Shown: piece by piece, positions 1-64,000 of the stretch
Layout of the letters: the number at the start of each line of letters is the position of its first letter
How positions within the stretch are numbered: position 1 is the stretch's first letter
Assembly (NCBI GenBank): GCA_022842845.1
Contig: JALHOT010000007.1
Location: 1 to 64,000, forward strand
Length of the DNA: 64,000 nt
From: Cyclobacteriaceae bacterium
GTDB lineage: Bacteria; Bacteroidota; Bacteroidia; Cytophagales; Cyclobacteriaceae
Direction: 5' to 3'
The notes under the pieces: model-generated
Told to the model about the DNA's origin: nothing
Databases searched by the model: none
What the model saw: only the letters and a program-made list of their open reading frames with translations
Position numbers and translations under genes: made by a program

Positions 1-158
1 TTAAAGCTTGTCAGCGGGCCCATGCCTATGGGTTGTATCACTTCAGGGCTATTGAAGATATTCTACACAGAGGACTTGATGTCTATGATTTAGAAGAAGA
101 TAAACAGCTTCCTATGCCTCGTCACGATAACATCCGCGGCAACAATTATTACCAATAA
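1..158 (+). CDS. istA: IS21 transposase IstA, C-terminal fragment
   Basis: The reading frame is open from the window edge to TAA at 156-158 and encodes about the last 52 residues of an IS21-type transposase. The tail resembles IstA ends (an AIEDIL segment followed by a short, polar, Asn/Tyr-rich end) and it lies 30 bp upstream of istB, the standard istA-istB order. IstA is the DDE transposase; its catalytic core lies outside the window, so activity cannot be judged. Confidence 0.7.
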   Translation, partial: KACQRAHAYGLYHFRAIEDILHRGLDVYDLEEDKQLPMPRHDNIRGNNYYQ

Positions 159-188
159 CACCATGTCAAACCTTTAAACAACAATACA

Positions 189-947
189 ATGAATGAACAA
201 ACAATGGAGAAAATGAAAACCATGAAGCTGCATGGAATGGTGCGTGCCTTCCAGACAAGTCTGCTGTCTGACACCGCTCAAGGCTACACACCAGATGAAC
301 TATTATCCATGCTGGTAGACTCCGAATGGGATGAACGTTACAATCGTAAATTGACCCGTAACGTAAAGAACGCCCGCTTCCGTTATAAAGCTGCCGTTGA
401 GCAGATCAACTTCGAGACGCCCAGAGAACTTAATAAGAACTTCATCCTCAGACTGGCCGACTGTGCGTTTATAGATAAGAAAGAGAATGTTCTTATTACA
501 GGCAGCACTGGTATCGGTAAGAGTTATATAGCCTCTGCCTTGGGGCACCAGGCCTGTTCATTGGGATACAAAGTCTTATATGAGCATACGGCTAAACTTT
601 TTGCCAGACTTAAAATGGGTAAGGCCGATGGTACTTACTTGAAGGAGATCACCAAAATGGAAAAGCAGGATTTATTAATCATTGACGACTTCGGTATCCA
701 ACCCCTGGATCAACAGAGCAGAACGATCCTCATGGAGATTATTGAAGACCGTCATGGCAAGCACTCAACCATCTTCACCTCTCAAGTACCAGTAGCCCTG
801 TGGCATGAAGTGATAGGGGAACAAACAATAGCCGATGCCATCCTGGATCGGATAATCCATGACGCGCACAGGTTAGAATTAAAGGGTGAATCAATGCGTA
901 AGAAAAAGGCTATCTTAACAGAAGAAAACACAGAAAACGTAAACTAA
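189..947 (+). CDS. istB: IS21 helper ATPase IstB
   Basis: 252 residues, the normal IstB length. It is a DnaC-like AAA+ ATPase that helps IstA choose targets and assemble the transposition complex. Walker A (GSTGIGKS) is at residues 105-112 and Walker B (LLIIDD) ends at residues 166-167; the N-terminal region has the usual IstB helical domain. There is no frameshift or internal stop, so this copy looks intact. It is presumably co-transcribed with istA, whose stop codon is 30 bp upstream. Confidence 0.95.
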   Translation: MNEQTMEKMKTMKLHGMVRAFQTSLLSDTAQGYTPDELLSMLVDSEWDERYNRKLTRNVKNARFRYKAAVEQINFETPRELNKNFILRLADCAFIDKKENVLITGSTGIGKSYIASALGHQACSLGYKVLYEHTAKLFARLKMGKADGTYLKEITKMEKQDLLIIDDFGIQPLDQQSRTILMEIIEDRHGKHSTIFTSQVPVALWHEVIGEQTIADAILDRIIHDAHRLELKGESMRKKKAILTEENTENVN

Positions 948-1013
948 AAATAGAGCCATCAGCAACCGACAAAACCATACTGTTACAACATCAAATTGTG
1001 AGTTAACTTTTGG

Positions 1014-1053
1014 TGGTCACTTTGCCGCGAAAAACACTGGTCAGTTTGCGCGG
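1014..1053. repeat. IS21 right-end terminal repeats
   Basis: Two imperfect 16-17 bp copies, 1014-1030 and 1038-1053, share TGGTCA and a TTTGC core followed by GC-rich bases. Their 24-bp period and position after istB match the transposase-binding repeats of IS21-family ends. Confidence 0.65.
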
Positions 1054-1061
1054 AATTTCCA

Positions 1062-1757
1062 CTACTTGTCATCCTCATTGATTTTATTTGAATAATTTTC
1101 AGTCAGTGAAATAAGAAATTTAGCTTTATCTTTTTTCCTCTTTTTTATCGATTGCTGCGCGTCTGTAAATTTATCATATTCAAGATTTACATTAAAAATA
1201 AAATTAAAGCATTCAATCAACTGTTTCTGTGTAGCACCAGGAAGTTTACCACTAATATAGAGGGCATCAATTAATTCAGTTAATTCTACGGGCTTACCTA
1301 TCCATTGAGCTGGCTGTAATGAAGAGTTCTTTTTTACATTATCGTGCATTGATGAATCAATAGACTTTTCTAGGTATAGCCTATTAAGTAGGTTTATGTA
1401 TAATTCGGCTCTAGTAGCCACATCGTCAATGTTAGTAAGGCGACCAAAGAATCCTTGCTTCTCATTTGACTTCAAATTAGCTTTCAATTCTTTAATAAAA
1501 TTCCGATAAAGTAATTCTCGTTGCAATGATGAGGATCTCTTCCATAAGTTTTCTATAAATGTCAGTCCTGGCACTGTATCGTTATACACTATAGAATTAA
1601 ATCTTTTCTTTAGAGTCCAAAGAGTTGGTGTCTCCGAAAAGAAAAGTCCAGTAAAATCCTTATGAGAAAATTCGCCTATGGTTTTATCTTGTTTATCAAC
1701 CTTAAATGGAATCCAAAAACTAGGAGTGGCACTTTTAAATTGTGAAAATAAATTCAT
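1062..1757 (-). CDS. RteC-like accessory protein
   Basis: 231 residues. The C-terminal third resembles the RteC-domain proteins that accompany Bacteroidota mobile elements: a W-x-G-x-x-x-x-L-x-E-L-I-x-A-L-Y segment, then a predicted helix ending FNFIFNV, then a basic stretch and an acidic end, INEDDK. The role of these stand-alone proteins is unclear; RteC of Bacteroides CTnDOT is a regulator of excision and transfer. No helix-turn-helix or membrane segment is obvious. The stop codon TAG (1062-1064) touches the IS end, yet the C-terminus looks complete. It sits between an IS and a tRNA 3' end, and its AT-rich composition supports an accessory origin. Confidence 0.6.
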   Translation of the reverse strand: MNLFSQFKSATPSFWIPFKVDKQDKTIGEFSHKDFTGLFFSETPTLWTLKKRFNSIVYNDTVPGLTFIENLWKRSSSLQRELLYRNFIKELKANLKSNEKQGFFGRLTNIDDVATRAELYINLLNRLYLEKSIDSSMHDNVKKNSSLQPAQWIGKPVELTELIDALYISGKLPGATQKQLIECFNFIFNVNLEYDKFTDAQQSIKKRKKDKAKFLISLTENYSNKINEDDK

Positions 1758-1773
1758 ATTAATTCAACTATAG

Positions 1774-1795
1774 GTTGTTACACGAGTTGTTACAC
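1774..1795. repeat. Tandem 12-bp repeat (two GTTGTTACAC units)
   Basis: GTTGTTACAC occurs at 1774-1783 and again at 1786-1795, separated by GA. The pair lies between the RteC-like gene start and the tRNA-Cys 3' end. It could be an arm-type recombinase site or a regulatory site for the RteC-like gene; the sequence does not decide. Confidence 0.4.
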
Positions 1796-1806
1796 ATAAA
1801 AATAAA

Positions 1807-1840
1807 AAATCCCTTAAACTCTTACGAATTCAAGGGATTT
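1807..1840. terminator. Hairpin immediately 3' of tRNA-Cys
   Basis: AAATCCCTT near 1808-1816 and AAGGGATTT at 1832-1840 are complementary, with a loop of about 15 nt; the minus-strand continuation is T-rich. It would terminate the tRNA transcript. The arm overlaps the terminal A of the encoded CCA, so a deletion or integration here would also alter the tRNA end. Confidence 0.5.
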
Positions 1841-1913
1841 GGAGGTTCCGAGCGGATTCGAACCGCTGTAGGAGCTTTTGCAGAGCTCAGCCTAGCCACT
1901 CGGCCACGGAACC
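1840..1913 (-). tRNA. tRNA-Cys (GCA anticodon)
   Basis: The minus strand folds as a cloverleaf: acceptor GGTTCCG pairs with CGGAACC, the anticodon stem GAGCT/AGCTC encloses loop CTGCAAA (anticodon GCA), and the T loop is GTTCGAATC. The discriminator is U, as expected for tRNA-Cys, and CCA is encoded (1842-1840). Length with CCA is 74 nt. The neighbouring accessory gene on its 3' side suggests that this tRNA has served as an integration site. Confidence 0.95.
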
Positions 1914-2001
1914 GGTTAATCTGAAATCTTAAAAATCAATATTTCAAATTCTGTTCAAAAATAGCAATTATCGCTGTTGCAACAAATGCCTAGGAAAAAG
2001 A

Positions 2002-2029
2002 AAGGTGGAACCTTTGCAGGAACCACCTT
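2002..2029 (-). terminator. Rho-independent terminator of rpsA
   Basis: AAGGTGG (2002-2008) pairs with CCACCTT (2023-2029); two further G-C pairs follow after a small internal loop. On the minus strand the hairpin is followed by TCTTTTTC. It lies 22 bp downstream of the rpsA stop codon. Confidence 0.7.
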
Positions 2030-2051
2030 CTTATCTATTTGTGTACAACAA

Positions 2052-4055
2052 TTACTTGTTGTCGCCAGTCATCTTGTTCTTCAAAGCACTCAATGCTTCG
2101 ATATCGCCAAGGGTTGACTTTTCGTTAGCCTGGTTGATAGACTTCACAGATGGCTGAGCATCTTTCGCTGGGGCTTTCGCACCCTTCTTAGCTGTTGCTG
2201 CTGCTGGAGCCTTATCTTCTTCAGTTGACCACATGGCTTTCAATGAAAGCACGATTCTGCGATCGTCTTTAGAGAACTCAGTTACTTTGAAATCTACTGC
2301 TTCACCTACTTCTGCTTTAGAACCATCTTCTTTAGCATTGTTTTTAGCAGAGCAGAATCCTTCAATACCGTAAGGCAACTCCAATACTACACCCTTATCG
2401 TTCTTGCTGGTAACGGTACACTTATGTACTGAACCAATAGTAAAGATAGTCTCGAAAGTATCCCAAGGGTTTTCTTCCAAATGCTTATGGCTTAGGGCCA
2501 GTCTGCGGTTGGTAGCATCCAATTCCAATACCTGTACTTCCATGGTCTCGCCTACCTTCACAAATTCTGAAGGATGCTTGATCTTTTTAGTCCAGCTAAG
2601 GTCAGATACGTGTACTAAACCATCGATACCTTCTTCCAACTCGATGAATAAACCGAAGTTAGTCAGGTTACGAACGATGCCCTTGTGCTTGGTGCCCACA
2701 GCATACTTGCTTAATACATCCTGGCGTGTCCAAGGATCTTCAGTTAATTGCTTAATGCCTAATGACATCTTGCGCTCTTCACGATCTAAAGTCAAAACAA
2801 CTGCTTCAACCTCATCACCCACTTTCATGAAGTCTTGAGGATTGCGCAAGTGTTGTGACCAGCTCATTTCACTTACGTGGATCAAGCCTTCAACACCTGG
2901 TTGTAATTCTAAGAATGCTCCGTAGTCGGCTACGTTTACAATCTTACCTTTTACTTTAGAACCTACTTCAAGCGTTGTAGTTAATGAATCCCAAGGATGA
3001 GCAGTTAATTGCTTCATGCCAAGGCTGATGCGCTTCTTGTCGCCATCGAAATCCAACACTACTACTTTCACTACCTGGTCTAACTTCAACATCTCTTCCG
3101 GATGGTTGATGCGACCCCATGAAATATCTGTGATGTGGAGTAAACCATCTACACCACCCAAGTCGATGAATACACCGAAGTTGGTCATGTTCTTGATAGT
3201 ACCTTCCAACACCTGGCCTTTCTCCAGGTTGCTGAGGATAGCTACCTTTTGTTGCTCCAGATCTTTCTCGATCAATACTTTGTGTGATACAACCACGTTG
3301 TCGTTGGTGTAGTTGATTTTCACAACTTTCACTTCCATGGTCTTGTTCACGTAGATATCGAAATCGCGGATAGGCTTCACATCGATTTGTGAACCTGGCA
3401 AGAAGGCTTCGATGCCGAATACATCGACAATCAAACCACCTTTTGTTCTGCGTTTTACGAAACCTTCGATAATGCTGTCGGCATCCAATGCTTTTTGAAC
3501 ATTGTCCCAACCTTTCATCAACTTAGCCTTTCTGCGGCTCAACACCAGTTGACCCATTTTGTCTTCGCGCTCTTCGATGAAGAGGTCAACAACATCACCA
3601 ATCTTTAAGCTTGCGCTATCTTTAAATTCAGCCAATGGCACTAGACCATCAGACTTGAAACCGATATTCAAAATAACATCGCGATCGTTGATGCCCACTA
3701 CGATACCTTCTACTAACTCACCGCTGTTAACAGTGGTTACAGTGTTACCATACAGGTTGGTCATCTCCTGACGCTTCTCCTTTGAGTAGCCTTCACCGAA
3801 ACCTTTTGTTTCGTAAGCATCCCAATCGAACTCACCCGCTACTTGCTTGGCGTAGAGTTCTTTTCTCAATTGTGAAGCTGGAATGGCTTCAGAAGTAATT
3901 TCTTCTTCCTGACGCTTAAATTCTTTTGCTGCTTCAATCAGATCCTGACCAGCGATATCATCAGCTGTTTTAGGTCCCTTTGCTTTTTTTACAGGAGATT
4001 CTTGCTCTTCTGCGGCTTTTCTTGGTCTTGCTGGACCACCTTGTGCTTTTGCCAT
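2052..4055 (-). CDS. rpsA: 30S ribosomal protein S1
   Basis: About 667 residues. The protein carries six S1 (OB-fold) RNA-binding repeats; repeats 3 to 5 are the most typical, with the pattern GVDGLLHITDISW / GVEGLIHVSEMSW / GIDGLVHVSDLSW. It binds mRNA on the small subunit. An N-terminal Lys/Pro/Glu-rich tail of about 60 residues and a C-terminal Ala/Lys-rich tail are typical of Bacteroidota S1. I prefer the start MAKAQGG at 4055; in-frame ATG codons also exist at 4079 and 4064. It is monocistronic, with a terminator behind and a -7 promoter element in front. Confidence 0.95.
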   Translation of the reverse strand: MAKAQGGPARPRKAAEEQESPVKKAKGPKTADDIAGQDLIEAAKEFKRQEEEITSEAIPASQLRKELYAKQVAGEFDWDAYETKGFGEGYSKEKRQEMTNLYGNTVTTVNSGELVEGIVVGINDRDVILNIGFKSDGLVPLAEFKDSASLKIGDVVDLFIEEREDKMGQLVLSRRKAKLMKGWDNVQKALDADSIIEGFVKRRTKGGLIVDVFGIEAFLPGSQIDVKPIRDFDIYVNKTMEVKVVKINYTNDNVVVSHKVLIEKDLEQQKVAILSNLEKGQVLEGTIKNMTNFGVFIDLGGVDGLLHITDISWGRINHPEEMLKLDQVVKVVVLDFDGDKKRISLGMKQLTAHPWDSLTTTLEVGSKVKGKIVNVADYGAFLELQPGVEGLIHVSEMSWSQHLRNPQDFMKVGDEVEAVVLTLDREERKMSLGIKQLTEDPWTRQDVLSKYAVGTKHKGIVRNLTNFGLFIELEEGIDGLVHVSDLSWTKKIKHPSEFVKVGETMEVQVLELDATNRRLALSHKHLEENPWDTFETIFTIGSVHKCTVTSKNDKGVVLELPYGIEGFCSAKNNAKEDGSKAEVGEAVDFKVTEFSKDDRRIVLSLKAMWSTEEDKAPAAATAKKGAKAPAKDAQPSVKSINQANEKSTLGDIEALSALKNKMTGDNK

Positions 4056-4172
4056 AATGGACATTGCCCTTGAATACATGCAGCAAACGGGCGTTTTTAC
4101 TGCAAATTGGTTTGAAATACGTACTGAAACCTATCAGAACGTCCCTACCGGTGTTATCCAGAAATGGGGCTG

Positions 4173-4180
4173 CAAAGGTA
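4173..4180 (-). promoter_or_regulatory. Candidate rpsA promoter -7 element
   Basis: On the minus strand the sequence reads TACCTTTG, an exact match to the Bacteroidota TAnnTTTG element, about 118 bp upstream of the preferred rpsA start. No good TTTG -33 element is at the usual distance, so this is a one-box match. Confidence 0.4.
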
Positions 4181-4291
4181 TAAGAAATTGCTGAATTTTA
4201 GAGGGTTCGACACAAAAATTGGGTGAAATTGGGCATACATAAAGATTTTTATGCAAACGTCACTTCTCGAGCGCAGCGCCAGCAAAGGAAG

Positions 4292-4353
4292 GCGGAGAAA
4301 TCCCCTAGGCAAAGAGATAACTTTGAGCTATTCAAACCAGGGGATTTCTCCGC
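4292..4353. repeat. REP-like intergenic palindrome
   Basis: Perfect 15-bp arms GCGGAGAAATCCCCT (4292-4306) and its complement (4339-4353) are separated by 32 bp. Weaker outer pairing (GCAGCG near 4273 and CGCTGC near 4356) extends the structure. It sits between rpsA and the 3' end of aceA and ends 18 bp short of the aceA stop. It has the look of a dispersed REP-type element and may also help to end the aceBA transcript. The rest of the 4056-4371 gap holds the rpsA promoter region and no gene. Confidence 0.6.
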
Positions 4354-4371
4354 TTCGCTGCGAAATGATGG

Positions 4372-5646
4372 TCAAAACTGTGCCTCCTCGGTAGAGCCTT
4401 TTAATGCCACAGTTGAGGCCTCTCCCGCTGTGATGGTTTCTTGCACGGCATCGAAATAACCGGTACCTACAAAGGCCTGGTGTTTTACAGCCCTGAAGCC
4501 ACGCGACTGCATAGCAAACTCTCGCTCCTGCAATTGTGAATACCCTGCCATGCCTTGATCGCGGTACAGCTCGGCTAATTCAAACATAGAAGTATTCAGG
4601 GAATGAAACCCCGCAAGCGTAATGAATTGAAACTTATAGCCTAAGTCGGCCAGGTTTTCTCGGAAAGTCATCATGCTGTGCTTGCTCAGTTTAGAAGCCC
4701 AGTTAAAGGAAGGAGAACAATTATAGGCCAACATCTTACCAGGAAACTCACGATGGATAGCATTGGCAAATTCCTTCGCATCGCGTAAATCGGGATGCGA
4801 TGTTTCGCACCAGATCAGATCCGCATAAGGCGCATAGGCCAGGCCGCGACTGATCGCTTGCTCAATACCATTCTTTACCTGGTAGAAGCCTTCTATTGTT
4901 CTTTCACCATAGACAAATGGCTTGTCTCTATCATCAATGTCGCTGGTGATCAGGTTCGCGGCATCTGCATCAGTACGGGCTACGAGTATGGTTGGCACAC
5001 CCATCACATCGGCTGCCAAACGAGCAGCTACTAATTTATCGATGGCTTCACGTGTAGGCACCAATACTTTTCCCCCTAAGTGTCCGCATTTTTTTGCGGA
5101 AGACAATTGATCTTCAAAATGTACGCCCGCAGCGCCTGCTTCAATCATCATCTTCATCAATTCAAAGGCATTTAGGTTGCCACCAAAGCCTGCTTCTGCA
5201 TCAGCAATGATGGGAGCCATCCAGTGTATGTTGCCATCTCCACTGACCGTTTGAATTTGATCAGCACGCAGCAAAGCATTGTTGATGCGTTTTACGACAG
5301 CCGGTACGCTGTCAGCAGGATATAAACTTTGATCTGGGTACATCTGCCCTGATAAATTAGCATCGGCTGCTACTTGCCAACCGCTTAGGTAAATAGCTCG
5401 TAAACCTGCCTGCACTTGCTGCACTGCCTGATTGCCAGTGAGGGCTCCCAAAGCCGCCACATAGTGTTCGCTATGCAGCATGTTCCAAAGCCTCTCTGCA
5501 CCCAAGCGAGCCAGGGTATAATCAATTTTTACAGAGCCTGACAGCTTTACGACTTGTTCTGCTGTATAAGGTCTTTCAATGCCTTTCCATCTTGGATTAG
5601 TAGTCCAATTGGTAATCAGTTGGTTGATGCTATCGTGTGTCTTCAT
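4372..5646 (-). CDS. aceA: Isocitrate lyase
   Basis: 424 residues, slightly shorter than the E. coli enzyme. It cleaves isocitrate to glyoxylate and succinate, the first step of the glyoxylate shunt, in the cytoplasm. The catalytic motif KKCGH is at residues 185-189 (Cys187), preceded by the substrate-loop region [11 protein letters not shown] and FEDQ at 177-180. It follows aceB by 42 bp on the same strand and should share its transcript. There is no sign of truncation. Confidence 0.98.
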
Positions 5647-5688
5647 GAGTATAGGTATAGATTAATGTTTAGTTTTTCTTTAAATGAA

Positions 5689-7293
5689 TCATAGGTATTG
5701 ATAGGCCGGTAGCGTAAGGAATTCTTCAAAGTCATCGCTCAACACCAGCTTATCCAGCAAGGCTTCTGCATGGTTGAGATAAGTAACATCGCGCTTTTCT
5801 CTTCTGAATTGCTCCAACAGTTCTTTGATCTCATCGTCTGCGAGGCGCAGATACAATTCAAGATTAAAGGTTCTGCCATCGGCCAACAGTACGCGTTCAT
5901 GATTTAGCCATTGCCATAATTGAGCTCGCGAAATCTCTGCCGTTGCCGCATCTTCCATGAGGTAATTGATAGCCACCGCTCCTGTGCCACGCAGCCAAGA
6001 CTCCATATACAGCAGTGCCACCCTGATGTTAGTACGTATACCTTCCTCTGTAATCACAGTGCCTGCGGAGGAGACTTTTAGTAAATCCTGGGCATGTGCA
6101 GTCACATCATCTCGCTTAATCATTTTCTGGTGCACTGTATCTTGTAACACTTTATCAAAAGCTTCCCTGGCTATTGGCACTAAGGCTGGGTGTGCTACCC
6201 AGGTACCGTCAAAGCCATGAATGACTTCACGCACCTTGTCTTGCGTTACTTTTTCGAAAGCTTGTTGGTTGATGACTTCATCTTTACTGGGGATGAAAGC
6301 TGACATACCTCCTATCGCATGGATGTTGCGCTTATGACACGTTTTCACCAGTAACTGTGCGTAGGCACTCATAAAAGGAACTGCCATCGTTACCTTACTC
6401 CTCTCTGGCATTACATAACTTCTGTGAAGCTTGAATTTTTTGATGATGCTGAAAATGTAATCCCATCGGCCGGCATTGAGCCCGGCAATATGTTCGCGCA
6501 ATTCGTAAATGATTTCCTCCATTTCGAAGGCAGCCAATATATTTTCGATTAATACGGTGGCTTTAATCGTGCCCCTGGCAAGGCTCAGCCTCCTTTCAGC
6601 AAATAAGAAAATGTCATCCCATAAACGTGCTTCATGATGACTCTCCAACTTAGGCAAGTAAAAAAATGGCCCTTTCTTTTGCGTTGCCAATAAACCTCCG
6701 TTGTGATAGATGAATAAACCGAAGTCGACCAACGAAGCAGATACTGGTTTACCCTCCATGAGCAGGTGCTTCTCTTCAAGATGCCAACCTCGGGGTCTTA
6801 CTTTTAATAACGCTGGATGACTGTGCAACTCATATCGCTTGCCTGCTTCTGTTTCGTAGCAGATGGTGCCCCGCACCGCATCCATTAGATTCGCCTGACC
6901 ATCTATCACATTACGCCACGTGGGTGATGTTGAGTCTTCAAAATCTGCCATGAAAACTTTAGCGCCTGAGTTGAGGGCATTGATGATCATCTTCCGGTCA
7001 ACAGGACCTGTTATTTCTACCCTTCTGTCTTGCAAAACATCTGGAATGGGGGCTACCTCCCATTGCCCTTCTCGGATGTAATTGGTCTCGGGTAAAAAGT
7101 CAGGTAAATGCCCCTGATCCAGAGAGCGTTGTTTTTTCTTACGCGCTTCCAGCAGCAGAAATCTGCGGTTTGAAAATTCCTGGTGTAAACTGGCAATGAA
7201 GCTCAGTGCGCCAGGGCTTAACACCTGCTCATCTCCTGGCAAGAGTGGAGCCGCCAATTCAAGTTCCTTATTTTTTTGTAGGGTTGTGATCAT
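5689..7293 (-). CDS. aceB: Malate synthase A
   Basis: About 534 residues, typical of malate synthase A. It condenses glyoxylate with acetyl-CoA to malate. Visible family blocks include MADFEDSTSPTW, RPRGWHLEEKH, YIFSIIKKFK and GFDGTWVAHPALVPIA. I take the ATG at 7293 as the start. A TTG upstream at 7317 overlaps the likely promoter -7 element, so translation from it would begin before the transcript does. It is first gene of the aceBA operon and is divergent from the regulator at 7509, with an operator cluster between them. Confidence 0.97.
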   Translation of the reverse strand: MITTLQKNKELELAAPLLPGDEQVLSPGALSFIASLHQEFSNRRFLLLEARKKKQRSLDQGHLPDFLPETNYIREGQWEVAPIPDVLQDRRVEITGPVDRKMIINALNSGAKVFMADFEDSTSPTWRNVIDGQANLMDAVRGTICYETEAGKRYELHSHPALLKVRPRGWHLEEKHLLMEGKPVSASLVDFGLFIYHNGGLLATQKKGPFFYLPKLESHHEARLWDDIFLFAERRLSLARGTIKATVLIENILAAFEMEEIIYELREHIAGLNAGRWDYIFSIIKKFKLHRSYVMPERSKVTMAVPFMSAYAQLLVKTCHKRNIHAIGGMSAFIPSKDEVINQQAFEKVTQDKVREVIHGFDGTWVAHPALVPIAREAFDKVLQDTVHQKMIKRDDVTAHAQDLLKVSSAGTVITEEGIRTNIRVALLYMESWLRGTGAVAINYLMEDAATAEISRAQLWQWLNHERVLLADGRTFNLELYLRLADDEIKELLEQFRREKRDVTYLNHAEALLDKLVLSDDFEEFLTLPAYQYL

Positions 7294-7314
7294 TGTTTTT
7301 TCGTTTGGGATGAT

Positions 7315-7345
7315 CAAACCTAGACCAGAGAAAAATATAATTCAA
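7315..7345 (-). promoter_or_regulatory. Candidate aceBA promoter
   Basis: The minus strand has TAGGTTTG (7322-7315), an exact TAnnTTTG -7 element, and TTG (7345-7343) 20 bp upstream as a -33 element. The first operator box overlaps the -33 region. Transcription would start near 7308, which rules out the upstream TTG codon as the aceB start. Confidence 0.5.
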
Positions 7346-7396
7346 GCGAATTTTCGCTAAATAACTTTATTCGCTAAATTGAACTTTATAGCGAAT
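7345..7396. promoter_or_regulatory. Operator boxes 1 and 2 upstream of aceB
   Basis: Box 1 is AGCGAA-TT-TTCGCT at 7345-7358. Box 2 is ATTCGCTA (7369-7376) with its exact complement TAGCGAAT (7389-7396), 12 bp apart. The word TTCGCTAAA occurs twice directly, at 7353-7361 and 7370-7378. The same core in both orientations, placed over the aceB promoter and next to a RamB-type regulator, points to autoregulated control of the glyoxylate shunt. Confidence 0.6.
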
Positions 7397-7453
7397 GGCC
7401 TGAAGAGTCCAAAAAAGCCAATTTGGCTGATAGAAAGCTGAAAATATATTTTC

Positions 7454-7470
7454 ATTCGCCAACCAGCGAA
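7454..7470. promoter_or_regulatory. Operator box 3 near the regulator gene
   Basis: ATTCGCC and AGCGAA form a TTCGC-N7-GCGAA inverted pair ending about 38 bp before the regulator start codon. It carries the same core as boxes 1 and 2, in a position suited to autorepression. Confidence 0.45.
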
Positions 7471-7508
7471 GCACCTTTTGAGAAGCGTTTTAAAAAAAAC
7501 AAGATTCC

Positions 7509-9011
7509 ATGAAACACCAATCAAGCCTTAACGAAACCAATCTGCGTTTAATTTTCGGACTTAAACTCAAGCAACTCAGGCTAGAAAAAGGGCTGTCATC
7601 ACAAGCCCTGGCAGATGCTGCAGAACTCTCCGTTTCTTATCTCAATGAAATTGAAAAGGGCAAGAAATACCCGAAGGCCGAAAAAATAGCCAGACTTGCC
7701 AGCGCCCTGGATGTTAGCTACGACTGGCTTGTGTCGGTGCAGATGAGCAAGCAATTAGCACCTGTTGCCAAGCTTTTGCAAAGCAAGTTGATCAACGAAT
7801 TACCCCTAGAATTCTTCGGCATTGAAAAAACACAATTGTTTGAATTACTCTCAGGTGCACCCGTAAAACTCAATGCCTTCATCAATACCATCATCGAGAT
7901 AAGCCGCAACTATGGCATGCGCGTAGAAGATCTATACTTCGCCACACTTCGCTCCTATCAAGAAATGCACGATAACTATTTTGAAGATATCGAGCAGGCC
8001 GTGGATGCCTTCATTACTCAATATCAATTAGACACTTCAAAAGCTATCAGTACAGAATCATTGGTGCAAATTCTTACCCAACACTATCATTACATTATTG
8101 AAGAAGATGGACTTTCTAATCAGCCGGAATTGCAAGAACTGCGCTCTGTACTCATTCCCGGTAAACAGCCTCGTTTATTACTGAATAAAAACTTAAGTAA
8201 GACTCAAAGGGCTTTTATAGTAGGGCGTGAGGCAGGATTTTGCTTTATGCAAATTGATAATCGATCGCAGACCACCTCCTGGGTTTCGTTTGACTCTTTC
8301 GATGAGGTGGTTAATAATTTTAAAGGTTCATATTTCTCATGCGCTCTATTTCTGAATCGAAAGCATGTAATTGATTGGCTCAAAGATACTTTAACTGAAA
8401 AAAATCTGAATGTGAATAGATTTCAGGACTTAATGGACCGCTATGCTGTATCTCCAGAAATCCTCCTTCACCGCCTGACCAATATTTTACCCAGGTATTT
8501 TGGTATCAATGAATTATTCTTTTTACGTTTCAGCACACAACAGGGATCAGAAGTATATGAGCTAACAAAAGAGATGCACCTATCTGGTTTGCACAATCCA
8601 CACTCCAACATGTTAAACGAACATTATTGCAGACGCTGGGTGAGCATTAGTGTTTTAAAAGAACTAAATAATGCCGTAAGAACCGAGCAGTACACTCAAT
8701 CATTATGCAGGGTACAGCGATCAAAATACATAGGTACGGATAAAGAATATTTGATCATTAGTTTTGCCAAACCCATTGTATTTGGTGCTAATAAACACAA
8801 TAGTGTGTCTATCGGATTATTACTCACGGATCAACTAAAGAAGAAGGTTAAATTCTGGAACGATCCTCAAATTCCTATCCGCATGGTGAGCGAAACTTGT
8901 GAACGCTGCATTGCGACTGACTGCCAGGAAAGGGTAGAAAAACCACTCTACATTGCACAGCAACAAAAGGTGGAAAATTTAAAGTTAGCGCTAAAGGCAC
9001 TGAACGATTAA
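7509..9011 (+). CDS. XRE-family regulator of RamB/ScfR type (glyoxylate shunt regulator)
   Basis: 500 residues. Residues 13-70 form an XRE helix-turn-helix (QALADAAELSVSYLNEIEKG). The middle resembles the degenerate IrrE/ImmA-like domain of short-chain acyl-CoA regulators, without a clear HEXXH. The C-terminus has a Cys cluster, C464-x2-C467-x4-C472, as in RamB-like proteins, possibly metal binding. RamB of Corynebacterium represses aceA and aceB and this family tends to respond to acyl-CoA status; that role is inferred here from the divergent aceBA operon and shared operator boxes. It could act as activator or repressor. Confidence 0.8.
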   Translation: MKHQSSLNETNLRLIFGLKLKQLRLEKGLSSQALADAAELSVSYLNEIEKGKKYPKAEKIARLASALDVSYDWLVSVQMSKQLAPVAKLLQSKLINELPLEFFGIEKTQLFELLSGAPVKLNAFINTIIEISRNYGMRVEDLYFATLRSYQEMHDNYFEDIEQAVDAFITQYQLDTSKAISTESLVQILTQHYHYIIEEDGLSNQPELQELRSVLIPGKQPRLLLNKNLSKTQRAFIVGREAGFCFMQIDNRSQTTSWVSFDSFDEVVNNFKGSYFSCALFLNRKHVIDWLKDTLTEKNLNVNRFQDLMDRYAVSPEILLHRLTNILPRYFGINELFFLRFSTQQGSEVYELTKEMHLSGLHNPHSNMLNEHYCRRWVSISVLKELNNAVRTEQYTQSLCRVQRSKYIGTDKEYLIISFAKPIVFGANKHNSVSIGLLLTDQLKKKVKFWNDPQIPIRMVSETCERCIATDCQERVEKPLYIAQQQKVENLKLALKALND

Positions 9012-9054
9012 AGTAGTGTCAAGTTTAAGTTTAAAATAAAAACTGACGGGAGCA

Positions 9055-9405
9055 TTAGTTTCCTCGTTTAGCTTTATATCCTTCTTTCAATAAAATCTGC
9101 AAGAGCTTATCTCTGTGGTCACCTTGAATAATGACTTCACCATCCTTGACAGAGCCGCCTACACCACATTTTGATTTTAATAGCTTGCCTAAAGCTTCTA
9201 AATCATTAGCTGTACCTACAAAGCCAAGTACTAAAGTAACTTGCTTCCCTGCACGCAGGCTTTTATCCAATTGTACCCTTAAGTTTTGTTGTGGTGGTGG
9301 TAGTGTTGCCTGTTCCTCTTGCTGTTGATAGTTATAATCAAAATCTGAGCTGGTAGAATACACTACCCCATCGCGCTTCTTCCAATCGTTTTTCTTGGCA
9401 CTCAT
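9055..9405 (-). CDS. SUI1/YciH-family translation initiation factor homologue
   Basis: 116 residues. After a polar N-terminal tail of about 45 residues there is a SUI1 (eIF1-like) domain: [21 protein letters not shown], then [18 protein letters not shown]. Bacterial YciH proteins resemble eIF1 and bind the small ribosomal subunit; their physiological role is poorly settled. Its ATG overlaps the TGA of the J-domain gene (ATGA), so the two are translationally coupled. Confidence 0.9.
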
Positions 9406-10199
9406 AATTTAGTTACTAAATAGAATATTAGGTTAAAGATAAATATTAGTGCGGTGGTGATGCCCAGATTAAAACCACGAGAAACATTTTTTCTGTAGGC
9501 AAAAGCCATAGCCGCAAAGGTCAGTAAAAAAAGTGGACCAAAAATAAAACCCCCATAGATGGAAGAAAAAATGCTGGCTGTTTGTTGTCTGCTGTTTACG
9601 CGCGTAATCTCTCGCATCATCCATGATTTTTCCAGCACTACTGTATCCATATTTTCAATAATATCAAAGGCATCAGCCTCCAAGCGGAATTTACTTCCCT
9701 GATGGGTATAAATGAGACAATGCGAATTGCCTCCGGAACGCCTGCTGGCAGTAACAAAACGATGACCCTTTACTTGCTCTGTGACCTCTTGACGAGGCAG
9801 TGTATAATCTAGCAACATCAGCAAACTAAAAATGAGTAGTATCTTATTGACCAACATAACCTTTGGCAAATACTCTTTCATCAGTTCATAGGTATCATCT
9901 GACTGCTGAGATCTGGCTGCTCTCCTGGCAGCAGGTCTGTATTTGGGATCTCTATGCTGGGAACTTTCAGGAGAAGGAATCGAGTAGTCGGGATTAAATA
10001 GACGCTGATCATAGATCACCCTTTTCTCCGGATTACCCAAGGTATCATAGGCTTCATTTACTTCCTTAAAAAATTGTTCTGCCTCAGGACTGGGATTCTT
10101 ATCAGGGTGGTATTGCAAGGCTAACCTGCGGTAAGCCCGCTTAATATCTGCAGCATGGGCAGCCGTAGATACGCCCAATATGGTGTAATAATTCTTCAT
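9402..10199 (-). CDS. Membrane-anchored J-domain protein
   Basis: 265 residues. The first 68 residues are a J domain with the HPD motif at about residues 31-33 and the usual DLGN-like end (DTLGNPEKR). There is no Gly/Phe region, zinc finger or DnaJ C-terminal domain. Hydrophobic segments lie near residues 118-130, 215-232 and 243-262, so the J domain is probably held at the inner face of the membrane, recruiting DnaK there. The client is unknown. It is the first gene of a two-gene unit with the SUI1 homologue. Confidence 0.85.
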
Positions 10200-10206
10200 T
10201 AAAAGA

Positions 10207-10230
10207 AAAGCCCTGTGCGAACAGGGCTTT
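10207..10230 (-). terminator. Terminator behind tandem universal stress protein gene
   Basis: AAAGCCCTGT (10207-10216), loop GCGA, ACAGGGCTTT (10221-10230): a perfect 10-bp stem with a T-rich run on the minus strand. It separates the upstream stress protein gene from the dnaJ-like unit. Confidence 0.8.
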
Positions 10231-10254
10231 AAGTAATCAATTTCTAGCTAATGA

Positions 10255-11121
10255 TTATTTCTTTTTACGCTTTGTTACGAAAGTAAGCACAGGACGCTTG
10301 CTGTGGCTCACCACATCCTCGGCAATGCTGCCAGCAAGTACGTGAGCAAAACCTGTGCGACCATGGGTAGCCATTGCCACCATGTCTGCATCAATGCTCT
10401 CGGCAAAGTAGATGATACCCTCCTCTTCGCTTAAATCGTTGAAGATGTTAATAGTATACTTTTTTAACTGAAGTTTATTTGCAAAATCCTCCATGGCTTT
10501 GCGTACTACTACATCGCGCTGAAAATTGGAGGGTGTGTTAATGCGCACTAAGTGAATAGTAGAGTCGTACATTTCCTGAGCCTTCTTAACAAAGCGTGAG
10601 AAAATTTCCTCGTCTTTATTCATAGAAGTAGCATACACTATGTCTTTGAAATTTTTGGTAGCTGGCTTGTTGTGAATAGTTAAAACAGGACAGGCAGCAT
10701 GCCTTACAACCTTTTCTGTATTCGATCCGATGACCATTTCCTCAAGTGCGGTCCTTCCAGATGTTCCCATCACAACCAGATCAACTTTGTTATCTGCAAT
10801 AATGGTGGTCATTCCATGAAAAGGAGAACCAATCCGCAACTCTCGCTTCACCTTAACGCCTTCCAACTTAGGATCGGTCGCTGCCTTCTCCATTTGCTTT
10901 TTGGCGCGTTCTATCATTTTTAGCATGAACAAGCGGTCTTCCATATCACCATCAAGGTTCATTTGGCCTCCTACGTTAAAGGATCCGCTTCCGGAAGAAG
11001 TTTCCTCAATTACATGCAACAAGGTTAGTTGTGCTCCTGATCTCTTGGCAATATCAGCTGCCACATCTATAGCCATTTGTGCCGTTTTAGAGAAGTCGGT
11101 AGGTACAAGAATTCTTTTCAT
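10255..11121 (-). CDS. Tandem-domain universal stress protein
   Basis: 288 residues with two UspA domains, about 1-150 and 155-285. Domain 1 has the ATP-binding signature VMGTSGRTALEEMVIGSNTEKV and domain 2 has MATHGRTGFAHVLAGSIAEDV (G-2x-G-9x-G-S/T type). Such proteins act in stress survival and low-oxygen adaptation in several bacteria; no specific partner is visible. It is transcribed alone, with its own terminator. Confidence 0.93.
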   Translation of the reverse strand: MKRILVPTDFSKTAQMAIDVAADIAKRSGAQLTLLHVIEETSSGSGSFNVGGQMNLDGDMEDRLFMLKMIERAKKQMEKAATDPKLEGVKVKRELRIGSPFHGMTTIIADNKVDLVVMGTSGRTALEEMVIGSNTEKVVRHAACPVLTIHNKPATKNFKDIVYATSMNKDEEIFSRFVKKAQEMYDSTIHLVRINTPSNFQRDVVVRKAMEDFANKLQLKKYTINIFNDLSEEEGIIYFAESIDADMVAMATHGRTGFAHVLAGSIAEDVVSHSKRPVLTFVTKRKKK

Positions 11122-11178
11122 ATATTGATGCTATTGGGTTATAAGAATTAAAGATAACTAAAAAATTATCAAACCTAC

Positions 11179-11628
11179 TCAAGAAATAAAAACCATCGGA
11201 ATATTTAACTCATGCATTAATTCACTCCATTCGCTGTTATGCTCTGCCTCATAAGCAATGGCTTTGCACAAATAAATGCTGTGGATAAATTTATCCTTAA
11301 GGTGTGCCTCTAGTCGATCAGTTTCAAAGCCAACTTCTGCTGAAAAAGTATAGGGTACGTCATCAAGTTCTTTTACCCTGTCGCGTATTTTATCAAAACG
11401 TTCGTAGGCATCACGCTCCAGTCGCTGTTTGATATTAACCGATGACTTGATTTCACCAAAATGCTGATTTTTAAGTCTGTAAGGATAGATAACCACAAGC
11501 TTAGCACGCTTTTCTTCAGCACGTTTTGCCGCCTCCTGCAGGGCTCTCACCGAATCTTCTGAGAGGTCAACCATGCACAATATTGTATTTTGCTCTGCTT
11601 TCACTACCAATTGATTATTCCCTTTCAC
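11179..11628 (-). CDS. Universal stress protein-like protein
   Basis: 149 residues beginning at GTG (another in-frame GTG lies eight codons further in, and either could be used). The fold is suggested by the first strand TILCMVDLSEDSVRALQEA and the downstream alternating pattern. The C-terminal ATP-binding G-2x-G-9x-G motif is absent, so it is probably a non-nucleotide-binding UspA relative. It is divergent from the histidine kinase at 11725, with a 14-bp palindrome in the shared upstream region, so it is a likely target of that two-component system. Confidence 0.7.
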   Translation of the reverse strand: MKGNNQLVVKAEQNTILCMVDLSEDSVRALQEAAKRAEEKRAKLVVIYPYRLKNQHFGEIKSSVNIKQRLERDAYERFDKIRDRVKELDDVPYTFSAEVGFETDRLEAHLKDKFIHSIYLCKAIAYEAEHNSEWSELMHELNIPMVFIS

Positions 11629-11654
11629 ACCACGAACATAGTGGGCCTAGTATG

Positions 11655-11662
11655 CAAAATTG
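11655..11662 (-). promoter_or_regulatory. Candidate -7 element of the UspA-like gene
   Basis: The minus strand reads CAATTTTG, 7 of 8 to TAnnTTTG. A start site near 11650 would place the palindrome centre (11691.5) 41.5 bp upstream, the classic class II activator position for FNR/CRP proteins. Confidence 0.35.
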
Positions 11663-11684
11663 CCAACAATCTTCATTTTCAAAT

Positions 11685-11698
11685 ATGACTTTTGTCAT
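11685..11698. promoter_or_regulatory. FNR/CRP-type palindrome between usp-like gene and histidine kinase
   Basis: ATGAC-TTTT-GTCAT is a perfect palindrome with the 5-4-5 geometry of FNR/Dnr-type operators (TTGAT-N4-ATCAA). It lies in the divergent intergenic region and overlaps the TTTG (11691-11694) of a plausible promoter for the histidine kinase (TTTG, 18 bp, TAACTTTC at 11713-11720). Binding is inferred. Confidence 0.5.
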
Positions 11699-11724
11699 TA
11701 AGGTATAGGTAGTAACTTTCGGAA

Positions 11725-12963
11725 ATGATTCAAGGCAGCAGCGTGAAATTCAAAGAAATATTTGAAGGTTCCTCGGAAGGGATCGTGATTGTTAACAAAG
11801 AAGGGATTATCGTTGAGGCTAACCCCGCCTCAGAAAGAATTTTTAGATATGACTCTGAGGAGCTGGTCGGCCAAGCACTCGATTCACTATTACCCGGCCG
11901 CCTTCGCGAAAAGCATCATCAGTACAGGGATCAATTTCATAAAAATCCCTCTCCGCGCACCATGGGAATGGGGCGCGATTTAATGGCTTTAAGAAAAGAT
12001 GGCTCTGAATTTCCTGTTGAAGTAAGCCTGAGTCATACAGTTTCCGATGGCCAATTTTTAATAATGGCCTTTATTATTGATATAACCCAACGAAAGAAAG
12101 CGGAGAATGCCCTCAAACAAAGTGAAGAGCAACTCATTGTCTATGCTACTGAGTTAGAAAGAAAAGTAGAGGCAAGAACCGAAGCATTGAATGATTTAAT
12201 CCATAAGCTGGAAGAGGAAGTACTGGAAAGAAAAAAGGCAGAGGAAGAAGCCCGCAAATCACTGGAAAGAGAACGAGAACTTAATGAGCTAAAAACAAAG
12301 TTTGTTTCTATTGCCTCTCACGAATTTCGAACCCCCTTAAGCACCATCCTCAGCTCCGCCTCTCTTATCCAGCAATATAAAGACCGAGGAGATTTTGATA
12401 AACAGGAGAAACACATCAACAGAATTAAATCATCTATTAATCACCTTACCGGTATTCTCAACGATTTCCTGTCACTGGGCAAATTGGAGGAAGGCAAATT
12501 AGATGTAGCTATTGAAGAAATATCTTTAAAAGAATTCTTGATCGAAATACTGGAAGAAGTGAAACCCAGTTTAAAAGCAGATCAGCTCATTGATTTAACG
12601 ATTAATGAAAGCTGCGAGCTACATACAGACCCGCGCATATTGCGTAACATTCTTTTCAATCTATTGTCGAATGCCAGCAAATATTCCGATGCCGGAAAAA
12701 AAATTGACTTATACTGTACTTGCTTTGAAGATCGCATTACCCTGGCTGTACACGATGAAGGGATCGGAATACCTGAGTCAGAGCTCAAGCATTTGTTCGA
12801 TCGGTTCTTCAGGGCCAGCAATGCCACCAATATTCAGGGCACCGGACTTGGACTACACATAGTAAAACGTTATGTTGAACTTTTAAACGGAAGTCTCGCT
12901 TTTTCCAGCAAAGAAGGAAAAGGAAGTATATTTACTATCAACATACCCAACAACCTTAGCTAA
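11725..12963 (+). CDS. PAS-domain sensor histidine kinase, FixL-like arrangement
   Basis: 412 residues, soluble (no membrane segment). Order: PAS at about 8-120, coiled coil 125-190, HisKA with phospho-acceptor His199 in SIASHEFRTPLS, then HATPase_c with N, G1 (DEGIGIP) and G2 (GTGLGLHIV) boxes. In the PAS domain, His64 and Arg84 are 20 residues apart and stand before RKDGSEFP, which mirrors the haem-ligand His200 and distal Arg220 of Bradyrhizobium FixL. Many non-haem PAS domains share part of this pattern, so haem binding is only a possibility. It is 3 bp from its regulator gene and convergent to the cbb3 operon. Confidence 0.92.
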   Translation: MIQGSSVKFKEIFEGSSEGIVIVNKEGIIVEANPASERIFRYDSEELVGQALDSLLPGRLREKHHQYRDQFHKNPSPRTMGMGRDLMALRKDGSEFPVEVSLSHTVSDGQFLIMAFIIDITQRKKAENALKQSEEQLIVYATELERKVEARTEALNDLIHKLEEEVLERKKAEEEARKSLERERELNELKTKFVSIASHEFRTPLSTILSSASLIQQYKDRGDFDKQEKHINRIKSSINHLTGILNDFLSLGKLEEGKLDVAIEEISLKEFLIEILEEVKPSLKADQLIDLTINESCELHTDPRILRNILFNLLSNASKYSDAGKKIDLYCTCFEDRITLAVHDEGIGIPESELKHLFDRFFRASNATNIQGTGLGLHIVKRYVELLNGSLAFSSKEGKGSIFTINIPNNLS

Positions 12964-12966
12964 GCA

Positions 12967-14031
12967 ATGAAAAAGATACTACTTATTGAAGATAACCAGG
13001 ATGTTAGAGAAAACACGGCAGAGATTCTCACCCTGGCGGGCTATCAGGTAAGCACAGCCCAAAATGGCAAAGCAGGCGTGGAGAAGGCTCAACAAGAAAA
13101 ACCTGACCTGATTATTTGTGATATCATGATGCCTGAACTGGATGGCTTTGGCGTACTTCACATACTGAATAAAAATACAGAGACTGCTACTATCCCTTTC
13201 ATATTTTTAACGGCAAAGGCAGAGAAAACAGACATGCGCAAGGGTATGACTTTAGGCGCAGATGACTATTTGACAAAGCCATTTGACGATACTGATCTTT
13301 TGAATGCAGTAGAAGCCCGATTGCGCAAGCGGGAGCTGCTGCAACAAACGTATGATAATACAGAAGCAGGTTTGCAGACCTTCATCAAGGACGTAAAAAA
13401 GATACTTAACTTTGAAGACCTCGCCAAGGACCAAAAACTAAAAGGCTATAAGAAAAAAGCCACCATTTTTGATGAAGGTGAAATGGCCTCATCTTTATAC
13501 TTTGTTAAATCAGGCCAGGTTAAACTTTTTAAAGCCCATCCGGATGGGAAAGAATTGATTGTAAGTGTGCACAAAGCTGGAGACTTTTTTGGCTTCGAGG
13601 CCATTCTTCAAAACGATGCCTATACTGAATCAGCTGTTGCCCTGGAAGACACAGAACTTAACTTGTTGCCTAAGGCTGACTTTCTCACCATCATGTATGG
13701 CCATGTAGAAGTAGCCAAAAGATTTATTAACATGCTGTGCAGCAAAGTGCAGGAAAAGGAGGAACAATTACTACACCTGGCCTATAATTCCATTCGTCAG
13801 CGTACGGCCGAGTCGTTATTAAAACTGCACTCTCTGAAGCCAACAGAAAACACACTTAATATTGCACGCGAAGACTTGGCCAAAATGGTTGGAACTGCAA
13901 CAGAATCTGTTATTAGAGTATTGTCGGATTTTAAAGATGAAGGACTTATTGATATTGTGAGTGGCAAAATCATTCTGAAGCATGCTAACAAACTAGAGCA
14001 GGTAGTTCGTTGGAGTGTGGCCCGGAAATAA
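12967..14031 (+). CDS. Response regulator fused to CRP/FNR-type regulator (REC-cNMP-HTH)
   Basis: 354 residues. REC domain 1-120 with phospho-acceptor Asp52 (CDIMMPELDG) and Lys104. A cyclic-nucleotide-binding-fold domain spans about 145-260 (FDEGEMASSLYFVKSGQVKLF). The C-terminal Crp-type winged helix covers about 275-345, with recognition helix ATESVIRVLSDF keeping the E-x3-R arrangement that reads TGA half-sites. There is no Cys cluster for an iron-sulfur centre, so unlike FNR it should sense through phosphorylation. It resembles FixJ and FixK merged in one chain. Candidate targets are the 14-bp palindromes at 11685 and 19952. Confidence 0.93.
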   Translation: MKKILLIEDNQDVRENTAEILTLAGYQVSTAQNGKAGVEKAQQEKPDLIICDIMMPELDGFGVLHILNKNTETATIPFIFLTAKAEKTDMRKGMTLGADDYLTKPFDDTDLLNAVEARLRKRELLQQTYDNTEAGLQTFIKDVKKILNFEDLAKDQKLKGYKKKATIFDEGEMASSLYFVKSGQVKLFKAHPDGKELIVSVHKAGDFFGFEAILQNDAYTESAVALEDTELNLLPKADFLTIMYGHVEVAKRFINMLCSKVQEKEEQLLHLAYNSIRQRTAESLLKLHSLKPTENTLNIAREDLAKMVGTATESVIRVLSDFKDEGLIDIVSGKIILKHANKLEQVVRWSVARK

Positions 14032-14712
14032 TCAATCACACATGACCGGATCAGTAATGGTCATAGGCTCCTGAATATGTTGGTGTGTCATCAATGATCG
14101 ACCAATCAATAATGCACCCATGGCAATCATCATGATAGTTGTGACCTTGGCATAACTTAAACGCAGGTACTTACCTGCAAACTGCATTACAAAAGGTAAA
14201 CCAAGCATAACCGGCCATGTACCCATGCCAAAAATTAACATAAAGAAGAATCCATCGTATGCTGTCCGCAGTGTTAAGGTATAGGATAGTGCCAGGTAAG
14301 TGAGGCCACAAGGCAGTAAACCATTTAAAATTCCTGCAAGCATTAAACTACCGGCATGTTTTTCTTTTAATTGCTGAGAAAATTGCCGCTTGATGAACAA
14401 CACCACCTTATTAACAAATTGTGTTAAAAAAGGTATTCGCACTGAACGGATCGTTCCTACACCCAATAAGATTAAGACCGCACCCAAGGCAATAGAGAAA
14501 ATGGATTGGATAGAAGAGAAATTAAAAAGGGAGCCAAAGGAAGCAACCAGTGCGCCAAAGCTTGCATAAACCAATACCCGGCCAGTGTTATATAATACTC
14601 GGTTCAGCCATACTTGCTTATTGAATGAGGTGACTGCCAAAGCTAATGGGCTGCACATACCAGCACAATGCAAGCTACCACCTAAACCCAACAAGAGTGC
14701 AGTCCAAATCAT
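14032..14712 (-). CDS. TauE/SafE-like (DsbD_2-type) membrane protein of the cbb3 cluster
   Basis: 226 residues with about six membrane segments. The N-terminal LGLGGSLHCAGMC motif places it in the sulfite-exporter TauE/SafE (DsbD_2/UreH-like) group. Members beside cco genes are thought to help maturation of the oxidase, possibly by copper handling; this is inference from context. It overlaps ccoH by 4 bp (ATGA) and ends directly against the 3' end of the REC-CRP gene, which runs toward it. Confidence 0.82.
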   Translation of the reverse strand: MIWTALLLGLGGSLHCAGMCSPLALAVTSFNKQVWLNRVLYNTGRVLVYASFGALVASFGSLFNFSSIQSIFSIALGAVLILLGVGTIRSVRIPFLTQFVNKVVLFIKRQFSQQLKEKHAGSLMLAGILNGLLPCGLTYLALSYTLTLRTAYDGFFFMLIFGMGTWPVMLGLPFVMQFAGKYLRLSYAKVTTIMMIAMGALLIGRSLMTHQHIQEPMTITDPVMCD

Positions 14713-15137
14713 ATCACCACTGTTTTTTCTAAACGGTAAGCCTTATCACCTTCCTTCCATTGAAATCTAACTTTATAGAGGCCATTAGTCAGGCGTGGCA
14801 CACTTAGTCTCATACTGGAGTCTTGTTGCTGCGATAAAGTAAAAGTCTTATCCAATTCGCTATTAGAAGGTCGCATCAAGATGATTTTCCCTTCTTTTAC
14901 CTGCTGTAGATTAGGGTATAACACTTCCAAATAATCAGCCTTTACAGTCAATACAGGTTTAATTGCTAAAGCACTCACATTTTCTACAGACTCAAATTGT
15001 TCCTGGTAATGTAAATCCTCTTCATAATACTTCTGTGAGACCAGGCTCACATCTTCACGAAAACATACTACTACCAGTGTGGTAATAAAGCCAACGAAAA
15101 ATAAAAAGGCTACTACAATCGACTTACCCCAATTCAT
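14709..15137 (-). CDS. ccoH: FixH/CcoH family cbb3 oxidase assembly protein
   Basis: 142 residues. One N-terminal membrane anchor (residues 5-27) is followed by a periplasmic beta-rich domain; the juxtamembrane segment LVSQKYYEEDLHYQEQ is the family signature. FixH proteins assist assembly or stability of the cbb3 oxidase. It lies 45 bp behind ccoG and overlaps the next gene by 4 bp. Confidence 0.88.
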   Translation of the reverse strand: MNWGKSIVVAFLFFVGFITTLVVVCFREDVSLVSQKYYEEDLHYQEQFESVENVSALAIKPVLTVKADYLEVLYPNLQQVKEGKIILMRPSNSELDKTFTLSQQQDSSMRLSVPRLTNGLYKVRFQWKEGDKAYRLEKTVVI

Positions 15138-15182
15138 ATATTTATTTTTTTTAAATCCTTTTATGCCTTGCTGAAAGCGGAA

Positions 15183-16607
15183 CTACTTTTTGGATGATAC
15201 CGGACCGATAAATTTAGTTTTCACACGCTCCAGCACTTTGCCATTTTCACTAACCTCAATCTCAATCGAAGTCTTTGCACTGTTAATACTTCCTGTGGGT
15301 AGTTCTAAAATCATTACTCGCTTTACAAATTGTTCTGCAGGCAAAATCAAGTTAGGTTCTCCAATCAATTGCATGATCGTTTCTGAAGGAGACACAACAG
15401 TAATTTTCAACTCTCTGTCCTCAAACGACTTATTGACAAATTCAATATTGTATAAATTGGTGATGGTGCCTTTATCCGTACGCTGGAATAAAGTACCTGG
15501 CACTTTTAAAACAGTAGTTTCAATAGGTGATCGTGTAAAAACGAGAAAGCTAAGCAGCACCAATAACGAAGTAAGCACGGCCGTATAGCCCAAAACCCTT
15601 GGATTCCAAAGCTTCTGAACCTTATTGACAATGGAGTTATAAGATGCAAAACGAATCAATCCTTTGGGCTTATCAATCTTTACCATCACATCATCACAGG
15701 CATCAATGCAGGCTGTACAATTGACACATTCGAGTTGAGTACCATGCCTGATATCAATACCGGTAGGGCATACATGGACACACAATTTACAGTCAATACA
15801 ATCTCCTTTGTCAATACGTGGTTCATTCTTCTTGAGCTTTCCGTGTGGTTCTCCCCTTATCCAATCGTAGGCAACTACAATCGAATCTTTGGATAACAAA
15901 ACACCTTGCAAACGACCATAAGGACACACGACAATACAAGCCTGCTCTCTGAACCAGGCAAAGACGAAATAAAAAATTCCAGTAAAAGCAATCAGTCCAA
16001 TAAACCCTGCCAGGTGTTCGGAGGGAGGTTCTTGCACAATAGCAATTACTTGATCCATTCCAATCAAATAAGCCATCGCTGTATGGGCAATGAGCACGGC
16101 AATGCCTACAAATAAAAATTGTTTAGTCCCCTTCTTGAAAATTTTTTCCTTAGTCCAGGGGGCTACATTAAGTTTGCGTTGCTGGTTAGCATCGCCCTCG
16201 ATCCAGTACTCAATTTTTCTATAGACCATCTCCATGAATAGTGTTTGCGGACATGCCCATCCACACCACACTCTGCCAAAAACAACGGTAAAGAGAATAA
16301 CAAAGACAAAAAAAGTAATGAGGGTTAAGGCTAGTAAAACAAAATCCTGTGGCCAAAACACCTGACCAAAAACAATGAACTTACGCTCAAAAATATTGAA
16401 GAGCATAAAGGGTTGCCCATTCATTTTTAAAAAGGGCCCAGCAAAAAACAATGATAGCAATACAAGGGTTACCAGCACCCGCTTGTTATGAAAAAAGCCA
16501 GCGGGCTTCTTGGGATACACCCAAACCCGCTTGCCTTTCTCATCAACCGTTGCTATCGAATCGCGAAACTCTTCTTCGTACTGATAAAGCTGATCTGTAT
16601 TATTCAT
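15183..16607 (-). CDS. ccoG: CcoG/FixG cytochrome c oxidase accessory protein
   Basis: 474 residues. There are about five membrane segments, a CGWACPQTLFMEMVYR motif, and two ferredoxin-type clusters (CIDCKLCVHVCP and CVNCTACIDAC) at about residues 270-310, followed by a periplasmic immunoglobulin-like C-terminal domain. The family acts as a cupric reductase in cbb3 oxidase biogenesis. It starts 1 bp after ccoP, so translation is probably coupled. Confidence 0.96.
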   Translation of the reverse strand: MNNTDQLYQYEEEFRDSIATVDEKGKRVWVYPKKPAGFFHNKRVLVTLVLLSLFFAGPFLKMNGQPFMLFNIFERKFIVFGQVFWPQDFVLLALTLITFFVFVILFTVVFGRVWCGWACPQTLFMEMVYRKIEYWIEGDANQQRKLNVAPWTKEKIFKKGTKQFLFVGIAVLIAHTAMAYLIGMDQVIAIVQEPPSEHLAGFIGLIAFTGIFYFVFAWFREQACIVVCPYGRLQGVLLSKDSIVVAYDWIRGEPHGKLKKNEPRIDKGDCIDCKLCVHVCPTGIDIRHGTQLECVNCTACIDACDDVMVKIDKPKGLIRFASYNSIVNKVQKLWNPRVLGYTAVLTSLLVLLSFLVFTRSPIETTVLKVPGTLFQRTDKGTITNLYNIEFVNKSFEDRELKITVVSPSETIMQLIGEPNLILPAEQFVKRVMILELPTGSINSAKTSIEIEVSENGKVLERVKTKFIGPVSSKK

Positions 16608-16608
16608 T

Positions 16609-17541
16609 TTATAATGAGGCCTGCACCTTCACTGAATCCGTCTTCACAACTTCTGTTTTTACTTCTTCCTTCCAAATCGGGCCCTGCGGTGCTTTAGCAT
16701 TAGGAGGATTTGAACCCTTCAAACTCATAATGAAAAAAGACACATCACGAATTTCTTCTGGCTTTAAGATTGCATTCCAGGCAATCATTCCTTTTTCCGG
16801 AACACCATTCTTTATGGTGGCGAAAATATTTTGAATGCTCCCGCCATGTAACCAATAATCATCTGTCAGGTTAGGACCGATACTACCCTCACCTTTGTCT
16901 TTATGACAAGATGCACAATTATTCTTATAAACAGCGGCCCCTTTGCTAATCAAATCGGCATCTGCAGTGTAGGCCAGTGCTGCTTCATCAATGGCAGCCA
17001 CCGGCTCAGCTGCACGGGTTTTTCTGATTTGTTCATCTGCCAACGCTATTTCATTGGCATACTCCTGCTCTTGTAACGGTACACTATCGGTGATGTGATA
17101 CACTACGAGGTAAACCACCGACCAGGCAATCGTACCATAGAACAACCACTTCCACCAAGGCGGCAGGTGATTATCCAGCTCTTTAATACCATCATAGTTA
17201 TGATCCAACACAATGGTAGCCTCCTTTTCAAGCGGTACTGCATTAGTCAGTTTTCTGTCCAATTTAGTCCACCAGCTTGGTTCAGGTACATACGCAACAC
17301 CCATGGCTGATGCTTTTTCACGTGCAGAGCGCTCCACAAAGGTGTTCAGTACCTGGAGCAACATAATAGCTACTACAAAAACCAGGATGGTTACAATACC
17401 CACCAAGGTCATGAGTACATAAAAAGGTGTCATCGGGTGATTAATCGGATCATCCCAAAATCCTTTCGTGGCGGTGGCATCCTGTGCCCAGGTGCTGATG
17501 GGCAATAGCATCACCAATAGGGCGATTATTTTATTTTTCAT
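16609..17541 (-). CDS. ccoP: cbb3 oxidase cytochrome c subunit CcoP (monohaem form)
   Basis: About 310 residues from the ATG at 17541, which gives a clean signal-like first segment (KNKIIALLVMLLP); a longer reading from 17577 would cover more of ccoQ. A second membrane helix, a hinge, and another helix (FYGTIAWSVVYLVVY) precede one cytochrome c domain with CASCH near residue 206. Proteobacterial CcoP has two haem c sites; only one CxxCH is present here, as is usual in Bacteroidota. It overlaps ccoQ by 11 bp. Confidence 0.93.
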   Translation of the reverse strand: MKNKIIALLVMLLPISTWAQDATATKGFWDDPINHPMTPFYVLMTLVGIVTILVFVVAIMLLQVLNTFVERSAREKASAMGVAYVPEPSWWTKLDRKLTNAVPLEKEATIVLDHNYDGIKELDNHLPPWWKWLFYGTIAWSVVYLVVYHITDSVPLQEQEYANEIALADEQIRKTRAAEPVAAIDEAALAYTADADLISKGAAVYKNNCASCHKDKGEGSIGPNLTDDYWLHGGSIQNIFATIKNGVPEKGMIAWNAILKPEEIRDVSFFIMSLKGSNPPNAKAPQGPIWKEEVKTEVVKTDSVKVQASL

Positions 17542-17725
17542 GACCTGAGTGATTTGGTTTACTGGTTGCATCATCAATTGGCATGTTGCTCATGTGCTGT
17601 ATGAACTGTTTGTTAACCGTAAAGGCCCACCAGATCAGCAACAAAAAGAACACGAAGAAAATTACAAAGGATATGAGCGGCCAGATGGCCACATTATCGA
17701 TGCTTTGAAGAATATTTTTGTACAT
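17531..17725 (-). CDS. ccoQ: cbb3 oxidase small subunit CcoQ
   Basis: 64 residues with a single membrane helix (residues 13-37) followed by a short polar tail ending His-Glu-Lys, the form of CcoQ/FixQ. It is 9 bp behind ccoNO and overlaps ccoP, the classic NO-Q-P order. Its role is oxidase stability. Confidence 0.85.
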   Translation of the reverse strand: MYKNILQSIDNVAIWPLISFVIFFVFFLLLIWWAFTVNKQFIQHMSNMPIDDATSKPNHSGHEK

Positions 17726-17734
17726 AAGCCTTAA

Positions 17735-19918
17735 TTATTGATTAGCTGAAAGTGCTGTGTCCTTAACCTTAATATCAGTACCCAGTCGCTGCAGATAAGC
17801 AATCAAAGCTATTATCTCTGCATCTTGTATCACTTCGATTCCTTCCATCTGCAAGTTCTCCACAATGCGAGCTGCCTGTTTGTCGAGATCTTCATTGGCT
17901 GTTTGCTCATACCCTTCTGCATAGGGAACACCAATGGTGCGCAGCGCATTTATCTTTAAAGCAGTCTGTTCTTTATCAATTTGTTGTTCATACAACCATG
18001 GGTATGCAGGCATGATGGTTCCTGCTGACACAGAGCCCGGATCAAGCATATGATAATAATGCCATGAATCTCCATACTTGCCACCTACTCTTTGCAAATC
18101 AGGACCAGTACGCTTTGATCCCCATAAGAATGGATGGTCGTACACATATTCACCTGACTTGGAGTATTCACCGTATCTTTCTGTTTCGGAACGGAACGGT
18201 CTGACCATTTGCGAATGGCATCCAACGCAACCTTCACGGATGTAGATATCTCTGCCGTGCAATTCCAGTGGTGTATACGGTTTTACACTGGCAATGGTGG
18301 GTACATTTGATTTAATCAGGAATGTTGGAACCATTTCGATAGCACCCCCGATTAAAATTGCTACCAGCGCAAGTGTGGTAAAAACAATAGGTTTACGCTC
18401 TAACACAGCGTGCCAGCCTTTATTGCCATGGGAAGCAATAGTGAGTGGTGCTGCTTCGGTTGCCTCATTGGCAATGAACTTACCTGAATAGGCTGTTTTT
18501 ATTAAGTTGTATGTCATAATGATGGTACCTACGAGGTACAAAGCACCACCAACGGCCCTCAACATGTGTAGAGGAAGAATCTGAACAGTAGTCTCCAAAA
18601 AGTTTTTGTACATCAAAAAACCATCTGGTGTGAATTCTTTCCACATCAAGCTTTGCACCACACCGGATATATACATAGGCAAGGCATAGAAAATGATACC
18701 TAGTGTACCTAACCAAAAATGGAGATTGGCTAATTTGTTAGAATATATTTTAGTATCCCACATTTTGGGTACCAGCCAATACAGCATACCGAAGATCATA
18801 AAGCCGTTCCAACCAAGGCCCCCCACGTGTACGTGTGCTACAATCCAATCAGTAAAGTGAGCAATGGCATTGATATTTTTTAAAGAAAGAAGTGGACCTT
18901 CCAAAGTTGCCATACCATAAGCAGTTACGGCCACCACAAAAAACTTCAGAACCACATCTTCTCTTACTCGGTCCCAAGCACCACGTAACGTTAGTAAACC
19001 ATTAAGCATACCACCCCATGATGGAGCAATAAGCATAATAGAAAATACGGTACCCAGACTTTGCGCCCAATCAGGTAAGGAAGTGTACAATAGATGGTGA
19101 GGGCCTGCCCAGATGTAAATGAAAATCAAAGACCAAAAGTGAATAATGGATAAACGATATGAGTAAACAGGTCTGTTCGCTGCTTTGGGCAAGTAATAGT
19201 ACATTAAACCTAAGAAGGGTGTAGTTAAAAAGAATGCCACTGCATTATGTCCATACCACCATTGCACCAGGGCATCTTGTACACCTGCATACCAGGAGTA
19301 ACTCTTAAATAAGTTCACTGGCATTTCGAAAGAATTCACCACGTGCAATACCGCCACGGTTATAAATGTGGCAATGTAGAACCAGATAGCTACGTACATA
19401 TGCTGCTCACGTCTGCGCAAAATGGTGCCGATCATATTAATACCAAACACTACCCAGATAAGGGTAATGGCGATATCGATTGGCCACTCCAATTCTGCAT
19501 ATTCTTTAGATGTAGTCAATCCTAAAGGCAGGGTGATTGCCGCTGCCAGAATAATGGCTTGCCAACCCCAAAAATTTATCCAACTGAGGGTGTCATTGAA
19601 CATGCGAGTCTTCAGCAAGCGTTGCATCGAATAATACACACCTGCAAACATGGCATTGCCCACAAAGGCAAAAATGATGGCATTGGTGTGTAATGGTCTG
19701 ATGCGACCAAAACTGGAGTACTGCAAATCAAAATTGAAGATAGGCCACACTAGTTGCAGCGCGGCTGTAAGTCCTACCAGCATACCCACCAGGCCAAAAG
19801 CCACGGTAGCGATGATGAAGGCCTTGACAATTTTATTGTCGTAACTGAATTTTTCGAGTTCCATAGGCAGTTCTGAGCTTACATTTTGATTAGATGATGT
19901 AAAAGTACCCCTACTCAT
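17735..19918 (-). CDS. ccoNO: Fused cbb3 oxidase subunits I and II (CcoNO)
   Basis: 727 residues. Residues 1 to about 490 are CcoN, the haem-copper catalytic subunit, with twelve or more membrane segments and the Cu-ligand region VQWWYGHNAVAFFLTTPFLG. The rest is CcoO: a membrane anchor and a cytochrome c domain with CVGCH at about residue 565. Fusion of the two is common in Bacteroidota. The start could be the ATG at 19918 or the one at 19864 (MELEKFSYDN), which fits the usual CcoN N-terminus better. It is a high-affinity oxygen reductase, first gene of the operon, with an FNR-type palindrome 34 bp upstream. ccoI and ccoS are not adjacent. Confidence 0.95.
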   Translation of the reverse strand: MSRGTFTSSNQNVSSELPMELEKFSYDNKIVKAFIIATVAFGLVGMLVGLTAALQLVWPIFNFDLQYSSFGRIRPLHTNAIIFAFVGNAMFAGVYYSMQRLLKTRMFNDTLSWINFWGWQAIILAAAITLPLGLTTSKEYAELEWPIDIAITLIWVVFGINMIGTILRRREQHMYVAIWFYIATFITVAVLHVVNSFEMPVNLFKSYSWYAGVQDALVQWWYGHNAVAFFLTTPFLGLMYYYLPKAANRPVYSYRLSIIHFWSLIFIYIWAGPHHLLYTSLPDWAQSLGTVFSIMLIAPSWGGMLNGLLTLRGAWDRVREDVVLKFFVVAVTAYGMATLEGPLLSLKNINAIAHFTDWIVAHVHVGGLGWNGFMIFGMLYWLVPKMWDTKIYSNKLANLHFWLGTLGIIFYALPMYISGVVQSLMWKEFTPDGFLMYKNFLETTVQILPLHMLRAVGGALYLVGTIIMTYNLIKTAYSGKFIANEATEAAPLTIASHGNKGWHAVLERKPIVFTTLALVAILIGGAIEMVPTFLIKSNVPTIASVKPYTPLELHGRDIYIREGCVGCHSQMVRPFRSETERYGEYSKSGEYVYDHPFLWGSKRTGPDLQRVGGKYGDSWHYYHMLDPGSVSAGTIMPAYPWLYEQQIDKEQTALKINALRTIGVPYAEGYEQTANEDLDKQAARIVENLQMEGIEVIQDAEIIALIAYLQRLGTDIKVKDTALSANQ

Positions 19919-19951
19919 GAATGACTAACCTGACAGGATTTATTAATAACC

Positions 19952-19965
19952 CTGATTTTAATCAG
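19952..19965. promoter_or_regulatory. FNR-type palindrome upstream of ccoNO
   Basis: CTGAT-TTTA-ATCAG has the 5-4-5 geometry of FNR boxes and matches TTGAT-N4-ATCAA at eight of ten positions. Its centre is 41 bp from the upstream ATG and 95 bp from the preferred ATG at 19864, so an activator position is possible. No convincing TAnnTTTG element is seen near the implied start site. Confidence 0.5.
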
Positions 19966-20102
19966 TTGCTGTATTGCGAATAAGCTTTAAAGCGTATTTA
20001 ATAAATCCTGCTTTTCTTCGGTTAAATCAAATACAGCGATGAAACAGCTCATGTCTGTATATTCTTCCAAAAATTAAGCTTTCAAGTCAGCACTTCTGAT
20101 AG

Positions 20103-20683
20103 AGTTGTGACTGTTGTTTTTTTTGCACATGTCATCCTAAAGAAGAAAAATCCTTCAGACCAAATATTCAGGCATCTTTTATAGAACAATCCACCAACTA
20201 TACTTGCGGGGGTGCAGCCACGCAATCGCTACTAGCTTACTGTGGTGATTATTGGCGAGAGGACCGCCAAAGACTAAGGCAGATTAACTCAGGGTACTAA
20301 CGGTAGAAATATTAGAGTTCTCTGCGATTCATTGGGTTATAGCACAAAGGTATTCACCAACATGAGTACTGATTCTCTCAAGCGTTTCGTTGACCAGGGC
20401 TATCCCATGTTACTGGCTATTCAAGCCTGGAGCGGAGTAATTTCCGACTAGTATGAATGATTGGAGTAACGGGCACTATGTATTATGCATCGGCTATGAT
20501 GATGAAAACTACTATTTTATAGATCCTTCTACGCTGGGCAACTACACCTTGATACCTGCCAAAGCTTTTGGGGAAAGGTGATACGACATAGATCAGGAGG
20601 GAAACAAACTTTACAATTTTGCAGTCTGGATTTATAAACAGGAAAAAAAATATGAGCCTAGCAAAATTCTACCAATGCACTAA
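20103..20683 (+). pseudogene. Decayed C39-like cysteine peptidase gene
   Basis: Three collinear pieces in different frames form a broken papain-like (C39-like) peptidase. From 20103 the frame is open into SFIEQSTNYTCGGAATQSLL, containing the nucleophile Cys, and stops near 20300. A shifted frame continues with NGRNIRVLCDSLGY and YPMLLAIQAW to a stop at about 20448. From 20453 a third piece has GHYVLCIGYDD (catalytic His) and FIDPST, with a TGA at 20579-20581, probably from a Trp codon, before the natural stop at 20681. An upstream Cys-rich stretch suggests a lost lipoprotein signal. No start codon remains. Flanks at 19966-20102 and 20684-20883 show no gene. Confidence 0.75.
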
Positions 20684-20883
20684 CCTATCCATATATTTTG
20701 AATAATAAATCACAGCAGATTCAGCCTTGTACTTAATTGGGATTAGCAATACACATCCTTTGGCTTATGCACACATACCTTTCTTTGATCTTTCAATACC
20801 CCATAATTGATCAACAGCAAAATTTGATAAGTGGCGCCTGCTTACAGCGAGCAAATACTAACTTGTAGGTAAATCATAAGGCT

Positions 20884-23112
20884 ATGAGAAGCATGCTAAT
20901 TTTACCGATTGTTGCTTTACTTTTTTGTTGCACACCAGAAAACGAATCACTGGAAAGATGGCAAACGCATGCAGAAAATGTAACCATTTACAGGGATGAT
21001 TTTGGCGTTCCACATATTTATGGCAAAACAGATGCAGATGCTGTTTTTGGAATGCTCTATGCCCAATGCGAAGATGACTTTCCAAGGGTGGAGCGAAACT
21101 ACTTATGGGCGATAGGTCGATTGGCAGAAGTAGAGGGTGAAAAACAGTTATACAGCGATGTACGCGCCAAGCTTTTTATGACCCAGGAAGAAGCTGTGGA
21201 AAAATACTATAACAGCCCCGAATGGCTAAAGAAATTATGCAATGCTTTTGCGGATGGTATCAACTATTATCTCTATACTCATCCAGAAGTAAAACCTGCA
21301 CTTCTTACCCACTTCGAACCATGGATGCCTATGTATTTCAGTGAGGGCAGCATCGGTGGTGACATTGAGTCTATATCTTTAGAGAAACTCGAAGCTTTTT
21401 ACCAGCATATACAAGACAGTGCTGGCCACGATTCAACTAAGATAACGCAAGCCACTGCATACAATCAACTTGATGATTTTAGCAAAGAGTTAGATGAGCC
21501 TCAGGGATCAAATGGCTTTGCTATTTCAGGAAAGTTAACGCAGAGTGGCAATGCCATGTTAGTGATTAATCCGCACACGTCATTTTATTTCAGAGGAGAA
21601 ATACATGTAGTAAGTGATGAGGGGCTCAATGCTTACGGAGCTGTTACCTGGGGACAATTCTTCATCTATCAGGGCTTCAATGAAAAAAATGGATGGATGC
21701 ACACCTCATCGTACACAGATGTAGTGGATGAATTCATCGAGGATATCGTAAAAAAAGAAGGCAGTCTCTTTTATAAATACGGAGACGAATTACGGCCGGT
21801 TGAAAAGAAAGTCATCACAATTTCCTTCAAAAAGGACAGCCTTACACAACAACGCCAATTTCCCATTTACCGAACCCATCATGGACCTGTTACTGATGTA
21901 ATAAACAATAGATGGGTTACCACCGCTATGCTATGGGATCCTTCCATGGCCTTGCAGCAGGCTTTCATCAGAACAAAAACAGCTTCATACGATGAGTTTA
22001 AAAAAATGATGGATTTCAAAACCAATTCATCTAACAACACGGTCTATGCCGATGCCGATGGTAACATTGCATTCTTTCAGGGAAACTTTATTCCCAGACG
22101 AGATACTACTTTTAATTACGACCAGCCTGTAGAGGGCAGCAATAAAGCCACCGACTGGCAAGGACTCCATGAGGTAGCGGAGAGTATACACCTGCTGAAT
22201 CCGGGCAATGGTTGGATTCAGAATTGCAACTCCACACCATTCACATCTGCAGCAGAATTCAGTCCTAAAAAGAAAGACTATCCGTACTACATGGCCACTG
22301 AACCAGAAAATTTCAGAGGTGTTCATGCCATTCGCGTGTTAACAGGCAGAAGTGGTTATACACTTGATTCATTACTGGCACTCGCGTATGATCCTTATCT
22401 GCCTGCTTTTGAAAAACTGGTCCCTGGACTGATTGATGCCTTCGATCAATCGGGGAAAAAATACAATCAACTAAAACCCGCTATTGAAACATTACGTGCC
22501 TGGGATATGCGCACGTCAAAAGAATCGGTTGGCATGTCTTTGGCCCACTATTATATAAGCATCTATTTGCAAAAAGGCCCCAGACCCGAAGGCTTAAGTA
22601 TGATGGAACGTGTTAATTACTTCGGCACACAAACACCATATGAAGAACGCCTTACGCTTTTCAAAGAAGCGGTAGATAAAATTGCCACAGACTTTGGACA
22701 ATGGAATACTCCCTGGGGTGAAATATGCAGGTTGCAACGCCTTGATGGTGCGATTGCTCAAAAGTTTGATGACAATCAACCCAGCATACCGGTTGAATTT
22801 GCCTCCGGCAATTGGGGAGCGCTGGCATCTTTTGGCGTGAGGGGTAAGCAAGAAACCAAACGCTATTATGGTACTTACGGCAATAGTTTTGTAGCGGTTG
22901 TTGAATTTGGTAAAAAGGTGAAAGCAAAAAGTATTTTAGCGGGTGGCCAAAGCGGTGACCCTTCCTCTCCCCACTTCATGGATCAGGCACAACGCTATGC
23001 CGACAGAAATTTTAAAGATGTGGCCTACTACAGAGAAGATGTAGAAGCCAGAGCCATCAAGAAATATCAACCGGGGAGTAAAATAAATCTGATCAACATA
23101 TCACAAGACTAG
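20884..23112 (+). CDS. Penicillin acylase family lipoprotein-like hydrolase
   Basis: 742 residues. An N-terminal export signal ends at Cys15-Cys16, lipoprotein-like though not a strict lipobox. The alpha chain is followed by the self-cleavage site, with Ser209 (GSNGFAIS) as N-terminal nucleophile of the beta chain. The later NNTVYADADGNIAFFQGNFIPRR block is typical of the family. These Ntn hydrolases cut amides such as acyl-homoserine lactones or N-acyl amino compounds; the substrate here is unknown. It is monocistronic, behind a peptidase pseudogene. Confidence 0.9.
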   Translation: MRSMLILPIVALLFCCTPENESLERWQTHAENVTIYRDDFGVPHIYGKTDADAVFGMLYAQCEDDFPRVERNYLWAIGRLAEVEGEKQLYSDVRAKLFMTQEEAVEKYYNSPEWLKKLCNAFADGINYYLYTHPEVKPALLTHFEPWMPMYFSEGSIGGDIESISLEKLEAFYQHIQDSAGHDSTKITQATAYNQLDDFSKELDEPQGSNGFAISGKLTQSGNAMLVINPHTSFYFRGEIHVVSDEGLNAYGAVTWGQFFIYQGFNEKNGWMHTSSYTDVVDEFIEDIVKKEGSLFYKYGDELRPVEKKVITISFKKDSLTQQRQFPIYRTHHGPVTDVINNRWVTTAMLWDPSMALQQAFIRTKTASYDEFKKMMDFKTNSSNNTVYADADGNIAFFQGNFIPRRDTTFNYDQPVEGSNKATDWQGLHEVAESIHLLNPGNGWIQNCNSTPFTSAAEFSPKKKDYPYYMATEPENFRGVHAIRVLTGRSGYTLDSLLALAYDPYLPAFEKLVPGLIDAFDQSGKKYNQLKPAIETLRAWDMRTSKESVGMSLAHYYISIYLQKGPRPEGLSMMERVNYFGTQTPYEERLTLFKEAVDKIATDFGQWNTPWGEICRLQRLDGAIAQKFDDNQPSIPVEFASGNWGALASFGVRGKQETKRYYGTYGNSFVAVVEFGKKVKAKSILAGGQSGDPSSPHFMDQAQRYADRNFKDVAYYREDVEARAIKKYQPGSKINLINISQD

Positions 23113-23172
23113 CTTTCAAAACAGTTATTGTCAAGCAGCTTATTAAATCAGTTTTGTAAATCAAAACCCAAT

Positions 23173-23206
23173 AAAAAAAGCCATGAGTCTTTAAGGCTCA
23201 TGGCTT
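23173..23206 (-). terminator. Terminator of fabV
   Basis: AAGCCATGAG (23178-23187) pairs perfectly with CTCATGGCTT (23197-23206); on the minus strand it is followed by seven T. It lies 20 bp behind fabV and may also end the convergent acylase transcript. Confidence 0.85.
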
Positions 23207-23225
23207 CCCAAGAAGTAAAACTATT

Positions 23226-24416
23226 TTACACCAAACCAGGCATCTCCACATTTTCATTGGCATCTGCGGCATAATCAACACCGGCTACGCTAAATCCAAA
23301 AAGATTTAAGAAGTCTGTTTTATAACCATTCAAATCACCAATGGATGGCAAGCTTTCTGTTGTCGCTTGTTCCCATAACCTGGCTACTTCGCTTTGTACA
23401 TCTTCTCTCATTTCCCAATCATCAACTCTTATTCTTCCTTTATCATCAGTAGGTATTGCCCCACCATGAAAAAGTCTATCGGCAAATAAGCGTTGCATCT
23501 GTTCGATACAACCTTCGTGAATACCCTTAGCCTTCATCACTTTATAAAGCAAAGAAATATATAGAGGAATAACGGGTATAGCAGAACTTGCTTGTGTTAC
23601 CAATGCTTTATTCACCGATACCAAAGCCTTACCATTGATTGCTTTTAACTTATCTGTAATGGTAAAAGCTGATGCTTCCAGATGGTCCTTAGCACGACCG
23701 ATAGTGCCCTTTCTGTAAACGGCTTCTGTTAAACCCGGGCCAATGTATGAATAGGCAACCGTGGTAGCGCCTTCGCTCAATACACCGGCTGCCAACATCT
23801 GGTCCATCCACATCTGCCAGTCTTCGCCACCCATAACGGTAACCGTATTGGCAATATCCTCATCGTTGGCCGGATCTATAGAAATGTTTGTTACTATGCC
23901 TGTATGAAAATCAACAGTTTTATTACTGAATGTTTGGCCAATAGGCTTCAATACAGAACGGTGTGTAACACCCGTTGCCGGATGCACACGCACTGGCGAA
24001 GCCAAACTATAGATTACTAAATCAATCTTTCCCAGATCTGCTTTGATCAGATCAATGGTTTTCTGCTTAATCTCATTTGAGAAAGCATCGCCATTGATGC
24101 TTTTAGCATATAAGCCTGCTTTTTGTGCCTGCTCTTGAAATGCTACACTATTGTACCAACCCGGAGAAGCTGTTTTACCAGGGGCAGGCGCCTTTTCGAA
24201 AAAAACACCAATGGTTGATGCATTACTGCCAAAGGCAGCAGAGATACGAGAGGCTAATCCAAAACCTGTAGAGGCGCCAATAACCAAAACCTTTTTGGCT
24301 CCCTGTATAGCACCTTTTGATTTTACATAATTGATCTGATTAATAACATTTTGTTCGCAGCCTTTTGGATGTGCTGTTAAGCAAATAAAGCCACGCATTC
24401 TGGGTTCAATAATCAT
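23226..24416 (-). CDS. fabV: Trans-2-enoyl-ACP/CoA reductase FabV
   Basis: 396 residues. It performs the NADH-dependent reduction of trans-2-enoyl-ACP (or CoA) in the last step of fatty-acid elongation. The N-terminus (MIIEPRMRGFICLTAHPKGC) is the family signature, the nucleotide-binding loop is GASTGFGLASR at 47-57, YSLASP is at 136-141, and the catalytic Tyr234-x8-Lys243 replaces the Tyr-x6-Lys of FabI. FabV enzymes are typically poorly inhibited by triclosan. It is transcribed alone. Confidence 0.96.
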   Translation of the reverse strand: MIIEPRMRGFICLTAHPKGCEQNVINQINYVKSKGAIQGAKKVLVIGASTGFGLASRISAAFGSNASTIGVFFEKAPAPGKTASPGWYNSVAFQEQAQKAGLYAKSINGDAFSNEIKQKTIDLIKADLGKIDLVIYSLASPVRVHPATGVTHRSVLKPIGQTFSNKTVDFHTGIVTNISIDPANDEDIANTVTVMGGEDWQMWMDQMLAAGVLSEGATTVAYSYIGPGLTEAVYRKGTIGRAKDHLEASAFTITDKLKAINGKALVSVNKALVTQASSAIPVIPLYISLLYKVMKAKGIHEGCIEQMQRLFADRLFHGGAIPTDDKGRIRVDDWEMREDVQSEVARLWEQATTESLPSIGDLNGYKTDFLNLFGFSVAGVDYAADANENVEMPGLV

Positions 24417-24545
24417 AGGTCTGATGGTTCGTTAATACTCTGTCAATCCACACCTGCTTTCAGGTATGAAGGCGTAAATATATCTAATAAAAACGGAAGG
24501 CGAATAGGCTCTATAATTTCATTAAACCAGGGCATACAAGCTTAC

Positions 24546-25064
24546 TTAGTAAGACAACTGAATAGTTGATCCATTAACACCCTTTTCAATAACATTAACA
24601 ATAAGCACATTCTCATAATAGCCTTCATCATAATCACCAAACTCTTTTGTACCTAATAAAGTGTTGGCAATCCAGGGTATGTTGTTTGAGTGCCCAACAA
24701 CCACAATGGTTTTTCCTTTGTGCTGGTTAACCATCTTGACAATTTCCTCATCTTTAAATGCTTCATAAGGAAGAATGCTTTGACCCAGTTTATCAGCCAG
24801 TGGCTTAACGGTGTTGATGGTACGCTTAAAATTGGTGGAGTAGATGGCTGCTATGGGTTGGCGTTTAAGCATATTGGCGAGGCGCTGCGCACGTGCCTGC
24901 CCTTGCTCAGTAAGCTCCGGATCTTTACTACCATCGGCCACTTTTTCGGCATGCCTTATCAGAATAAATGTGGTTAATTGTCTTTCTTGTGCAGCTCCTT
25001 CGCACACCAAAAGCATTACGAAAATTATTGAAAGCAAAAACGATTTAGTCATTGACATAAACAT
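24546..25064 (-). CDS. Exported histidine phosphatase family protein
   Basis: About 172 residues from the ATG at 25064, chosen because it gives a signal peptide (cleavage after CEGAAQE region) and avoids overlapping the upstream gene; ATG codons just inside are alternatives. The phosphohistidine motif LIRHAEK follows the signal, and a second His is in VVGHSNNIPW. It is a small SixA/PGM-like phosphatase placed in the periplasm; the substrate is unknown. It follows the NTF2-like gene by 7 bp, so the two form an operon. Confidence 0.85.
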   Translation of the reverse strand: MFMSMTKSFLLSIIFVMLLVCEGAAQERQLTTFILIRHAEKVADGSKDPELTEQGQARAQRLANMLKRQPIAAIYSTNFKRTINTVKPLADKLGQSILPYEAFKDEEIVKMVNQHKGKTIVVVGHSNNIPWIANTLLGTKEFGDYDEGYYENVLIVNVIEKGVNGSTIQLSY

Positions 25065-25071
25065 ATCTTCT

Positions 25072-25563
25072 TTATTTAGTGTGTTTGTTTTTGATATCAT
25101 CCGGTATTACACATCCATCTTTTCTACGTGTATCGGCCAGATGAAAAATTTTCCAGCCTTCCTTTGTTCTGATCAAATGGAAAGCATCTATCCCACAATG
25201 ACTAAAGGTATGATCGATATAAAAGGCATAATCACACCAGGCCTGCGCGAAGTCTCCGTCCGTCTGCACCTTCACATTCCAAAATTCTTCTGTCATTTTT
25301 TCCTTTCTGGGTGTACCTACCGCCTTCAGAAAGCCATCAATAGAAGGCTCTCTCCTAAGTACGGCACTCCCCGATTTATCGCGCATGACTGTCGCCATGC
25401 CCGCACCAGCAGCAAATACGCTGTGCACTTTGCTGCTATCGCCTTCATACATGGCATCAAAAAGAGTTTTGATAACAAGCTGAATAGCCTGCTGGTCATC
25501 GCTTTGTGCATACGTAGCCTGATCCAAAACCAGGCATAACATGATAATAAGGGCCTTTTTCAT
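25072..25563 (-). CDS. Exported NTF2-like (lumazine-binding-like) protein
   Basis: 163 residues with a signal peptide ending TYAQ. The mature part (QAIQLVIKTLFDAMYEGDSSKVHSVF and AQAWCDYAFYIDHTFSHCGIDAFHLIRT) has the NTF2-like cone fold pattern of the putative lumazine-binding/SnoaL group, with a final WKIFHLADTRR strand. No catalytic function can be assigned. First gene of a pair with the histidine phosphatase. Confidence 0.78.
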   Translation of the reverse strand: MKKALIIMLCLVLDQATYAQSDDQQAIQLVIKTLFDAMYEGDSSKVHSVFAAGAGMATVMRDKSGSAVLRREPSIDGFLKAVGTPRKEKMTEEFWNVKVQTDGDFAQAWCDYAFYIDHTFSHCGIDAFHLIRTKEGWKIFHLADTRRKDGCVIPDDIKNKHTK

Positions 25564-25697
25564 CGATTAGTATTTATAAGCAAGATCACGTAAAAATCAG
25601 CCAGTAGTTGCAGATTTTATGCCAATGGTCTTTGCCGAAATCACTAGTTAAATATGAAGAATATCTGCTATTTTTAACACCTCTTACACCCCATATT

Positions 25698-26843
25698 ATG
25701 CTTAAGACCCTCGTTATCAGCTTTTTTGTACTTGGTTGTGGTTCATTAGCAGCCCAAAGCCCTATTGATAGCCTCAATAGTGTTCTGGCCACCGCAGAAG
25801 GCGAACAAAAGGTTAAGACTTTAAATGAGTTATTCAGGGCTTATCAAAATGCTGACCCTGTAACCGCTTTGGGCTACACGAGGGAGGCCTTGAACCTGGC
25901 CATGGAAATAGAGGATAAGAAAGGAATGGCTGCATCCTACAATAATCTGGGTGTTTCCTATCGACAGCAAGGTGCTATTGATAAGGCTCTATCCTACTAT
26001 ATCAACTCACTTAAATTATACGAAGAATTGGATAACAAAGAGGGTATAGCAACCCTGAAGAATAATATTGCCACCATTTACTCTATCAAAAAAGATTTCG
26101 GCTTGGCTGTCAATTATCTGGAGCAATCTTATGCTCTCTTCACACAGTTGCAAGACAAGGCAAAGATTGTAGGCTCTATGAATAATCTGGGTAATCTCAA
26201 TAGCGAGTTACAACTATTTGAAAAAGCCATGCGCTACTATTCTGAAGCTTATCAACTGGCACAGCAAGAAGGAATAAAATTTGCTGACCCATTGAGCAAC
26301 CTGGGCAACATCTACTTCAAACAAGGAAACTACCAGCGAGCGGTAGATTTCTACAACAAGGCTTTAGAAATTGAAAGAGAGAATGACAACCGATTAGCGA
26401 TGTTGGGCATCCTTACCAATATTGGTGCAACTTATACTAAAGCCAAGTTGCCAGCGAAAGCAATTGAATATTTAAATGAAGCAGAAAAACTGGCGGAAGA
26501 ACTTCAGGCATTCAGTTATTTACCAAGTATACTCAGAAGCCGGGCCGACATTTTATACCAACAAGGCAAATCAAAGGATGCCTATGAAACAATATTAAAA
26601 TACGATTCACTGAGAGAGAAAATTTTCGGAGAAGAGAGTACTAAAAAGATAGCGCAGATGGAGTTAGCCCTCAACTTCTCAGAAAAAGAAAGAGAATTGC
26701 AATTGTTACAAAAAGAAGGAAAGATACAATCACTGGAATTACGCAACTCCCGACTCTTTATCGTCATGATCATCTTGGGAGGATTGATGTTGATTGGTGG
26801 TATCAACCTGTACTACATGAGTAACAAGAAAAAATTATTATAA
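25698..26843 (+). CDS. TPR-repeat protein with C-terminal membrane helix
   Basis: About 381 residues from the ATG at 25698, which starts a signal peptide (cleavage near SLAAQ). Residues about 30-310 form six to seven tetratricopeptide repeats (pattern ASYNNLGVSYRQQGAIDKALSYY). A coiled coil then leads to a membrane helix (RLFIVMIILGGLMLIGGINLYY), and the protein ends after five basic residues. Bacteroidota TPR sensors with this layout usually continue into a histidine kinase or a LuxR-type domain; here that output is missing. It may signal through a partner or be a truncated sensor. Confidence 0.85.
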   Translation: MLKTLVISFFVLGCGSLAAQSPIDSLNSVLATAEGEQKVKTLNELFRAYQNADPVTALGYTREALNLAMEIEDKKGMAASYNNLGVSYRQQGAIDKALSYYINSLKLYEELDNKEGIATLKNNIATIYSIKKDFGLAVNYLEQSYALFTQLQDKAKIVGSMNNLGNLNSELQLFEKAMRYYSEAYQLAQQEGIKFADPLSNLGNIYFKQGNYQRAVDFYNKALEIERENDNRLAMLGILTNIGATYTKAKLPAKAIEYLNEAEKLAEELQAFSYLPSILRSRADILYQQGKSKDAYETILKYDSLREKIFGEESTKKIAQMELALNFSEKERELQLLQKEGKIQSLELRNSRLFIVMIILGGLMLIGGINLYYMSNKKKLL

Positions 26844-26888
26844 GCCTTCTGGTTTAGAGCACAACTTTTTACAATTCAAAATTCTGCT

Positions 26889-28094
26889 ATGTTTCGTTTT
26901 GCCATCATCACAGCATTCGTACTATTTTTAACTTCTTGCACTTCTAACAATGTCGACCTTACCGGAGTTTGGCGCGGGGTAGTCGATATGCAAGGCCAGG
27001 AGCTTCCCTTTACTTTCGATCTGAAGAAAACAGAAAAAGGCTATCAGGCCATCATTCATAACGCCAAGGAAGAACTACTGTTGGAAGAAGTGAAAGTAGA
27101 AGGCGATACGCTCATCATGGTAATGCATATTTTCGATGCTGCCATTAAGGCTAGAATAGAGGGCGATCTGCTCAGCGGTTCTTTTATCAAATACTATGAC
27201 CTCAGTGCTACGGTTCCTTTCAGGGCTACTAAGGGCGAAACTCATCGATTCACCAAAGAAACCAATAGCACCACAGACTTTACCGGTAAATACGCTGTTA
27301 CTTTTACCAATGAAAAAGATACAACGGCAGCTGTGGGCATTTTTGAACAAAAAGGTAATACTGTAACAGGAACCTTCTTAACACCTACAGGCGATTATCG
27401 TTACCTACAAGGCAATGTTGTTAATGATAAACTGATGCTCAGTGCCTTTGATGGCAATCACACCTATGTGTTTACTGCTACCCTTCAAGGCGATAGCATC
27501 TTCGGAGATTATTACTCCGGAAAAAGTTATCATCAAATTTGGAAGGGAGTGAAAAATGATAGCGCTTCTCTACCTAATCCTGAATCGCTTACGTACCTAA
27601 AAGAAGGATACGAAAAAATTGACTTCAGCTTTCCTGATATCAATGGAAAGAAGATTTCTCCTTCAGATGATCAATACAAAAACAAAGTGCTTATTCTTCA
27701 GCTATTTGGCACCTGGTGCCCGAACTGTATGGACGAAACGCGCTTTCTTACCGAATGGCATAAGAAAAATAAAGACCGCGGTGTTGAAATCATTGGTATG
27801 GCTTACGAGCGCAAAGATGATTTTAATTATGCCAGTGGCCGCGTAAAAAATATGATTGAAAAGTTTGATGTTCAATATGATTTTGTGATTGCTGGGGTGA
27901 ATGATAAAATAAAAGCTGCAGAAACCTTGCCTATGCTTAATAAAGTGGTGGCCTTCCCTACTACCATTTTCGTTGGCAAAGATGGCAAAGTGAAATATAT
28001 TCATACTGGCTTTTCTGGTCCAGGCACTGGCATTTACTTTGAGCAGTTTAAAGAAAGCTTCAATCAAAAAATCAATGAACTTTTAAGTGAATAA
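26889..28094 (+). CDS. TlpA-type thioredoxin-like lipoprotein
   Basis: 401 residues. Lipobox LTSC puts the lipid on Cys17. Residues 20-225 form a beta-rich N-terminal domain with two similar halves (each with the GVWRG / FTGKYAVTF type of strand). Residues 245-395 are a thioredoxin fold with the redox motif WCPNC at 276-280 and the cis-Pro region FPTTIFV. It is probably an envelope disulfide reductase; the N-terminal domain may recognise the partner. It is separated from the TPR gene by 45 bp and from mnmA by 26 bp. Confidence 0.88.
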   Translation: MFRFAIITAFVLFLTSCTSNNVDLTGVWRGVVDMQGQELPFTFDLKKTEKGYQAIIHNAKEELLLEEVKVEGDTLIMVMHIFDAAIKARIEGDLLSGSFIKYYDLSATVPFRATKGETHRFTKETNSTTDFTGKYAVTFTNEKDTTAAVGIFEQKGNTVTGTFLTPTGDYRYLQGNVVNDKLMLSAFDGNHTYVFTATLQGDSIFGDYYSGKSYHQIWKGVKNDSASLPNPESLTYLKEGYEKIDFSFPDINGKKISPSDDQYKNKVLILQLFGTWCPNCMDETRFLTEWHKKNKDRGVEIIGMAYERKDDFNYASGRVKNMIEKFDVQYDFVIAGVNDKIKAAETLPMLNKVVAFPTTIFVGKDGKVKYIHTGFSGPGTGIYFEQFKESFNQKINELLSE

Positions 28095-28120
28095 TTCACT
28101 TTACAGTCAAAAAGTGATTC

Positions 28121-29323
28121 ATGGAAATAAATAGTTCGGGCATAGGAGCAGGAAAACGCGTGGTCGTTGGTTTATCAGGGGGAGTGGATTCAAGTGTTAC
28201 CGCGCACCTGTTGCAGCAACAAGGCTATGAAGTGATCGGCATGTTCATGAAAAACTGGCACGATGACTCTGTAACCATCAGCAACGAATGCCCCTGGTTG
28301 GACGACAGCAATGATGCCATGATCATCGCCCAACAACTGGGTATTCCTTTTCAGGCCATAGACTTAAGTGCAGAATATAAGACGCGTATTGTTGATTATA
28401 TGTTTGCCGAATATGAGCGCGGTCGTACCCCTAACCCCGATGTACTCTGCAATCGTGAAATCAAGTTTGATATCTTTTTAAATGCCGCCATAAAGCTGGG
28501 GGCTGATTTTGTAGCCACGGGACATTACGCACGTAAATCATCACAAGTAATCAATGGCAAAGTAGTGTACAGTCTGCTGGCTGGTAAAGACAATAATAAA
28601 GACCAGAGCTATTTTTTATGTCAGCTTACTCAGGCTCAGCTTGCCAAAGCCCTCTTCCCTATTGGCGAGTTGACAAAACCCGAAGTGCGGGCGATTGCTA
28701 AAGAGATGGGACTCGCCACAGCAGAAAAAAAAGACTCTCAGGGACTTTGCTTTATTGGCAAAGTACACCTACCTGATTTTTTGCAACAACAATTAAAACC
28801 TAAACAAGGTAAGGTAATTGAAGTGCCTGCACACGCTGCCCTCTACGATCAGCCATTTAGTGTTAATAATCTGCAAGAAAGCACCAAAGCATATGCTTAT
28901 ACCCCTAGCGCTGGTAAAGTAGCCGGAGAGCACAAAGGTGCGCATTACTATACGATTGGTCAGCGAAAGGGCTTGAATATGGGAGGCTTCGAAAAACCCA
29001 TGTTTGTGATTGGCACAAACACACAAGAGAATGTGATTTACATGGGAATGGGCGAAGATCATCCAGGTTTATACCGAAAAGGACTATTCATTCCAGCAGC
29101 CGATGAGCATTGGATCAGAGAAGACCTAATCTTGAGTGTGGGAGCCTCTGCCTCCTATATGGCCAGAATCAGGTACAGACAAAAACTTGAGCCGTGTACA
29201 CTCTATAAAAAAGAAGAAGGTCTTTACCTCGTATTTGATACTCCACAGCGGGGCATTACCCCCGGTCAATTTGCTGCCTGGTATAAAGAAGAAGAGTTGA
29301 TCGGATCAGGGGTGATCAGCTAA
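28121..29323 (+). CDS. mnmA: tRNA-specific 2-thiouridylase MnmA
   Basis: 400 residues. It thiolates U34 of the Lys, Glu and Gln tRNAs. The PP-loop SGGVDSS is at residues 20-26, with the catalytic cysteines in [12 protein letters not shown] and [11 protein letters not shown], and a C-terminal beta-barrel. An insertion around residues 250-275 ([15 protein letters not shown] region) sits before the H(Y)YTIGQRKGL block. Its last bases overlap a small minus-strand frame. Confidence 0.97.
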
Positions 29324-29505
29324 CTCGTGACAAAACTCAACGCTTCTGCTTCAGTATCGAAGGCTTTGAAATTTACGTTTAAGAAATAAACAATACCTCT
29401 TAACAGGGCTACCTTAAGCCCTTCAATGCCTAAGAATGCGCTTATTGGTATATCGCACTTAGTTACTTGCGTAAAAGCATACGCAATAACAATAAACAGC
29501 TTCAT
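29320..29505 (-). CDS. Possible remnant of a STAS/SpoIIAA-like protein
   Basis: 61 residues. The second half ([19 protein letters not shown]...[13 protein letters not shown]) resembles the C-terminal half of the SpoIIAA/STAS-like proteins common in Cytophagales, which are normally about twice as long. It begins 20 bp behind the DUF502 stop codon on the same strand and overlaps the end of mnmA by 4 bp. I see no N-terminal half in any frame, so it is either a short independent protein or a fragment. Confidence 0.4.
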
Positions 29506-29525
29506 ATCATGAATACGGCTACTGG

Positions 29526-30092
29526 TTATTGCTGTTCGTTAAAACCCGAAACACCTCCGGATACTATGTATTTCATAGCTGTTGGTCCTGAAATATTCAG
29601 GGGTTTAATATGCTCTTTCGGAACAATATAATGGATGCCAGAGAAGGCATAAGAATGCGGCAAATACACCGAAACCATTTCCTGAAGACCTAATGAAGAA
29701 AGATCGCCTTGTGTGATGAAACCAATCTGATAGAGCTCATTCTCTTTATTGATCTTGACCAGCACGGGTTTATTAAACTTCTTCTTATCACCCACAAAGG
29801 CATTGAGCAAATCCTTCAAAGAAGAATAGATCAACTTTACGAGGGGTATCTTATTCATGCCATGATCAAACCACATAGAAAGGGTTTGAAAAGCCAGATT
29901 GGATGTGAGATAACCAAAGGCTGTAATCGCCACAAGAATGATCACAAAACCCAGGCCAGGGTAAGGAAGATTCAATAAGCTATCAAGCCAGCTGAACGAA
30001 ACATAGATGAAATAGGCCGTTGCAGTAAGCGGAACGATGAATAGTGTTCCACTAAAAAAATAACGCAGAAATTTTCGAAAGGTGCTTTCCAT
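29526..30092 (-). CDS. DUF502 family membrane protein
   Basis: 188 residues. Two membrane helices at about 10-32 and 42-65 are followed by the DUF502 body (GMNKIPLVKLIYSSLKDLLNAF, then VLVKINKENELYQIGFIT and VSVYLPHSYAFSGIHYIVP). The function of the family is unknown. It lies behind nqrE, but a strong terminator stands between them, so it probably has its own promoter. Confidence 0.88.
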   Translation of the reverse strand: MESTFRKFLRYFFSGTLFIVPLTATAYFIYVSFSWLDSLLNLPYPGLGFVIILVAITAFGYLTSNLAFQTLSMWFDHGMNKIPLVKLIYSSLKDLLNAFVGDKKKFNKPVLVKINKENELYQIGFITQGDLSSLGLQEMVSVYLPHSYAFSGIHYIVPKEHIKPLNISGPTAMKYIVSGGVSGFNEQQ

Positions 30093-30104
30093 AGTTGTAT
30101 AAAA

Positions 30105-30132
30105 AAAGGCTTCTGTAGTAACAGAAGCCTTT
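30105..30132 (-). terminator. Terminator of the nqr operon
   Basis: AAAGGCTTCTGT (30105-30116), loop AGTA, ACAGAAGCCTTT (30121-30132): a perfect 12-bp stem followed on the minus strand by seven T. It is 22 bp behind nqrE and closes the operon without an nqrF. Confidence 0.88.
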
Positions 30133-30154
30133 CATCATGTCAAAGTATAATGAT

Positions 30155-30769
30155 CTACAAAGAGAAACCCAAGAAGCTCAGGAATCCTAAAGACATAAGT
30201 CCTACCAAAATAAAAGTAATGCCTAATCCACGTAAAGGACCTGGTACATCAGAGTAACGCATTTTCTCGCGTACACCTGCCAGGGCAACAATGGCCAGCA
30301 TCCATCCAATACCAGAACCCAATCCGTAAACGGTTGCTTCAGGCAAGGTATAACTACGATTAACCATAAACAAAGCACCACCAAGAATTGCACAGTTCAC
30401 AGCAATAAGAGGTAGAAAGATACCGAGCGCTCCATATAAAGCAGGAGAAAAACGCTCCACTGCCATTTCAGTTAACTGAACCATCGCAGCGATTACTGCT
30501 ATGAAGATGATAAACTGTAAGAAACCAAGGTCAACACTCGCAAAGTCAGCACCTAACCACGATAAAGCACCTGGCGTAAGCATGTAAGTTTGAATAAGCC
30601 AGTTGATCGGGGTAGTGATACCTAATACGAAGATTACTGCCACACCTAAACCAAAAGCGGTGCTTACCTTTTTTGAAACCGCTAAAAAGGAACACATGCC
30701 TAAGAAATAGGCGAAAATCATGTTGTCGATAAAAATCGAACGAACGCCAATGCTAATTAAATTCTCCAT
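30155..30769 (-). CDS. nqrE: Na+-translocating NADH:quinone reductase subunit E
   Basis: 204 residues, the normal length, with six membrane segments. NqrE pairs with NqrD as inverted-topology homologues; together they hold a 2Fe-2S centre between Cys residues in the membrane ([10 protein letters not shown] and [11 protein letters not shown] here). It is 4 bp behind nqrD. Confidence 0.96.
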
Positions 30770-30773
30770 AGTA

Positions 30774-31436
30774 CTAATGTTCTCTGTAACCGTTGATGGA
30801 ACGCTGAACCCAAATTACCAGTCCGACTAAAATACAAGCACCTGCAGGCAGTAGCATTAAACCGTTGCCTTGATAGTCAAGACCTACAGCTTCAAATACT
30901 TTGTAACCGAAAATTGAACCACCTCCAAGTAATTCGCGGAAGAATGCTATGATCATCAGAATCATACCATATCCTAAACCATTACCAATACCATCTAAGA
31001 ATGATGGCCATGGCTTATTACCCATGGCATAAGCCTCCAGACGACCCATTACAATACAGTTCGTAATGATCAAACCTACAAATACCGAAAGCTGCTTAGA
31101 TACATCATATACGTAAGCTTTCAGCAATTCACTCACCAGCGTAACCCACAACGATACAATGGCCAACTGTACAATAATACGAATGCGTGAAGGGATAGTA
31201 TTACGCATCATGGATATAACCACATTCGAAGAAGCCGTAACTACCGTCAAACTTAAAGCCATAATAAAAGCAGGCTTCATTTGAGTGGTCACAGCAAGCG
31301 CTGAACAGATACCTAATACCTGTACAGTGATAGGGTTGTCTATGTCAAGAGGATTCGTAACCAGCTTTTTGTTCTTTTTAGAGAAAAGTGGTTCACTTTT
31401 TTTTACCTCCTTCACTACTGCAGTCTCTGTACTCAT
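30774..31436 (-). CDS. nqrD: Na+-translocating NADH:quinone reductase subunit D
   Basis: 220 residues. After a charged N-terminal tail there are six membrane segments; [16 protein letters not shown] and [15 protein letters not shown] carry the conserved Cys of the shared iron centre. The start codon overlaps the nqrC stop (ATGA). Confidence 0.96.
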
Positions 31437-32155
31437 GGCACTATTGCTGTTTTAGTTTTTTTAATATAGTTCTCATAACATACTAAGTAATCCTTAAGCA
31501 TATTATTAACACCTTTTGCTGTTAGAGTGGCTCCTGACATTCCATCGACCTTGTGGGTATCTGAGCTATAGTCATTACCTTCTCCCTTCATCATGTCCAC
31601 TGAAGCAATTTGATCACCTTCGAAGACATGTTTACCCTTATAACGATCCTGTATTTCAGCAGATGAAATACGTGCACCTAACCCGGGCGTTTCCCCCTTA
31701 TGTTGAAAAACTGTGCCCTGAATTGTATTCAGGTCAGATTGCAATGCTACAAAACCCCAGATGCGGTCCCACAATCCAAAACCATGAATGGGAAGTACCA
31801 CAAATTCTATTTTAGAAGGATCAGCTTCACTGCGAAACTCGTATACTGGCAACATACGCTCCTTTGTAGGTTTTTTATATTCAGCATCAACGCTGATGTC
31901 TGTCGCCTTTTTGCCTTCTATCACATTACCATTAAAGTCAACAACAAAAGCTTTTACACGTTTGCCATAAATTTCAGAGGCATTATCCTCATCATTTAAT
32001 ACCATGACAGTAGATAGAATATTTTGCTTTTGCTCAAGCGCAATATTCTCTTGTTGTTTTTCCTTGAGGCTTTCCGATGCGAAAGCGAGCAGACCTCCAC
32101 ACACTACCGTGAGGATGGCTGCATACATTACGATATAAAGATTAGACTGTCGCAC
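31433..32155 (-). CDS. nqrC: Na+-translocating NADH:quinone reductase subunit C
   Basis: 240 residues from a GTG start. One N-terminal membrane helix and a periplasmic FMN-binding domain; the covalent FMN threonine is in DGMSGATLTA. It overlaps the end of nqrB by 14 bp and nqrD by 4 bp, so translation of the operon is tightly coupled. Confidence 0.96.
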   Translation of the reverse strand: MRQSNLYIVMYAAILTVVCGGLLAFASESLKEKQQENIALEQKQNILSTVMVLNDEDNASEIYGKRVKAFVVDFNGNVIEGKKATDISVDAEYKKPTKERMLPVYEFRSEADPSKIEFVVLPIHGFGLWDRIWGFVALQSDLNTIQGTVFQHKGETPGLGARISSAEIQDRYKGKHVFEGDQIASVDMMKGEGNDYSSDTHKVDGMSGATLTAKGVNNMLKDYLVCYENYIKKTKTAIVP

Positions 32156-33344
32156 GTTTCAATCGTCTGTTTTTGTTAGCACTTACTACGAAATAATCAA
32201 TTAGCGGAGCGAATACGTTCATTAACAATATCGCCAGCATAATACCTTCAGGGTAGGCAGGATTAAACACACGTATCAGCACGGTGAATAAACCAATCAG
32301 GAATCCATATACCCACTTACCAGTTTCTGTCTGCGCAGCAGTTACAGGATCAGTAGCCATAAAGACAGCACCGAATGCCAAACCACCAATAACTAAGTGA
32401 TAATGCGCTGGCATTTCCATGTATGGATTCACAGCAAGTCCGTTTAACAATAATCCCATGGCCCAGGCGCCTGCAAATACGCTTACTATAATTTTCCAGC
32501 TGCCTGTTCCTGTTGCCCACAAAATGAAGGCACCGATCAAACACATTAAAGTTGAGGTCTCACCAATACTTCCGGGCATAGCTCCTAAGAATAAATTACT
32601 GAAGGAATAAATTCCTTCTGCCCAGCCTGCACCAAAGGAATCAAGGGCTGCCACTACGTTCGTTCCATCAGTTGAGCTCTGGGCTGCTACCGCCAGAGGA
32701 GTAGCACCAGAATAGCCGGCTACCGTTTTAGCGCCTTCGGGTAAGAAGGCCCAAACCTCACCTGAAATTTGAGTAGGGTAAGCGAAGTATAAAAAGGCAC
32801 GTGCTGTTAACGCAATGTTCACTACGTTCATACCTGTTCCACCAAAAGCTTCTTTACCAATAATAACGGCAAAAATCGTAGCAACCGCTACTTGCCAAAG
32901 TGGAATATCCGGAGGCATTACCAAAGGAATCAACATACCTGTTACCAGGTAACCTTCGTTCACAGGATGTCTGCGGATCATGGAGAACACAAATTCTACA
33001 CCAAGACCCACACCATACGATACGATAACAATTGGGAGAACTTGCAAAGCACCTACCCAAAACTTATCCATCATCGTAGCCGCCTGACCTGTAGCTAAGA
33101 AATGTTGGTGACCTACGTTGAAAATACCAAAGATGAGACAGGGAACCATGGCAATGATTACTGTCATCATCAAACGTTTCAAATCAATCCCATCGCGAAT
33201 CTGTACACCTTTGTTACCCGCTGTGGTGTTGGGGGCAAAGGCAAAAGTTTCTAATGCCTCGAAGGCGTAATAAAACTTCTCATACTTGCCGCCCTTTTCG
33301 AAGTCGTGCTTTACTTTATCTAATGTGTTGCGTAAAAACTTCAT
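32142..33344 (-). CDS. nqrB: Na+-translocating NADH:quinone reductase subunit B
   Basis: 400 residues with about ten membrane segments. The covalent FMN threonine is in YSGATPLAV, and FMATDPVTA is a further family block. It binds riboflavin and ubiquinone or menaquinone at the membrane and is central to Na+ transport. It begins 1 bp behind nqrA. Confidence 0.97.
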   Translation of the reverse strand: MKFLRNTLDKVKHDFEKGGKYEKFYYAFEALETFAFAPNTTAGNKGVQIRDGIDLKRLMMTVIIAMVPCLIFGIFNVGHQHFLATGQAATMMDKFWVGALQVLPIVIVSYGVGLGVEFVFSMIRRHPVNEGYLVTGMLIPLVMPPDIPLWQVAVATIFAVIIGKEAFGGTGMNVVNIALTARAFLYFAYPTQISGEVWAFLPEGAKTVAGYSGATPLAVAAQSSTDGTNVVAALDSFGAGWAEGIYSFSNLFLGAMPGSIGETSTLMCLIGAFILWATGTGSWKIIVSVFAGAWAMGLLLNGLAVNPYMEMPAHYHLVIGGLAFGAVFMATDPVTAAQTETGKWVYGFLIGLFTVLIRVFNPAYPEGIMLAILLMNVFAPLIDYFVVSANKNRRLKRATV

Positions 33345-33345
33345 A

Positions 33346-34710
33346 TTATGCGTTCGCTAATAAATCTATACCTTCTCTAACAATGCTCTGTACGTTGTGT
33401 TTGGATACATCCACGAACTCGCATAGCGCTAAATCTTCTTCAATCACTTCATAAATACCAAGAGCCTCCATATCGTCATAGTCTTCAGCAATGATGGCCT
33501 TGAGCAGATGAGTCGGCAGAACATCCATTGGCACGACTTGCTCAAATACTCCGGTTTGTACGAAAGCACGAGGTTCGCCATGCGTATTGCTGTCAACCAC
33601 AGCTTCTTTGCTGCGATTGAGGAATGAAAAAAGACCCCATGCACGATGAAAACTAACCTTGCTGGCTGAAGGAGTGATCCAACCCAAAAACTCGTGATGA
33701 TCGCCTTCGGGAATAACAGTAATCATCTGGTCGTAGAAACCAAGGTGACCTTCTTTTCCAACAGCGGTGCCCGTCAGTACATTACCTGAAATTACACGAA
33801 CATGCTCGCTCTTTACATTATTGGCCAGGAACTTCTTCACAGAAGCACCAGCATAGGTCTTATAATATTGCGGTTCACTTACTTCAGAACCTGCTACAGC
33901 AATGACCTTGGTGGTATCAAGAATACCATTTAAGAAAAGCTTACCCATTTGGATAACCCCTGCCGGGTTGATGGTCCAAACAACATCGGCTTTATTAATT
34001 GGGTCTAGGTGGTGAATCTGCACACCTACGCAACCTGAAGGATGTGGTCCTGAGAATTTGTTTAACTCTGCGTTCTTTACTTGTGCAAAAACTGGAGAAA
34101 TTTCACGCTCTGAATGAACATTAACGTGAACAGGTCCAGTCGTTAATTTTTTTAATACATCAACACCAGCCTGGAAAAACTGCTCCTGCCCTTTATAAAT
34201 AAAGCTGTAATCTGGTGCCAGCGGATGTGAATCAAAAGCTGAAATAAAAATGGACTTAGGCGTTTCTGCAGGATCGGCCACAATGCCGTAAGGACGTTGA
34301 ACCAGGTTGATCCAAGCCCCACTGGAAAGTAGCTGCTGTATGGTCTGCTCACGACCGAGGTTGGCCAAGTCAGAGACTGAATATTTGTTAAAAGACAATG
34401 ACTCTACTGTCTTGTCTGCTAATATTTTGATTTCAAGCAGCTTTCGCTTTTCGCCACGCTTTACTTCAACCACTTCACCACTCACCGGAGCGGTAAAAAC
34501 AATCTTTTCATTCTTTTTGTCATGAAAAAGAGGGCTACCTGCCTTCACGGCATCGCCTTCTTTAACCAATACTTTTGGCATATAAATGCCATGAAAATCG
34601 TCTGGTTTAATGACAAATGTTTCAGCTTGTTCGGTGTTCGAAATTTTCAGGGCAGCTTTGCCGGCCAGATTGATGTCAAAACCTTTTTTTAACCGTATGA
34701 ATTTTCCCAT
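33346..34710 (-). CDS. nqrA: Na+-translocating NADH:quinone reductase subunit A
   Basis: About 454 residues from the ATG at 34710 (GKFIRLKKGFDINLAGKA), which matches the family start; an earlier in-frame start at 34767 would lie upstream of the predicted transcript start. NqrA is the cytoplasmic, quinone-binding subunit without membrane segments. First gene of nqrABCDE. Confidence 0.96.
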   Translation of the reverse strand: MGKFIRLKKGFDINLAGKAALKISNTEQAETFVIKPDDFHGIYMPKVLVKEGDAVKAGSPLFHDKKNEKIVFTAPVSGEVVEVKRGEKRKLLEIKILADKTVESLSFNKYSVSDLANLGREQTIQQLLSSGAWINLVQRPYGIVADPAETPKSIFISAFDSHPLAPDYSFIYKGQEQFFQAGVDVLKKLTTGPVHVNVHSEREISPVFAQVKNAELNKFSGPHPSGCVGVQIHHLDPINKADVVWTINPAGVIQMGKLFLNGILDTTKVIAVAGSEVSEPQYYKTYAGASVKKFLANNVKSEHVRVISGNVLTGTAVGKEGHLGFYDQMITVIPEGDHHEFLGWITPSASKVSFHRAWGLFSFLNRSKEAVVDSNTHGEPRAFVQTGVFEQVVPMDVLPTHLLKAIIAEDYDDMEALGIYEVIEEDLALCEFVDVSKHNVQSIVREGIDLLANA

Positions 34711-34739
34711 GATGGGCAGTATTTTGGTTAGGAAAGTGG

Positions 34740-34768
34740 CAAAATTAGTAATTATAACGACAAACAAA
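34740..34768 (-). promoter_or_regulatory. Candidate nqr operon promoter
   Basis: On the minus strand TTTG (34768-34765), 17 bp, then TAATTTTG (34747-34740), an exact TAnnTTTG. The start site would be near 34733, about 23 bp before the nqrA ATG. Confidence 0.5.
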
Positions 34769-34824
34769 AGCCAATCACAGATAATAGCTAAAGGGCATTT
34801 TTGTCAAAATTCGAAGCAATTATG

Positions 34825-35517
34825 CTACCGCATGAATTGGATAATTTTGCTGGAGGCCTGGCGCACCACTTCTTCCACTTGCTCATCAATGGTAATGTGC
34901 GTGGTGTTGATTTCAATGGCATCGTCTGCTTTCCGCAAAGGGCTTTCGGCACGGGTTGTATCAATCTGGTCGCGCATATGGATGTTCTCCATAACTTCCA
35001 GTAGATCAACCATTTTATCCTTATCCAACAACTCTTGCTGCCTACGGAAGGCCCTCACCTGCATATCGGCTGTCATAAAGACTTTGAGTTCGGCATCCGG
35101 AAAAACGACCGTACCGATATCTCTGCCATCCATGACTACACCTTTGTCTTTACCCAATTTACGCTGCTGATTGACCATGGCTATGCGTACTGGCTTTAAA
35201 GCGCTTACCTGACTTACCTGGTCAGAGATACGCATCTTCCTGATCTCCTTTTCTATTTTCAAACCATTCAAAAAGGTCTCGGTCTCCTTATCTTCATTTA
35301 CATGAAAGGTAATTTTAATCCTATCAAGGGCATTCTCAATATCTTTAGGATTGGTAAGCGAAACGTAGTGCTCAAGAAAATAGTAAGTTACGGCCCGGTA
35401 CATGGCACCGCTGTCTATGTATTTATAACCCATAATCTTGGCCACTTGCTTGGCTGTGGTACTTTTACCACAGGCAGAGTAACCATCAATGGCGATCACT
35501 ATCTTCCGTAGGTTCAT
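34825..35517 (-). CDS. cmk: Cytidylate kinase
   Basis: About 230 residues from the ATG at 35517. It phosphorylates CMP and dCMP. The P-loop GYSACGKST is near the N-terminus, followed by YIDSGAMYRAVTYY and MDGRDIGTVVFPDA. This start overlaps the TGA of the small lipoprotein gene by one base (TGATG), which supports coupled translation; a TTG seven codons upstream is less likely. Confidence 0.95.
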   Translation of the reverse strand: MNLRKIVIAIDGYSACGKSTTAKQVAKIMGYKYIDSGAMYRAVTYYFLEHYVSLTNPKDIENALDRIKITFHVNEDKETETFLNGLKIEKEIRKMRISDQVSQVSALKPVRIAMVNQQRKLGKDKGVVMDGRDIGTVVFPDAELKVFMTADMQVRAFRRQQELLDKDKMVDLLEVMENIHMRDQIDTTRAESPLRKADDAIEINTTHITIDEQVEEVVRQASSKIIQFMR

Positions 35518-35642
35518 CAGCAGTCTTTTTGTGGACAAGGGATAGGTTTACCTGGTTTCAGTTTCTTATTTCGTTGATTGCTGGCACAGGCAAGTGTGCA
35601 AAACACAATACATATCAATAACAGTACTTGACTTAAACGCAT
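35517..35642 (-). CDS. Small lipoprotein (41 residues) upstream of cmk
   Basis: The frame from ATG at 35642 to TGA at 35519-35517 encodes 41 residues: a hydrophobic signal ending in lipobox LACA, a basic stretch, and a C-terminus KPGKPIPCPQKDC with two cysteines. That Pro/Cys tail recurs, as I recall, in small uncharacterised Bacteroidota proteins. Stop and cmk start overlap (TGATG), and the upstream gene ends 21 bp before. The tail could bind metal or form a disulfide; function unknown. Confidence 0.75.
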   Translation of the reverse strand: MRLSQVLLLICIVFCTLACASNQRNKKLKPGKPIPCPQKDC

Positions 35643-35663
35643 CACAAACAAATATAATAAAGC

Positions 35664-36359
35664 TTACTGAGGTTGCTGTCGCTCATAACTCATTTTAAAA
35701 CCAATTTTCTGCCCTCCACCTAGCTCTGGGGTGTGTTCAAGCTTTTGATAGAGGGTGATGAACTTCACCTCCTGGTAAGGTGGAGCCATTAAATCGTTTT
35801 CGATAGCAATAGTCAGTGCCAGCTTGACCAATAGCTGCAGGTACTCACCAGAAACAGGTTGTTCAGAAATACCATTAAAGAGGTTTGTAATAGGGCCCTC
35901 ACCCTCCACAAAAAAACGATTTTCATGATTGATCATGACCCTGGCCACCAAATAACCCGGGTCGTTTACCCGATGAAATTTCAAGGAGTCAGACATGAAG
36001 TTATAAATATTCAATTGCCCAAAATAACGATTCACTTCCTTCTCTTGAATGTAAGGGTCTTGCATGATAAAATGATCAGCACCAAAAGTCACTACGTTAG
36101 TGTGCAAAACAAAAATCAACAAGTCACCGGCCAACTTCACATGGAACTCGTGTTTGCTGATATCCTGAAATTCTATGGTCACTTCATTATCGTCAGGGTT
36201 TGCTCTTTTCTTCAACTCATTTACTACATACTTGGCTTCTTCCCGCAAAAGTTGAAAAGTAGACAATAAGTGTTTGTAGGTGCGTTGCTTTGCATCCGAT
36301 TTACTTTCCAACATGCTCTTAATGAAATCAAGAGGATCTTGCTGTTCCGTTACATTCAT
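35664..36359 (-). CDS. Conserved protein of unknown function
   Basis: 231 residues, soluble, no signal peptide. The N-terminal 55 residues are helical and charged; the middle is beta-rich (EVTIEFQDISKHEFHVKL, LLIFVLHTNVVTFG); the C-terminus repeats an alpha/beta pattern. I recognise no domain. It is the first gene of a unit with the small lipoprotein and cmk. A possible link to regulation of that unit is only context. Confidence 0.75.
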   Translation of the reverse strand: MNVTEQQDPLDFIKSMLESKSDAKQRTYKHLLSTFQLLREEAKYVVNELKKRANPDDNEVTIEFQDISKHEFHVKLAGDLLIFVLHTNVVTFGADHFIMQDPYIQEKEVNRYFGQLNIYNFMSDSLKFHRVNDPGYLVARVMINHENRFFVEGEGPITNLFNGISEQPVSGEYLQLLVKLALTIAIENDLMAPPYQEVKFITLYQKLEHTPELGGGQKIGFKMSYERQQPQ

Positions 36360-36400
36360 GCTAATTTCAGGTTATGAATACGAAGTTAACCATTTAATTT

Positions 36401-36685
36401 ATGGAACAGAAAGACGAATCCACCGGCTCCGCTGAGAAGTTCTTCAAAAACTTTGGTAAAAGAGTTGATGAGTTTACGAAAGAATTAAATGAATCTGGCG
36501 GACGCTTACAAAAGGAGTTTGAAAAACGTTTTGAAGAACTTAAGGAATCTGCCGAGCGATTAAAAAAAGAAGCAGATAACAAGGAGCGTTGGAAAGAGGT
36601 AGAAGAAAGTTTGAAAAAGGCAGGGGAAGAATTGAATAAAGCAGTGAAGGCAGCTTTTAGTAAAAAAGAAGATAAAAGTAGTTGA
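36401..36685 (+). CDS. Small charged coiled-coil protein
   Basis: 94 residues, almost wholly Lys, Glu and Ala with heptad spacing from residue 12 to 88 (FGKRVDEFTKELNESGGRL and so on). No signal peptide, membrane helix or catalytic motif. It resembles apolipoprotein-like or LEA-like amphipathic helix proteins of bacteria. A divergent promoter region of 41 bp separates it from the unknown protein at 36359. Confidence 0.7.
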   Translation: MEQKDESTGSAEKFFKNFGKRVDEFTKELNESGGRLQKEFEKRFEELKESAERLKKEADNKERWKEVEESLKKAGEELNKAVKAAFSKKEDKSS

Positions 36686-36694
36686 TAGTTGGTC

Positions 36695-36733
36695 GTTGTT
36701 GATTATTAGTCTATTTCACTAATAACCAACAAC
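36695..36733. terminator. Hairpin between convergent genes
   Basis: A 16-bp stem (36695-36710 with 36718-36733, one mismatch) around loop CTATTTC stands between the coiled-coil gene and the MATE gene. Its arms are built of repeated GTTGTTG/ATTAGT words. It may work as a bidirectional terminator. Confidence 0.5.
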
Positions 36734-36752
36734 GAAAACTAATAACGATTAA

Positions 36753-38159
36753 CTAAATTTTCACCAGCTTCCACTTACCTCTTTTAAAAATCAGAATAGC
36801 TACAATAGCAATGGCTGACTCCGCAATAGATATAGCCGCGTAGACCCCTGTGGGACCGAATCCCCAGACCATGGCCAACAAATAGGCCAAGGGTATTTGA
36901 AACATCCAGAAGCCAAAGAAATTCAGAATGGTTGGGGTGCGTGTATCACCTGCTCCGTTAAAAGCCTGACTCATGACCATACCATACGCATAGAAAATAT
37001 AGCCAAGGGAAACTATTTGCAAACAGTTGATCCCATTGTTCAACACCGCTACATCGGTAGTGAAGAAACCAAGGATTGGTCTTGCCATTGAAAAGAATAT
37101 GATGGTTACAACCCCCAGAAATATCATATTAAAGAAGGCTGTTCTCCATACTGATTGCTCGGCACGATCAGGCTGTTGCGCTCCGAGGTTTTGCCCTACT
37201 AAAGTGGCAGCTGCATTCGCCATGCCCCAGGCCGGTAAAATAGCAAACACAATGACGCGGATAGCCAGTGTATAGCCAGCCAATGCACTGCTGCCGAAAT
37301 TAGAAACAATGCGCACTAAAAAAATCCAACTGGCTGAGGCAATCACGAATTGAGCGGTGCCTCCTGCCGAAACTTTGATGAGACTCCAAACTATATCCCA
37401 TCTGATTTTCAGGTTTTGTGCATGCAGTTTAACAAGCCCCTTACCTTTTAGTAAATGGTAAACTTGATACATCACCCCAATGCCACGGCCAATATTAGTA
37501 GCAATCGCAGCCCCCTCTACACCAAAAGCAGGCACTGGACCCCACCCGAAGATAAATAGTGGATCTAGCAGTATGTTAAGTCCGTTAGCCAGCATCAGTG
37601 AACGCATGGCAATAGAGGCATCTCCCGCTCCTCTGAAAATGGCGTTGATGAGGAATAGCAGCATGATGGTAACATTACCGCTGAGCATCCACTTTGTATA
37701 ATTGGAACCTTTACGTATCACATCTTCATCTGCGCCCATCAAGCGTAATAAATCAGTTGAATAAATGGCCCCCACAATGCTAATCACAATAGAAAGCAAA
37801 AGCCCCACAAAGAGCGCCTGCACAGCTGCTACTTCTGCCGCCATCACATCTTTTTCGCCAACCCTTCTGGCTACCATGGCTGTAGCCCCCATGCTTAAAC
37901 CAATGGCAATAGAATAAATAATAGTCAGCATGGACTCCGTAAGCCCAATTGTGGCAATAGCATTATTATCATGCAATTGGCTAACAAAGAAAACATCTAC
38001 AATAGCAAAAAGGGCTTCCATACCCATTTCTACAATCATAGGCACAGATAATAAGAAGATGGCGCGATCGATGCTGCCAGTAGTAAAGCTTTGCTCAGAG
38101 CCCAATAGGGCTTCTTTCAATAGCTTAAAGTATGATTTGATTTTAAGTATAGGTGCCAT
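36753..38159 (-). CDS. MATE-family multidrug/drug exporter
   Basis: About 468 residues from the ATG at 38159. Twelve membrane segments; the first, after GSIDRAIFLLSVPMIVEMGMEALFAIVDVFFVS, is typical of NorM/DinF-like MATE proteins. They export cationic drugs in exchange for Na+ or H+. The substrate cannot be told. An earlier start at 38201 adds a non-conserved hydrophobic tail. Confidence 0.93.
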   Translation of the reverse strand: MAPILKIKSYFKLLKEALLGSEQSFTTGSIDRAIFLLSVPMIVEMGMEALFAIVDVFFVSQLHDNNAIATIGLTESMLTIIYSIAIGLSMGATAMVARRVGEKDVMAAEVAAVQALFVGLLLSIVISIVGAIYSTDLLRLMGADEDVIRKGSNYTKWMLSGNVTIMLLFLINAIFRGAGDASIAMRSLMLANGLNILLDPLFIFGWGPVPAFGVEGAAIATNIGRGIGVMYQVYHLLKGKGLVKLHAQNLKIRWDIVWSLIKVSAGGTAQFVIASASWIFLVRIVSNFGSSALAGYTLAIRVIVFAILPAWGMANAAATLVGQNLGAQQPDRAEQSVWRTAFFNMIFLGVVTIIFFSMARPILGFFTTDVAVLNNGINCLQIVSLGYIFYAYGMVMSQAFNGAGDTRTPTILNFFGFWMFQIPLAYLLAMVWGFGPTGVYAAISIAESAIAIVAILIFKRGKWKLVKI

Positions 38160-38360
38160 GCAAGAAGTGTTGAATGCGAAATAGAGAAGAAAGAATGACA
38201 TTGACTGTCAAATAGGTTGGGCGTACCAAACCGCGTATCAGCACTTCATGGGCTTTGTAATTTGAGCGTAGAGGTAAATTACGCGAAAAAAGAAAAAAGG
38301 TTGGTAAAGGCAGTAAAATAAGTCTTGGGATTGATTCAAAGCAGGGTCTTGTGCATAAAA

Positions 38361-38384
38361 AAGGCTGCCATTTGCATGGCAGCC
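38361..38384 (-). terminator. Terminator of the lipoprotein/barrel operon
   Basis: GGCTGCCAT (38363-38371), loop TTGC, ATGGCAGCC (38376-38384), followed on the minus strand by a TTTTTTAT run. It is 35 bp behind the surface lipoprotein gene. The remaining 38160-38357 holds the MATE promoter region and no gene. Confidence 0.8.
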
Positions 38385-38419
38385 CTTCCTTGAAAAAACC
38401 TAAAATTTTTCTTTTGATA

Positions 38420-40705
38420 TTAGTTTACCTGTACAGTTCTAAAACCTGTACCGTATCTGATATCAAAAATGTACTCCTTGCCAGATTGTAAAGTCGGCAA
38501 GTTACCCGAAAGGTTTGAGCCTGAGTCGGCATTTTTGCGGTTTAGGTTCTGCAAATAGTCGGCACCACCGAATAATATAGAAGTTCCATTCCAAGAATAT
38601 ATGCCCGTGTTAGCATTGAAGGCATGCGCGTTCAATACTTGTGCACCTGTACCTGGAGCACCTGCTATTGTTGGCGAAATAGTGAACTGCCACGGTGTAT
38701 TGTAATTGGCACCTGTATTAAAGATGTTTACCCCTGTTACTGCACCTAAACTATTGATATTGACACTTCCTGTTGCTGTAACAGGTACGTTGTCAACTAC
38801 GATAAGCTCAGGAGCTACAGACCAAGAATTACTAGTTCTTAAAACTGTACCAGGGTTTCTATTCACAATCTGACCTGCATTAACAGTAACTAAATTAAGA
38901 ATTGAATTATTGAAACTTTCGATAGCACCTACGCCACCTGAAGGGGCTAAATCAAAGGGGAAAGTATTATCAAAACTTCCTGATACCGCTGTAGCAGGGA
39001 ATCTTAAATACATTTGAGAAGGTACTACAGGGTAAGGTGTAGTATTGCCACTGTTGTCAAATGATGCATTCCACTGCACTGGGAAATCAACTACCTGAAT
39101 AGTTGCCTGATTGGTCGACCCACCACCTGTAATAGTAAAGGTAGGTGCAGCAGTGAAATTAACACCACCATTGTTAATAACTACTCTGTCTAAAGCAGTA
39201 GAAACCACACCAGTGATGGCACCACCAGTACCATTGCCCGAAAGTGTAACAGTAAAGGATGAAACATCTGCAATGTTTAAACTAGGATTGTTAACACCAA
39301 AATTAAATTGATTTGCAAAAAGTGCAGGATCAATAGTGGTGGGCAGCGGTCCTGCCGTCTGAAATACTGTATAGTTTCCAAGTGGAGTTACCACGAAGCC
39401 TGGAGCAGGCCCAACTTTATTAAGCGTAACTGTGAAATTCGAGTAGTTAGTTCCGACAGAGGTAACAGTAATAGCACTTACTGCTGCTCGCAACGTTGCT
39501 TCTGCAGTAGCCAAATTAGCAGGGGTACCTACTGCAACCTGAGGAGTACTGGTGTAACCACTTCCGCGGCTAGATATTTTATAAGTAATACCACCAATGT
39601 TTTGATTGGTTGTATTTGAAATTGTTCCTGTTCCTAAAGAACGAGGCTGTGCAGTGTAGGTAAATCTAAAACCTCTTCCTGCTGCTGGTGGTGCAGGGGC
39701 AACAATTTTTGCACCAGCTACAGTAACAGTTGATGAAGTGCCTCCGGCATTTGCTCCCCATTTAGTTACGATATTCCTGTATTCAGGGCCCGTAGGGATG
39801 GTTCTAACTGTACCGCTACCATCATCAATACCATTGATGGCCAATCGTTGTGGACCTTCTAATTCAGGAATGATCAAGCGTAAATTAGAGTAACCATTTG
39901 TGCTGGCTGGTAAACGCATGGTATAGGCACCTGTAGTATTATTTACCACAGCTCTTCCTAAACCAGGTGCATCAAATTGATAATTGGTCACAGAAACAGT
40001 ACCGCTTGGGCTACCAAAATTGATTAGAAAACTCAAGTCTGCTACGATTGTAACATTTTGTGGTATCTCAGGCGTAAGATTAGTCAAATCGCTTTCGAAG
40101 TTTACCACCCCTTTAACAGTAGCCGTTTTGGCAGAGGAAGCATCTGTAGAGAACATAGGGAAAGTCAAACTTTCAAAACGCTTAATCGGAGGTAAGTAAG
40201 TCGTTTTTGTATTACCGTTTACCGTTGTTTGTACAGTTATCGGGGCTCCGGGTGTTCCAAAGTTAACTTGAGCCGTTGCCGTTGCATAACCTGCTTTACT
40301 TAACAAAATTGAGTGACGACCTATTGGAAGTCTGTCAAATACTGCATTTCCATCAGCACCTGTTGTAGCCGAAAGAGTTACTTGTGAACGTCCATTCGTG
40401 CCAACTGCTTCAGGTTCTCCACCTGTAAAAGTTACCGTTACACCTGAAACCGGAGCTCCGTCTTCTCTTACAAGAATGGTAGTAGCTAATAAGTCTCCGG
40501 CAGCATTAAGAGAAGCTATATAAGCCTCTGCTTGTTCTTGGTTTAAACTTGCTAAATAGGCTGAGTCTCTCTTTGCCTTTTGAATAGCAAGTTCATTTTG
40601 CTGTTTGAGGAAATCTTCCTCAGAGAAATCGTCTTGGCAGGCAACCAGCACTAGTGTGCTGATAAGGGCCATAAAGCCGAAAAGTTTTAGTCTTTTAAGA
40701 ATCAT
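38420..40705 (-). CDS. Large surface lipoprotein with CarboxypepD_reg-like domain and beta repeats
   Basis: 761 residues. The lipobox LVAC gives lipidation at Cys23, followed by the acidic QDDFSEED that suits surface export in Bacteroidota. A helical stretch (27-70) leads to a carboxypeptidase-regulatory-like beta domain at about 77-150 (GAPVSGVTVTF, AGYATATAQVNF). The rest is Thr/Gly/Asn-rich and contains at least three degenerate units of the form G-x-x-Y-x-x-x-P-x-(beta strand)-G (GSGYTSTPQVAVG, GGVNFTAAPTFTITG, GANYNTPWQFTISP). It is likely a surface adhesin or binding protein. It follows the barrel gene by 32 bp. Confidence 0.82.
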   Translation of the reverse strand: MILKRLKLFGFMALISTLVLVACQDDFSEEDFLKQQNELAIQKAKRDSAYLASLNQEQAEAYIASLNAAGDLLATTILVREDGAPVSGVTVTFTGGEPEAVGTNGRSQVTLSATTGADGNAVFDRLPIGRHSILLSKAGYATATAQVNFGTPGAPITVQTTVNGNTKTTYLPPIKRFESLTFPMFSTDASSAKTATVKGVVNFESDLTNLTPEIPQNVTIVADLSFLINFGSPSGTVSVTNYQFDAPGLGRAVVNNTTGAYTMRLPASTNGYSNLRLIIPELEGPQRLAINGIDDGSGTVRTIPTGPEYRNIVTKWGANAGGTSSTVTVAGAKIVAPAPPAAGRGFRFTYTAQPRSLGTGTISNTTNQNIGGITYKISSRGSGYTSTPQVAVGTPANLATAEATLRAAVSAITVTSVGTNYSNFTVTLNKVGPAPGFVVTPLGNYTVFQTAGPLPTTIDPALFANQFNFGVNNPSLNIADVSSFTVTLSGNGTGGAITGVVSTALDRVVINNGGVNFTAAPTFTITGGGSTNQATIQVVDFPVQWNASFDNSGNTTPYPVVPSQMYLRFPATAVSGSFDNTFPFDLAPSGGVGAIESFNNSILNLVTVNAGQIVNRNPGTVLRTSNSWSVAPELIVVDNVPVTATGSVNINSLGAVTGVNIFNTGANYNTPWQFTISPTIAGAPGTGAQVLNAHAFNANTGIYSWNGTSILFGGADYLQNLNRKNADSGSNLSGNLPTLQSGKEYIFDIRYGTGFRTVQVN

Positions 40706-40737
40706 AGTTTATTGGTTTAAATTAAAATTGTTACTCT

Positions 40738-41469
40738 TTAAAAATTAAAAATTGTCATACCAAAATTGATACTCAGCGTTGAAGGATAAAGATCTCCTTC
40801 TTGACCAATGGTACCCGGCAAACCATCTTGGGCAGGTACACCAAAGCGGAAGTTGTTTATTTGGTTAAAGGCTCCGCGGTACCTAACTTCTAGCGTACAT
40901 GTGTGCTCACCGGCTTTCATATCAATGGCAAAACCTGCAATAAAGCCCCACATATTTTGCTTGTAATTAGAGGCTACGTTTTCACGCTCATCAGAAATCA
41001 TGATCTGCTGTGTGGCGCCCTCGTTAAAATAGTAGGTCTTTTCATGGGTTTCCATGGCCCCTAAGTTTAAGCCATAACCAACCCCTAAGACTAGGCGTGG
41101 CGAAATAACTTCATCTGAAAATGAAGGATGAGACAACTCTACCAGTACAGGGATTTCCAGATTATGAAGATTTACAAATCGGTTTGTGTAGGAAATGCCG
41201 CTTATTGTTCCGCCTACTTGAGAATAATCTCTCCAGTAATCCTGGCGAGCCCCTCCTTGTTGATTATAGAGCAGTTCAGCCCTAACGCCAAGAAAGTCCA
41301 TCACTTGATATTTACCAAATGCACCACCGGTGAAGCCGAAGACAGTGCCCGGCTGGCTAAATTGATTAATGTTCGCCCCTACTTTTGCGCCCACCATAAT
41401 TTGTGCTTGTGCTCCGAGCGATAGTGCAAAGCAAAGGGCTATCAAAGAAACAGGTCTTTTTATTTTCAT
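40738..41469 (-). CDS. Outer-membrane beta-barrel protein (PorT-like)
   Basis: About 243 residues from the ATG at 41469, the start of a signal peptide ending GAQAQ; an upstream TTG is less likely. The mature part (IMVGAKVGANINQFSQ..., alternating strands, final LSINFGMTIFNF ending in Phe) fits an eight-stranded barrel of the outer-membrane beta-barrel/PorT group. Upstream in one unit with the large lipoprotein; the pair may work together at the surface. Confidence 0.85.
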   Translation of the reverse strand: MKIKRPVSLIALCFALSLGAQAQIMVGAKVGANINQFSQPGTVFGFTGGAFGKYQVMDFLGVRAELLYNQQGGARQDYWRDYSQVGGTISGISYTNRFVNLHNLEIPVLVELSHPSFSDEVISPRLVLGVGYGLNLGAMETHEKTYYFNEGATQQIMISDERENVASNYKQNMWGFIAGFAIDMKAGEHTCTLEVRYRGAFNQINNFRFGVPAQDGLPGTIGQEGDLYPSTLSINFGMTIFNF

Positions 41470-42207
41470 AGAACAGGGTTTAGTTTTCAATTATTTTAAA
41501 AAAACGTTGTAAAAGGTACATCGTTGATAGACATTAAGATTATACCAATTGATATTAATTTACCGTTAAGTGCACTCGTTAACTTGGGGAGGGGGTAATT
41601 CCAAACTATCAGACAATACAAAAATCTAAGAAATCGAGGAAATTAGCCAACTTTATCGATTGCGGAACGAAAGTAGCGAAATATTGCATGCCAATCAATT
41701 CTGTAAATAAAAATAAAAACATGCCTTAAGTAAGCTTTTATTTAGATGTGTGATTTTCAATTAGTTAATATTATTAAGCCCATCTCAGTAATTTAAAATT
41801 AGGTAAAAATACCTAAGGCATAAACGTATCTTCACCTAATAGGTTTTACTGTAATAAAAAAGCGTTGTAACACTTATTAATGTATTGCATTCTTAAAATA
41901 CACTAGCTATCCGTTGATAGTTTACGAATAAAATATAAGGCATACCTAGATTACGGTATTGAGCAGCCTTTTAAAAAAGATGCATGGGCAAATAAAACCT
42001 GCTTACCAAACATTCAAATTGCTTTTAGCTTAACAAACACCTTATTACTATTCTTTTTAGTGAAGCTGTTATGTTCCAACCACCATGTTTTTAAGCGATC
42101 TCTGCACCAACGATTAACGAAGGTTTGACATTTGATTTAGTGCAAATAGTAACTTGACAAGTTCAATCTTGAACTAATGAATTATGTGAGCCTTTTAGAC
42201 TGGCAGC
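41470..42207. other. AT-rich gap without recognisable gene
   Basis: About 740 bp between the barrel gene start and the LytTR regulator end. All frames are closed at short intervals, and no tRNA, strong hairpin with T-run or recognisable RNA was found. It must hold the promoter of the barrel/lipoprotein unit. Related words AACGTTGTAAAAGG (near 41500) and AGCGTTGTAACAC (near 41860) occur, too weak to call a repeat. Confidence 0.5.
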
Positions 42208-42906
42208 TTACTTTCCCCCCAACACATTTAGAGCATTTTGCTTGAAGGCTCTTCCAAAAGGCAATGATTTGCCTCCTATACTAACACCCTCGAGTGATAG
42301 CGTTTGAACGCAATTGGAATTTACAACAAAAGATCTGTGGATGCGTACAAAATCCGGTGATGCTAATCGCTTTTCTAAACTGCTTATTGTTTCCCGTGTA
42401 ATTATTGTTTTGTCTTTCAACACAATCTTAACATAGTTGTCCAGACTTTCTACATACAAAATTGTTGACCTCGCCACTTTATGTTGTACCCTATCGGCCC
42501 GAATAAAAATGGTGTCTTCACTTTCATTCGTAATGCTCGACCTTTTTTTCGGAAAACGCTCATAATATTTATCTACTGCCTTCAGGAATCTTTCTTGCGA
42601 AATTGGCTTAACTAAATAATCTACTGCGTCTACATCAAAAGCTTCAGGTGCATAATCTCGGTAAGCAGTTGTAAAAATAACCGCTGGCCTTATTTGCAAA
42701 GCATGAAGCAACTGCAAACCATTTAATTGGGGCATCTGAATATCTAAGAAAACTAAATTGATCTTCTCCTCCCTAAGTTTTGCTCTCGCCTCCATGGCAG
42801 TTGCGCATGCTGCTACCAGCGTCAGATCCTGGCAACTTTCAACATAGCTGATCAACAGTCTTCTAGCCAGTGGTTCATCATCAACAATAAGACAACGAAT
42901 ACTCAT
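42208..42906 (-). CDS. LytTR-type response regulator
   Basis: 232 residues. REC domain 1-120 with phospho-acceptor Asp55 (LVFLDIQMPQLNG) and a LytTR DNA-binding domain at about 130-230 (FIRADRVQHKV... FVRIHRSFVVN). Its start overlaps the kinase stop by 4 bp, so kinase and regulator are a coupled pair. No target is evident; the surface genes at 38-41 kb are nearest. Confidence 0.94.
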   Translation of the reverse strand: MSIRCLIVDDEPLARRLLISYVESCQDLTLVAACATAMEARAKLREEKINLVFLDIQMPQLNGLQLLHALQIRPAVIFTTAYRDYAPEAFDVDAVDYLVKPISQERFLKAVDKYYERFPKKRSSITNESEDTIFIRADRVQHKVARSTILYVESLDNYVKIVLKDKTIITRETISSLEKRLASPDFVRIHRSFVVNSNCVQTLSLEGVSIGGKSLPFGRAFKQNALNVLGGK

Positions 42907-43949
42907 ATCTCTTTGTAAAGTTGAAGTTTGACATCAAAACGAGTAGGTAATTCGCTGTGTACAACAAGTGCAAATTTATCTCCGTAAAGCAGTTGCCATT
43001 GGTTTCTCAAATTATGTAAGCCAATACCTCTACCTGGTTGTACCTCTCCTATATTACTATTCGAGATTAACAGGTTAAGGGTGGCGGGTGTACTCACTAT
43101 TTTTACACTTATCCAAGATTGGTCCACCATGGGCATTACGCCATGTTTAAAAGCGTTCTCCAATAAAGTGAGTAATGTCATGGGTGGTAGCGACCAGTGG
43201 CTCATGTCTCCTTCATTAGTAATCGATACTTGTACCCTGTCTTCATAACGCAATAATTCTAAATGAATGTAATTATTCATTTGCTCAACTTCCTTTTGTA
43301 AAGGCACAAAACTGGTCTTACCCGAGTGTAGGACATAATCTAAGATTTCGCTTAATGCTAAGATGGCTTTAGGGGTTTTATCAGATTTTTGAGTTGCCAG
43401 ATAATAAAGGTTATTCAGCGTGTTGAACAAAAAATGAGGATTAAGCTGACTCTTTAAGAAACGCAATTCCGCTTCTACTTTTTCTTTCATTAAAGCCTGG
43501 TAATTGTCGCGCGATTTTCGCCAATAACCCAAGAGCCTTATCGCCCCTGCTAAAAAAACTACCATCAATAATGCAGATAGCAAAAAGAAAATATCCGTAG
43601 ATGCAGGATTCATATTTCTTATGTGCGAATCGGCTAACACAATAAACAAAAGAATAACGATAAGCATCTCCATGAAGAGCGATGCAAGGATGGTATACAG
43701 AAAATAAGTGATAAACTTTACAAACCTCTCCTTCATTAAATAATCTGGAATAAGTCTGTAATTCAAAAAGTAAGTGGTTGCCATCGTGACCGGAATCAGC
43801 AACAATACAAGAATGCATGTTTGAATATAGTTCTCACTCTGTTTGCCTAGAAAGAATACGTATACGACAACAATAGAAAACCAAAAAACGGTATGCAGCA
43901 CCCAACGCTGTGATAAAATTCTGTCAAGTAAAGCTTCGACCTTGTTCAT
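42903..43949 (-). CDS. LytS/YehU-like membrane histidine kinase
   Basis: 348 residues. Four membrane segments (about 18-35, 45-65, 78-107, 120-142) with no large sensor domain are followed by a short coiled coil and the His_kinase domain with phospho-acceptor His172 in LNPHFLFNTLNNLYYLA. The ATPase has ENAFKHG and GIGLHNLRNQ. The stimulus is presumably in or at the membrane. Confidence 0.94.
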   Translation of the reverse strand: MNKVEALLDRILSQRWVLHTVFWFSIVVVYVFFLGKQSENYIQTCILVLLLIPVTMATTYFLNYRLIPDYLMKERFVKFITYFLYTILASLFMEMLIVILLFIVLADSHIRNMNPASTDIFFLLSALLMVVFLAGAIRLLGYWRKSRDNYQALMKEKVEAELRFLKSQLNPHFLFNTLNNLYYLATQKSDKTPKAILALSEILDYVLHSGKTSFVPLQKEVEQMNNYIHLELLRYEDRVQVSITNEGDMSHWSLPPMTLLTLLENAFKHGVMPMVDQSWISVKIVSTPATLNLLISNSNIGEVQPGRGIGLHNLRNQWQLLYGDKFALVVHSELPTRFDVKLQLYKEI

Positions 43950-44146
43950 CTAAGGCATAGATAAAGATTTTTCTGCAAAGATGTTTGCTGCTGGGCTTTT
44001 CGACAGATTTGGCAGGCCTTTCGACAAAAGGAAAGACACATCAGTAGAATAGAATGTGTAATGCGTTACTCACCACAAAACTGTTTTTAAGCGCAATGAT
44101 TCAATTAAACTTGTTCAATCAAAATCTTTAACTAAATTTTATACTT

Positions 44147-44515
44147 ATGAATCTTTCAGATCTTTACGTTGCCGGTGGTTTGGAGTACATGCATGTAATG
44201 ACCTTCATACTCTTGCTCAACATGGCACTTATTATTTATGTTGCCTTTTTTAATGCACAGAAAAAAGTCATTCACGATAAGTGGATTGAAACCATTAAAC
44301 AGTTGGGTGGCTTTGCATTGGCATGGGGAGCGTTCAGCACACTGATTGGACTGTTCCAAGCTTTTGATTCTCTTGAAGCTAGTAAAGAAGTTTTACCTTT
44401 TCAGGTTATTATGGGTGGCTTAAAGGTGGCTTTGATTACGGTGCTTTATGGATTTTGTGTATTTCACTTTTCCATTTTTGCCGTCATCATACTTCGGCTT
44501 ACCCGAAAAGATTAA
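44147..44515 (+). CDS. MotA/TolQ/ExbB-like membrane protein
   Basis: 122 residues with three membrane helices (about 18-37, 50-68, 88-116). The GGFALAWGAFSTLIGLFQAF and GGLKVALITVLYGFCVF segments match the core of the MotA/TolQ/ExbB channel family in the short form seen in Bacteroidota. No ExbD/TolR or TonB partner is adjacent. Its role alone is unclear. Confidence 0.75.
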   Translation: MNLSDLYVAGGLEYMHVMTFILLLNMALIIYVAFFNAQKKVIHDKWIETIKQLGGFALAWGAFSTLIGLFQAFDSLEASKEVLPFQVIMGGLKVALITVLYGFCVFHFSIFAVIILRLTRKD

Positions 44516-44519
44516 AATA

Positions 44520-44547
44520 AAAAGGGGAGTCAATTGACTCCCCTTTT
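44520..44547. terminator. Bidirectional terminator between ExbB-like gene and tsf
   Basis: AAAAGGGGAGTCA and its exact complement meet at AT (44533-44534), giving a 28-bp near-perfect palindrome with A and T runs on either side. It is placed between the convergent ends. Confidence 0.85.
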
Positions 44548-44568
44548 ACATATGCTTGCTTTGATGGA

Positions 44569-45399
44569 TTAACCAATCATGACACGCTTAAATTCAACCA
44601 CAGTTAAGCCCTTGCTCACGCTATCTAAGTATTGAGCAACGGTCTTAGAACTATCTTTTACGAAAGTCTGAGGAAGAAGCGTACTCTCCTTAAAGAATTT
44701 ATTGAGCTTACCGGCTGCAATCTTCTCAACCATATTTTCAGGCTTACCTTCCGCCAAGATCTGTGCTTTAGCTATCTCCAATTCTTTTTCAATAAGGCTC
44801 TTGTCAACCTGGGTTTCATCTACAGCAACAGGATTCATGGCTGCAATTTGCATACCTACGTCTTTACCTGCTTCTGTAACATCAGCACCGTTAACACCTT
44901 TCAACGAAACCAATACACCTAATTTAGATCCCATGTGGATATAAGGCACGATGGCTTCACCAGTCATGCGCACATACTCGCTGATCTCAATTTTCTCTCC
45001 GATCTTACCAACCAGTTCAATGATTTTATCATTGATGCTTAAACCACCACCTGCAGACATGGTCAACAGGTCTTCTTTAGTAGCGGGTTTATTGTTGAAG
45101 GCCGTCTCTACAATCAACTTACCTAAACTTTGAAACTCTTCGTTCTTACCCACGAAGTCAGTTTCGCAGTTAAGGGCAATCAATACTGCCTCTTTCTTGT
45201 CAGCACTGCTTTTTACAAAAACAGAACCTTCTTTTGCATCGCGATCAGAGCGGGAAGCAGAAACCTTCTGTCCCTTCTTTCTTAATATTTCAATGGCCTT
45301 CTCGAAATCACCTTCTGATTCGGTGAGGGCTTTTTTACAATCCATCATACCCGCGCCAGTCATGGTGCGGAGCTTGTTTACATCTTGCGCTGAAATCAT
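44569..45399 (-). CDS. tsf: Elongation factor Ts
   Basis: About 276 residues from the ATG at 45399 (ISAQDVNKLRTMTGAGMMDCKKAL), the conserved N-terminus; the frame is open further upstream without similarity. It recycles EF-Tu-GDP. The TDFVG motif (CETDFVGKNEEF) that contacts EF-Tu is present. Last gene of rplM-rpsI-rpsB-tsf. Confidence 0.97.
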   Translation of the reverse strand: MISAQDVNKLRTMTGAGMMDCKKALTESEGDFEKAIEILRKKGQKVSASRSDRDAKEGSVFVKSSADKKEAVLIALNCETDFVGKNEEFQSLGKLIVETAFNNKPATKEDLLTMSAGGGLSINDKIIELVGKIGEKIEISEYVRMTGEAIVPYIHMGSKLGVLVSLKGVNGADVTEAGKDVGMQIAAMNPVAVDETQVDKSLIEKELEIAKAQILAEGKPENMVEKIAAGKLNKFFKESTLLPQTFVKDSSKTVAQYLDSVSKGLTVVEFKRVMIG

Positions 45400-45468
45400 C
45401 TTTATTAAGATTTTATAATTACTACTTAGGAATTTAATACCTTTTTGCAAGGCATTGGTTAAAACAAA

Positions 45469-45491
45469 GACATCGGCTATTAACCGATGTC
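45469..45491 (-). terminator. Hairpin between rpsB and tsf
   Basis: GACATCGG (45469-45476) pairs with CCGATGTC (45484-45491) with a 7-nt loop; on the minus strand TTTGTTTT follows. It may be a partial terminator or a processing site that lowers tsf relative to rpsB. Confidence 0.5.
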
Positions 45492-45541
45492 CTTATTATT
45501 GTACCGACTATTGAACATCGGTTAATTGAGTCATTGGCTAA

Positions 45542-46303
45542 TTAAGCTACAGTCTCGTCAACTTTACGCTTCTCCTCCTCGTCCTTCTTAGACGCTACAT
45601 CTTCCTTATCCTTCTTGCGCTCAGCCAAACCTTCTTCAATTACTTTACCAATGTGTTTCACAATGATAGAGATTGATTTGAAAGCATCGTCATTGGCAGG
45701 AATAGGGAAATCAACAGTAGTAGGATCTGAGTTAGTATCCACCATAGCAAATACAGGGATATTTAACTTCAAAGCTTCTGTAACTGCGATGTGCTCACGC
45801 TTCACGTCAATGATGAAAAGGGCAGCAGGTAAACGGTTAAGATCGGTGATACCGCCTAACAATTTCTCCAACTTCGCTTTTTCACGGGTGATCATCAAAC
45901 GCTCACGCTTCGCCAGGTTATTAAACGCTTCGTCTTTCATCAACTTCTCGATCTGAGAAAGTTTCTTCAACGACTTACGGATAGTGGCGAAGTTTGTTAA
46001 CATACCACCTAACCAACGCTCGGTTACGAAAGGCATGTTTAAGCGCGTTGCCTCGTCTGTGATGATGTCTTTAGCTTGCTTCTTAGTAGCTACGAACATG
46101 ATCTTGCGACCAGAGCGTACAATATTCTTCAAAGCAAAGCTCGCCTCATCCAGGCAAGACAAAGTCTTGTTTAAATCGATAATGTGGATACCATTGTTTT
46201 CCATGAAGATGTACTCGGCCATCTTCGGGTTCCACTTGCGGGTAAGGTGACCAAAATGAACACCTGCCTCCAATAATTCCTGATAGGTAATTTTTTGTGC
46301 CAT
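45542..46303 (-). CDS. rpsB: 30S ribosomal protein S2
   Basis: 253 residues. Signature blocks: LLEAGVHFGHLTRKWNPKM at the N-terminus, RWLGGMLTNFATI and IFAMVDTNSDP-like VPVFAMVDTNSDP. The C-terminal tail is Lys/Glu-rich, as in other Bacteroidota. It is 12 bp behind rpsI. Confidence 0.98.
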   Translation of the reverse strand: MAQKITYQELLEAGVHFGHLTRKWNPKMAEYIFMENNGIHIIDLNKTLSCLDEASFALKNIVRSGRKIMFVATKKQAKDIITDEATRLNMPFVTERWLGGMLTNFATIRKSLKKLSQIEKLMKDEAFNNLAKRERLMITREKAKLEKLLGGITDLNRLPAALFIIDVKREHIAVTEALKLNIPVFAMVDTNSDPTTVDFPIPANDDAFKSISIIVKHIGKVIEEGLAERKKDKEDVASKKDEEEKRKVDETVA

Positions 46304-46315
46304 TGTCGTAATCGA

Positions 46316-46702
46316 TTAACGTTTGCTGAACTGGAATCTTCTTCTCGCCTTTCTACGACCGAACTTCTTACGTTCAACCATACGAGAGTCGCGGGTAAGC
46401 AGGTTATCCACTTTAAGGGCTGCTCTGTTTTCTTCGCTTACGCGAACCAGTGCACGGGCAATACCTAAACGGATTGCTTCGGCCTGTCCTTTAATTCCAC
46501 CGCCTTCTACATTAATTGTTACATCGTACTGGCCTTCCACTTTAGCAGCTGCTAGAGGCTGCTTCACGGTAGTTTGATGTATTTCTGATAAGAAATATGT
46601 TTTCAATTCGCGGTTATTGATAAGAATAGCGCCATTGCCTGGTGTTACATAAACACGGGCTATGGAAGTCTTTCTTCTACCGACTGCGTTTTTAGTCTCC
46701 AT
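46316..46702 (-). CDS. rpsI: 30S ribosomal protein S9
   Basis: 128 residues. Family blocks: GRRKTSIARVYVTPGNGAI, GGGIKGQAEAIRLGIARAL and the basic tail ending RRRFQFSKR, which reaches the P-site tRNA. It is 3 bp behind rplM. Confidence 0.98.
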   Translation of the reverse strand: METKNAVGRRKTSIARVYVTPGNGAILINNRELKTYFLSEIHQTTVKQPLAAAKVEGQYDVTINVEGGGIKGQAEAIRLGIARALVRVSEENRAALKVDNLLTRDSRMVERKKFGRRKARRRFQFSKR

Positions 46703-46705
46703 GTG

Positions 46706-47149
46706 TTAGAATTTAATCTGTTTAGGTTGTTGTGCCCCGTGAGGGTGCTGATCGCCCACGTATACATGCAAGCTTCTGTACAACTCGTTGCCAAGTTTGT
46801 TCTTAGGAAGCATACCGCGTACTGCGTGCTCAATCAAGCGCTCAGGATGCTTGCTCAGGATCATCGTAGGTGTGTGCTCGCGTTGTCCGCCTGGGTAACC
46901 AGAGTGCGTGAACAATACGCGTTGCGTTAACTTACGGCCTGTCATCTTTACCTTTTCAGCGTTGATAACTACCACATGATCTCCACAATCCACATTAGGT
47001 GTGAAGTTAACCTTGTTTTTTCCACGGATTATGCGTGCCACCTGGCTGGCTACTCGACCAAGAACTTGATCTTTTGCATCAACCAATACCCAATTCTTCT
47101 CAGCAGTTGCTTTGTTGGCGTGAGTGGTTTTGTAACTTAAGTGATCCAC
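46706..47149 (-). CDS. rplM: 50S ribosomal protein L13
   Basis: 147 residues from a GTG start (DHLSYKTTHANKATAEKNW). Family blocks: VDAKDQVLGRVASQVA, CGDHVVVINAEKVKMTG and AVRGMLPKNKLG. First gene of the ribosomal operon; a full promoter lies 50-80 bp upstream. Confidence 0.97.
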   Translation of the reverse strand: MDHLSYKTTHANKATAEKNWVLVDAKDQVLGRVASQVARIIRGKNKVNFTPNVDCGDHVVVINAEKVKMTGRKLTQRVLFTHSGYPGGQREHTPTMILSKHPERLIEHAVRGMLPKNKLGNELYRSLHVYVGDQHPHGAQQPKQIKF

Positions 47150-47198
47150 TTTATTAAGTTTTAATTGTTTAAATGCCCTTCTTTTCTAAAAAGGGACA

Positions 47199-47230
47199 CA
47201 AAAGTACGAGGCTTGTACTGAAAATCCAAA
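47199..47230 (-). promoter_or_regulatory. Promoter of rplM-rpsI-rpsB-tsf
   Basis: On the minus strand TTTG (47230-47227), 20 bp, TACTTTTG (47206-47199): an exact match to the Bacteroidota primary sigma consensus TTTG-N20-TAnnTTTG. A leader of about 40 nt precedes the GTG start. Confidence 0.65.
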
Positions 47231-47235
47231 GGAGC

Positions 47236-47952
47236 TTACGAATTAAGCTCCAACTGTCGGATTAAGGCCTGCATATCTTTGGGGTATGGGGCTTCAAAAC
47301 GCTGTTTTTCACCGTCTAAAAGTGCGAATTCAAGCGAAAAAGCATGCAATGCCATCCTTTTCATGAGGGGCTGTTCCTCTGTATATTTTTTCAGATTAAA
47401 GCCTCTTTTTAATTGCGAAAGCATCACAGGCTTGCCGCCATACTGCTCATCACCAGCAATGGAGGCTCCCAAACTGGCCAAATGAATACGAATTTGGTGC
47501 ATCCGCCCGGTAATTGGCCTGCATTCGATTAGGGTGTGCTGACGATAGGATTTGATAGAGGTAAAATAGGTCTGGGCCTCTTTGCCTTGCCTGGAAAGCT
47601 TCACAATACCGTCATCCTGCTTCAAAATCGCAGCGTCTACCAATTGATCCTGAAATCGGTGTATGCCATCGGCCACGGCATGGTAGATCTTATTAACCTG
47701 ACGATGCTCAAACTGCATGCTCAGGTGGCGGTATGCGTCAGGATGCTTGGCAAAGGCCAGCACGCCAGAAGTATCCTTATCCAGGCGATGGCAGGCCTGA
47801 GCATCCGCAGAAAATTCTTTGGCCAAGGCCAGCAAATTCACTTTCTCAACCCTGTCGTTAAGCGTAGACATGTAGGGGGGCTTGTTAACCAGGAAAAAAT
47901 CTTCGTTTTCAAAAAGAAGAATGTCGGCTATAGATATTTTAGATGGCTTCAA
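47236..47952 (-). CDS. RluA-family pseudouridine synthase
   Basis: 238 residues from a TTG start, without an S4 domain. The catalytic motif HRLDKDTSG holds the Asp nucleophile, followed by RPITGRMHQIRIHLASLG. It modifies rRNA or tRNA; the short form without S4 resembles RluA/RluE-type stand-alone enzymes and the site cannot be told. It is divergent from nothing obvious and lies alone. Confidence 0.9.
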   Translation of the reverse strand: MKPSKISIADILLFENEDFFLVNKPPYMSTLNDRVEKVNLLALAKEFSADAQACHRLDKDTSGVLAFAKHPDAYRHLSMQFEHRQVNKIYHAVADGIHRFQDQLVDAAILKQDDGIVKLSRQGKEAQTYFTSIKSYRQHTLIECRPITGRMHQIRIHLASLGASIAGDEQYGGKPVMLSQLKRGFNLKKYTEEQPLMKRMALHAFSLEFALLDGEKQRFEAPYPKDMQALIRQLELNS

Positions 47953-48014
47953 AATAATACGTGATTGTCAATTGAATTAGCAAAGCTACGCATTCAAATA
48001 CAAACCTAACCATT

Positions 48015-49058
48015 TCAATCTTCATCAGGTTTGGCACGCGGCAGCCTGAAACTAAACACAGAGCCTTTGCCGATGACGCTTTCGACCTCTGGTTTGCTTT
48101 TATGATTTTCCAGGATATGCTTAACAATGGCGAGTCCTAAACCTGTGCCGCCCTTCTCGCGACTGCGACTTTTATCTACCCGGTAAAAACGCTCGAAGAT
48201 TCTGGTAATATGCTCCGTTGCAATTCCCTCTCCGTGATCACGCACATGGGTGACAACATTTTTTTTGGTCACCTCAAAATCAATCACCACCTCTCCACCT
48301 TCGTTCGAATGTTTTATCGCATTAGATATTAAATTGGTCATAACCTGACTGATGCGTTGCCAATCGGCATAGACAGACACTTTATGAGGATGTCCTTGGA
48401 TACGCACTTTTATATTTCTCTCACCTGCCTTCTCTTCAAATTGTTCGATAACCTCCTCGGTAAGTTTCACCATATCGATGGTTTCAAAATGCATCTTGAT
48501 CTGACCCGTTTCAATATGCGATAAAGTGAGTAAGTCTTGAACGAGTGCATCCAAACCATCTAAGCTTTTGGCAGCCTTCTTTAAAAATTTTGTTCGTACA
48601 TTTTTATCATTAACGGCACCATCTAACAAGGTGTGTACAAAGCCCTGCGCAGCAAAAATGGGTGTCTTCAATTCATGTGATACATCTGCTATGAATTCTT
48701 TGCGAAAAGCTTCCAGCTTCTTTAACTCATCAATTTCTTTTTGCTTTAACTCCGCGAATGAAAATATCTCTTCATTAATACCTTGCAGAGGGTTTAGCGT
48801 ACCAGACTTTTGCTTACCCAATCCGCCCAACTCTTTTTTCTTCAGTTTTCCAACGAGTTTATAAATTTTATTGACTTCTCTGAAAATCAAAAATTCCAAT
48901 ACCACAAAGCTGAGCAGGTAAGAAACCGAAAGGCATATAAATGCCGAAACAAGCAAGGCACTGGTTTCAATGCCTTCGAAAAGTGAGAGAAATAAGGTTG
49001 TAATCAGCGCAATGCAAAAAGCAAGGAGAAGGGCCAGTACGCGCGAACTATAAACCAT
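48015..49058 (-). CDS. PhoR-like sensor histidine kinase
   Basis: 347 residues. Two adjacent membrane helices (about 7-28 and 33-58), linker, coiled coil, HisKA with phospho-acceptor His128 (DVSHELKTPIFAAQGF) and HATPase_c ending GTGLGLAIVKHILENH. The absence of a periplasmic loop is typical of the PhoR that senses through the Pst-PhoU system. It is 160 bp behind the PhoB-like gene. Confidence 0.9.
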   Translation of the reverse strand: MVYSSRVLALLLAFCIALITTLFLSLFEGIETSALLVSAFICLSVSYLLSFVVLEFLIFREVNKIYKLVGKLKKKELGGLGKQKSGTLNPLQGINEEIFSFAELKQKEIDELKKLEAFRKEFIADVSHELKTPIFAAQGFVHTLLDGAVNDKNVRTKFLKKAAKSLDGLDALVQDLLTLSHIETGQIKMHFETIDMVKLTEEVIEQFEEKAGERNIKVRIQGHPHKVSVYADWQRISQVMTNLISNAIKHSNEGGEVVIDFEVTKKNVVTHVRDHGEGIATEHITRIFERFYRVDKSRSREKGGTGLGLAIVKHILENHKSKPEVESVIGKGSVFSFRLPRAKPDED

Positions 49059-49218
49059 GATGATTTGAAGATTCGATAATTTGATGATTTGATAATGGCA
49101 TGGCTGGTGATATTGTCACTTAATTCAGCTTACAAATTACCATCTTTTACTTAAACTTCAGCTGTGCCCATGGCTGCCTTTCCTTTTTTATCGCAACCTT
49201 CCATTAGCAAAATCTTTA

Positions 49219-49908
49219 TCAATTAAGGCTAAACTTATAACCTACGCCTTTAACAGTGGTGATGAAATCCTCTCCAATTTTTTCTCTTACTTTTCGGATA
49301 TGCACATCTACTGTTCGGGCAAGTACATATACATCCGAACCCCAAATATTCTGTAACAAATCCTCCCGACTGAAAACTTTGTTAGGATTTTGAGCCAAAA
49401 AATAAAGCAACTCAAATTCCTTTTTGGGAAGATTGATTTCTGTATTGCGAATCTTGATTGTATAACTGGTTCTGTCAATCGTTAACTCACCAATTGATAT
49501 TTGACTGGAAGGACTCTCCTTCTTTACGTCCCTGCGGAAAAGGGCGCTGATACGACTCATTAAAGCGCGCGGCTTGATGGGCTTGGTGATGTAATCATCA
49601 GCGCCTACATCGAAAGCTGCTACTTCAGAATACTCTTCAGAACGTGCCGTTAAAAACACAACAAAAGTTTTCTGAAGCTCGGGGATGCTTTTAATCTGCC
49701 TGCAGGTTTCAACCCCATCCATCCTTGGCATCATGATGTCAAGCAATACCAGGTCTGGCAAGAAACGCTTGGCAATTTCTACTGCTTTTACTCCATCACT
49801 GGCTGTTTTCACCTCATAACCACCTTTTTCAAGGTTATACTTCAGCAACTCCAGAATAGGTTCTTCATCATCCACTACCAAAACTTTCTGCGCAGGCTTA
49901 GTTGACAT
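49219..49908 (-). CDS. PhoB/OmpR-type response regulator
   Basis: 229 residues. REC domain with phospho-acceptor Asp57 (LVLLDIMMPRMDG) and Lys109-type KPIKPRAL block, then an OmpR-type winged helix (KKEFELLYFLAQNPNKVFSRE... RTVDVHIRKVREK). It is the partner of the PhoR-like kinase downstream. Phosphate control is likely but no pst or pho target is in the window. Confidence 0.92.
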   Translation of the reverse strand: MSTKPAQKVLVVDDEEPILELLKYNLEKGGYEVKTASDGVKAVEIAKRFLPDLVLLDIMMPRMDGVETCRQIKSIPELQKTFVVFLTARSEEYSEVAAFDVGADDYITKPIKPRALMSRISALFRRDVKKESPSSQISIGELTIDRTSYTIKIRNTEINLPKKEFELLYFLAQNPNKVFSREDLLQNIWGSDVYVLARTVDVHIRKVREKIGEDFITTVKGVGYKFSLN

Positions 49909-50007
49909 AGTATTTTGTTAAAGTTCAAAAGTAGCCACTACTAATCTATTTAAAAATACGAAGTCTTTTCTTAACAATTCCTTAATTCAAGCACAAAAGG
50001 CTCAAGC

Positions 50008-51054
50008 TCAATCATATGAATACCGATTCTTCAGGTAAAGCAGATAGTTTCTCAGATCTCCATTAAATTTTAGTTCACATTCTCTTTCGAAAAAATTTTG
50101 CTTGGCTTCATATTGCACAAAGGACATAAAGTAAGCATTGTTAGGTAAAGTCGATGAAAAGCGATCGGATGGTTTATCAATCAGCTTGAGCGAAAGGGTA
50201 TCTAAATTCATAACGATCCTGCTTATTGCCTCATTCTTTAGTCTTTCTTTTTCTGCTATAGTCTGCTCCCCGGAAAAAGTCTTGTATAAGCTATCCAACA
50301 TAACGGTGCCGCGTAACATGTGTGAAGCAAAGAGATTGTAATCATCATCCTCGTATAAGTACTCTTTGTATTGCCGGCTGTTGGTACCAAATTTATACTC
50401 TACAAACTCAAGTGCACCTGCATCTCCAATAAAATTGGCCAGGTTCTCATTAAAATCTATACTATCTTTTATGAACATGGTGGTGTGAACCATCTCGTGT
50501 ATAATTAAACTGGCCAGATCCCCTTCACTTCGCTTTAGCATATTGCTTAATATCGGATCGTTAAACCAGCCGAGTGTTGACCAGCCACCAGGATTGCGGA
50601 CAATGACATCTTTTCCTGCTGCTTTTAATTCATCGCGCAGAGACATGGCAAGGTCTTGCTTAAAGAAACCCTTATAGGGAACTGCCCCTATTAAAGGAAA
50701 AGTCCACTTCACAGATTGCAAAGCAAAGGGCTCGCATGCTTGTACAACCCACATGACAGGCTTGCCTTGCTGATCGTACATTTTTTTGTACACCTCTGTA
50801 TCGTTGAGGCCAAGGGAATCGATCGCGAAGCGCCTGATTTCGCCAATCAACAATAACTTTTGTTTTAATGAATCAGGATAATTCGGATCAGCGATGAATT
50901 CTTCTACGGGTCTGGCCTTCCATAAAATTTTTGCCTGACCTATACCCTGCCTTACACCATAGATCAGCAACTCGTGAAAAACACTCAACACTACCAACAA
51001 GATGATGAGCATGCTCACCAACATCTTCCTCCCTACTCTACTTCTTTTTTGCAT
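50008..51054 (-). CDS. Putative exported aminopeptidase (PF10023 type)
   Basis: 348 residues. An N-terminal membrane anchor or signal (residues 10-30), then the zinc-metallopeptidase motif HEMVH at 186-190 and the third-ligand region NENLANFIGDAGA about 15 residues later. The GGWSTLGWFNDPIL block is characteristic of the putative aminopeptidase family. The substrate is unknown. It overlaps the upstream outer-membrane gene by 17 bp. Confidence 0.85.
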   Translation of the reverse strand: MQKRSRVGRKMLVSMLIILLVVLSVFHELLIYGVRQGIGQAKILWKARPVEEFIADPNYPDSLKQKLLLIGEIRRFAIDSLGLNDTEVYKKMYDQQGKPVMWVVQACEPFALQSVKWTFPLIGAVPYKGFFKQDLAMSLRDELKAAGKDVIVRNPGGWSTLGWFNDPILSNMLKRSEGDLASLIIHEMVHTTMFIKDSIDFNENLANFIGDAGALEFVEYKFGTNSRQYKEYLYEDDDYNLFASHMLRGTVMLDSLYKTFSGEQTIAEKERLKNEAISRIVMNLDTLSLKLIDKPSDRFSSTLPNNAYFMSFVQYEAKQNFFERECELKFNGDLRNYLLYLKNRYSYD

Positions 51055-52153
51055 GTCCTAGAAAGAATTGATCATTGAAATTGAGATAGAAACCATAAGA
51101 GTATTGAATATTCTCGGGGTAGGTGTCATAAAAAGGTTCAACTCTTGCGGTAAGGCTGAGTCCCTCTGTAATCTTCTTTTCATATAAAAAACGCAGCATA
51201 TATAATACTCTTGCCGGCTGCACTATGTTAGGATATCGCTCTGTGCTTACTGGGAAGATCTGGCTGCCATCGCTGTTCAAAAACTCATTCCCATACCAAT
51301 ATGTACCCATCAGGCTAAGGCCAAAACGGGTTTGTAAATAAGGATTGATATAGATCCCATTGCCATCTTTATACGGCACAATACGATTGGTCAGACTTTG
51401 GTTAGTTAAAAAGTAGGACTTAACTCCATACGCTTGTACTGCTGCATGTAGCTTCTTGCTTATTGTTAATCCTATGGCCGAAGAAAAATCTGATCGCAGC
51501 GGTTGTGGGCTTACATCAATTTGTCCACCCGCATGTCTAATAGTCGCCTGCAAGGGTACCTCAATGATCCAACCCTTCACATCTGCTATGCGTTTGCTAA
51601 AAGATAAGCCAGCTACAAATCTTTCCTGATCTGGATCATTGAAGTAGATCATCTTTTCCCAATTGACCCATGCATCCAGAAACAAACCATCCTTCATCCA
51701 TAAAATTTGTACCCCCTCCTCAAGCCTTTTATTCAATACGTTTTCAAAATCATATAAGGGCTCTATAAGCTGATGCTGCGTAGCGCCTTCCAGAGTACCA
51801 ATTATTGTAGAGAAATGCTGATGCTTTATTTTTAGAGAAAGTGTTGGCAAAACTGTTGAAAAGCGATTATTGCCAAAATCCTTTTGCAGATAAGCTCCTA
51901 TATCAATCCTTACTTTCTCTCCCAGTTGGTAATACACGTAAGGATTAAACTGATAACCAAAAAGAGTATAACCACTGATCGTAGTTTCAAAATACTCGTT
52001 ATTCTTGCCGAAGGCGAGCAAGCGCAAGCCTGCATACAGTTTGTTCGAGTCAGCAGGCTCAATGGCCAATCGCTGGTCAAACGAAGTGTTATCGAGTTGA
52101 CCAAAGACAGCAGTACTCGACAAAAAGATTAAACAAAAAAACAAAGCCTTCAT
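51038..52153 (-). CDS. Outer-membrane beta-barrel-like protein of unknown function
   Basis: 371 residues with a signal peptide ending VFGQ. The mature part alternates aromatic strands (VYYQLGEKVRIDIGAYLQ, LSLKIKHQHFSTIIGTLEG, YGFYLNFNDQFFLGH) and lacks Cys, consistent with a barrel of 14 or more strands. No family is recognised. Upstream of, and overlapping, the aminopeptidase gene, so the two form a unit. Confidence 0.75.
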   Translation of the reverse strand: MKALFFCLIFLSSTAVFGQLDNTSFDQRLAIEPADSNKLYAGLRLLAFGKNNEYFETTISGYTLFGYQFNPYVYYQLGEKVRIDIGAYLQKDFGNNRFSTVLPTLSLKIKHQHFSTIIGTLEGATQHQLIEPLYDFENVLNKRLEEGVQILWMKDGLFLDAWVNWEKMIYFNDPDQERFVAGLSFSKRIADVKGWIIEVPLQATIRHAGGQIDVSPQPLRSDFSSAIGLTISKKLHAAVQAYGVKSYFLTNQSLTNRIVPYKDGNGIYINPYLQTRFGLSLMGTYWYGNEFLNSDGSQIFPVSTERYPNIVQPARVLYMLRFLYEKKITEGLSLTARVEPFYDTYPENIQYSYGFYLNFNDQFFLGHAKKK

Positions 52154-52323
52154 GGGCTGCGAATATAACGAAAGCTGCCAAGCCTGACATATTCATTATA
52201 TACCTACTGGCATACCTAAGAAAAAACGACAATTGGTGTCGCAAGCCATTTTCCTGCTTTTTAATTAGGTTCGCAGTACCTTACTTTGATGCCACTAACA
52301 CTTTGTAATCAAACAACGCCTAT

Positions 52324-53358
52324 ATGAGTGACGCAAAAGAGAAACTAAAGGCCCTCCAGCTGACCATCGATAAACTCGAGAAAACCTACGGAAAGGGCAC
52401 CATCATGAAGCTCAGCGATGAGCGCGTGGTAGATATACCGGCCATTTCAACCGGATCCTTGGGACTGGACATCGCCCTTGGTATTGGCGGAATTCCCCGC
52501 GGTCGCGTTATTGAGATCTACGGACCTGAATCATCTGGTAAAACTACGCTTACCATGCACATGATTGCGGAAGCGCAGAAAAAAGGTGGCTTAGCAGCTT
52601 TCATTGATGCAGAACATGCTTTTGATAAAAGCTATGCCGAAAAACTTGGTATCGATACTGAAAATCTATTGATCTCCCAGCCCGATAATGGCGAACAGGC
52701 TTTAGAAATTGCTGACCACTTAATTCGTTCAGGTGCTATCGACATCATTGTTATTGACTCTGTAGCAGCCCTTGTGCCCAAAGGTGAATTGGAAGGCGAA
52801 ATGGGTGATAGCAAAATGGGTTTACAGGCTCGCTTAATGTCGCAAGCCCTGAGAAAACTAACCGGTACCATCGCTAAAACAGGTTGTTCTTGTATTTTCA
52901 TTAACCAGCTGCGCGAAAAAATTGGCGTTATGTTCGGTAACCCTGAAACGACTACTGGTGGTAATGCACTTAAATTCTATGCTTCTGTACGTTTGGATAT
53001 TCGCAGAATCGGTCAATTGAAAGACGGAGATGATATTAACGGTAACCGCACCAAAGTAAAGGTGGTGAAGAACAAGGTGGCTCCTCCTTTCAAGGTAGTA
53101 GAGTTCGATATCATGTACGGGAAAGGGATTTCAAAAACAGGTGAAATCATCGATCTGGGTGTAGAGTTGAATGTGATTCAGAAATCAGGTTCCTGGTTCT
53201 CTTACAATGGCAACAAACTTGGTCAGGGCCGCGACTCTGTTAAACAACTGATTGAGGATAACCCAGAACTTGCCGAAGAACTGGAAAAGAAAATCAAAGA
53301 TCTGGTAATGGTTGCTAAAGATAGCGGTAAACCAGTGTTGGCCGAGGAAAAAGAGTAA
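52324..53358 (+). CDS. recA: Recombinase RecA
   Basis: 344 residues, the usual length. Walker A GPESSGKT at 67-74, Walker [11 protein letters not shown], the [20 protein letters not shown] block and the acidic C-terminus are all present. It carries out homologous pairing and SOS activation. It is monocistronic; no canonical LexA box was recognised upstream. Confidence 0.99.
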
Positions 53359-53380
53359 TTATCAACGACATATGACAATA

Positions 53381-53431
53381 GACACAAGTAGCAAGATCGA
53401 ATCTATAGATGTAGGTCTTGCTACTTATGTC
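53381..53431. terminator. Long hairpin between recA and the ABC permease
   Basis: An 18-bp stem with two mismatches (53381-53398 with 53414-53431; core AAGTAGCAAGA) around a 15-nt loop. It stands between convergent genes. The following T-run is weak, so it may stop RNA decay rather than transcription. Confidence 0.55.
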
Positions 53432-53444
53432 TTAGTACTTAATT

Positions 53445-54716
53445 CTATGTGGATCTAATTGCCTCAACAGGATCCAATCTGGAAGCCATGGCTGCTGGTA
53501 CCACACCTGAAACTATCCCTATAATAGTTGATACCCCTAAGCCCAGTACAACATTTTTAGCTGACAGTACAATTTCCAAATTACCGATAGAGACTCTACT
53601 TATCAGCCATACGAGCAGCAATCCAGTAAGGCCACCAATCAGGCTCAGAAAAATTGATTCGAACAAAAACTGAAATAAAATAAAGTAGTTTTTTGCACCC
53701 AACGATTTTTGTAAGCCTATAATACTGGTTCTCTCTTTTACTGACACAAACATAATATTGGCAATGCCAAAGCCGCCCACCAAAATTGAGAAACCACCAA
53801 TTACCCACCCTGCAAGACTTAACACATCAAACACACCACTAATCATGTTGGCAATTGCCTCAGGACGGTTGATTGCAAAGTTATCCTTCTCTGTTGGCTT
53901 TAATCCCCTACGGCCACGCATTAAACCACGTAATTCGTTTTCAAGTGCCACCAGGCCTAGGTCTTTTTCACTACCACGCAAACCGATAACTGAGCGCGCA
54001 TTAAACTCATTCCATCTTCCTGTTCCTGTTTGATAGATTTTTCGTAAAGCATTGTAGGGCATCAAACAACTATAATCCCCAAAGCTGTCACCAAAAACAT
54101 TTTCACCTTCTCTCTCGGTTGTACCTATTACTGTGTACTTTCTATTCTTAATCCGAATTGTTTTGCCAATAGGATTCTCGTCATTTAAAAATAACTTCTG
54201 TTTAATCTCATACCCTATAATTACAACATCTCTGCCGGATGCTATTTCCAATTCGCTAAAGTATCTTCCCTCCGCTATTTTTACATCAAACACTTGATCA
54301 TAATCATCAGAACCACCTACAAAATTCACCTGACCCAAACTGTTGCTGTTTCGCTTTACAATTCCACCACCCACATTCGCGTAAATACAAACAGCAGATG
54401 AATACTGGAGATTATTTTTAAGAAAACGATACTCAGGATAGGAACTTGTTGGCCACTTAATATAGCTCTTCCACCAGTCCCTACTTCCATCGCCTCCTCC
54501 CCACGGAAACTTATCAACGTATAAAACATCTGTGCCCAGAAAATTTAGGCTCGTTTTAACATTTCTTTCTAGTGAATCAACAATGGTCAAAACTGATATA
54601 ATAGCAAAAATACCTATTGTTACACCCAGCAGTGAAAGTACGGTGCGGAGAACATTAACCTGAAGCGCTTTCCACGCAAATCGGAAACTTTCAAATATTT
54701 GAACGAGAAAAGACAT
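53445..54716 (-). CDS. MacB/FtsX-type ABC transporter permease (copy 1)
   Basis: 423 residues. Order: N-terminal helix (RTVLSLLGVTIGIFAIISVLTIVD), periplasmic MacB_PCD-type domain of about 230 residues, then three C-terminal FtsX helices. It may move lipids, peptides or act as a mechanotransducer; no ATPase or membrane-fusion gene is adjacent. It is a tandem paralogue of the next gene, 108 bp away. Confidence 0.92.
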   Translation of the reverse strand: MSFLVQIFESFRFAWKALQVNVLRTVLSLLGVTIGIFAIISVLTIVDSLERNVKTSLNFLGTDVLYVDKFPWGGGDGSRDWWKSYIKWPTSSYPEYRFLKNNLQYSSAVCIYANVGGGIVKRNSNSLGQVNFVGGSDDYDQVFDVKIAEGRYFSELEIASGRDVVIIGYEIKQKLFLNDENPIGKTIRIKNRKYTVIGTTEREGENVFGDSFGDYSCLMPYNALRKIYQTGTGRWNEFNARSVIGLRGSEKDLGLVALENELRGLMRGRRGLKPTEKDNFAINRPEAIANMISGVFDVLSLAGWVIGGFSILVGGFGIANIMFVSVKERTSIIGLQKSLGAKNYFILFQFLFESIFLSLIGGLTGLLLVWLISRVSIGNLEIVLSAKNVVLGLGVSTIIGIVSGVVPAAMASRLDPVEAIRST

Positions 54717-54824
54717 ACAAAAGAAGAGTTTCTTTAGTAAAAAGACTTTAACAAAATGACACCTCTTTAAATTATGTGGGAATTAGATATAAGAGTGGCT
54801 AATTTACTAGTATTTGAATTTAGT

Positions 54825-56090
54825 TTATGTTGAGCGTATTGCGGCCACAGGATCTAACCTGGCTGCCATGGCTGCAGGTACGATGCCTGACACAAGTCCA
54901 ATGACAGTTGATACACCAAGGCCCAAGACTATGTTCTTAAGAGTGAGTACTACCTGCAGGCTGCCCATTGGTATGAAGGTAATCAGCCAGACCAAAAATA
55001 AGCCGGCTAATCCACCAATCAAGCTTAAGAAAACAGCCTCGAATAAGAATTGGAAGAGTATAAAATAGTTTTTCGCCCCTAAAGACTTTTGCAAACCAAT
55101 AATACTGGTTCTCTCCTTTACTGAAACGAACATGATGTTAGCAATACCAAAGCCCCCAACCAGAATCGAGAATCCACCGATTACCCAACCAGCCAGACCT
55201 ACCACATCAAACAAACTTCCAATAACATTGGCAATGGCTTCCGGTCTATTCAATGCAAAATTATCTTTCTCAGTAGGTTTTAATCCTCTGCGCACCCTTA
55301 AGTAGCCACGCATTTCATTTTCCAATTCAACCAATCCAATATCCGCTTCTTTCCCTTTGATGCCAATACTCGAGCCAATTTCATTCCAGCGACCGGTACC
55401 GGTTTGGTATAATCCCCTGAAGGCTTTATAAGGAATCACACAGGCATAGTCGTTACTAGGTGTGCCGATAAAGCTCTCTCCTTCTTTCTTCATAACACCG
55501 ATTACGAAGTATTTAAGGTTTTTAATCTTGACCTCTTGGCCAACAGGGTTTTCTTCGTTGGGAAAAAGTGCTTTAGCCACCTCACTGCCAAGTAATACAA
55601 CATTACGGCCTCCGTCTATTTCATCTAAGGTGAAATAACGACCATTATCTACATTAATTTCAAAAATTCTATCGTACCCTTCGCTACCCCCTACCAGCAT
55701 GATTTGCCCTATGCTGTTACTCTTACGCCTGATCACCATATTGCCTTTGCGCGCCAGAATGGCAACAGCATCAGCATTTTTAAGATTGGTTTGCAAGAAT
55801 TTGTATTCGCTGTAACTGGGGTTGGGCCTTCTCCAGAAATCCCACCATTTGTATTCACCGTCATTATCGGCCGTATAGGGCCACTTATCTACGTACACTA
55901 CTCCTGTGCCTAAAAAGTTAAAGCTGTCTTTGATGTTTTTCTCCAAAGAATCAACAATGGTTAATACAGCAATGATGGCAAAAATACCCACCGTAACACC
56001 AAGTAAGGAAAGAATGGTGCGCAACAGGTTAGATTTTAATGCCTTTCCGGCAAAGCGGAAGCTTTCAAGAATTTGACGGAGTAGAAACAT
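54825..56090 (-). CDS. MacB/FtsX-type ABC transporter permease (copy 2)
   Basis: 421 residues with the same layout as copy 1. About 50 residues around the first FtsX helix (IGGFSILVGGFGIANIM and KSLGAKNYFILFQF) are identical in both proteins while the DNA differs at many third positions. The periplasmic domains are much less alike. The duplication is therefore old, with strong selection on the coupling region. No partner ATPase is in the window. Confidence 0.92.
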   Translation of the reverse strand: MFLLRQILESFRFAGKALKSNLLRTILSLLGVTVGIFAIIAVLTIVDSLEKNIKDSFNFLGTGVVYVDKWPYTADNDGEYKWWDFWRRPNPSYSEYKFLQTNLKNADAVAILARKGNMVIRRKSNSIGQIMLVGGSEGYDRIFEINVDNGRYFTLDEIDGGRNVVLLGSEVAKALFPNEENPVGQEVKIKNLKYFVIGVMKKEGESFIGTPSNDYACVIPYKAFRGLYQTGTGRWNEIGSSIGIKGKEADIGLVELENEMRGYLRVRRGLKPTEKDNFALNRPEAIANVIGSLFDVVGLAGWVIGGFSILVGGFGIANIMFVSVKERTSIIGLQKSLGAKNYFILFQFLFEAVFLSLIGGLAGLFLVWLITFIPMGSLQVVLTLKNIVLGLGVSTVIGLVSGIVPAAMAARLDPVAAIRST

Positions 56091-56197
56091 GTGCAGTTTG
56101 TCGGGCCTTAAGGGCTAAAATTACGCTTATGACTGCCTTTTACAGGCTTTTGTTACAAAAATTTGCTCATACGAGTATCAATCGCTCAAAGTGACCT

Positions 56198-56205
56198 TAT
56201 TTTTG
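56198..56205 (+). promoter_or_regulatory. Candidate queA promoter -7 element
   Basis: TATTTTTG matches TAnnTTTG exactly, 120 bp upstream of the queA start; no -33 element at the expected distance. Confidence 0.35.
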
Positions 56206-56324
56206 CGCCCTTTAAATCTATTGTAAACTGCTAAAAGTCCGCCATATGTTGCGGCATCCTTCAAAAGCAGAAGGTTTGTGAAAACATGTTCACAAAGAAG
56301 CGCTAAACGTTTAGCCCGTAAGCT

Positions 56325-57371
56325 ATGAAGTTATCCGAATTCAAATTTGAACTGCCCCAAAACCTGATTGCCATGGAACCAGCCGACAACCGCGATGAAG
56401 CGCGGATGATGGTGGTGCACCGTGACAGCGGAAAAATTGAACACAAAATTTTCAAAGACATAGTTAACTACTTTGATGAAGGCGATATTATGGTTGCCAA
56501 TGACACCATGGTATTTCCTGCACGCCTGTACGGACGCAAGGAAAAGACAGGTGCCAAAATTGAAGTTTTCTTATTGCGCGAGTTAAATGCCGATATGCAC
56601 CTTTGGGATGTATTGGTAGATCCTGCCCGTAAAATACGCGTAGGCAATAAACTATATTTTGGCAATGGCGATTTAGTGGCGGAAGTTATTGACAACACCA
56701 CTTCACGCGGAAGAACAATTCGTTTCTTATTTGATGGCACTTCTGCTGATTTCGATAAGGTGATTGAAACATTGGGCGAAACACCGCTTCCCAAATACAT
56801 CAAACGCAAAATTAAGCCTGAGGATAAAGAACGTTTTCAAACCATTTTTGCCAAGCATAAGGGCGCTGTCTCTGCCCCTACAGCTGGTATGCACTTTACA
56901 CGTCAGTTGGTAAAACGTTTACAGTTGAAAGGTGTTGACATGTCATACATCACACTTCATATTGGCTTGGGCACATTCCGCCAGGTGGATGTAGAAGACT
57001 TGACAAAGCACAAGATGGATTCTGAGAATTTCATCGTAGCTGACGAAACGGTGAATGCCGTTAACAAAGCCCTGGATAATAAAAATCGTGTATGTGCCAT
57101 TGGTACTACCACCATGCGCGCGCTGGAATCATCTGTATCGGCTACCAACCGCCTGAAGCCTCGTGATGGATGGACAGATCGCTTTATCTTCCCTCCTTAC
57201 GATTTCAAAATCTGCAATGCCATGGTCACTAACTTTCATCAGCCAGAATCAACGCTATTGATGATGACGGCAGCTTTTGGAGGTTTTGATTTGATTATGG
57301 AAGCCTACAAACAGGCCAAGAAAGAAAAATATAAGTTCCTTACCTACGGTGATGCTATGCTCATTATCTAA
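56325..57371 (+). CDS. queA: S-adenosylmethionine:tRNA ribosyltransferase-isomerase
   Basis: 348 residues. It transfers the ribosyl part of SAM to preQ1 at tRNA position 34, in queuosine synthesis. Signature blocks: [44 protein letters not shown] and [13 protein letters not shown]. Followed by its own terminator. Confidence 0.98.
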
Positions 57372-57398
57372 GCAAGTATTACAAACGCCAAATAACGG

Positions 57399-57428
57399 AA
57401 GCCATTTCAATGAAATGGCTTTTGTTTT
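57399..57428 (+). terminator. Terminator of queA
   Basis: AAGCCATTTC (57399-57408), loop AAT, GAAATGGCTT (57412-57421), then TTGTTTTTA. Perfect 10-bp stem, 27 bp behind the queA stop. Confidence 0.85.
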
Positions 57429-57440
57429 TAACTGTGCTTG

Positions 57441-57695
57441 CTAAAACTTATTTTCTCTGATTAAGTAGATGAAGAAAGATACCGCCACAGGGTAAATCAA
57501 TAGGTAAATCATGGAGAAAGGAATGATTCGAAAAATGATTGCCAATGGCACCACTAACAATATCGAGCCGGCAAACCAAATGATGGCCTTCTTAGATGAT
57601 GGCACATCCTTTTTATAAAGTTGAATCATTTGATAAACCAGCAGGGTAATTACTACCACATTAAAAAGAAGCACTAAAAAGCGAAGGATAACCAT
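57441..57695 (-). CDS. Small membrane protein, unknown function
   Basis: About 84 residues from the ATG at 57695; codons further upstream overlap ispD and show no similarity. Three hydrophobic segments (LRFLVLLFNVVVITLLVY, IIWFAGSILLVVPLAII, SMIYLLIYPVAVSFFIYLI). No family recognised. It is divergent from ispD with 24 bp between the start codons. Confidence 0.65.
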   Translation of the reverse strand: MVILRFLVLLFNVVVITLLVYQMIQLYKKDVPSSKKAIIWFAGSILLVVPLAIIFRIIPFSMIYLLIYPVAVSFFIYLIRENKF

Positions 57696-57719
57696 AGCAA
57701 TTGATATTTTAGTAAAAAT

Positions 57720-58397
57720 ATGAATTTGAAAGAATACGCACTCATAGTTGCCGGAGGGAAAGGTACCCGGATGAAAACAAAACTTCCAAAGCAGTTTCTG
57801 GAACTCAATGGCCTGCCTGTTTTGATGCACACCATCAACGCTTTCTATCGTTACAATGAGAAAATAAGCATCATCCTGGTTTTACCTGAAGATGATTTTG
57901 AACTGTGGGCTGAGCTCTGCCGCAAGTATTCTTTCCATAGAAATATCATGTTGCAGAAAGGTGGCGACTCCCGCTTTCAATCTGTGAAGAACGGATTGGG
58001 CTGCATCCAAGAACCCGGCCTGGTGGCTATTCACGATGGGGTTCGTCCGCTTGTGAGTGAAGATATTATAGGCGCCTCCTTCCGCCTGGCCTCCGTGCAT
58101 GATTCTGCCGTGGCAGCCGTACGCTTAAAAGAATCTATTCGCATGACTGATCAGGATAATACCAAGGCCATGGATCGCTCCAAGTTTCGTCTGATTCAAA
58201 CACCTCAAACCTTTAAAACAAAACTGATTCAGCAAGCTTACGAAGGAAAAGAAGATGCCAGCCTAACTGATGATGCCAGTGTCGCAGAAAAAGCAGGACA
58301 TATCATTTCACTTTTCGAGGGCAGTTATGAGAATATTAAAATCACAACTCCTGAAGATCTTATTGTGGCGAAGGCCTTGTTGGATGCTCGAGGTTAG
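57720..58397 (+). CDS. ispD: 2-C-methyl-D-erythritol 4-phosphate cytidylyltransferase
   Basis: 225 residues. It makes CDP-methylerythritol in the MEP isoprenoid pathway. Nucleotide-binding block AGGKGTRM with KLPKQFLEL at 11-31, then IHDGVRPLVS and TPQTFKTKLIQQAY, DDASVAEKAG. Other MEP genes are not in the window; the quinone prenyltransferase at 63.4 kb uses its end product. Confidence 0.95.
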   Translation: MNLKEYALIVAGGKGTRMKTKLPKQFLELNGLPVLMHTINAFYRYNEKISIILVLPEDDFELWAELCRKYSFHRNIMLQKGGDSRFQSVKNGLGCIQEPGLVAIHDGVRPLVSEDIIGASFRLASVHDSAVAAVRLKESIRMTDQDNTKAMDRSKFRLIQTPQTFKTKLIQQAYEGKEDASLTDDASVAEKAGHIISLFEGSYENIKITTPEDLIVAKALLDARG

Positions 58398-58486
58398 AAG
58401 CTGGAAGCTAGAGGTTCGAAGTTAGATGTAAGATGTTCGACATAAGACTTTGGACAAACTAGAGGCTCGAGGCTGAAAAAGAAAAA
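58398..58486. repeat. Degenerate short tandem repeats behind ispD
   Basis: The gap is built of imperfect words such as GAAGCT, AGAGGTTCGA, TAGATGT and GAGGCTCGAGGCT, without coding potential. It resembles the microrepeat gaps at 49059, 58506 and 60681. Confidence 0.4.
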
Positions 58487-58502
58487 GCCTCCTATCGGAG
58501 GC
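58487..58502 (-). terminator. Terminator of the DUF2795 gene
   Basis: GCCTCC (58487-58492), loop TATC, GGAGGC (58497-58502), with TTTTTCTTTTT following on the minus strand. Confidence 0.75.
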
Positions 58503-58536
58503 CCTCTTCAAATCTTCAAATTCTTAAATCAACAAA

Positions 58537-58758
58537 TTAGTATTCGTCTTCGTTGAAGAAGAAATCTTCTTTAGTGGGATAGTCAGGCCAAATTTCTTCA
58601 ATGCTTTCGAAGGGCTGACCGTCATCTTCCAACTCTTGCAGGTTTTCGACAACCTCCAAAGGGGCACCCGTACGGATGGCATAGTCAATCAACTCTTCTT
58701 TAGTAGCCGGCCAAGGCGCATCTTCCAAATAGGAGGCAAGTTCAAGGGTCCAGTACAT
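58537..58758 (-). CDS. Small acidic DUF2795 protein
   Basis: 73 residues. The segment YWTLELASYLEDAPWPATKEELIDYAIRTGAPLEVVENLQEL is the DUF2795 domain, followed by a highly acidic tail (FFFNEDEY). The family is widespread and uncharacterised. Monocistronic, with a terminator. Confidence 0.88.
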   Translation of the reverse strand: MYWTLELASYLEDAPWPATKEELIDYAIRTGAPLEVVENLQELEDDGQPFESIEEIWPDYPTKEDFFFNEDEY

Positions 58759-58994
58759 AGTATAAGCCTTTAATTTTCCGCAAAAATAGAATTAATCTGA
58801 TATAAACAAACAACTCAAGCCCTTTGCCGATTTTAAACATTCGACCGGTTCTCAAAAAGTCGATTTCAATGCCATTTAACTACTTTTTGTAACCCAAAGT
58901 TTCGCAAGCCGGGAAGAATTTATTTAGCACCAAAGCATTAACCATGGTCTGTGGACAAATTTCAGCATATTTGCCTTCTTATTGATAATGCATC

Positions 58995-60677
58995 ATGGCT
59001 GACGAAAAAATTATATTCTCGATGACCGGGGTGAACAAAATTTACCCCCCTCAAAAGCAAGTTCTTAAAAATATTTACCTCTCTTTTTTCTACGGTGCCA
59101 AAATTGGCGTGCTGGGTCTTAACGGATCTGGTAAATCTTCTTTGCTGCGCATCATCGCGGGCATTGATAAGGAATTTCAGGGCGAGGTAGTGTCGGACTT
59201 AAGTTTCAGTGTAGGCTTGCTGGAACAAGAACCTCAGCTAGACAAAAGCAAAACAGTTAAAGAAATTGTTGAGGAAGGTGTGCAGCCTATCATGAACTTG
59301 TTAAAGGAGTTCGAAGCCATCAACGAAAAATTTGCTGATCCAGCCATCATGGAAGATCCTGATGCGATGGATAAGCTGATCACCCGTCAGGGGGAAGTAC
59401 AAGAAAAATTAGATGCCATTGGCGCCTGGGAATTAGACAATAAACTAGAACGTGCGATGGATGCACTGCGTTGTCCTCCGGCAGATTCAAAAGTAGAACA
59501 CCTGTCTGGTGGTGAGAAAAGGCGCGTGGCACTTTGCCGCCTGCTGCTACAAGAGCCAGATGTACTGTTGCTCGATGAACCTACCAACCACCTTGATGCA
59601 GAATCTGTGTATTGGCTGGAACAACACCTGAAGCAATATAAGGGTACCGTTATCGCGGTAACACACGACCGTTACTTCTTAGACAATGTGGCAGGGTGGA
59701 TTCTGGAGTTGGATCGAGGTGAAGGTATTCCATGGAAAGGCAACTACTCCTCATGGCTAGAACAAAAACAGAAGCGACTGGCGCAAGAAGAGAAATCAGA
59801 GAGCAAACGCCAGAAAGCTTTAGAGCGTGAATTAGAATGGGTACGCATGAACCCTAAAGGACGCCATGCTAAAGGAAAAGCACGTTTGAATAACTATGAA
59901 AAGTTATTAGGACAGGAAGGCCGTGAGAAGGAAGATAAATTAGAACTATACATCCCACCAGGACCCCGCTTAGGTAACATCGTTATAGAAGCCCATGATG
60001 TATCAAAGGCCTATGGCGATAAATTACTGTACGAACACCTGAACTTTACTCTTCCACCAGCAGGTATTGTGGGTATTATTGGCCCGAACGGTGCCGGTAA
60101 AACCACGCTCTTTAAAATGATTACGGGTAAAGAGCAACCAGACGCTGGCACTTTCAAAGTAGGGGAAACAGTTCAGATTGCCTATGTAGACCAGGAGCAT
60201 GATGATCTGAAGCCAGAGGATACTGTTTTCCAAGCCATTACTGGAGGTAACGACCTGATCATGATCGGTGGTAAAGAAATGAATGCTCGGGCTTATGTAG
60301 GTAAGTTCAACTTTGGAGGCAACGACCAACAAAAAAAGATAAAAGAACTCTCGGGTGGTATGCGCAACCGTGTACACTTGGCCATAGCATTAAAGCAGGG
60401 TGGCAACTTATTATTGTTAGATGAACCTACTAACGATTTAGATGTCAACACGCTGCGTGCGCTGGAAGAAGGTCTTGAAAACTTCGGTGGTTGTGCCGTT
60501 ATTATCTCTCACGATCGTTGGTTTCTTGATCGTGTGTGTACACACATCCTTGCCTTTGAAGGCGACTCACAGGTGTTCTGGTATGAAGGCACCTTTAGCG
60601 AATACGAAGAGAATAGACGTAAACGTCTGGGTGACGAACAGCCGCATAGGATCAAGTATAAGAAACTCGTAAAATAA
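58995..60677 (+). CDS. ettA: ABC-F protein EttA (energy-dependent translational throttle)
   Basis: 560 residues, the EttA length. Two ABC domains: first Walker A GLNGSGKSS near residue 39 with signature LSGGEKRRVAL, second GPNGAGKTT near 363 with LSGGMRNRVHL. Both catalytic EPTNHLD / EPTNDLD boxes are present, and the tRNA-interaction linker (QKRLAQEEKSESKRQKALERE) lies between. It gates entry into elongation according to ATP level at the ribosomal E site. Confidence 0.95.
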   Translation: MADEKIIFSMTGVNKIYPPQKQVLKNIYLSFFYGAKIGVLGLNGSGKSSLLRIIAGIDKEFQGEVVSDLSFSVGLLEQEPQLDKSKTVKEIVEEGVQPIMNLLKEFEAINEKFADPAIMEDPDAMDKLITRQGEVQEKLDAIGAWELDNKLERAMDALRCPPADSKVEHLSGGEKRRVALCRLLLQEPDVLLLDEPTNHLDAESVYWLEQHLKQYKGTVIAVTHDRYFLDNVAGWILELDRGEGIPWKGNYSSWLEQKQKRLAQEEKSESKRQKALERELEWVRMNPKGRHAKGKARLNNYEKLLGQEGREKEDKLELYIPPGPRLGNIVIEAHDVSKAYGDKLLYEHLNFTLPPAGIVGIIGPNGAGKTTLFKMITGKEQPDAGTFKVGETVQIAYVDQEHDDLKPEDTVFQAITGGNDLIMIGGKEMNARAYVGKFNFGGNDQQKKIKELSGGMRNRVHLAIALKQGGNLLLLDEPTNDLDVNTLRALEEGLENFGGCAVIISHDRWFLDRVCTHILAFEGDSQVFWYEGTFSEYEENRRKRLGDEQPHRIKYKKLVK

Positions 60678-60680
60678 AAT

Positions 60681-60748
60681 TGACAATAGGCAATTGACAA
60701 TGCACAATTCATTCATTGTCAATTGTCAATTGGAAACTGTCAATTGTT
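60681..60748. repeat. CAATTGACAAT microrepeat cluster behind ettA
   Basis: The word TTGACAAT/ATTGTCAA occurs about six times in both directions. CAATTGACAATG (60691-60702) and CATTGTCAATTG (60714-60725) form a perfect 12-bp hairpin with an 11-nt loop, which may end the ettA transcript. The cluster ends 3 bp before the next start codon. Confidence 0.6.
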
Positions 60749-60750
60749 TA

Positions 60751-61119
60751 ATGAAAGCTTTCTACACCATTACGCTGCTTGTGCTCTCCAACACTTTTAT
60801 GACCCTAGCCTGGTATGGTCATTTAAAGTTTAAGGATATGAAATGGAGTGAGAGTCTGGGGCTCATCAGCGTAATTCTAATCAGCTGGGGCATTGCACTA
60901 TTTGAATACATGTTACAAGTGCCTGCCAATAGAATCGGTTTCAAAGAAAATGGCGGTCCTTTCTCATTGGTCCAACTTAAAGTGATTCAGGAAGTAATTT
61001 CGCTAACGGTTTTTGTACTTTTCTCTCTCGTCTTTTTTAAAACAGAAACTTTCCGCCTCAATCATTTAATCGCCTTTATTTTCTTGATTTTGGCCGTCTA
61101 CTTCATGTTTAAGAAGTGA
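60751..61119 (+). CDS. DUF486 (DMT-like) membrane protein
   Basis: 122 residues from the ATG at 60751; earlier codons lie in the repeat. Four membrane segments; TLLVLSNTFMTLAWYGHLKF, ALFEYMLQVPANRIG and LAVYFMFKK are DUF486 blocks. The family is small drug/metabolite-transporter-like and uncharacterised. Confidence 0.88.
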   Translation: MKAFYTITLLVLSNTFMTLAWYGHLKFKDMKWSESLGLISVILISWGIALFEYMLQVPANRIGFKENGGPFSLVQLKVIQEVISLTVFVLFSLVFFKTETFRLNHLIAFIFLILAVYFMFKK

Positions 61120-61182
61120 ACTGATAAGGGCAACTTCCATCTCCGATAAAATTTAGTTAACTTATATTTTAAAATCGGAGCC

Positions 61183-62247
61183 ATGAAAAAGTACATCTAT
61201 CTCCTGGCCGTACTGGCCGCCTGCTCAACTCAATCAGAAAAAAAAGTTATTGAACCACTCAGCACTCAAAAGGCAATGGGTGTTTATACCGGGGTTACAC
61301 CTTGCGCAGATTGTGAAGGTATCTATACACGCATTGAATTTATTGATTCAGCTACTTTTATAAAATCATCGAAGTATCTGGGTAAAAGCAGCAGAGCTTT
61401 TTTGGATATGGGCCAGTGGAGTATTAAGAATGACTCTGTATTGACCACCGTGGCTCATGGGAACATGCAACAATATCTATTTGAAGACAATTCATTGATC
61501 ATGCTTAACCAAGATGGAAAGAGAATTAAGGGAGCACTTGCCAATTACTATAGACTCAATAAGGGCGAACCTGAAGCAAAAAAGAATTGGAGCAACCAAA
61601 TAGCCGAAGGCTTAGATTTTGTAGCCCGAGGCAACGAACCTTATTGGAACCTCGATATTGACTTTGATAAAAAAGTGCGATTCACGACATTAGAAAGTGA
61701 TAGTATTGTATCGGCTACACCTACTTCAACACAAGAAGGAAACACCACTGTTTTATCCATTAATGATAATGAACGAGGATTAGTTATTAAACTTTCTCCG
61801 GTAGGATGTATCAATAACATGAGCGGAACCTATAGCGATTACGCTGTTGAGATTAATTATAATAATGGCGGAGCCCAACAGGGATGTGGATCATTTATAA
61901 ATCCTGCGTATCATTTGGCGGGCACATGGCAACTCAAAAACCTGTATGGCGAAGTTGCCCTTGCTAAAGACTATCCAAATGGCATACCTGGTATTACTTT
62001 TGAAGTATTCACTAATGCGGTAAGTGGAAATGGTGGTTGTAATAGACTAAGCGGATCTTATAAGGCTGACGAAAGTGGTAGTTTAGTTTTTGCACCTCTG
62101 GCCCTAACGCGCATGCTTTGTCAGGATAAAAATAAGGAGGCCTCTTTCATGACCATGTTGAAAAACATAAACCGCTACACCTTGGAAGCTGACAGGTTAA
62201 TGTTATTAAGAGAAAATGAAGTACTAGCTGAATTTAGTAGTCAGTAA
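61183..62247 (+). CDS. Three-domain lipoprotein: NlpE-like, COG3650-like and META domains
   Basis: 354 residues. Signal with Cys14 as lipid site (LAACS). Residues 28-125 are NlpE-like with the conserved VTPCADCEGIYTRIEF. Residues 140-245 are COG3650-like (FVARGNEPYWNLDID). Residues 245-354 are a META/HslJ-like domain (LAGTWQLKNLYG, GNGGCNRLSGSYK, LTRMLC). NlpE-like domains take part in envelope-stress and copper responses elsewhere. A partial inverted repeat (CTCCGAT 61141-61147, ATCGGAG 61174-61180) directly precedes the ATG. Confidence 0.9.
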   Translation: MKKYIYLLAVLAACSTQSEKKVIEPLSTQKAMGVYTGVTPCADCEGIYTRIEFIDSATFIKSSKYLGKSSRAFLDMGQWSIKNDSVLTTVAHGNMQQYLFEDNSLIMLNQDGKRIKGALANYYRLNKGEPEAKKNWSNQIAEGLDFVARGNEPYWNLDIDFDKKVRFTTLESDSIVSATPTSTQEGNTTVLSINDNERGLVIKLSPVGCINNMSGTYSDYAVEINYNNGGAQQGCGSFINPAYHLAGTWQLKNLYGEVALAKDYPNGIPGITFEVFTNAVSGNGGCNRLSGSYKADESGSLVFAPLALTRMLCQDKNKEASFMTMLKNINRYTLEADRLMLLRENEVLAEFSSQ

Positions 62248-62265
62248 GTAATAGTCTTTAGCATG

Positions 62266-62739
62266 TTACCATATACTCTCGATAAAGTAATAAGTAATAA
62301 TTCCACATACTACTAACTTTAAAAAGGTACCAGCGAGAAAGCCTAAAAATGAACCAAGTGCTGCGCGAAACGCATTATCAGCTTTTTGCACAGCCAGCCA
62401 TTCACCTATAAAAGCTCCTGCAAATGGCCCAATAATAATTCCAAGCGGTCCCAGCCAAAAACCCGCTAACAAACCAAGTGTACATCCCCAAACGCCATAT
62501 TTACTACCCCCAAACCGCTGCGTACCATAGATGGGGATGAAATAATCAAGTGCCGTTACAATCAGCACAATCAATAACCAAAGCAGCATAAAGCTCAAAG
62601 AAAAGGGAGTTTCCTCTCTCAATTGAAGAACTAGTAAAGCAGCATAGGCCAATGGTGGCCCAGGCAGGAGTGGAAGTAAACAACCAATCCAGCCTGCGAC
62701 TAACAACACTGCTCCTATAACAAGCCATAATACATCCAT
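62266..62739 (-). CDS. DUF456 family membrane protein
   Basis: 157 residues with four or more Gly-rich hydrophobic segments; GWIGCLLPLLPGPPLAYAALL and LGPLGIIIGPFAGAFIGEWL are DUF456 blocks. Function unknown. It converges on the lipoprotein gene with 18 bp between stop codons. Confidence 0.9.
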   Translation of the reverse strand: MDVLWLVIGAVLLVAGWIGCLLPLLPGPPLAYAALLVLQLREETPFSLSFMLLWLLIVLIVTALDYFIPIYGTQRFGGSKYGVWGCTLGLLAGFWLGPLGIIIGPFAGAFIGEWLAVQKADNAFRAALGSFLGFLAGTFLKLVVCGIITYYFIESIW

Positions 62740-62832
62740 ATAGAAAGATAACTAATTTATAAAACACCTATTCAATTTGTCGCGGCAGTGCCTTATCTTA
62801 ATCACTATCAAACCAAATCCTTACAACCAATT

Positions 62833-63327
62833 ATGAAAAATCAATCACTCAATACCCTTCGAACAATAAAGAAATCCAACCTGGCAATCCTTTCTCTTCT
62901 AGTGCCGAGCTTACTTTTTTCTTCATTAATAATGTCCTGCTCCAAAACCGAAACATCAATCGAAGCAGAAAATATCGCTCATGTAAAAAGTATGTTCGAT
63001 GCATTTAATCAGCACAACTGGAAACTCATGAGCGAGCACTATGCAGATTCTGCTCAGTTTTTGGATCCAGCTTTTGGTACAGATTACATTTATCAGTCCA
63101 GAGATGAAATGATAAAGAAGTATGCCGAAATGGAACAAATGTTCCCAAACATCAACGATAATGTTGTAGGAATTTTTGCCGCAGGAGATAAAGTGTCTGT
63201 TGAATTTATTTCTACCGGAAATGCAGGAGATAGCATTTCATTTTCATTACCCATTAGCTGTGTACTTACCCTTAAAAATAAATTAATTATAAAAGATGCC
63301 ACCTATTACAATAATTGCCAGGAATAA
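62833..63327 (+). CDS. NTF2/SnoaL-like lipoprotein
   Basis: About 164 residues from the ATG at 62833. A basic N-terminus and hydrophobic core end at lipobox IMSC. The mature part (VKSMFDAFNQHNWKLMSEHYADSAQFLDPAF ... KYAEMEQMFPNINDNVVGIFAAGDKVSVEF) is a SnoaL/NTF2-like fold of the ester-cyclase/ketosteroid-isomerase kind. No enzymatic assignment is possible. Confidence 0.8.
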   Translation: MKNQSLNTLRTIKKSNLAILSLLVPSLLFSSLIMSCSKTETSIEAENIAHVKSMFDAFNQHNWKLMSEHYADSAQFLDPAFGTDYIYQSRDEMIKKYAEMEQMFPNINDNVVGIFAAGDKVSVEFISTGNAGDSISFSLPISCVLTLKNKLIIKDATYYNNCQE

Positions 63328-63372
63328 TCTCAATGCAATTAATGAAGACCACTGACTGAGATGTTTTAGCAT

Positions 63373-64000
63373 TTACATGCTTAATAAGCCGAGGCCAAAA
63401 AGCAAGACAAATAATAAAGTGCTTACAGCCATTTTTTTCAGATATGGATCCAGCTGGTCGGAGGGCTTATTAAGTACAGCTACATTAATAGAGTACAAAA
63501 ATGGTAATGTAAGGAGAAAGAGCAATTGCCATACAGCAACATAATTGAGTATCACAAAAACCAAAGCACTTAAAATGCCAAGAAGACTAATCACAACATG
63601 ATAAATAGCTGCCCTTCTTTTCCCAATGCGCACGGGTATAGAAAATTTGCCAGCTTTTTGATCTGACTCTATATCCCTTATGTTATTAATATTCAGTACA
63701 CCAATAGAGAATAAGCCACAACTAAAGGATGGCAGCAAAACCATCCAATTAACTTTTTGTGTAAACAAATAATAAGATCCACACACGCCAACAATCCCAA
63801 AAAATAACAAGACAGCAATATCGCCAAGCCCCACATAACCATAAGGGCGTTTACCAACCGTATAGGCAATAGCAGCAGCTATACTGAGCAGACCAAGCCC
63901 GAAAAAGAATAAGAGTGCAGACCAATTAAGACCAAAGGCTACTAATAAAAGCGCTACACCACTTACCAATGAAAGTATTACAAACACAATCATGGCCATT
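63373..64000 (-). CDS. menA: UbiA-family prenyltransferase, probably MenA (cut by window end)
   Basis: The frame is open to the window edge, so the N-terminus with the first Asp-rich motif is outside. The visible 209 residues hold about six membrane segments and the second motif NNIRDIESDQKAGKFSIPVRIGK, characteristic of 1,4-dihydroxy-2-naphthoate prenyltransferase in menaquinone synthesis. Another UbiA-type enzyme is possible. Menaquinone would serve the Nqr and oxidase systems in this window. Confidence 0.82.
   Translation of the reverse strand, partial: MAMIVFVILSLVSGVALLLVAFGLNWSALLFFFGLGLLSIAAAIAYTVGKRPYGYVGLGDIAVLLFFGIVGVCGSYYLFTQKVNWMVLLPSFSCGLFSIGVLNINNIRDIESDQKAGKFSIPVRIGKRRAAIYHVVISLLGILSALVFVILNYVAVWQLLFLLTLPFLYSINVAVLNKPSDQLDPYLKKMAVSTLLFVLLFGLGLLSM

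Follow-up and report, generated by a model that had tools for sequence, protein, structure and literature searches.

The FixL–FixJ–FixK cascade of rhizobia and Caulobacter is a close described relative of the locus reported here. Both combine a PAS kinase with haem histidine and distal arginine positions, a phospho-receiver, a CRP-type protein without an iron-sulfur cluster and a neighbouring cbb3 oxidase. FixJ has a LuxR/GerE-type helix-turn-helix (HTH) as its output. In the cascade FixJ transcribes fixK, whereas in our locus the receiver and the CRP module are fused and that step is absent. According to passages of PMC4999443, the cascade is slower than one-component regulation, and the FixK regulon of Caulobacterales came to include cco and cyd genes. 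The same source describes an alternative FixL circuit in Rhizobium, hFixL–FxkR–FixKf, that also ends in a FixK-type protein at fixNOQP; unlike our locus, it uses a hybrid kinase, a separate response regulator and a separate FixK that is still induced (PMC4999443). Two further haem PAS proteins resemble the kinase studied here and differ from it in output: E. coli DosP, a c-di-GMP phosphodiesterase, and FG214 of Fimbriimonas ginsengisoli, an HTH-PAS one-component factor rather than a kinase.

We analysed a 64,000-nt stretch of DNA, the window, that carries a probable two-gene counterpart of this cascade. The original prediction placed the pair exactly: a PAS histidine kinase, a gap of 3 nt, then a receiver–CRP fusion (REC-CRP), with coordinates, strands and gap all correct. 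The kinase also appears soluble, as proposed, with a top 19-residue hydropathy mean of 1.3 and no membrane segment suggested. The locus contains:

10255..11121, minus strand: USP1, two-domain universal stress protein (profile match)
11179..11628, minus strand: USP2, weak universal-stress-protein homologue scoring slightly below the Pfam cut-off; transcribed divergently from the kinase
11686..11697, no strand assigned: candidate CRP/FNR-type box TGACAAAAGTCA (read towards USP2), between the divergent USP2 and kinase genes (motif)
11725..12963, plus strand: soluble sensor histidine kinase, 412 aa; PAS at about 8–131, coiled linker, HisKA 190–257 (phospho-acceptor H199), HATPase_c 302–409
11914..11916, plus strand: codon for H64, predicted proximal haem ligand, in helix 58–73 of the model (alignment, model)
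11962..11964, plus strand: codon for M80, opposite FG214 Met172, which serves that protein as an alternative distal haem ligand (alignment)
11974..11976, plus strand: codon for R84, aligned with the FixL distal Arg; present in 32/32 of the window clade (alignment)
12967..14031, plus strand: response regulator, 354 aa; receiver 4–116 (D9, D52, T82, K104), linker helix, cNMP_binding/CNB fold 161–243, HTH_Crp_2 278–345 (Pfam)
13120..13122, plus strand: codon for D52, phospho-acceptor, conserved in 124/124 (alignment of regulators)
14032..14712, minus strand: DsbD_2 family membrane protein, cytochrome c biogenesis-type (Pfam)
14709..15137, minus strand: ccoH (Pfam FixH)
15183..16607, minus strand: ccoG (NCBIfam)
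16609..17577, minus strand: ccoP-like, c-type cytochrome subunit; 111 bits, below the NCBIfam cut-off of 180
17531..17725, minus strand: 64-aa ORF in place of ccoQ, no Pfam match (position)
17735..19918, minus strand: ccoNO, fused cbb3 oxidase subunits I and II (NCBIfam)
19952..19965, minus strand: candidate CRP/FNR-type box CTGATTAAAATCAG, upstream of ccoNO (motif)

The cco genes run towards the kinase/REC-CRP pair, tail to tail with it; the last bases of the DsbD_2 gene and of REC-CRP are adjacent on opposite strands. The pair had been said to face ccoNO-Q-P-G-H. For ccoNO, ccoG and ccoH this is borne out, and for ccoP by a sub-cut-off match; the ORF in the place of ccoQ matches no Pfam family.

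The pair is a conserved family. Of 81 loci, namely the window's own and the best 80 of at least 551 related stretches, a choice that favours near relatives, 79 have a kinase next to REC-CRP, and pairing at this frequency is more than chance. Two loci, L067 and L088, have no adjacent kinase. In an evenly drawn genome sample, which has some genomes in common with the first set, the figure is 40 of 43. Of the 43 REC-CRP genomes, 42 supplied these loci: the window's own genome was left out, G198 contributes twice, and extra copies in G033 and G190 were omitted. At E<=1e-60, below which a genome counts as having REC-CRP and above which as lacking it, the fusion occurs in 43 of 73 sampled genomes of class Bacteroidia versus 0 of 223 others. 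Searches of open-licence papers returned no description of such a system in Bacteroidia; its spread through the class makes the fusion a named candidate for oxygen control there.

Judged by their residues, kinase and regulator are a two-component pair with intact catalytic sites, between which phosphate would be expected to pass. The H-box reads SHEFRTPL in the window kinase and SHEF(R/K)TPL in 117 of 119 kinases. In the regulator, D9, D52 and K104 of the receiver and E313 and R317 of the HTH are invariant across 124 aligned rows, and position 82 is always Thr or Ser, so that the conserved Asp, Thr/Ser and Lys of the FixJ receiver are all there. Unlike FixJ, the regulator lacks a LuxR-type HTH; Pfam assigns it cNMP_binding and HTH_Crp_2. 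With FixK2, FNR and CRP it shares the CNB fold and HTH, an ExxxR recognition helix and a TGA-N6-TCA type of box, and it departs from them in its N-terminal receiver and in lacking both iron-sulfur cysteines and the cAMP-contacting Arg. It was correctly foreseen to have no iron-sulfur Cys cluster: an FNR-type cluster is absent because the protein has two cysteines only (51 and 258), of which only C51, beside the phospho-acceptor D52, is conserved. Residue 221, which we take to be the position of the phosphate-binding Arg in the cAMP pocket of CRP, carries E or D in 121 of the 124 aligned sequences. A REC-CRP model (pLDDT 84.8, below 50 at residues 85–99) returned Foldseek matches of which the best 50 all fall on the CRP half, with CRPs, FNR and FixK2 among those listed. 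The fusion should be useful for asking how phosphorylation can drive a CRP fold.

The kinase resembles FixL at key positions without being FixL. As predicted, H64 and R84 lie 20 residues apart; in an ungapped alignment with BjFixL they fall on the histidine of its RSRHDSY stretch and the arginine of its IIGIGR stretch, presumably the haem ligand H200 and distal R220. Overall, the window PAS is only 25.6% identical to FixL, versus 37–47% for 16 of 92 PAS domains, found at 16 loci beside REC-CRP; one of these FixL-type relatives matches FixL structures at 8.2e-37. By sequence, the window PAS is thus a second type, separate from the FixL-type PAS of those 16 loci, which together with its low identity rules out the window kinase as FixL proper. 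The FixL equivalog is absent from the best 25 of 91 NCBIfam models for the window kinase, and even the FixL-type L246 scores only 166.7 against its cut-off of 850. One PAS comparison took in 91 of 110 relative PAS stretches; the FastTree PAS tree is weakly supported at some points and brings two long FixL-type branches together. The description of the kinase as FixL-like therefore survives in part: the haem His and distal Arg positions are present and FixL-like PAS domains stand beside the same regulator elsewhere, but the window PAS is distant from FixL, FG214 ties with FixL as its nearest solved relative, and 41 of 93 window-type PAS domains have another residue in place of R84.

Candidate CRP-type boxes of the form CTGAY-N4-RTCAG mark both promoters of interest. 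The window contains two copies of the sequence TGAYWAAARTCA where 0.18 are expected, both at these promoters, ccoNO and kinase/USP2; the cco copy is a candidate FNR/FixK-type box, a further point of likeness to FixK. In the 350 bp before the start that corresponds to that in the window, ccoN has a box in 36 of 38 regions, versus 187 of 955 for ORFs of at least 200 aa at the same loci, a background that itself includes ccoN, kinase genes and ORFs that are perhaps not genes. A box precedes the kinase in all 32 window-clade loci and in only 9 of 45 outside that clade (L047 and L056, with too little upstream DNA, left out); in the evenly drawn sample it does so at 19 of 40 loci, three of these 40 offering no upstream sequence.

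Linkage to cco genes recurs in the survey of REC-CRP fusions that had been proposed as a check. Among the best 80 of at least 551 stretches, 41 have two or more of ccoNO, ccoP and ccoG in their flanks, in four arrangements. In the evenly drawn sample, ccoN lies within 15 kb of REC-CRP in 15 of 38 genomes with both, spanning six families. Co-occurrence across genomes was rejected as evidence: nearly all sampled genomes of the class carry ccoN (63/73; 38 of 43 with REC-CRP and 25 of 30 without), and REC-CRP does not track it.

We consider it somewhat more probable than an even chance that the locus encodes a two-protein FixL/FixJ–FixK-like circuit running from a haem kinase through REC-CRP to the cbb3 genes, with the haem, its ligand, phosphotransfer, DNA binding and direction of control all inferred. 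The PAS would hold haem b on H64, and a change in oxygen or redox state would alter kinase activity. The kinase would autophosphorylate on H199 and pass the phosphate to D52 of the regulator, and the phosphorylated receiver would switch the fused CRP module so that it binds CTGAY-N4-RTCAG boxes. Among the targets would be ccoNO, for the high-affinity oxidase, and the divergent USP promoter of the pair itself. The work of FixL, FixJ and FixK would then be done in two proteins. A second transcription step would be needless because receiver and CRP module are one protein, and the fusion would drop that step from the cascade.

The haem step admits two other readings. In one, which we hold to be unlikely, the two-component pair stands and its PAS haem, bound by H64 and distally by M80, is a redox switch of the FG214 kind instead of a FixL-type sensor that binds O2; what it reports would be cytoplasmic redox or another gas. 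Among PDB sequences, the window PAS scores highest with FG214 (59.9 bits versus 59.0 for FixL, a tie), and FG214 leads more clearly for the window-type relative L052 (FG214 59.2, DosP 53.3, FixL 50.7). FG214 also heads the fold list for the window PAS model (pLDDT 91.6), again tied with FixL (Z 17.3 and 16.8). His156 of FG214 aligns with H64, as does the Met 16 residues after it with M80, and an RTMG stretch is common to both proteins; window-type PAS domains nearly all have M80 (92 of 93), while the FixL-type stretch IIGIGR has Ile there. R84 speaks for an O2-binding site instead, since FixL and DosP have their distal Arg at this position and the window clade keeps it throughout. FG214 has Leu there on the printed alignment. 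The DosP haem PAS matches the window PAS at 4.5e-14 (phmmer), and its H77, M95 and R97 presumably correspond to H64, M82 and R84. FixL-type PAS domains beside the same regulator in other genomes likewise weigh against a purely FG214-like sensor. In FG214 itself, passages of a preprint report His-His or His-Met ligation and loss of haem in the His156 mutant (PMC13060918). The other reading, improbable in our judgement, is a PAS without haem, structural or binding a small ligand, whose His and Arg are kept for other subfamily reasons. The low identity to FixL fits it, as does the presence of both H64 and R84 in 8 of 28 similar PAS domains for which roughly 1.5 kb of flank showed no REC-CRP; on this count the two residues were dropped as pair-specific marks. 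Structure prediction, proposed as a check, put FixL near the top of the fold list, but non-haem folds score almost as high: 3lyx, a PAS of unknown cofactor, at Z 16.0 and LOV flavin domains at up to 15.7. In the FixL/DosP cluster the His is missing from about 40% of members, with function shifting there, yet passages of the same paper name this His the primary determinant of haem binding in the cluster (PMC10468136). Of the partner kinases in which a PAS was matched, 109 of 112 have this His (32/32, 40/41 and 37/39 by set; 7 of 119 kinases gave no PAS match and fall outside the count), as against 16 of the 28 similar domains without REC-CRP in the flank, and FG214, a relative, uses the corresponding His to bind haem, according to passages of PMC13060918. 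We regard haem in the window PAS as most likely.

Control of the oxidase could also be divorced from the pair. A stand-alone Crp/Fnr protein, for example that of the hemN operon, might read the same box at the cbb3 operon, leaving REC-CRP with other targets and a place near cco for historical reasons; we give this little credence. In the 400 bp before the upstream-most in-frame ATG, ccoN has a box in 34 of 37 genomes with REC-CRP and in 18 of 25 without, so another Crp/Fnr protein can use the box, and a box so common in both groups was discarded as proof of REC-CRP control of cco. The hemN-linked CRP of the same genome has a recognition helix, ETVIR, that shares the ExxIR core of ESVIR in REC-CRP. 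Furthermore, in 23 of the 38 genomes that have the two genes, REC-CRP and ccoN are separated by more than 15 kb or sit on different contigs. Against such a divorce stand the linkage, repeated in six families and four arrangements, and the box at the pair's own promoter in every window-clade locus.

The two-protein circuit, with a haem kinase acting on REC-CRP, may extend well beyond the window. With a chance we put just short of even, many genomes of Bacteroidia would place high-affinity respiration under oxygen control by a one-step circuit in which haem-PAS kinases phosphorylate the CRP protein directly. A stable regulator core would have had its sensors swapped several times, among FixL-type haem PAS, FG214-type haem PAS and receiver-containing or LOV-like kinases, and a single fused protein in place of FixJ and FixK would have arisen independently of the rhizobial cascade. 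A single output with naturally exchanged sensors would be useful for learning how haem PAS signals reach a kinase. In Flavobacterium psychrophilum, cbb3 is raised under oxygen limitation, as passages of PMC9723704 report. At the pair's other flank, USP2 lies beside the kinase in 27 of the 31 loci L009–L039.

The kinase and the regulator form a compact two-gene unit that faces the cbb3 oxidase operon. Coordinates and Pfam domains bear out the original prediction of a PAS histidine kinase followed, after a gap of 3 nt, by a receiver fused to a CRP-type module (REC-CRP):

11725-12963, + strand: PAS histidine kinase, 412 aa (PAS, HisKA and HATPase_c by Pfam)
12967-14031, + strand: REC-CRP regulator, 354 aa (Response_reg, cNMP_binding and HTH_Crp_2 by Pfam)
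17735-19918, strand opposite to the pair: ccoNO, first gene of the cbb3 operon

The operon, on the opposite strand and directed at the pair, runs ccoNO, a small ORF in the place of ccoQ, ccoP, ccoG, ccoH and a gene of the DsbD_2 family. The DsbD_2 gene ends at 14032, directly abutting the last base of the regulator gene. On the other flank lie two divergent universal stress protein genes (USP1 and USP2). Between ccoNO and an acylase gene, short ORFs at 20332-20581 look by eye like remnants of a cysteine-peptidase-like gene. Elsewhere in the window, a glyoxylate-shunt unit (4372-9011) comprises genes for isocitrate lyase and malate synthase with a divergent HTH regulator gene beside them; the regulator's best NCBIfam match is RamB, of acetate metabolism, below cut-off, and its M78-like part falls just under the Pfam cut-off.

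REC-CRP and its kinase are a conserved pair. A scan covering a single genome of each species turned up at least 551 related stretches, and we analysed the best 80. A kinase lies directly upstream of REC-CRP at 79 of 81 loci (the best 80 of at least 551, plus the window), and the two genes overlap or are at most 50 nt apart at 71 of these. Among 296 genomes drawn evenly across the phylum, full-length REC-CRP, scored at E up to 1e-60, was found in 43, every one in the window's class, Bacteroidia (43/73, versus 0/223 outside it), with an adjacent kinase at 40 of the 43 loci. All 124 aligned REC-CRP sequences share D9, D52 and K104 in the receiver and E313 and R317 in the recognition helix, and the position that we take to be the cAMP-phosphate arginine of CRP is E or D in 121 of them. 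The original prediction also gave the regulator no iron-sulfur Cys cluster, and C51 is indeed the sole Cys conserved across the alignment. This residue, invariant in 124/124 sequences beside the phospho-Asp D52 (window 13117-13122), may be a redox site or a mere family trait. Loci resembling those of Bacteroidota also occur in records titled Alphaproteobacteria, Thalassobius, Thalassovita and Bdellovibrionales MAGs (L047, L044, L056, L063), probably mis-binned contigs.

Surveying these fusions for cco genes, as the original prediction had proposed, revealed recurrent linkage. At least two of ccoNO, ccoP and ccoG lie in the flanks of 41 of the best 80 of at least 551 loci, a lower bound since many examined flanks were short. 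Four arrangements occur: the cco genes face the pair from downstream at 22 loci, lie in line with it either upstream (14) or downstream (3), and at 2 loci occupy the other strand upstream of it. REC-CRP and ccoN are both present in 38 sample genomes, at most 15 kb apart in 15 of them (across six families), at most 40 kb apart in 18 and on separate contigs in 11. A binomial estimate for 14/37, leaving the window out, is 5e-19, assuming a 3-Mb genome and ignoring relatedness.

A CRP/FNR-type box, TGAY-N4-RTCA, is common to ccoN upstream regions of the first 80 loci. A perfect copy lies within 350 bp in 36 of 38, against backgrounds of 7.3% of random 350-bp stretches from the same loci and 187/955 upstream regions of ORFs of at least 200 aa. 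Of the tighter form TGAYWAAARTCA, the window has two copies, each intergenic: one upstream of ccoNO, the other in the gap separating USP2 from the kinase gene (0.18 copies expected; 1 of 100 shuffles reaches two). The looser form shows no excess there (8 versus 4.4 expected). A box precedes the kinase at all 32 loci of the window's clade, at 9/45 of the other first-set loci and at 19/40 sample loci. Genome-wide in the window's own assembly, CTGAYNNNNRTCAG occurs at 19 places versus 3 for a reversed control, and TGAYWAAARTCA at 20 versus 6. Several of these boxes precede genes linked to respiration or low-oxygen life, which encode a second universal stress protein, CcmE, a radical-SAM protein (read as HemN), NADH dehydrogenase chain 3, a 2-oxoacid oxidoreductase (POR domains), a peroxidase (read as KatG) and DabA; other boxes are intragenic or precede unrelated genes (L,D-transpeptidase, homocysteine methyltransferase, EF-G-like). 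Elsewhere in this genome (G000:C14:70266-79090), a Crp/Fnr gene lies near a sulphur transport gene and a rhodanese/metallo-beta-lactamase gene, both with upstream TGACAAAARTCA boxes. They may belong to a distinct sulphur regulon that relies on a box of similar form.

REC-CRP is a likely candidate for reading the box, and other proteins may do so too. The box stands upstream of ccoN in 34/37 genomes of the class with REC-CRP versus 18/25 without it, so at least one further member of the Crp/Fnr family must be able to use it. Three such proteins besides REC-CRP are encoded in the window's own genome: the hemN-adjacent one has the helix core ETVIR, resembling the ESVIR of REC-CRP, a second, on C14, has REVVSR, and the third differs.

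The PAS domain of the kinase resembles known haem sensors. Among Protein Data Bank sequences, this domain alone matches FG214, a haem PAS factor of solved structure, at 2.5e-15 (59.9 bits), FixL at 4.7e-15 (59.0 bits) and DosP at 4.5e-14. An AlphaFold2 model (92 rows, pLDDT 91.6) places H64 within helix 58-73. Foldseek with this model ranks FixL on top (9.6e-12), with FG214 at an rmsd of 1.5 over 116 columns and DosP near. A second aligner ties FG214 (Z 17.3) with FixL (16.8). Because short LOV domains (Z up to 15.7) and a PAS of unknown cofactor (3lyx, Z 16.0) score near them, the cofactor cannot be named from the fold alone. According to PMC13060918, FG214 holds its haem proximally through His156, whose mutant is haem-free, and distally through His175 or Met172; by hand-derived alignment numbering, H64 matches His156 and M80 matches Met172. 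A PAS survey (PMC10468136) singles out the F-alpha His as what chiefly determines haem binding within the FixL/DosP cluster. Among kinases with a PAS hit, H64 is retained in 32/32 of the window's clade, 40/41 of the rest of the first set and 37/39 of the sample.

From these observations we infer a mechanism beyond the sequence level. Most likely, haem on H64 would let the kinase sense oxygen or redox state, the kinase would phosphorylate D52, and the CRP module would activate ccoNO and act on the pair's own divergent promoter. FixL, FixJ, FixK and haem PAS domains are already known. PMC4999443 describes FixL as an O2-sensing haem kinase, fixK as the only known conserved regulon member of FixJ, and FixK as lacking an iron-sulfur cluster; in a flavobacterium, cbb3 is up under limited oxygen, according to PMC9723704. 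Of a receiver-CRP fusion paired with a FixL-like kinase, we found no description for Bacteroidota in open-licence full texts.

By likeness to the reference BjFixL, the PAS domains found next to REC-CRP divide into two sets: 16/92 are 37-47% identical (at least 102 bits) and 76/92 are 20-33% identical (at most 89 bits). The PAS of the window kinase, at 25.6% identity, belongs to the lower group. The FixL-type group, 13/16 of it from the 43-locus sample, carries an IIG-x-GRE stretch or near variant, and one member matches FixL at 8.2e-37. Window-type domains have M80 in 92/93 and R84 in 52/93. Mapping the FixL-type label onto the regulator tree requires 5 changes, at least 3 of them forced by well-supported branches (FastTree; some branches are long), which suggests that different sensors have been swapped onto a common output. 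As a control, 28 distinct window-like PAS domains from 19 relatives, with no REC-CRP in the flank examined, have H64 in 16 and H64 with R84 in 8. The two residues mark a PAS subfamily, and H64 is enriched beside REC-CRP (109/112 kinases with a PAS hit), not confined there.

Further partner kinases may point to other inputs. At L248, L249, L264, L265 and L267, the PAS carries an NC(R/N)FLQ stretch, presumably typical of LOV blue-light domains, making light a possible input to the same regulator; the L248 and L249 kinases also have GAF domains by Pfam. At L055, L044, L045, L057 and L074, the kinases give no match to the window-type PAS model and have a receiver-like N-terminal stretch; in that of L055, the one of the five run through Pfam, a receiver and a weak PAS_4 were found.
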